22,375 nucleotides of DNA from a virus. Location: positions 1 through 22,375 of the IMG/VR virus record IMGVR_UViG_3300043099_000131; one strand, 5' to 3'. Below are positions 1-22,375 of this stretch, piece by piece. Numbering within the stretch: position 1 is the stretch's first letter; each line of letters starts with the position of its first letter. Below the pieces are notes generated by a model, which ran no database searches, was not told the origin of the DNA, and saw nothing but the letters and a program-made list of their open reading frames with translations. The position numbers were made by a program, and so were the translations under genes.

Positions 1-2599
1 ATGCCGACACAACTGTAGCTGAGCGATACAATGTCAAAGTACCTACTGGTATACTAGCTGACCACGCACCTGCTTCGCCAGCTGTAGGTAATGTAGTCAT
101 TACGAACGTATCGAAATCATACACACCACCTGTAGGTGTAGCAGGGGCGGTTAGATAACGCTTATAGACATACACAGGCAATGTTGATGTAAAGTCAATC
201 TCTACAGGTGCAACTGTCCCTGAGACTGCTCTCCATGCGCTAAAAGGTGCTAGACTACCACGCAGCATCGGAATTACTACAAAGGACTTGGTGCCAGCAG
301 GCATTGAGGGCAGAGCGAACGAGTCACCATTCGATATCCCAATAATATCCATTCCTGTCCCCGCAGTGATTTCATTGACTGCAGTTGTGGTGTACCTGAT
401 AGAGTAGCCAGTAACACGCACGTCATTTGAGACAATCCATGTAAGCGTTCCGCTGGATAAGGCCTCCACACTACTAGGGAGCAATGTTAGATTAGTTACA
501 GCTGAGATCTCGTTCTCATAGATATTGCGCTGAGGAATTATCTCATTGTCTTTAGCATTCCATTCCAGATTACGCGCATCGAACTTTGTTGCTTCTATGG
601 CAATTGAGCCTGAGTCATCTACAACCACGCTATTGACTACCAACAGCTCTCCTGGAATTTCCAGAAAATCACTTTGCAGTTTCAGGAAGTCATTAGGTTC
701 TAAACCACCAAATTTATGCTTTAATGGAAAGTTATATGTAACTGCAGCGCGAGAATTTCGTACTAATCCTTCTGCTTTCGAAAGGGCATGATAGTAATCG
801 ACGATTCCTTCAGCAAAGATGTCTGTCTCTAGCTCAACCTCATTGTCTTCAGCAATGAATTGACGATACACATCCGCAGGGTCGGCCAGTGCCCACGCTG
901 TAGTGTCGGTTGCAGGATCTAACGCCACTCCACGATTTTCGCCGAACCTCAACTGATACCGGTTTCCACCATAAGTGACGTAATCACTTTTGTTATAGTA
1001 GCCTATTGGGGCCACTCCAGGCGTAACCCAAACGCCTCTGTCCACCCCTGCGCCTGCGACAAACTTCATCTTATTAGGCCAGCCAACAGAGTCCTCCGCA
1101 AAATCCTTCGCCTCATTTCTAAAACGTACGGTTGCGAAATTATAACGAGTGCTTGCGTTTGGCCACGAGACCTTGATCTCATCTTTTCTGATGATGTCGT
1201 CATCTGTTATATAAGTGACTGCAGAGATCCAGTCAGCTGTATTCAGCAGAGATATGTTGTCGTCTTTTAATGATCTATAAAGGTCTATATCACTTGTGGT
1301 AGAGTTTATCTGAACAATGTCATCCTTGTCATACGCCGTTCTTAAAACGCCAGCCGTTACAAGGTTCCCTGTCGCTGTTGATGCAAAAGAAACACTTGTC
1401 GTCGTAGCTGCAGTGATCAACTTAGCGCCAGTCGTTAGATTCCCTGTGGATGTCATTGTAGTGCCTACCAATAGCATCTTTCCACCGATACGGGGCGCTG
1501 TAGGTTGAGCTGCAAAGTTGATAGTAACAATCCCGCCGGTGGCAGATGCGGCAGCAGGTGTAATAGACAGATCTACATACACGAGAGGATATGCCAGCAA
1601 CAGCTTATACTTACCTGCTGTCCAGATCAATTCTGAGTAGTCCATCGTATCTAATAGCTTTTCGATATTATCTACGTGTTTAGCGTCGGTGAATAACGTT
1701 ATGTTTGCTTCAAAAAGGGGTAAATTTCTGGAAGTGATACTACGTTTGCTCCAGATTTTTCCCTCGCATGATACGTTCGTCTGTACAATTTTATTACAAA
1801 GTAACTTTGCTTTATAGAAGCTCTCTAGGTCGATTTCATCAAGCGATATACCCTTGCCGAATAGTGTATCTGTAAGGTAATCAAGCAACACTAACGGTGG
1901 ATTGTTTGAGTATATCCTGGAGCCTAATGAATAAACACCGCCACTTTCTGTTATGTCACGAACCTTTCTACCTTCTATGTAGAATTTAGAGGACGGAACG
2001 GCGCCAAACTGAGGGTCGTCACGATTAAGTCTAAAGACCGAAGTTGAGTATGCCAGGTTCGGAAATTTTGAGTCGGCCAGCACCGGATAATTAAGGGCCG
2101 CCATGTCGTCTGCTATGTTGCCAGAGTAGTGGATCTCTGCTCGGATTCCGCCAGCACCCCCTGTGTTTATATAGTCAGCGCTAGGAGGTCCAACAGTGGC
2201 AAATCGTCCATTATCGTAGTCTTGCCCCTCTACATCCATCCAGATACAATCGTTAATGTCTCCGACACACAATACTTGCTGCACGGTTAGGTATTCATGC
2301 TTCTTACCGCCAACCTGCCCACTAAGCGCATTTATAAATCTTTTATCGGAGTTAACTGTACTTAGTAAAAAGGAGCTAGACGTGTTATGGTAGACTCTGA
2401 TTCCGCCTACAAGACATCTTCCATACACCACATAGATAGGTGAGGCCTCGCCTTCTGCCACTATCTCAATACCTTTAGCACGGTCTGCACGGGCAGAGGC
2501 TTCCTCCTCAGCCCTTTTTTGACGTTCCTTAGCCTTCTTTTGCTGCTGATGCTGTACTATTGCGCTAACAATAAATGAAAATATAGAGAACCATCCCAT
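1..2599 (-). CDS. J-like tail tip / central tail hub protein (3' end missing)
   Basis: My own translation gives an open frame of 866 codons from the ATG at 2599-2597 to the left edge with no stop, so the C-terminus lies outside the window. It begins with a short hydrophobic stretch (about residues 3-16, WFSIFSFIVSAIV) and a charged, coiled-coil-like helix (about 17-42). A hub-like region of about 300 residues follows. Near residues 345-425 is a Thr/Ala/Gly-rich beta-type insert, near 522-574 a CBM5/12-like module, and near 697-785 a fibronectin-III-like region. The visible end (TAPATPTGGVYDF near 818-830) is of the kind repeated in lambda J-type host-specificity proteins. Role by family: closes the tail tube, touches the receptor and opens for DNA exit. 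The start overlaps the stop of the previous gene by one base (TAATG), suggesting coupled translation. It is last in the visible tail operon, as expected for J. The family call is good; receptor and host are unknown. Confidence 0.85.
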   Translation of the reverse strand, partial: MGWFSIFSFIVSAIVQHQQQKKAKERQKRAEEEASARADRAKGIEIVAEGEASPIYVVYGRCLVGGIRVYHNTSSSFLLSTVNSDKRFINALSGQVGGKKHEYLTVQQVLCVGDINDCIWMDVEGQDYDNGRFATVGPPSADYINTGGAGGIRAEIHYSGNIADDMAALNYPVLADSKFPNLAYSTSVFRLNRDDPQFGAVPSSKFYIEGRKVRDITESGGVYSLGSRIYSNNPPLVLLDYLTDTLFGKGISLDEIDLESFYKAKLLCNKIVQTNVSCEGKIWSKRSITSRNLPLFEANITLFTDAKHVDNIEKLLDTMDYSELIWTAGKYKLLLAYPLVYVDLSITPAAASATGGIVTINFAAQPTAPRIGGKMLLVGTTMTSTGNLTTGAKLITAATTTSVSFASTATGNLVTAGVLRTAYDKDDIVQINSTTSDIDLYRSLKDDNISLLNTADWISAVTYITDDDIIRKDEIKVSWPNASTRYNFATVRFRNEAKDFAEDSVGWPNKMKFVAGAGVDRGVWVTPGVAPIGYYNKSDYVTYGGNRYQLRFGENRGVALDPATDTTAWALADPADVYRQFIAEDNEVELETDIFAEGIVDYYHALSKAEGLVRNSRAAVTYNFPLKHKFGGLEPNDFLKLQSDFLEIPGELLVVNSVVVDDSGSIAIEATKFDARNLEWNAKDNEIIPQRNIYENEISAVTNLTLLPSSVEALSSGTLTWIVSNDVRVTGYSIRYTTTAVNEITAGTGMDIIGISNGDSFALPSMPAGTKSFVVIPMLRGSLAPFSAWRAVSGTVAPVEIDFTSTLPVYVYKRYLTAPATPTGGVYDFDTFVMTTLPTAGEAGAWSASIPVGTLTLYRSATVVSA
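878..1036 (-). other. CBM5/12-like carbohydrate-binding module inside the tail tip protein
   Basis: Residues about 522-574 of the tail tip protein show the spacing of a CBM5/12 (chitin-binding type) fold: a leading Trp in VWVTPGVAP, then YYNKSDYVTYGGNRYQ (the usual Y..GD.V.Y.G..Y pattern, with GD replaced by SD), then a Pro (LDP) and a closing Trp in TAWALADP. Such modules bind polysaccharide through the aromatic residues. In a tail tip this would suit first contact with capsule, O-antigen or peptidoglycan. The match is by eye and the fold is short, so it could be another small beta module. Confidence 0.5.
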
Positions 2600-3198
2600 T
2601 AATATTTCCCCCATAATAGGTCGATAGCTTTCGACCCTGCATACACTTGATCAAAGGATGTATCATTCGGCATCCCAATTTGTCTTAGATAATCTTTAGA
2701 TGAAATCATTACTCTTTTCGCATCCAAGTTTGCGACAGGTGAAGAACACTCAATAACAGCTTCTACTTCATCATCCGCAGAAACAGAATAACCGTGAGAA
2801 TCAATAAGGCCTCTATATACTAGTGCAAGATCTTCAACTGTAGTTAGCGGTTGGCCTGGAAGTGCCCCACCAAGTGATACGTCTAGCGTATTGAAGAAGC
2901 CGTAATACACACTCACTTTTCGTCCTACCAATCCAGCCTCGAAATGCGCTCTAAGTTCGAACACCGGATCACCATAAGTCAGCTTGTAGGCCTCTCTATC
3001 AACGACCTTCGATAGCTTAGGTGGCTCCGCAGACTTCAGTCCGCAGTCTGTAAGAAACAGACCTAAACCTGAGATATCAATATTGTACGGAGCAGACGTA
3101 TGAAGAAGTGGGACAGCTAACTCTATTTTAACCAATGTATAGATAGATACGCTGTCGGTATCTAGTAGGGTTAGTATGTTATTACTTAGAGTTCTCAT
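2599..3198 (-). CDS. Minor tail protein, between distal tail and tip genes
   Basis: This is a 199-residue protein starting MRTLSNNILTLLDTDSV, with no membrane segment. Its C-terminal part (residues about 170-199, DYLRQIGMPNDTSFDQVYAGS then DLLWGK) has the look of small hub or minor tail proteins that sit just before the J-like gene in many siphophages. In lambda-like and gene-transfer-agent tails this slot holds gpL- or DUF2163-type hub proteins; I infer a similar place at the tail tip but see no motif that proves it. The start ATG (3198-3196) shares one base with the stop of the previous gene. A GAGG core lies seven bases upstream, so this start is well supported and translation is probably coupled. 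The stop overlaps the tip gene start in the same way. Confidence 0.75.
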   Translation of the reverse strand: MRTLSNNILTLLDTDSVSIYTLVKIELAVPLLHTSAPYNIDISGLGLFLTDCGLKSAEPPKLSKVVDREAYKLTYGDPVFELRAHFEAGLVGRKVSVYYGFFNTLDVSLGGALPGQPLTTVEDLALVYRGLIDSHGYSVSADDEVEAVIECSSPVANLDAKRVMISSKDYLRQIGMPNDTSFDQVYAGSKAIDLLWGKY

Positions 3199-3812
3199 TA
3201 GACGGCCTCTATCAGCTTTACGGTACCGGGATCTACAAGAATGCCATCTACATATCTTGCACCTTTGATTGTATCTGTATCATACTTCGCAGACATTGTT
3301 ACGCTATTACCATACTTAATCGTGACACCTATTGCTTTTGTAGATCGAAACTCAGGATAGACTTTTGTATAAGTAGGATTCGAGGTGTCTACAATCAGGT
3401 AGACCTTTGTTTCGTCTGAAAAAGTGATAAATTCGCCTGCCTTAATCAATGCTTTGGAAATTCCTCCAATAGCAACAAGGTCAGTCCCTTTTTGAGCTTC
3501 CAGCGCGACCACTAAATTATATCCGCTGGGCATTAAATCCTGTGAGTACAGCTGCGGCATTCTTACGTAAAAAGGCTTGCTAGAGCCATTAGTTACAAGA
3601 TGCACAAAGTGAGCTGACGTATTGTTAGATGGCGTCACATTGGTTGTGATTTCCCACCGTTGAGCTTTTCTGTCCTGGGAGAGTCTTTTCAGTGACAGTG
3701 TATCTGAAACACTTTCAGGTCTGTTGGTGACAATATCTATAGGAGCTACGAAAGCTGTAAGCAGCTCTGAATCCAGACCAGTGTTAGTGCTACTCTTTAA
3801 AATACCAAACAT
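3198..3812 (-). CDS. Putative distal tail / minor tail protein
   Basis: This is a 204-residue soluble protein placed directly after the tape measure gene, where distal tail (Dit or gpM-type) proteins are found. The sequence is rich in beta-type residues, with stretches such as KAQRWEITTNV and KPFYVRMPQLYSQDLMPSGY, and no enzyme motif is visible. Its role at the junction of tube and tip is inferred from gene order and fold-like composition, not from a clear family motif. The start is well fixed: TAGGAG lies about five bases before the ATG. A hairpin (3832-3866) occupies the 60-base gap to the tape measure gene. The gene's own stop overlaps the next gene's start by one base, so the three tip genes form one coupled unit. 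Confidence 0.7.
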   Translation of the reverse strand: MFGILKSSTNTGLDSELLTAFVAPIDIVTNRPESVSDTLSLKRLSQDRKAQRWEITTNVTPSNNTSAHFVHLVTNGSSKPFYVRMPQLYSQDLMPSGYNLVVALEAQKGTDLVAIGGISKALIKAGEFITFSDETKVYLIVDTSNPTYTKVYPEFRSTKAIGVTIKYGNSVTMSAKYDTDTIKGARYVDGILVDPGTVKLIEAV

Positions 3813-3831
3813 ATTTTCTCCTATAAAAGAT

Positions 3832-3866
3832 GATCCCTGTCTATATAGTATAGTTTATACGGGATC
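3832..3866 (-). terminator. Hairpin between tape measure and distal tail genes
   Basis: The gap 3813-3872 holds GATCCC (minus, 3866-3861) paired with GGGATC (3837-3832). An inner GTATA-AAC-TATAC hairpin sits directly next to the first arm, leaving a ten-base bulge on the other side. On the minus strand it is followed by ATCTTTTAT and then the ribosome site TAGGAG. It may be a weak or leaky terminator, an RNA processing site, or a structure that tunes translation of the tip genes. The T-run is short, so strong termination is unlikely. Confidence 0.35.
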
Positions 3867-3872
3867 TGTTGA

Positions 3873-6800
3873 TTAACCGCGATGACCTAACTCACGGTTC
3901 TGCATGTTTACGCCGGTCGTGATTTGAGGCAACATACCTATGATCTCACGGCGTGTCTGACGAGATATATCGCCAGTAATATTGATGTGTACTGTAGTTG
4001 CGCTTGCGTCTGGTTGCTTATGCGTTGCAATAAGACTCTTACTAACAGCAGCCGAAGGTAGCGTCGGAGCAAGACTGTTGCTAACAAGACCGCCATCCGC
4101 AAATTTAGGCATGTTGCCAGAATTAATACTCTGTAACAGATTCCTATACTTGCCAGCACTCTTCGCATTTACAACAAACTCTCCATTCGATAGCATTGCC
4201 ATGATAGAATCAGATGTACCGCTACCTGGTCCATACACAGCGCCGCCGTCTGAGAACTTAAAGACGCTAGAGAGCCAACCACCAACTTCATCTAAGAAGC
4301 CAGGAGTCGGAGGGCCAACACCACCTGCTGCAGCCGATACGCCGGTTGAGCCGAAGTTAAGCAAGCCTCCGATTCCGCTCAGCAGACCTCCACCACCTGC
4401 ACTACCACCTATACCACCGCCTTGAAAGAGACCCTTCAAGAAACCCCAAGCACTATTTAATGCCTTTGTAAGATCCGCCCAACCATTATCTAGTGTTTTG
4501 CGGAGTCCAGTCCAAGCCTCTGATAGCACTTTTCCAAACGATGTAGCACCTGTATCAAGTGTTGCTTTGAGACTGGAATCGCCAGCACTACTGTTTGGAG
4601 AGCCCTTTCCATCCGGTGTTGCCGCCTTAGTGCCAAAAATGTTGAGGCGCTCTAATACCTTTGCCACCGTCCCTACTATTGTTACAGGACTTTTTGCAAT
4701 CATACCTGAGGCTACTCCAGCAATGTCACTGACACCGAATCCAGCTATATTGAAGGCACCGCTACCACCGCTACCACCGCCACTATTACCACCGCTACTA
4801 GCCGCATTCTTTGTAGATTCTGCAGGAGTCTCTACGCTAGCAGATACAGCTGCTGCTACTGGAATAGGAGTTGGTGCAGTGACTTCTAAGGGTTTCCCTG
4901 TAACTGCCGCTATTAGCTTGGCAATCTCAGCGGTAACTCTGTCTATCGCTGCAATAATAGTCCTGAGAAGCTCAGTAAGGCCTCCTGCTATAGAGTCCTT
5001 TACAGTCACTACAGCCTCAGTAGCACGCTTCCATCCTTCGGTTACTCCGGTTTGCACTCTACCTAATAGCGTTGTTTGTTCCACAGCTTGCGGAGTGCTT
5101 ACAGCGGTTACCACAGGCTTCTGTGTTGCTTGGGTAGCTGCTTTAGCTTCTGCTAAAACTGGCTTTACAGCCTCTACCACAGCAGCTTTAGTTTGCTCTA
5201 CTATCGGTTCAACAGGGACTACTGGTGGCTTCTGCACAGCTACTTTGATCTCTTCTAGAGCTACCTTTGTAGCCTCTGTAGCAGCCTTAGACTGATCCAG
5301 CAACGGCGCAACAGCGGAAGCTACAGCTGTCTTTGTCTCCTCAGATGCAGTCTTTACAGCCTCAACCGTAGCCACTTTAGACTGCTCTATTATCGGCGTA
5401 ACGATGGCTTCCACAGCTGCTTTCGGTTCTTCAGGAGTAACCTTTGTAGCTTCTACATTTGCTAGCCTAACCTCAGGCACGCCTTCGAATGTTATAGGCT
5501 TTATCGCTAGCTCACTCTTAGGTAAGAATACCTTGCTAGCTACATTCTCTGGGAATGAAGCATCAACTTGACTGAATACATCACTATTGACACTCTTGGT
5601 ATCCCATCTCTGAGGACCAAGTGAAGCCTTTATGGACTGCGGTGATAACCTGCTGTATAGCTCAAGGTTTGCGTTAACGCTCTCATTAATCTTCTGATTA
5701 ACACTTGCGCTTACTTTATCCTGCGTCGTCTCAGGCGTAGTTAAAGCTTCTTTAAAAAGATTCTGAGTAGGTATTACGTTAGGATCACCTTTATTCTCAT
5801 AAAAGGGACTATATATCTTGGCACCAGGTGGGCTAATCACTTTAGTAGAGACTAAACCAACTTGTGCAGCCAGCGCATTAACTGAATTAGCTACTTCACC
5901 AAACACCGTGGCAAGCACTGTCTTCAACTCGGTTCCAAGGAACTTAAAGTCGTCAAACACAAAGTTGGTAAAGCCTTTTGAGAACGATGATATCACCTGA
6001 TTACTATAAGCTACTGCAATCTCTTCCCAGAAGCCTACATCATCTTTCTCACGACCTTTAAGCGACTTAAAGATGCTACCTTCGAAAGAAGATTTAAACT
6101 GATTTGCAGAGTCTTCTCCGATCTTTTTACTGGTCTGGGAGAGCTTCTTCTGCTCTCCACTATAGAATGAGCCAGGTTGTGGCACCTCTCTTAATGTCCG
6201 ATTTCCCAACGCAGTCCGCTCTGCATTTGCCGCCATCTTTCCAAAGTATGTACCCTGTGCAGTATCCCTCTGTATTTTATCAAGAGACTCTGCAATAGAG
6301 TTAAGCATTGCCAGATCTTCAGTGCTATCTGTCAGACCCGCTAGGCTGACGCCCATTATTCCTTGGGCCTCTAATTGCTTCTGCATCAACGACTTAGCCT
6401 CATCATTAGACGTTACTCCAGCCAAGAGCTGACTTGCTGTCTTTTGTGGAGGCTTAGTGTTCTTCTCTAACTGCGTAAATGTTTCCTTAAGCTCAGCAGC
6501 GGCAATCGGATTCTTCTTAGCTTGGGCTTCTAGCGTCTTCAGACTCGACAGTTCAGAGACAATATTCTTGAGCTCAAATGAACTCTTATCCTTCAATGCC
6601 TCTGCTGTAACATTTGCATTTCCAGACATGCCACCGATTGATCTGTTCAGCAGACCTGCTAATACATCAAAGTAGTTCTCAGCAGATGTGTCCTTTAGAA
6701 TCTGTTCAGGAGTTGGTGCACCTGGCACAGAGAAGGATTTCTGATCTACAGCTAATCCACCGGCAGCTGTTACTGTGCCGCTCTTGCCCTTGAAGAAAGC

Positions 6801-9800
6801 ACTTGCCTTACCCGCTAAGTCAAACTTACCGCCAGATAATTGGTCAAACAGCTTGGCGATTGACTCAATAAAGTTAGTGAACATAGCTGAAATACCATCC
6901 ATCGTACTAGCAGTGCCGCCCTTTGCTGCCTCATAATACTTAGCAACGGTTGCTGCGTAGTCTTTCGTATAAGTACCTTTGCCAGTGTCTTTTCCGTCTT
7001 TATCGAGTAATTTCTCACGATATGTAGGTATGATGTTCCCATCTTTGTCCATAGAGCCAGGGCCGCCATGATAAGCAGCTGCAACCTTTATAACACTTCC
7101 ATTGTACTTAGTTGCAAGATCTTGCACATGCCTGTGGGCAACTTCAAGTCTATCAGCCTCTATTGCAAAGTTCTTCGAACCATTGAAGAACTCTTTATTA
7201 ACGCCGTCAAATGTGCTCTTTATTATCTGAGCGGCTCCAGTAGCGCCTTTAGAGCTGACCGCTTCGCTGCCGCTGCCCTCTCTTTTTACCAATGCATTAA
7301 AGAGTAGTTTCACATCCTCTGGTGAAGAGGCTATAGGACTGCCTGCGCTAAACTTTGAAATCTTGCCATTGTTGATCATTTCGAGCAGAGCTCTATTACC
7401 TTTTACAGCAGACGCCCTGACTACGAATTCTCCATTTGATAGTAATGCAGGTATCTTGTCATCAGTAGGTCCACCCTCACCATATATCATACCACCAGTG
7501 GCTCTACGGACTGCAAGTCTATCCATCATCCTTGGATCAGTACCAAAGTTGGTAAGTAATGCTATTAGAAGACTCTTATAGCCAGCATGATCACGCTTCT
7601 CGTCAAGTCTAGCTGTTAGCGTACCACCGTACTTTCTATCAAACGCATCAAATACCATGCGACCATTGTCGTTATTATTCGAGATGCCATCATTAGCCAT
7701 ATCCCATGCACTCTTGGGGATTATGTTATTGCCTACATTCATTACATCTTTAAAGGCAGTAAATACATTAGCGGCATTTAATTCTATAGCACCTTCGATC
7801 AGACCTTTAACAGATTCTAGCTTTCTGAATTCATCGTGTATGTAATGCTGCGCAACATACTGATGATTATAGACTGCAGTATTGTCATCTGCCTTCTTGC
7901 TAGCAACTCTACCCTTAAATCTATCATTATCCTCTGCAAACTTCTCGGCTCTTATCTCAGATAAAATACGGGGTTCATTAGCATACTCATGCACGAATGC
8001 ATACTTATCCTTACCTTTGTAGTTTTCAAACTGAGCCTTCAGGTCTAGTGCATGCCCCATCTCATGTAGAGTGGTTATATAAGCTCCGTAGAAGCCCAAG
8101 TCGCCCTCATTGTCGAGCGCCGGGATATCAACCGCAGGTTGGTCTGCATAGAAGTAAAAGGCTTCATTCGTGGGACTAGCATATCTCATCCGGAGGGCAT
8201 TGCCTCCAAGTTGATGTGACCAGATCTTTGGATCATAGAACGACTTCAATGCCGGACTGGTATCGAATTCCCTCTTATAACCCATAACCTGGGCGTACGC
8301 TTGAGAGAAATCAGCAGCATTCGGAACAAATCCAGCCCTAGTATCTTGCCAGCGTGCTTCAAACGGCGCTATAGCAGGAGGCCTCGTAGATGGCCATCCT
8401 CCTTCAGGTTCATCAGCATCATCATCTCTGAAAGGGAAGCCACCAAAATGCTCTAGCAAGGCTCTGCGAATTTCAGTCTCTGAGAGATCGCTGAAAGGTC
8501 TAGGCTCAAAGTGACTCGTAGATGGTATTAGTTGAGTTGGTCCAAATGCGCCAAAGTGCTGTGAGAGCGCCGACGTTATTTCAGCATCAGAAAGGTCACC
8601 AAACACGAAACCACCATCTGCGTAACGCCTACCACTATTGATGGATTCTAGTAATGACCTATTCTTGCTCGTAGCAGCCGCATTTACGACGAATTCGCCG
8701 TCTGAGAGAAGCGCTGGAATACTGTCTGATCTAGAGGTACCTGGCCCTCTAATGCTTCCACCTGAGGCTCTCGCCTGCGCTTGAGGCCTCTCGAAACCTG
8801 TCGGCCCTGTATACCCAAATTGAATGATACCTTCCTGATTAGAGCTTCTACCAAAGCCACCTTGCTGCGCTGTTGCCTCGAAAGATTTAAGGCTTTGATA
8901 TTCCCGTACTTGTGCTAAAAACTTACCCGCCATGTCATACATGGCCACTAAGTGCATCGTAAGGATCTCGAATAACGACTTAGTCTTTACAATCTCCAGG
9001 ACACTGGCAGTAATCGATACAAAACTTTCCGCTATAAACCCTATTAAGTTAAAGCTTTCAAAAGCCTTCTTCAACCGATAAAAGGCATCTATAAAGTCAA
9101 CTAATGGTTGAAACAATGTTCTGAGAATATCCTGCATTCTCTGCAAGGCTTCATTGAACTTCGATGAGATAAGGGTGGATATGTTTTCTACGACTACAGT
9201 AAAGCTCCTTAAGCGCGGTTCTACGTGTTTCTCAAACCAACCACTAGGTTCTGATGTGTCACGAACTTGTGCTGACAGCTGAGGAGTAATCTGCTGAGTG
9301 TGCATAGAAGGTCGCATCTTGGCAATGAAAGGATCTAAGATGTCTTTCTTGACCTTCTCCCATGCCGCTAGCAGCATTGGCCCTAACTTCTCCCAATTCG
9401 TCCAAGCTAATGCCAGCGCTCCAATGACTAATAAAATCAGTCCAGGAATAGAAAATAGTGCTCCTGCAATCCCTGCAGCTATCGCACCTATTCCGGCAAT
9501 AGCGGCGTTGATAACACCCGCAATCGACGCTCCAATCAAGCCACCGATAGTCTGCGCACCAATGCCATAGGCTATTGTAACACCTATCTTCTCCCAATTG
9601 GTGGCATTTTGCATGCCCTCAGCCACTTGTCTGCCATACTCAATACCGGCCATTCCAGCGAAACCGGCTCCAATACTTGTAGCTGTATTAGAGATGCCCG
9701 TTCTAAGCGCAGCACCTCTCTCTGCTATCTGAGCAACAAGGGGCGCGACTCTGGCAGTAATCTGAGCATTTTGCGCGGTCATTCTTGCAAGGTTCTGGAT

Positions 9801-12233
9801 AGTGGCTGCCGTAGCTGTACCCGCTGCAACTTGCGCCTGTGCTGCGGCTATAGCAGGCTGTGTTCTCGCGACTTGACGATTAGCGTATCCTACCTCGCCA
9901 CTTGCAACAATACCTTGTGCAAAGTTACCAGGAGCTCTGACAAGCGTTAATGCCAATGCTCCGAAATATGCGCGTCCTGCTGCAAATAAGAGTGATAGCT
10001 TAGCGATAATAGACAGCGACTCTCCGAGTCCGCCTCTACCAAAAATACCGTCGCCAATAACTGCTTTCCATGCAGATGAACCAGCCGTTATTACAGCCTT
10101 TACAAGACCTCCAATAAAGCTATCCACCTGATCTTTATAGAAGCTCTGGCCGATTGTCAGACCACCTGTTATTTGCACAATAGCTGACAGCGCATCCCGC
10201 ACAAAGCCAGCTGCAAATGTCTTGTAGACAAGCCCCATTGCGCCAATAGTCGCCCCTAACACAACAGGTATTTGCCATTCAACTGGCATTGAATTCAGGA
10301 CGTCATGCACTATTGTACCAAAGTCACGCTTAGAACCAACTTCACCAGTTCTCTTTGGCCCAAATGGAACTCGCGATTCGTTGTCGGCACCACCGCCAGG
10401 GACTCTATCCTGAAGACCGAATATCTGTTTTATAGCACGAACTATTTTCAAGGATGAGCTATTCCATGCGTCCACTACTCGTAGAATAGTAGGACCTAGG
10501 TATCTCTTCAGTGAGTCAGCAATATTCTGACCAATACCTAGTAAAGTTCCACTACGAGCACTACGCGTCTCCTCAGAGACATTAGGTGAGTAATCACGCT
10601 GAAGTGGAGTATCGGTAAGATTCATTAAACCTTTTACGGTTAAGAACAGACCGCCAATACCTAACGCTGACTTTAAGCTGTTTCGGATGATGCCTTGAAA
10701 GAGTCTGGGAAATACGGCCACAAACACATCTAGGGCCGTACCGATAGCTCTTCCGACCGTCCTCCCCATAAATCCAAGGAAGCCTGTCTGCCACGCGATC
10801 AATGTGCCTAGAAGCACAGTACCCCATTTGATGTCGCTGATATCAAACATCTTACCAAGGTTAATCTTTGTACCAGCCAGCTTCTCAAATTGAGCGCTAG
10901 CGTAATCTACGAACTTATCTACGTACGCTAGGGGCGCCTCTAATAACTTTGCCATCCAATCAATGACTCCTTGAACTAAATCAGGAATCCATGAATGACC
11001 AATAACACGGTCATATAGCCACCAGAAGGCACGCTCGACTGTGTAAGTAAAGTCAACGACTTGCTTAGCCACTAAACCTAACTTATCAAAGAAATCACTA
11101 GCATGTATTTGTTGTATATCGAACTTAGCAACGACCTTTAATACGCTAAAACCTGTAAATCTTTCTAAGGTTTCGTCCAGCATGCTACCTATATTGCGAA
11201 TGCCGTATTCTATGTTGCCTAGGAAGCGATAGAAAGATGCAATATGAAATTCAAGGTTATTTGCAAACTTCGCTAGACCAATTGCTGCCGCATTGATGAG
11301 GTCTGGGAGTCCTTGGCCATCACTCTTTATACCTTTGAAAGCAGCGAATAAGAGAAAGAACGAATTTCCAATATTCGTGAAAGCCTGGCTGTAGGTTACA
11401 CCGACGTTAGCAAATTCTTTATTGATCGCATGCGTCTGTTTCAAGAGACCTTCAAACACGGTCTTTCCTGTCAGTTGACCAGCTTCACCAAGCGTTCTTA
11501 ACTGCCCTATAGTTACACCGATACCATCAGCAATTTGCTTAGCAAGTGTCGGGAGCTGCTCCATCACCGATCTTAACTCATCTCCGCCTAGCCGATTAGA
11601 GGCAAAGCCCTGACCTAGCTGAGTAAGAGCAGCGGCAGCACTAGCGGCGTCTACGCCTGCTGTTGCTACGCTTCTGGATATATTCTGTGTTACAATACCA
11701 ATCTGCTGCTGCGATGCTCCGAAATCAGCAGATGCAGCCGACAGCTTACGATACAGATTGATAACAGTCGAGAGTTCTGTGCGAGTTCCTAATGCTACGT
11801 CGCGAGTAATTGCGAAGCTAGACGACAGGTCACCTTCAGTATTCGAGACTTGCTTAAGTTGTGACAGTGATGCTGTTAGCTTATCAGATAAGCTGATGAA
11901 GGTGGCAATACCTGTGGTTGCGGCGGTTAACGAAACGAGCCCTATGGCTAGCGATTTAAAGCTCTCTCCGGCCGACTTCACAGAGCTATTCAGCTCACTC
12001 ATCGCTGTGTTAGCATCCTTTGCTTCAGATGCTACGGTCTTCAGGTTGGTCTTCAGTGTAATCGGCTTATTTAACGTAGCCCTCACAGAACTGAAATTGG
12101 ACTCAACCTTACTGAAATCTGTTTGTACCTTTATCCTAGCACTCTTGGCGATACGCTCTACTGTCTCTTTTAATTTTGCTAGATCAGTTTTGGCTTGCGT
12201 AGAGTCTGTGATAACTTTTACTTCAATGGCCAT
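3873..12233 (-). CDS. Tape measure protein with zincin and lytic transglycosylase domains
   Basis: This 2786-residue protein sets tail length and fills the tube. Residues about 110-300 match the tape-measure N-terminal domain (for example NLYRKLSAASADFG and LGGDELRSVMEQLP). A long hydrophobic region lies at about 885-945. A zincin domain lies at about 1295-1570, with HEMGH at 1390-1394 and a likely third ligand Glu1426 in SEIRAEKFAED. A lytic transglycosylase domain lies at about 1637-1772, with catalytic-type Glu1652, SSKGATGAAQI (1660-1670) and AAAYHGGPG (1718-1726). Three GEFVVN modules (about 1156-1208, 1578-1631, 2661-2715) lie around these domains. An Ala/Glu/Lys/Thr repeat region (about 2261-2375) and Gly-rich linkers (about 2480-2492, 2605-2623) follow. 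AAAGGAG stands six bases before the ATG. By a common rule of about 0.15 nm per residue the tail could be 350-420 nm. The tape measure call is very secure; the enzyme activities are motif-based. Confidence 0.96.
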   Translation of the reverse strand: MAIEVKVITDSTQAKTDLAKLKETVERIAKSARIKVQTDFSKVESNFSSVRATLNKPITLKTNLKTVASEAKDANTAMSELNSSVKSAGESFKSLAIGLVSLTAATTGIATFISLSDKLTASLSQLKQVSNTEGDLSSSFAITRDVALGTRTELSTVINLYRKLSAASADFGASQQQIGIVTQNISRSVATAGVDAASAAAALTQLGQGFASNRLGGDELRSVMEQLPTLAKQIADGIGVTIGQLRTLGEAGQLTGKTVFEGLLKQTHAINKEFANVGVTYSQAFTNIGNSFFLLFAAFKGIKSDGQGLPDLINAAAIGLAKFANNLEFHIASFYRFLGNIEYGIRNIGSMLDETLERFTGFSVLKVVAKFDIQQIHASDFFDKLGLVAKQVVDFTYTVERAFWWLYDRVIGHSWIPDLVQGVIDWMAKLLEAPLAYVDKFVDYASAQFEKLAGTKINLGKMFDISDIKWGTVLLGTLIAWQTGFLGFMGRTVGRAIGTALDVFVAVFPRLFQGIIRNSLKSALGIGGLFLTVKGLMNLTDTPLQRDYSPNVSEETRSARSGTLLGIGQNIADSLKRYLGPTILRVVDAWNSSSLKIVRAIKQIFGLQDRVPGGGADNESRVPFGPKRTGEVGSKRDFGTIVHDVLNSMPVEWQIPVVLGATIGAMGLVYKTFAAGFVRDALSAIVQITGGLTIGQSFYKDQVDSFIGGLVKAVITAGSSAWKAVIGDGIFGRGGLGESLSIIAKLSLLFAAGRAYFGALALTLVRAPGNFAQGIVASGEVGYANRQVARTQPAIAAAQAQVAAGTATAATIQNLARMTAQNAQITARVAPLVAQIAERGAALRTGISNTATSIGAGFAGMAGIEYGRQVAEGMQNATNWEKIGVTIAYGIGAQTIGGLIGASIAGVINAAIAGIGAIAAGIAGALFSIPGLILLVIGALALAWTNWEKLGPMLLAAWEKVKKDILDPFIAKMRPSMHTQQITPQLSAQVRDTSEPSGWFEKHVEPRLRSFTVVVENISTLISSKFNEALQRMQDILRTLFQPLVDFIDAFYRLKKAFESFNLIGFIAESFVSITASVLEIVKTKSLFEILTMHLVAMYDMAGKFLAQVREYQSLKSFEATAQQGGFGRSSNQEGIIQFGYTGPTGFERPQAQARASGGSIRGPGTSRSDSIPALLSDGEFVVNAAATSKNRSLLESINSGRRYADGGFVFGDLSDAEITSALSQHFGAFGPTQLIPSTSHFEPRPFSDLSETEIRRALLEHFGGFPFRDDDADEPEGGWPSTRPPAIAPFEARWQDTRAGFVPNAADFSQAYAQVMGYKREFDTSPALKSFYDPKIWSHQLGGNALRMRYASPTNEAFYFYADQPAVDIPALDNEGDLGFYGAYITTLHEMGHALDLKAQFENYKGKDKYAFVHEYANEPRILSEIRAEKFAEDNDRFKGRVASKKADDNTAVYNHQYVAQHYIHDEFRKLESVKGLIEGAIELNAANVFTAFKDVMNVGNNIIPKSAWDMANDGISNNNDNGRMVFDAFDRKYGGTLTARLDEKRDHAGYKSLLIALLTNFGTDPRMMDRLAVRRATGGMIYGEGGPTDDKIPALLSNGEFVVRASAVKGNRALLEMINNGKISKFSAGSPIASSPEDVKLLFNALVKREGSGSEAVSSKGATGAAQIIKSTFDGVNKEFFNGSKNFAIEADRLEVAHRHVQDLATKYNGSVIKVAAAYHGGPGSMDKDGNIIPTYREKLLDKDGKDTGKGTYTKDYAATVAKYYEAAKGGTASTMDGISAMFTNFIESIAKLFDQLSGGKFDLAGKASAFFKGKSGTVTAAGGLAVDQKSFSVPGAPTPEQILKDTSAENYFDVLAGLLNRSIGGMSGNANVTAEALKDKSSFELKNIVSELSSLKTLEAQAKKNPIAAAELKETFTQLEKNTKPPQKTASQLLAGVTSNDEAKSLMQKQLEAQGIMGVSLAGLTDSTEDLAMLNSIAESLDKIQRDTAQGTYFGKMAANAERTALGNRTLREVPQPGSFYSGEQKKLSQTSKKIGEDSANQFKSSFEGSIFKSLKGREKDDVGFWEEIAVAYSNQVISSFSKGFTNFVFDDFKFLGTELKTVLATVFGEVANSVNALAAQVGLVSTKVISPPGAKIYSPFYENKGDPNVIPTQNLFKEALTTPETTQDKVSASVNQKINESVNANLELYSRLSPQSIKASLGPQRWDTKSVNSDVFSQVDASFPENVASKVFLPKSELAIKPITFEGVPEVRLANVEATKVTPEEPKAAVEAIVTPIIEQSKVATVEAVKTASEETKTAVASAVAPLLDQSKAATEATKVALEEIKVAVQKPPVVPVEPIVEQTKAAVVEAVKPVLAEAKAATQATQKPVVTAVSTPQAVEQTTLLGRVQTGVTEGWKRATEAVVTVKDSIAGGLTELLRTIIAAIDRVTAEIAKLIAAVTGKPLEVTAPTPIPVAAAVSASVETPAESTKNAASSGGNSGGGSGGSGAFNIAGFGVSDIAGVASGMIAKSPVTIVGTVAKVLERLNIFGTKAATPDGKGSPNSSAGDSSLKATLDTGATSFGKVLSEAWTGLRKTLDNGWADLTKALNSAWGFLKGLFQGGGIGGSAGGGGLLSGIGGLLNFGSTGVSAAAGGVGPPTPGFLDEVGGWLSSVFKFSDGGAVYGPGSGTSDSIMAMLSNGEFVVNAKSAGKYRNLLQSINSGNMPKFADGGLVSNSLAPTLPSAAVSKSLIATHKQPDASATTVHINITGDISRQTRREIIGMLPQITTGVNMQNRELGHRG
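4089..4253 (-). repeat. GEFVVN module, copy 3 (tape measure residues 2661-2715)
   Basis: This copy starts SDGGAVYGPGSGTSDSIMAM, continues LSNGEFVVNAKSAGKYRNLL and ends near ADGG. It matches copies at 7341-7502 and 8610-8768 in the pattern GG...GPG..SDSI.A.LS.GEFVV.A......LL..IN.G. The motif is common in tape measure proteins; its function is not established. Confidence 0.85.
5109..5453 (-). repeat. Degenerate Ala/Glu/Lys/Thr tandem repeats in tape measure
   Basis: Residues about 2261-2375 contain roughly four degenerate units of 28-33 residues. Each ends in a form of (E/D)Q(S/T)KxA: IIEQSKVA, LLDQSKAA and IVEQTKAA, and the last ends VLAEAKAA. Units start with EATKV, TVEAVK, TEATKV and VVEAVK. 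The composition fits a long helical or extended segment, as expected for a length-setting region that can grow or shrink by unequal recombination. Confidence 0.75.
6918..7325 (-). other. Lytic transglycosylase (SLT-type) domain within tape measure
   Basis: Residues about 1637-1772 of the tape measure protein carry the order expected of goose-type/SLT lytic transglycosylases. The catalytic-type Glu1652 sits in VKREGSGSEAV. It is followed by SSKGATGAAQI (the usual S.kGA.GLMQ box, with GLMQ changed to GAAQ), AAAYHGGPG (the usual AAYNAGPG box), and a closing KDYAATVAKYY motif. The domain cuts peptidoglycan glycan strands. In a tape measure protein it would open the cell wall during DNA entry. Confidence 0.85.
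7341..7502 (-). repeat. GEFVVN module, copy 2 (tape measure residues 1578-1631)
   Basis: This copy runs ATGGMIYGEGGPTDDKIPAL and then LSNGEFVVRASAVKGNRALL. It lies exactly between the zincin and the lytic transglycosylase domains, so it behaves like a linker between enzyme cassettes. Confidence 0.85.
7494..8351 (-). other. HEMGH zincin metallopeptidase-like domain within tape measure
   Basis: Residues about 1295-1580 of the tape measure protein hold TTLHEMGHALD, a canonical HExxH zinc site (His1390, Glu1391, His1394; bases 8052-8066 read CATGAGATGGGGCAT on the minus strand). About 32 residues later SEIRAEKFAED offers Glu1426 as third ligand, in a context like the E..A..FA helix of ImmA/IrrE-type and related gluzincins. 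The substrate is unknown: host envelope protein, peptide crosslinks, or the tape measure itself are all possible. Confidence 0.7.
8433..8597 (-). repeat. Duplicated DLS-x-x-EI...HFG motif in tape measure
   Basis: Residues 1213-1230 (DLSDAEITSALSQHFGAF) and 1249-1266 (DLSETEIRRALLEHFGGF) are the same 18-residue motif repeated 36 residues apart, right after GEFVVN copy 1 and before the zincin domain. It looks like a short amphipathic helix pair that arose by internal duplication. Confidence 0.8.
8610..8768 (-). repeat. GEFVVN module, copy 1 (tape measure residues 1156-1208)
   Basis: This copy runs ASGGSIRGPGTSRSDSIPAL and then LSDGEFVVNAAATSKNRSLL and ends ADGG. It marks the boundary between the hydrophobic, membrane-like half of the tape measure and the enzyme cassettes. 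Confidence 0.85.
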
Positions 12234-12237
12234 TTTA

Positions 12238-12247
12238 TACTCCTTTA
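12238..12247 (-). promoter_or_regulatory. Ribosome binding site of the tape measure gene
   Basis: On the minus strand AAAGGAG is followed by TATAAA and the ATG at 12233-12231. It fixes the tape measure start, just downstream of the 12253-12290 hairpin. Confidence 0.8.
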
Positions 12248-12252
12248 ACTGA

Positions 12253-12290
12253 AAGCCCCAATGGGGATTTTTTAGTCCTCATTGGGGCTT
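12253..12290 (-). terminator. GC-rich hairpin between tail completion and tape measure genes
   Basis: Two 15-base arms (12253-12267 and 12276-12290, AAGCCCCAATG... with ...CATTGGGGCTT) flank an 8-base loop. In minus-strand RNA 14 of 15 positions pair, with one A-C mismatch; in plus-strand RNA that position is a G-U wobble, so all 15 pair. On the minus strand the stem is followed only by CTTTCAG, so it may be a leaky terminator or a processing site that lowers tape measure expression relative to tube and chaperone genes. Confidence 0.45.
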
Positions 12291-12294
12291 ACTG

Positions 12295-12582
12295 CTATGG
12301 TTTATACTCTACGATTGCACCTCTAGGGACACCATACTGCAATGCAGTGCGCTCCACAAAGTGCGAAGGAGCTTGTTTTGAGGAGCCATGATTTAGATGC
12401 TCGATATATGGCACATCATTACTTATAACCTGGTTATTAGAATCTAGTCTTAATTTCCAAGATGATGCGGCTAGGCCGGTATCCACAGGTGTTCTGGCCA
12501 TAAGGTCTAGTAACAGAAGTGTGGCTGCTGCACCACTTAGTTTTGATACTTCTATTTCTAATTTCTTAGAGAACTCATCCAT
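12295..12582 (-). CDS. HK97 gp10-like tail completion protein
   Basis: This 95-residue protein has the hallmarks of the HK97 gp10-like family: an N-terminal helix, ARTPVDTGLAASSWKL (residues about 29-44), then NDVPYIEHLNHGSSKQAP (about 54-71) and a short FVERT helix. These proteins help finish the tail or its joint to the head. Its place between the tail assembly chaperones and the tape measure gene is unusual; the family normally sits with the neck genes, before the tube gene. The start ATG shares one base with the stop of the preceding gene (TAATG), so translation is probably coupled. The stop is TAG at 12295-12297, followed by the 12253-12290 hairpin. The family assignment is by motif pattern; an additional tail-assembly role because of its location is inference. 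Confidence 0.75.
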   Translation of the reverse strand: MDEFSKKLEIEVSKLSGAAATLLLLDLMARTPVDTGLAASSWKLRLDSNNQVISNDVPYIEHLNHGSSKQAPSHFVERTALQYGVPRGAIVEYKP

Positions 12583-12896
12583 TATATTTCCACCTTATCA
12601 CCACCAACCGCAGATAACATCCGAGTAAAGAAGGCTGATTTCTTCAAACTACCCGCTAATTTATTTTCTTCACTTTCCATACCACTGCGAAGTGCAGACA
12701 GACTTGGGAAGATTTCCTCTGGTTTTATCTTAGCGCCTTGAGCCATCATTAGAAGCGATACTCTGTTATCTTCTCTCCAACCTAATGGCCTACGCTTAAA
12801 ATAATCAAACCAGCCTAGTATCTCCTCATATGACATCTCGTTATAGACGGTAGATACTGGAACTCTCAAGTTGAATGCCAACTCGAAGAGCTCCAT
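12582..12896 (-). CDS. Tail assembly chaperone, C-terminal (gpT-like) part
   Basis: These 104 codons are read from ATG 12896, but this frame is open further upstream, without a stop, to the slippery site at 12929-12935, so the segment is most likely made as the end of a frameshift fusion. The sequence (LAFNLRVPVSTVYNEMSYEE, then LGWFDYFKRRPLGWREDNRV) resembles the DUF4035/gpT part of lambda-type tail chaperones, in which this half binds tail tube subunits. A free-standing product from ATG 12896 cannot be excluded. GATGAGGAT lies just upstream, with GAGG close to the start. Its stop overlaps the next start by one base. Confidence 0.85.
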   Translation of the reverse strand: MELFELAFNLRVPVSTVYNEMSYEEILGWFDYFKRRPLGWREDNRVSLLMMAQGAKIKPEEIFPSLSALRSGMESEENKLAGSLKKSAFFTRMLSAVGGDKVEI

Positions 12897-13261
12897 ATCC
12901 TCATCTTTTAGTCTTACTTCGCTTCTTTGTTTCCCAAGCCAGAGTACTTCATGATCTCATTAGACAGCGTGGTAAGCTCATCCATGGGAAACTCATAGAG
13001 TTGTTCTGTCGTAAGATCCGACAGCTCTTTTGCGCCTTCTTGAACAACGATAGACAGCAGCTTGAGATTCTCAGTCTCACTGCCATTCTCTTCCAGGACT
13101 TTAGCCTGGGCTTGAATCTTCATTACTTGCGTAATAGTAAGTTTACAAATGTCGATGTCCTGACCCATAAACTTAACTTTTTTCGAAACCTTAGTCCCGA
13201 TGAAACGATTTTCAGCCATTTTATTTGTTTCCTTGTCCATGACAAACTTTTGAGAGACCAT
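12582..13261 (-). CDS. Tail assembly chaperone fusion by programmed -1 frameshift (gpGT-like)
   Basis: Reading the gene at 12914-13261 to the heptamer G-GGA-AAC and slipping back one base gives, after SGLGN, the residues QRSEVRLKDED followed by MELFELAF of the downstream frame, with no stop in between. The product would be about 226 residues (212 if the inner ATG at 13219 is used). This mirrors the lambda gpG/gpGT system, where a small share of ribosomes shift to make a chaperone that coats the tape measure and recruits tube subunits. Location just before the tape measure gene, frame relation and heptamer phase all agree. The rate of shifting cannot be read from sequence. Confidence 0.85.
12914..13261 (-). 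CDS. Tail assembly chaperone, short form (gpG-like)
   Basis: This 115-residue protein is the unshifted product. The core begins KKVKFMGQDIDICKLTITQV and is mostly helical and acidic towards the end, like short tail chaperones of siphophages that wrap the tape measure protein during assembly. Two starts are possible. ATG 13261 directly follows the TAA of the previous gene and has AAGGGGG five bases before it. ATG 13219 (MAENRFIG...) has AAGGA about ten bases before it and matches more closely where the conserved sequence begins. The C-terminus ...KYSGLGNKEAK covers the slippery heptamer, as expected for a frameshift gene. No other role is suggested by the sequence. Confidence 0.88.
   Translation of the reverse strand: MVSQKFVMDKETNKMAENRFIGTKVSKKVKFMGQDIDICKLTITQVMKIQAQAKVLEENGSETENLKLLSIVVQEGAKELSDLTTEQLYEFPMDELTTLSNEIMKYSGLGNKEAK
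12929..12935 (-). promoter_or_regulatory. Slippery heptamer GGGAAAC for -1 frameshift
   Basis: On the minus strand the zero-frame codons are TTG GGA AAC, giving the X-XXY-YYZ phase G-GGA-AAC. A -1 slip keeps an open frame into the 12582-12896 segment (base 12929 is in frame with ATG 12896). The zero frame ends with TAA 13 bases further on (12916-12914). Lambda uses GGGAAAG in the same position. Confidence 0.85.
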
Positions 13262-13495
13262 TTAGGCCCCCTTGAAGTCGTCTTTATTTTCTAATTGAAA
13301 GTCATCGATTTGTTTACGCATCGCATGTAGTACCGCAAGCGTCTTGAAGACTTCCTGTGATTTCTCTTGATTACCGTCGAACTCTGCAATGCGTGAGAAC
13401 GTCTTCCGAATACTAATATCAATACTCTTCCGCATATGCTTAGCAGTAGTCCGCAAGACGTAACCCATAGAATATGGTTTAGTATCTGTCGTCAT
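13262..13495 (-). CDS. Small conserved-position protein of unknown function
   Basis: From ATG 13495 this is a 77-residue basic, helical protein (MTTDTKPYSMGYVLRTTAKH..., later SRIAEFDGNQEKSQEVFKTL). The frame is open to 13543, but the extra codons would lie inside the branched hairpin that follows the tube gene. The sequence AGAGAGATATACATG at the inner start also favours 13495; its GAGATATACAT is the same as in the T7 gene 10 leader. I do not recognise a family. Its slot between the tail tube and tail chaperone genes suggests a helper in tail tube assembly, but this is only context. Its TAA is directly followed by ATG 13261 of the chaperone gene, and the two probably share ribosomes. Confidence 0.75.
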   Translation of the reverse strand: MTTDTKPYSMGYVLRTTAKHMRKSIDISIRKTFSRIAEFDGNQEKSQEVFKTLAVLHAMRKQIDDFQLENKDDFKGA

Positions 13496-13512
13496 GTATA
13501 TCTCTCTAAAAT

Positions 13513-13567
13513 TAAGGGCGCATAAGCTGTCTTTTATAGACATCCCTATAGCAGGGAGTCGCCCTTA
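13513..13567 (-). terminator. Branched hairpin (three-way junction) after the tail tube gene
   Basis: On the minus strand an 8-base outer stem, TAAGGGCG (13567-13560) with CGCCCTTA (13520-13513), encloses two perfect 5-bp hairpins placed end to end: TCCCT-GCTAT-AGGGA (13557-13543) and TGTCT-ATAAA-AGACA (13542-13528). It is followed by ATTTTAG. Position just after the highly expressed tube gene fits a partial terminator or a 3' stabilising RNA structure that separates abundant from scarce products. Confidence 0.55.
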
Positions 13568-13576
13568 TTAATACTA

Positions 13577-14197
13577 TTACGAAGTAGCTGTAACGGTGTA
13601 AGCACCGTAGAAGTCAGACTGAATCGACAACGTCAGAGTAGCAGTCGTCGCATCGGTCAGCGCAGGCTTCACCAGCAGAGCTTCGATCTTGCCCACCCAA
13701 TAGTACTGAGTGTTCTCAATCGGAAGCGCAGTGGTTCCGGCGATACCTGCAGTCAGTGCATTGGTATACGCAGGCGGCTTGCTGTTAAGCAGTGTAAAGC
13801 GAAAGACACGCTGCTTGTCAGCACCGACCATGCTACCAAGAATGGTGGTACTCGCCCATGCAGTCGGGATGTAGTTAATGGTAACTTCCAGCTGCGGCGA
13901 ATCAGCTTGACCTTGAATACTCGAAGAGGTCTTCTGACCGAAAACAGGAACCTTGACGATGTTCGGCGGAGTACCCATTGCCGGAAATTCGCGAACTTCA
14001 GCGATCCGCAGAAACTCAGTTTGTGCAGACGCCGGAGGATTGTTCTTGTTAGACGACTCTGTCGTGAAGAACGCCTTAAGTTCATTCTCCGTATCCCAAT
14101 TAGCAATGTCCGCAAGACTTGTGGGGGAAGTCGAGGGCATATTCCAAACAGATAGATCCGAGAACAGTGCAGCGCCGATAGAATTGATGTGAGCCAT
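13577..14197 (-). CDS. Major tail tube protein
   Basis: This 206-residue protein sits between the tail terminator and the tail chaperones, the standard place for the tube subunit. It starts MAHINSIGAALFSDLSVWNM and is rich in Thr, Ser, Ala and beta-type segments (for example SPQLEVTINYIPTAWASTTI and TATLTLSIQSDFYGAYTVTA), which fits a lambda gpV-like tube ring protein. Many copies stack to form the tail tube around the tape measure. The ATG at 14197 is preceded by GGAG at about ten bases, so expression seems strong. It is followed by the branched hairpin at 13513-13567, which would limit read-through into the low-copy assembly genes. Assignment rests on order, size and composition rather than a short signature motif. 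Confidence 0.85.
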   Translation of the reverse strand: MAHINSIGAALFSDLSVWNMPSTSPTSLADIANWDTENELKAFFTTESSNKNNPPASAQTEFLRIAEVREFPAMGTPPNIVKVPVFGQKTSSSIQGQADSPQLEVTINYIPTAWASTTILGSMVGADKQRVFRFTLLNSKPPAYTNALTAGIAGTTALPIENTQYYWVGKIEALLVKPALTDATTATLTLSIQSDFYGAYTVTATS

Positions 14198-14202
14198 TGT
14201 GT

Positions 14203-14604
14203 TTATACTCCAAGAAAGTAATTAAAAGAAATCGAGTAGATCATTCGGAACAATGCAGGATTGTCCTTATCTTGCCCAACCGTAGTCAGAGCACTGTCCT
14301 GAAACTGAGTAGTACCACTACCAGTCTTAAGGCTCTTTCCTACTAAGTACGAGTCAAGCTTATCTGCAATAAGTGTGCCCCTCGATGGGCCTTTACCTGC
14401 AGCGATGAATATGTCTATAAGAACTTGCCCCGATGTTGAGGCTAAGTTTATGCCCTTCCCGTTAGAAATTACTGATACCCTAATATACTCCGTCGCCTTC
14501 GTTGTTACGAAATTTACAGGGTACGTAGGTATGTTTTCAGTAAGCCAGCCAACTGATCCGAACACGGAGAATACATCATCCTGTACTGTATTAAATTTAG
14601 ACAT
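14203..14604 (-). CDS. Tail terminator protein (gpU-like)
   Basis: This 133-residue protein has the pattern of siphophage tail terminators: SGQVLIDIFIAAGKGPSRGT (a strand then a glycine-rich turn), LIADKLDSYLVGKSL (a helix), and a closing strand SISFNYFLGV. These proteins form a hexameric ring that stops tube growth and joins the tail to the head. It lies directly before the tube gene with a five-base gap, the usual order. The start ATG shares one base with the stop of the gene before it, so it is probably coupled to the neck genes. Family assignment is by pattern and position. Confidence 0.8.
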   Translation of the reverse strand: MSKFNTVQDDVFSVFGSVGWLTENIPTYPVNFVTTKATEYIRVSVISNGKGINLASTSGQVLIDIFIAAGKGPSRGTLIADKLDSYLVGKSLKTGSGTTQFQDSALTTVGQDKDNPALFRMIYSISFNYFLGV

Positions 14605-14957
14605 TATCCGCCCCTCACTATTTCTACAGTAATAGTAAAACCGTCGTTCTTATACGGCGGAACAACATTCCATATAATCCCTTCGATCGTTACTGTAGTG
14701 TATATAGTGGGATCACTGACATCCTCAGCATTCATCAGCAGTTCTGTCATAGGTGCAGCATTAACATCCCCTTTGCGCTTCTTAACAACTACCATCGCCT
14801 TTACGGTCTTAGTAGTCGCAGCTGGGATCGTCGCTTCACCTGTAGCAAAGTCAAAACCTGACGGAGGTGATTGTGTCAGTACAACATCTTTCGCTAAATC
14901 TTTCACAGCAGCAAATGCACGTTTAACCTGCTTCTTGATAAGGCTGTCATAACCCAT
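14604..14957 (-). CDS. Head closure / head-tail stopper protein
   Basis: From ATG 14957 this is a 117-residue protein (MGYDSLIKKQVKRAFAAVKD...). An N-terminal helix is followed by beta strands with GFDFATGEATI, VTIEGIIWNVVPP and a closing ITVEIVRGG, which is the layout of head-closure (stopper) proteins that sit below the connector ring. The frame stays open to an ATG at 14993, but that start would overlap the previous gene by 35 bases and has no ribosome site. ATG 14957 lies one base after the previous TAA and has GGAGG about ten bases upstream, so I prefer it. Neighbours on both sides are neck proteins, which supports the call. Confidence 0.75.
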   Translation of the reverse strand: MGYDSLIKKQVKRAFAAVKDLAKDVVLTQSPPSGFDFATGEATIPAATTKTVKAMVVVKKRKGDVNAAPMTELLMNAEDVSDPTIYTTVTIEGIIWNVVPPYKNDGFTITVEIVRGG

Positions 14958-14958
14958 C

Positions 14959-15435
14959 TTAGTTAGCCCTCCACCAACTGTTTGCTCCGGCATTAACTAG
15001 CATAGGTTTTATCGTTCTACGCACATTAGCTGGAATCAAGCTGGCTGGTAAGGTTCTTTCCAATGAGATTGAGCCGACCCTAATACTAACAGCTGAACCT
15101 GTATCATCCTGCAGACCATCGTTATTTAACAAATGATATGCGAGATCCATAGTCGCTGTTACAAGTCTTGTCGGAGACGTCATTGTGAATGTAATATTCG
15201 TGCCGATTCTTGGATCAAAGTATTCGCCTGACCTTGGAAAAGCTAAGGGTTGAGCCTCACCTATAGCAGTTCCGGTCCAAGGCATTTCATCAAGAATGCT
15301 TGTAGCAGTTACAAGTGCCTGTGCCTTCGATGGTGCATCAGCAGAGGTCCATGCAGCAACGTCTAGCCTGTCAGCAAAGTAGGTGTCGGTCTCTGCTACT
15401 GTAGCATACGAGTTTGTACCTTTTACGAGTGCCAT
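14959..15435 (-). CDS. Head-tail adaptor (DnaT-like domain family)
   Basis: This 158-residue protein begins MALVKGTNSYATVAETDTYF, and continues SKAQALVTATSILDEMPWTG. This start is typical of a phage family that databases often name DnaT-like (DnaT_2) because of a remote domain match; its helical build and slot directly after the major capsid gene mark it as a head-tail connector that docks on the portal. A role in single-strand DNA binding is unlikely here. AAAGGA stands seven bases before the ATG at 15435. The stop is followed after one base by the next neck gene. The connector role is well supported by order; exact contacts are inferred. Confidence 0.8.
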   Translation of the reverse strand: MALVKGTNSYATVAETDTYFADRLDVAAWTSADAPSKAQALVTATSILDEMPWTGTAIGEAQPLAFPRSGEYFDPRIGTNITFTMTSPTRLVTATMDLAYHLLNNDGLQDDTGSAVSIRVGSISLERTLPASLIPANVRRTIKPMLVNAGANSWWRAN

Positions 15436-15451
15436 AGATGAGTCCTTTTAA

Positions 15452-16678
15452 TTAACTATGGAATATCGGCAGAATGCCAAGGCTCAATGCAGACGACGCC
15501 TTGCGAGTCCAAACGCCCTTTGTGTTCAGAATCGGCGTAGCTTCCGACACAGTCAGACCCGATCCAGCGATTGCGATGAAGTCCTTCATAGTGCCGGCAT
15601 CATTGACAGCCATGTAATGGGCATCTTGCGGGAATGCAGTAGTCGTACCATTCCAGTCGTAACCAGCCGGATGAGCAACATAACCCCAACGATACCAGAT
15701 GTCGGTCGAACCGCCACCGTTATAGGCACGTGCATCACGATAAATTTCGACAGGCGTCGGCACAGACAGGTTTTCCATCGCAACCGCACCAGGCAGAACG
15801 ATGAAAGAAGTCTTGGTACCAACGATATCAACACCAGCGCCCAGTTTAAGCTTGTCAAGCTGAGCGGTGCTGAAGCCTTGCGAGGCACGAGTCTGAATCA
15901 AACGGAACTTACCACCGAAGATGGTCTGGAACATAACATTGGCTTCTTGAACGCCATCTTGATCCACCAGATTGGCAGAACGAAGGGACGCAAGAACTTC
16001 AGGGCTAACGACCAGATAGGCATACTCCGGCTCGTAGTCTTTCCACGCCATACCAATGGCTTGCAGGAAGCCTTCAGCACGAGCAGCACCTTGTGCAGTC
16101 GGCGATGCAGCGATGATAGGCTGAGCAGCACCCAGATCCACGTAGAAGCCATAACGAGCTTCTTTAGGATCATTGGTGAAGGTTTGACCGCCCAGACCAA
16201 CGTTAGTAGAGCCTTGACCAACGCAAGCACCGTTAAGGGCTTCAGACAATGCAACACCCTTCAGCACAGACAGGATGGCATTATGCTCGTCTTGAGCGCG
16301 AGTTTCGCCAAAGTCACGCGAGATCTTGGCCAGACCATCTTGACGCGTAACTACTTCCGACAGATTCACTTGCGTAGCACCATGTGTACGAACGGTCTTG
16401 ATATAAGTCGAGAACGCGGAGGTGTATGTAGTGCCGGTGCCATTACCTGCAGCCGTCAGCGAGGCAACGTTGATCGTAGGATCAAGCGGCTTATACCAAC
16501 GGACTTGACCAATGAAGGTCTCGGTGGAGGTGTCAATACTAGGGTTAGAACCCACAATACCAGTGCCGCTAAGCTTCTTGGCGGTGGTGTAAGCCTCGTC
16601 CGAGTAAGCAGACAGAGCAGCTTGCAGGGCATAACTATTGGTATTGCCGTTTACATTACTAAATAGAGCGACAGTCAT
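15452..16678 (-). CDS. Major capsid protein
   Basis: This 408-residue protein follows the scaffold gene and precedes the neck genes, the standard position of the capsid subunit. It has the look of a large coat-protein family: an N-terminal SNVNGNTNSYALQAALSAYS, then TEVV-type region NLSEVVTRQDGLAKISRDFG (residues about 104-123), and a mid-region with AYLVVSPEVLASLRSANLVD, then GGKFRLIQTRAS and YNGGGSTDIWYRWGYVAHPA near the end, as in coat proteins of the HK97-fold class. AAGGA is six bases before the ATG. Its codon choice gives an unbroken 402-codon antisense frame, which I treat as a shadow. Capsid call is firm; the precise subfamily is not determined. Confidence 0.9.
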   Translation of the reverse strand: MTVALFSNVNGNTNSYALQAALSAYSDEAYTTAKKLSGTGIVGSNPSIDTSTETFIGQVRWYKPLDPTINVASLTAAGNGTGTTYTSAFSTYIKTVRTHGATQVNLSEVVTRQDGLAKISRDFGETRAQDEHNAILSVLKGVALSEALNGACVGQGSTNVGLGGQTFTNDPKEARYGFYVDLGAAQPIIAASPTAQGAARAEGFLQAIGMAWKDYEPEYAYLVVSPEVLASLRSANLVDQDGVQEANVMFQTIFGGKFRLIQTRASQGFSTAQLDKLKLGAGVDIVGTKTSFIVLPGAVAMENLSVPTPVEIYRDARAYNGGGSTDIWYRWGYVAHPAGYDWNGTTTAFPQDAHYMAVNDAGTMKDFIAIAGSGLTVSEATPILNTKGVWTRKASSALSLGILPIFHS

Positions 16679-16693
16679 TTTAGATCCTTATTA

Positions 16694-17455
16694 TTATTGT
16701 GGTGGTTGTCCCCCTAATTTGCCAGCAGCTGCCAGTGCGAGGACTTCAGCTTGCGGCATATCAAAGAGTGATTTTGGTTTTGTTGTTGCAGGAGTAGTGA
16801 CAGTAGTTCCAGAAGAACCGCTACCACTATTACTTTTTGTTTTAAATAGAAATGATTGCTCCTCGTTCTTAGAGAAAGCTTCGCAATAATCTCTTACAGA
16901 AATACCAGATCTATGAACCCATACACCTTGCTCATTCTGCGTAAGATTAGTGATTATTTCCTTAAATGCCATGTCAGACGCTTTATCATTCCGGAAAACG
17001 TAACTCTTAAGTGCTTCACGCACAGCAACATCACGACTCAGTTCCGTGTTGTGCTTCTTTAGAGCTGCGATTTCGGCTTGAGCTTCTGCTAAGCGAAGAT
17101 TAGCTACCTCTTGATGCTTACCTTCGTCTTCCATTAATTTAAGTCTAGCTTCTTTCTCCTTGCGCTCCATTTCCTTGAGCTGTTGAAGAGCCTCATCACG
17201 CTGCTTAAAGGCGGCATCAAGCTTACCCTTAATCGGCGACAATTCGGTTTCTACGCGATCTTGAACGAGTCTATTGACCATATCACGATCACGCTCTTCT
17301 TGTGTCATGCGAGCAAGACGAGCAGCTTCCGCTTCTTCAGCTACAATCCGTTCAGCTTCTGCGGCCCTTTTATCGGCAGCAGCCTTCTCAACAGCGGCGG
17401 CATCAGCAGCCTCTTGTGCAGCAATTTCGTCAGCGGTCATGTTTTCATTTGCCAT
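16694..17455 (-). CDS. Capsid scaffolding protein
   Basis: From ATG 17455 this is a 253-residue highly charged, Ala/Glu-rich protein with a long predicted coiled coil (about residues 15-145, for example AEAERIVAEEAEAARLARMT and KQRDEALQQLKEMERKEKEA), a more ordered middle and a Ser/Gly/Thr linker before a short C-terminal helix (SLFDMPQAEVLALAAAGKLG) that would touch the capsid protein. This is the classic build of a scaffold, which shapes the procapsid and then leaves. The frame is open to 17479, but GGAAGGA stands seven bases before ATG 17455, so this is the likely start. It is directly before the major capsid gene. Two small three-base-loop hairpins lie upstream. Confidence 0.88.
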   Translation of the reverse strand: MANENMTADEIAAQEAADAAAVEKAAADKRAAEAERIVAEEAEAARLARMTQEERDRDMVNRLVQDRVETELSPIKGKLDAAFKQRDEALQQLKEMERKEKEARLKLMEDEGKHQEVANLRLAEAQAEIAALKKHNTELSRDVAVREALKSYVFRNDKASDMAFKEIITNLTQNEQGVWVHRSGISVRDYCEAFSKNEEQSFLFKTKSNSGSGSSGTTVTTPATTKPKSLFDMPQAEVLALAAAGKLGGQPPQ

Positions 17456-17469
17456 TTCAGTTTCCTTCC

Positions 17470-17513
17470 GTGAGTACAACTCACTTATAAATGTTAGGGT
17501 ACAACCCAGGGTT
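17470..17513 (-). promoter_or_regulatory. Small three-base-loop hairpins upstream of the scaffold gene
   Basis: On the minus strand GTGAGT-TGT-ACTCAC (17484-17470) and GGGT-TGT-ACCC (17507-17497) have perfect stems and the same TGT loop. The second overlaps the palindrome AACCC-T-GGGTT (17513-17503), so the two folds exclude each other. They lie in the only gap of this module (17480-17545) large enough for a promoter or leader. Function is unknown; see findings for a possible link to the polymerase. Confidence 0.4.
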
Positions 17514-17545
17514 ACTACAAATTAATGGGAGAGACACACGGTGTA

Positions 17546-20500
17546 TCACCCGACTCCGTACCAGTACCGATTGTCTTTAAATTCGCTCGGCACCGTCTGC
17601 AAGATATCTTCGTATGTCAGGATATCTGCCTTTGTTAATAATTTCCCACCAACTCTTGATTTGCCAGCTACAGGAATTATGCCAATAGCGATAGCTTCAT
17701 CCATATACTGATTATACAGCGCTCTTGGAAGTCCTCTAGCCAGCATCTCATCTAGCGTAGCTTTCACAGATTCACTTTTAACTGCTGTTGCGTAGATCTC
17801 TCTAAGTGCCTGCCTAGACGCTAACATATCAGCAGCATTGGTGAAGAAAGCATCATGCACCGTGCCGGTCTGAACGTTGTTCTTAGCGCCCCATAGATGA
17901 AATTGTTTTACTAATGTAGCGTCATTAGAATGGTTGCCGTTAACAGCAAAGGCTGTTCTCGCCTTACCTAAGTCTGCTATATCATTAATTTTACCATCCT
18001 TGTTACGTATCTGATCCCATACAGACGGATCTGTCTTTTGCTGTATCTGAACTATATTGTTTATCCATTTCCCACTTGCATCTTTGTATGCTAGCTTTTC
18101 CTCAAAGGTTTGTGTAAAATTTTGTTCCAACACTCTGCCATCGAAGTTGACCCATGGGATAGCGGTCCAACGCTTTTCTAGTTTGTTAGGATAGCCGACT
18201 TCCCAACCTTTTATTAGGTCATCGCCCCACAATTCATGCTTGCCTATCTTGAAGCCGAGGTTGTGAGACACCTTTCCGATAGTTTTACCAGTGAGTCTAT
18301 CTGTTGGAGCTCTCGCACCACTAACTACATTTGATAGGAACTTATCCGGAACATAACCTGGGATCCTACGTAACATCTTTTCTTTGATCGACTCATCCCT
18401 GATCGCCATTGTTTTACTTAGCCACCTAGGAAGTCTTCTACCAGCCTTGTACTCCCCAAAGATAGCTGTCTTTAGGGCGGACGTAACAGAGAAAGCGCTG
18501 TCTGCTGGCTTAGCGTGTTCAGCAAAGTCAGCGGCAAGTCTCCCAAAGAACTTTGTAAAGTCCTTAAGGATCGGAACCTCACTTCTAAGGTTCTCTGACA
18601 TGATCAGTGCTATTTGTTGGAAGTCATCAGGCGTCACAATGTTATTATAGGAACGACCCAACTTTTCAACAAAGTCACGAGTTTGCGGATCAAGGAAATA
18701 AAGTTGCTCCATCATCTCATCACCAGGATGGAGACCCTTATTGAACATCTCCTTAACATCCTGACGCAATGCCTTTAATTCTCTGTAGGTGTCAGGATCC
18801 CAGCTCTCATATCTGGCCATACGCGCGCTAATTTCTGCGAGTACCTTGTCGCGCTCAGTTGCTTTGACTACAAGAAAGTCGTCTTGTTTGTCCAGTATCT
18901 TTGCCAGCTTGGTCTCTACGTTCATGATTCCGGTACGCTCACCAGCACCATACAGCGTTACCATATTTTGTGCCTTAGATGCTTTCCGCAGATCCTTCTC
19001 AGTGAGTCCTAGCTTTTCATTCAGTTTTCTGAAACGAGGATCATTGAAGGTTCTCTCGGCGATTTCATCATACAGCCGCTGTTTCTGGTTAGTAGGGACT
19101 ACGTTGCTTAGTTCTGCTAATTGCTTATTCTTCGTGGTTAATGCAATAATTTGGGCGCCACTACTAGATGCGTCCTGTTCAAGAGCAATTGATATCCTGT
19201 AATTCGATAGCTTAGCAAGGCTACCCGCAGAAAAATCACCTCCTAAGAATTCATTTATCTTTGACATCTCCAAAGCGAATCTAAGAACCTTGCCTTGCTC
19301 TTCACCATCTATTTCAGCAAGGAAGGGCGACTCAAGAATCTTTCTGATGTCATTCGGTTTGCCACGACGCATTAGGTCGCCAATCTCTATTAGCTCCTTT
19401 CTATGAGCTATTGCGATCTGCTGTCTACCTAGTACAGACAATGAATTATAACGACCCTCAAGGGTGTCAGAAGCTCCTCCTAAGAATGAACCAATCTGAT
19501 CTTGAAAATTAAGAAATTCCAACTTACTGAATCTCTTAGCATCTGCTGTATTCAAAAACGGTCTGAATGTCTCACCGCTTTGTGGACCAATAAAACCTCT
19601 CTCGTAGATACGGGCGCGATGGTCTAGAAATGGATGGTTACTAAAGCTGGCATTCTTTGATCTAAGCCACGCCATCGCCTTAAAACGCTCGTAGGAATCA
19701 CCGCGTTCTAATATATACTCCCTGTAGTGATTAAGGTCGGTATAATACTGTGCCTTACCTTTGTCATCTTGGAAGTTTAAGAGCTTTACAATGAAGTCAT
19801 GAAAGTCTTCATCAACTTTATACTTAGCATCTGCCGCCCAGTTCAGTGCTGTCGTCATATCTCTGTCAATTAATCTGGCAGGAAACTCTGAAAAGCTACT
19901 AGAGGAGATAATAGGAATGCGGGTGTCATACATACCATACAAACCACGATCTACAAAGTATGTCTTGTAGCCCTCTCGGACTATCAGTCTATTCTTTCCG
20001 TCCGTAACGCCAACTCTAAGACCGACATCTATCTGTCTATTCATCTTAGAGTAAGCCTGAATCCTAGGATCCACAATACGCAAATTCACTGAGAAGGTAT
20101 CATAGTATGGGCCAAAGTATGCGCCAAAGTTACGGCTCTTCATCCTTCGTTTTTGTACGCCAAATGTCTCTAGCTCGTAGAAACCTTTACTATCTGCCTC
20201 ATCTAACAGCGTTTTACCTAAAGTGAACCATTCATTGCGAGTTCCACGGAAATTAGCACCATTATATAAATCGCGACCTAACGCAATGGCAAGCTGATCT
20301 CTATCAGGACTGTCGGCTAGACTTAGTCTCTTAGCAAACTTTAAGTAGAATTGTTCTATTTCTTCATCACTTAATCTTATCTTTAATTTAACGGGTACAA
20401 CCCTTAAATCAATGACATTACGGAGCTCTCTTGCAATTGTAATAAGCGTGCTATCTTCCCACTTGTTTCTATTAACTATAGTAGGAACGAAGTTATCATG

Positions 20501-22198
20501 CAGACTTTGGAGCTGTACTGGACCTAGTACGGGGTCGATATAGTTGTCTTGTTTTAGCTTAAACAACAAGTTAGCATCCTTGCGAATCTGGGTTTCCATA
20601 TAGTCCGATACGTTCATGATATCAAACTTTATTTGACCCTGTAGTACCGCCTTAAGGTTGCTCCACGACTCACCATTTTCACGGAACCTGCCAAATACAA
20701 TTCTGAGGTTCTCTGTTATTACCGCCCGTTCATTAATACCCATACTATCTTCAAGACCGTCCACAAACTCTTTTATGAACTTCTTGTCAACCGGTAGCAG
20801 CTTGTCGCTCTCGTCTACTAACTTATACACGTTAGTGAGCGTGTCTGGACTCGGTTGATATATTCTTGCGTCATCGTACCTCCCAGTAATTGGGTTGTAC
20901 TTAAGATGTTCTTCTCTAGGCGGCTGCGTTAATACTCTTGTTTTTGTATTCTTCTTATTATGCAGCAAGGTTCCTCTGTAATTTGTTAAGGACAGAGTTC
21001 CGTCGAGTTCTCCTGCCTGTAGCAGATAGTACTCTTTAAGTGCCTTTCTAAGATCTGTGCTCTCTATTATCTCATCAGGCCTAGCTGCACCTATTTTAAT
21101 TGTGTCTAGCTTTTCCTTCGCAAATGCAAATCTACGGGAATCGCCTGGCACACCGAGTCCATTATCTGTAAGCTGTCTGAGCTCCCTGATTCCAATAGAG
21201 TTTCCCTCTGCGTTCGTAAACTTATCCAGAGGCAGTTGTCCTGATCTAAACAACTCAAGTCTTGTTGTATCCCCGAGATGGCGAATCTGCACCTCTGTGG
21301 GTTGCCTTCGCAGCCACTCACTATAGCTCTCCTTTAATGGTGTTTGACCATCATAGAGCGCTATCTGCTTGTCTGATAGGCCGGTTAAATTACGCTTTCG
21401 TATCTGTGCAACACCCTCCAGCGAACCTAGACTTTCATAATCCTTAACAACCGGGATTGTAGAGCTTCTGCAATACCAGTGAGCAGGTGGAAGATGCTCT
21501 GTATCACTGATAGGGTAGATATGACCATCTCTATGAGCGCATAGAGGGGTAGTCCTACTGTCCAATACAGCAACGTACTGCCAGCCTTGTAGAGCTTTTT
21601 CATTTGCGCTATAGACCTGGTGATCAGCTTGTGCATATACGCTAGTTGTAGCTGTAATAACTAGACCGCGAGCCTGATTCTTAGTAATTAGATAAGTACT
21701 CTTTCTCACTTCATCCGCTATATCACTATTGGAAAGGCCTTCTGCGATACCCTTCCTAATGATTTCCTCAATACGAATCTTCTCATTCTTTCCGATGCCA
21801 GCCCACCCTTGGTCCAGCGTCTTATTCTGATATAGAGGCTGACTTAGAACTATATTAGCAGCTACCACGCGAGAAGGTTGCTCCACCTTCCATACTTTAC
21901 CTATAGCTGTACTAAGGTTATTCACAGAAAAATCAACCTGAGATTTAAACAAATCCTTCAAGGATTTAGAGCTGACATTATGGGTGTCTGCCATGGTCTT
22001 AATGATCTCATCATCAAGATCATGTTGGAACTGACTAAAAGATTTACCCTGCAGCTTAGATTTTTTAATCAATTGGTCTACACGTATAGCATGACCGTCA
22101 ATGATCAATTCTACTTTTCCTATACTACGGCGTTCGTAGAGTCTGATCATTGCGGCTCTGTCTACACTCCTATCGTAAATCTGAGTGTTCACATTCAT
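17546..22198 (-). CDS. MuF head protein fused to single-subunit (T7/N4-type) RNA polymerase
   Basis: This protein has 1550 residues (about 175 kDa). Residues about 140-250 carry the MuF/SPP1 gp7 minor head signature: VLDSRTTPLCAHRDG (211-225, Cys220) and LPPAHWYCRS (236-245, Cys243). The C-terminal part carries collinear motifs of single-subunit RNA polymerases. These are DHRARIY (859-865; T7 DFRGRVY); motif A EQDASSSGAQ (1007-1016; Asp1009 = T7 Asp537); motif B RKASKAQNMVTLYG (1071-1084; Arg1071, Lys1075, Tyr1083 = T7 Arg627, Lys631, Tyr639); WVNFDG (1349-1354; T7 WVTPDG); NHSND (1422-1426; T7 VHSQD); and motif C TVHDAF (1446-1451; Asp1449 = T7 Asp812). All catalytic residues are present. 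The frame opens with a GTG at 22216, but AGGAG lies five bases before ATG 22198, so I start there. It sits between the presumed portal and scaffold genes, the normal MuF slot. Packaging and injection are inferred. Confidence 0.92.
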   Translation of the reverse strand: MNVNTQIYDRSVDRAAMIRLYERRSIGKVELIIDGHAIRVDQLIKKSKLQGKSFSQFQHDLDDEIIKTMADTHNVSSKSLKDLFKSQVDFSVNNLSTAIGKVWKVEQPSRVVAANIVLSQPLYQNKTLDQGWAGIGKNEKIRIEEIIRKGIAEGLSNSDIADEVRKSTYLITKNQARGLVITATTSVYAQADHQVYSANEKALQGWQYVAVLDSRTTPLCAHRDGHIYPISDTEHLPPAHWYCRSSTIPVVKDYESLGSLEGVAQIRKRNLTGLSDKQIALYDGQTPLKESYSEWLRRQPTEVQIRHLGDTTRLELFRSGQLPLDKFTNAEGNSIGIRELRQLTDNGLGVPGDSRRFAFAKEKLDTIKIGAARPDEIIESTDLRKALKEYYLLQAGELDGTLSLTNYRGTLLHNKKNTKTRVLTQPPREEHLKYNPITGRYDDARIYQPSPDTLTNVYKLVDESDKLLPVDKKFIKEFVDGLEDSMGINERAVITENLRIVFGRFRENGESWSNLKAVLQGQIKFDIMNVSDYMETQIRKDANLLFKLKQDNYIDPVLGPVQLQSLHDNFVPTIVNRNKWEDSTLITIARELRNVIDLRVVPVKLKIRLSDEEIEQFYLKFAKRLSLADSPDRDQLAIALGRDLYNGANFRGTRNEWFTLGKTLLDEADSKGFYELETFGVQKRRMKSRNFGAYFGPYYDTFSVNLRIVDPRIQAYSKMNRQIDVGLRVGVTDGKNRLIVREGYKTYFVDRGLYGMYDTRIPIISSSSFSEFPARLIDRDMTTALNWAADAKYKVDEDFHDFIVKLLNFQDDKGKAQYYTDLNHYREYILERGDSYERFKAMAWLRSKNASFSNHPFLDHRARIYERGFIGPQSGETFRPFLNTADAKRFSKLEFLNFQDQIGSFLGGASDTLEGRYNSLSVLGRQQIAIAHRKELIEIGDLMRRGKPNDIRKILESPFLAEIDGEEQGKVLRFALEMSKINEFLGGDFSAGSLAKLSNYRISIALEQDASSSGAQIIALTTKNKQLAELSNVVPTNQKQRLYDEIAERTFNDPRFRKLNEKLGLTEKDLRKASKAQNMVTLYGAGERTGIMNVETKLAKILDKQDDFLVVKATERDKVLAEISARMARYESWDPDTYRELKALRQDVKEMFNKGLHPGDEMMEQLYFLDPQTRDFVEKLGRSYNNIVTPDDFQQIALIMSENLRSEVPILKDFTKFFGRLAADFAEHAKPADSAFSVTSALKTAIFGEYKAGRRLPRWLSKTMAIRDESIKEKMLRRIPGYVPDKFLSNVVSGARAPTDRLTGKTIGKVSHNLGFKIGKHELWGDDLIKGWEVGYPNKLEKRWTAIPWVNFDGRVLEQNFTQTFEEKLAYKDASGKWINNIVQIQQKTDPSVWDQIRNKDGKINDIADLGKARTAFAVNGNHSNDATLVKQFHLWGAKNNVQTGTVHDAFFTNAADMLASRQALREIYATAVKSESVKATLDEMLARGLPRALYNQYMDEAIAIGIIPVAGKSRVGGKLLTKADILTYEDILQTVPSEFKDNRYWYGVG
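19172..19174 (-). other. Catalytic Asp1009 codon (motif A) of the polymerase
   Basis: The codon reads GAC on the minus strand within EQDASSSGAQ. It aligns with T7 Asp537 and, together with Asp1449 (codon GAT at 17852-17854), would hold the two metal ions. Confidence 0.85.
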
Positions 22199-22201
22199 GT
22201 T

Positions 22202-22208
22202 TTCTCCT
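22202..22208 (-). promoter_or_regulatory. Ribosome binding site that decides the MuF-polymerase start
   Basis: On the minus strand CAGGAGA is followed by AAAC and ATG 22198. It lies downstream of the GTG at 22216, so that earlier codon is unlikely to be the true start. Confidence 0.8.
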
Positions 22209-22212
22209 GATG

Positions 22213-22224
22213 GCACTTAAGTGG
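22213..22224. repeat. Palindrome CACTTAAGTG before the MuF-polymerase gene
   Basis: A perfect ten-base palindrome (22214-22223) within a longer imperfect one (TGGC...GGCCA) stands just upstream of the ribosome site, in the 51-base gap after the previous gene. It could be a protein-binding site or chance; no second copy was seen. Confidence 0.35.
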
Positions 22225-22249
22225 GCCAAAGCACTGTTCAGCCTAAATA

Positions 22250-22375
22250 CTACTTCTTCTTATAATAAGAGGCGACTCTTCTGTCATAGGTCGCTTTGCT
22301 AGGTGCCGCTTTACGCATACGAGATTGCGCGAATTTCCCAGCGCCACCCCATACAGCAGCGCCTCCTACCGCGCC
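22250..22375 (-). CDS. C-terminal end of an upstream gene, possibly portal
   Basis: My translation gives 41 residues to a TAG at 22250-22252, running off the right edge with no start in the window. The visible part begins GAVGGAAVWGGAGKFAQSRM (Gly/Ala-rich) and ends SKATYDRRVASYYKKK (strongly basic). No motif identifies it. In head modules the gene before a MuF gene is usually the portal protein, so that is the best guess from context alone. A basic tail could touch DNA or another head protein. Confidence 0.6.
   Translation of the reverse strand, partial: GAVGGAAVWGGAGKFAQSRMRKAAPSKATYDRRVASYYKKK

Follow-up and report, generated by a model that had tools for sequence, protein, structure and literature searches.

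We found that the window analyzed here, a stretch of 22,375 nucleotides of viral DNA occupied by a siphovirus late operon, carries a gene in which a head-morphogenesis domain of the MuF/SPP1 gp7 type is fused to a single-subunit RNA polymerase (RNAP). That the two are joined in one gene is beyond reasonable doubt. As predicted from sequence and modeled structure, the polymerase half is a complete T7-fold enzyme with all catalytic residues, and we consider it likely that the protein is a virion polymerase, which would be packaged with the DNA and fire the early genes.

The gene is an unbroken frame on the minus strand with a product of 1550 aa (Table 1), and the plus-strand translation of 17546 to 22198 is riddled with stops. 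The original prediction of a single frame containing both MuF and polymerase holds for the minus strand, which it had failed to specify, and its residue numbering (D1009, R1071, K1075, Y1083, H1448, and D1449) is exact with the ATG at 22198 as the start. Among Pfam families, MuF (PF04233) matched the protein with 65 bits (E = 1e-17; cut-off, 29.6), and RNA_pol (PF00940) matched its C-terminal half in two collinear segments with 45 bits (cut-off, 22). The match to the PHROG "RNA polymerase" profile (E = 5e-16) agrees with the latter, in line with the enzyme identity first proposed.

Table 1. Positions of the fusion gene, its domains and motifs, and neighboring genes in the window
Feature	Position	Strand	Remark
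MuF-RNA polymerase fusion gene, 1550 aa	17546..22198	-	ATG at 22198
Ribosome-binding site AGGAG, upstream of the fusion-gene ATG	22204..22208	-	
N-terminal head-morphogenesis region, residues 1-344	21167..22198	-	PHROG 241, E=6e-61
MuF core PF04233, residues 143-247, with LDSRTTPLC...LPPAHWYCRS	21458..21772	-	Pfam
Predicted single-subunit RNA polymerase fold, residues 563-1550	17549..20512	-	Model vs T7 RNAP, Z 25.4
D-x-R-x-R-x-Y motif, D859-Y865 (T7 R425 region)	19604..19624	-	
Polymerase motif A, DASSSG (D1009 = T7 D537)	19157..19174	-	
Polymerase motif B, R1071...K1075...Y1083-G1084 (T7 R627/K631/Y639)	18947..18988	-	Group I introns here in several relatives
N-G-N-H-S-N-D motif (H1423 = T7 H784)	17921..17941	-	
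Polymerase motif C, H1448-D1449 (T7 H811-D812)	17852..17857	-	
Scaffold-like protein	16694..17455	-	PHROG 206; probable start ATG 17455
Major capsid protein	15452..16678	-	PHROG 247
Head-tail adaptor Ad1	14959..15435	-	PHROG 477
Tape measure protein, 2786 aa, SLT domain, siphovirus-type long tail	3873..12233	-	

Downstream of the fusion gene, the window continues with the genes for the scaffold, major capsid, head-tail adaptor, tail tube, and tape measure proteins. Its contents are structural genes only, and the second polymerase and the promoter-like motif A described below are known from relatives. In two of these, G004 and the roseophage DSS3_VP1, the MuF-RNAP gene sits between the portal gene, which lies upstream, and the scaffold and capsid genes. 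The late structural-operon location claimed from the start is borne out. So is the view that this is not a T7-style early gene, as the polymerase is MuF fused and lies in the head operon, and a separate RNAP of the relatives fills the early role. The very long tape measure protein of the window also contains a lytic transglycosylase (SLT) domain.

The polymerase half (residues 396 to 1550) was modeled with AlphaFold2 from a 48-sequence alignment, yielding a pLDDT of 81.8 and a pTM of 0.78. The model has the right-hand polymerase fold of T7 RNAP, as anticipated. It matched T7 RNAP elongation complexes with a Z score of 25.4 (3.9 Å over 544 residues), mitochondrial RNAP with a Z score of about 22, and the N4 virion RNAP (vRNAP) with a Z score of 14.5, and a Foldseek search gave an E value of 5e-17 for T7. 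The label "T7/N4-type" originally given to the enzyme is therefore apt as regards a T7/mitochondrial-like fold and too broad as regards N4, whose virion RNAP is clearly more distant. The N4 vRNAP is 17% identical to the fusion, and the tree places it weakly as sister (68/69), with a very long branch. In the viral structure library BFVD, the top match, far ahead of the others, was a 1463-aa protein, which is the length of the DSS3_VP1 homolog, and the other strong matches were stand-alone or N4-type polymerases. When the fusion was aligned with T7 RNAP, N4 RNAPI and RNAPII, and N4 vRNAP, its residues lined up with the equivalents of T7 R425, D537, R627, K631, Y639, H784, H811, and D812. The MuF half was modeled only moderately well (pLDDT, 67), and a fold search with this model matched no solved structure.

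We then consider how widely the fusion is conserved. A tblastn search of phage records returned three full-length fusions, in EBPR siphovirus 1 and the roseophages DSS3_VP1 and DSS3_PM1. These homologs (gp47 to gp49 in EBPR siphovirus 1) are 31 to 55% identical to the window protein and are annotated only as head proteins ("minor head protein-like") or as hypothetical. An alignment-based scan of IMG/VR gave at least 532 candidate MuF-RNAP loci, from which we drew a set of 63 intact relatives with the full length in one frame. D859, R861, R863, D1009, K1072, K1075, Y1083, G1084, H1423, H1448, and D1449 are invariant in 63/63, and R1071 is conserved in 60, with Q in the other 3 and A in DSS3_VP1. 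In none of the 63 was the polymerase swapped for another effector. An assembly artifact or chimeric frame was ruled out, given that dozens of independent contigs, as well as isolates, have the same fusion. A shorter MuF protein, the 634-aa gp59 of Pelagibacter phage Kolga (L174), is 29% identical (tblastn) to the N terminus of the window protein; it is too short for a polymerase and so possibly represents a prefusion state.

A scan of the genome_contigs collection yielded just two MuF-RNAP contigs, both binned with one metagenome-assembled genome (MAG), and one of them is phage sized, with a length identical to that of a viral record. On the basis of this one scan, a prophage or host gene was ruled out as the source, and the recovery of only two contigs of a single MAG suggests that the lineage is lytic.

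In several relatives, the fusion gene is interrupted. EBPR siphovirus 1 (L003, JF412302.1) has a group I intron at positions 23191 to 24055 that is missing from the annotation and includes an HNH gene; the intron cuts polymerase motif B between NMV and TFYG and matches Rfam over its full length (E = 1e-8, below the curated cut-off). Its gp47 and gp49, annotated as separate genes, are two exons of one gene. Ten further group I introns, all above the Rfam cut-off, were identified among the interruptions in three relatives (L018, L022, and L025), where they cluster on the catalytic motifs. In these three and in G036, G037, G042, G069, and G070, the MuF-RNAP gene is interrupted up to four or more times. 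The break points recur around residues 878, 1074 to 1083, 1421 to 1433, and 1448, i.e., at catalytic motifs, and one was found at the CRS motif of MuF. Homing introns prefer conserved sites of working genes, and the intron positions therefore argue for an active enzyme.

The same observations bear on the idea that the polymerase domain is inactive, being a degenerate passenger or a structural module comparable to the effector domains that vary freely on MuF proteins. The available text of a 2017 survey describes many swapped C-terminal domains on such proteins (PMC5512222), and the loss of R1071 in DSS3_VP1 and its replacement by Q in three relatives would fit some decay. However, the D, K, Y, H, and D residues are invariant throughout the set of 63, none of its members has exchanged the polymerase for another effector, and group I introns recur on the catalytic motifs, as homing elements do in working genes, so that we regard an inactive module as highly improbable.

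In-frame insertions of ∼100 to 230 aa are present near residues 985 to 993 or 1104 in G061, G067, G044, G050, and G068 (L280-L285), with one insertion type occurring at two different sites of the polymerase. Pfam searches with these insertions gave no matches. Inteins were ruled out, as the sequences have neither intein ends nor a Pfam match. By eye, the G050 insert resembles a ParB-like fold.

A second, stand-alone RNAP of ∼740 to 780 aa is encoded by 15 of the 16 MuF-RNAP relatives of at least 49 kb, and DSS3_VP1 has such an enzyme as well (gp080). In the relatives, it matches PF00940 with up to 227 bits, with interrupted or partial matches in a few cases. The exception is G003; its MuF-RNAP and that of G001 are identical, and the G001 record, although shorter, shows part of the second enzyme. 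The two polymerases of one genome are about 18 to 22% identical and fall into separate clades of the tree, which rules out the fusion as a recent duplication of the phage's T7-like RNAP. Both T7 RNAP and the relatives' own T7-like RNAP share the fold and catalytic residues of the fusion but have no head domain, are encoded by early or middle genes, are about 18 to 22% identical to the fusion, and occupy a separate branch. The T7-like RNAP gene is seemingly interrupted too in G010, G014, G017, and G020. G004 further encodes a primase/helicase and a DNA polymerase. Two other minus-strand genes of this relative encode a reverse transcriptase-domain protein of 791 aa (PF00078, 33 bits; L121:14644-17019) and a 471-aa DUF2828/DUF7788 protein, an RNA-binding protein according to PHROGs (L120:17262-18677).

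Nearly all genes run in the same direction. A promoter-like sequence of 25 nt, GCGSAAAN4RGTATCTTATATGA (motif A; distinct from polymerase motif A), occurs mostly between genes, in a cluster of small genes that immediately precedes the gene for the second RNAP. The 8 kb upstream of the latter gene make up 10.5% of the DNA and contain 23 of the 31 sites (P about 1e-16, for related genomes whose sites are not fully independent and with a placement in G006 that assumes that the contig ends join). The clustering is seen in 10 of 12 nonredundant genomes, and the GCG, which was outside the search pattern, is present in 22 to 23 of the 23 upstream sites. A blind scan of IMG/VR with the 25-mer returned 103 stretches. 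Distances from motif A to genes were taken in 80 of these, counting pairs where the second RNAP gene was within reach, and in 58/58 site-gene pairs (46 loci) the gene lay downstream on the same strand, at 706 to 5156 bp. MuF-RNAP is encoded by 21 of the 22 IMG/VR contigs of at least 50 kb that bear motif A, an association that lies within one phage lineage. Searches for motif A in G016, EBPR siphovirus 1, and DSS3_VP1 did not find it, nor was an equivalent found in DSS3_VP1.

Motif A matches the sigma-70 consensus at 8 of 12 positions at best, and sigma-70-like sites were not enriched in the one early region examined. No conserved hairpin is formed by motif A. From these sequence patterns, we lean toward motif A being a promoter used by the MuF-RNAP. 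A different motif, CCCGTTAAATTAA (motif B), is distributed genome-wide, with 59 sense and 0 antisense sites at up to one mismatch, 55 being intergenic, and it often stands directly 3′ of the stop codon of MuF-RNAP and ahead of the scaffold gene. A related family, CGTTAAAGAGGGG, is present in DSS3_VP1.

The fusion could also be a virion or assembly protein that acts only late, e.g., in transcription near the procapsid, with the host RNAP reading the early genes and motif A serving as a site for the host or a regulator. Its gene does lie in the late operon, with all genes in one direction, and motif A occurs elsewhere too in some relatives (G009, G013, and G017). Against this, motif A retains an invariant 13-base core plus the GCG across phages that are ∼60% identical in protein, unlike sigma-70 sites, and a late-only polymerase would be redundant in the presence of a distinct T7-like enzyme that has a motif of its own. 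We consider a late-only role quite unlikely.

The idea of a packaged polymerase stands, in our judgment, and is strengthened by the conserved fusion, the second, nonstructural T7-like polymerase, and the upstream motif of early type. The second RNAP gene must be transcribed before its product exists and hence needs an earlier polymerase, either the host RNAP or a delivered one. A polymerase encoded in the late operon on a portal-recruited domain is a natural candidate for the delivered enzyme, and motif A is a natural candidate for its promoter. In phage SPP1, the portal brings gp7 into the procapsid, and gp7 aids the onset of infection (PMC6316719); ejection of gp7 into the cell is a proposal. 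Similarly, the MuF domain would bind the portal during assembly and thereby bring the T7-fold polymerase into the procapsid, in the way that gp6 of SPP1 carries gp7. At infection, the fusion would leave the virion with the DNA or at its front and, as an active enzyme, transcribe the early block from motif A promoters, including the gene for the second, nonpackaged T7-like polymerase. The latter would subsequently use motif B promoters to transcribe middle and late genes, among them the fusion gene and the rest of the head operon. We infer from this scheme that early transcription may proceed without the host polymerase. The same cascade has been shown for Thermus phage P23-45 (PMC10770324) and for N4 (PMC12633501).

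A packaged fusion might instead mainly pull the genome in, with a polymerase anchored at the portal or channel driving DNA entry by transcribing and early mRNA arising as a by-product. The authors of the P23-45 study propose such a coupling of translocation and transcription for a virion RNAP fused to the tape measure protein (PMC10770324), the MuF domain would put the enzyme at the portal, and the loss of gp7 lowers the infectivity of SPP1 (PMC6316719). Motif A, however, is clustered at the early block and not spread evenly along the DNA, which points to promoter-specific gene expression. DNA entry as the main function thus seems unlikely to us, and it does not exclude a delivered polymerase that starts early transcription.

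The virion RNAP of N4 (gp50; Schitoviridae) is likewise a large single-subunit polymerase encoded in the structural block, with separate phage RNAP genes located in the early region, and N4 and the lineage of the window have the same two-step polymerase logic. N4 is a podovirus, however, and gp50 has no MuF domain. Membership of the fusion in the N4 family was ruled out by size (1550 aa versus ∼3,500 aa) and virion type, given the siphovirus tail genes of the window, and the fold ranking gives it no support. N4 vRNAP uses hairpin promoters, whereas the candidate promoter that the fusion would use is one without a conserved hairpin. In the available text of the 2017 survey, N4-like virion RNAPs are stated to occur solely in N4-like phages (PMC5512222). 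P23-45 resembles the lineage of the window in being a siphovirus with a polymerase fused to a structural protein and a second, nonvirion polymerase expressed early, but its vRNAP belongs to an unrelated two-barrel family and is fused to the tape measure protein and not to MuF (PMC10770324). MuF domains carry enzymes in other fusions as well (PMC5512222; MuF-VIP2 in Microbacterium phages, PMC7302621), but the cargo consists of toxins or host modifiers, and no RNA polymerase cargo is named in the available parts of these two sources. The full-length homologs in DSS3_VP1, DSS3_PM1, and EBPR siphovirus 1 are annotated without a polymerase, and the EBPR siphovirus 1 gene is intron split. In the literature searched, which did not include the primary paper on DSS3_VP1, a MuF-RNAP fusion has not been described, and an earlier mention is possible.

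The fusion would accordingly be a virion RNA polymerase that differs from the known ones in both its polymerase lineage and its carrier. On balance, we favor the view that long-tailed phages of a large and mainly uncultured lineage have evolved a T7-fold virion polymerase independently of N4 and P23-45, deliver it through the portal by means of MuF, and start infection free of host RNAP from a linear 25-nt promoter before handing over to a second T7-like polymerase. More than 500 candidate contigs in a single collection show that the lineage is common, and its only annotation to date is "head morphogenesis." The isolates DSS3_VP1 and DSS3_PM1 make packaging, independence from host RNAP, and the predicted promoter directly testable, and an enzyme of T7 fold that uses a new linear promoter could serve as an orthogonal polymerase. 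If our reading is correct, tailed phages would have a third way, after N4 gp50 and the tape measure fusion, of bringing what is needed to start transcription into the cell, and MuF proteins, which are known mostly for carrying toxins, would gain a cargo with a function in the life cycle of the phage itself.
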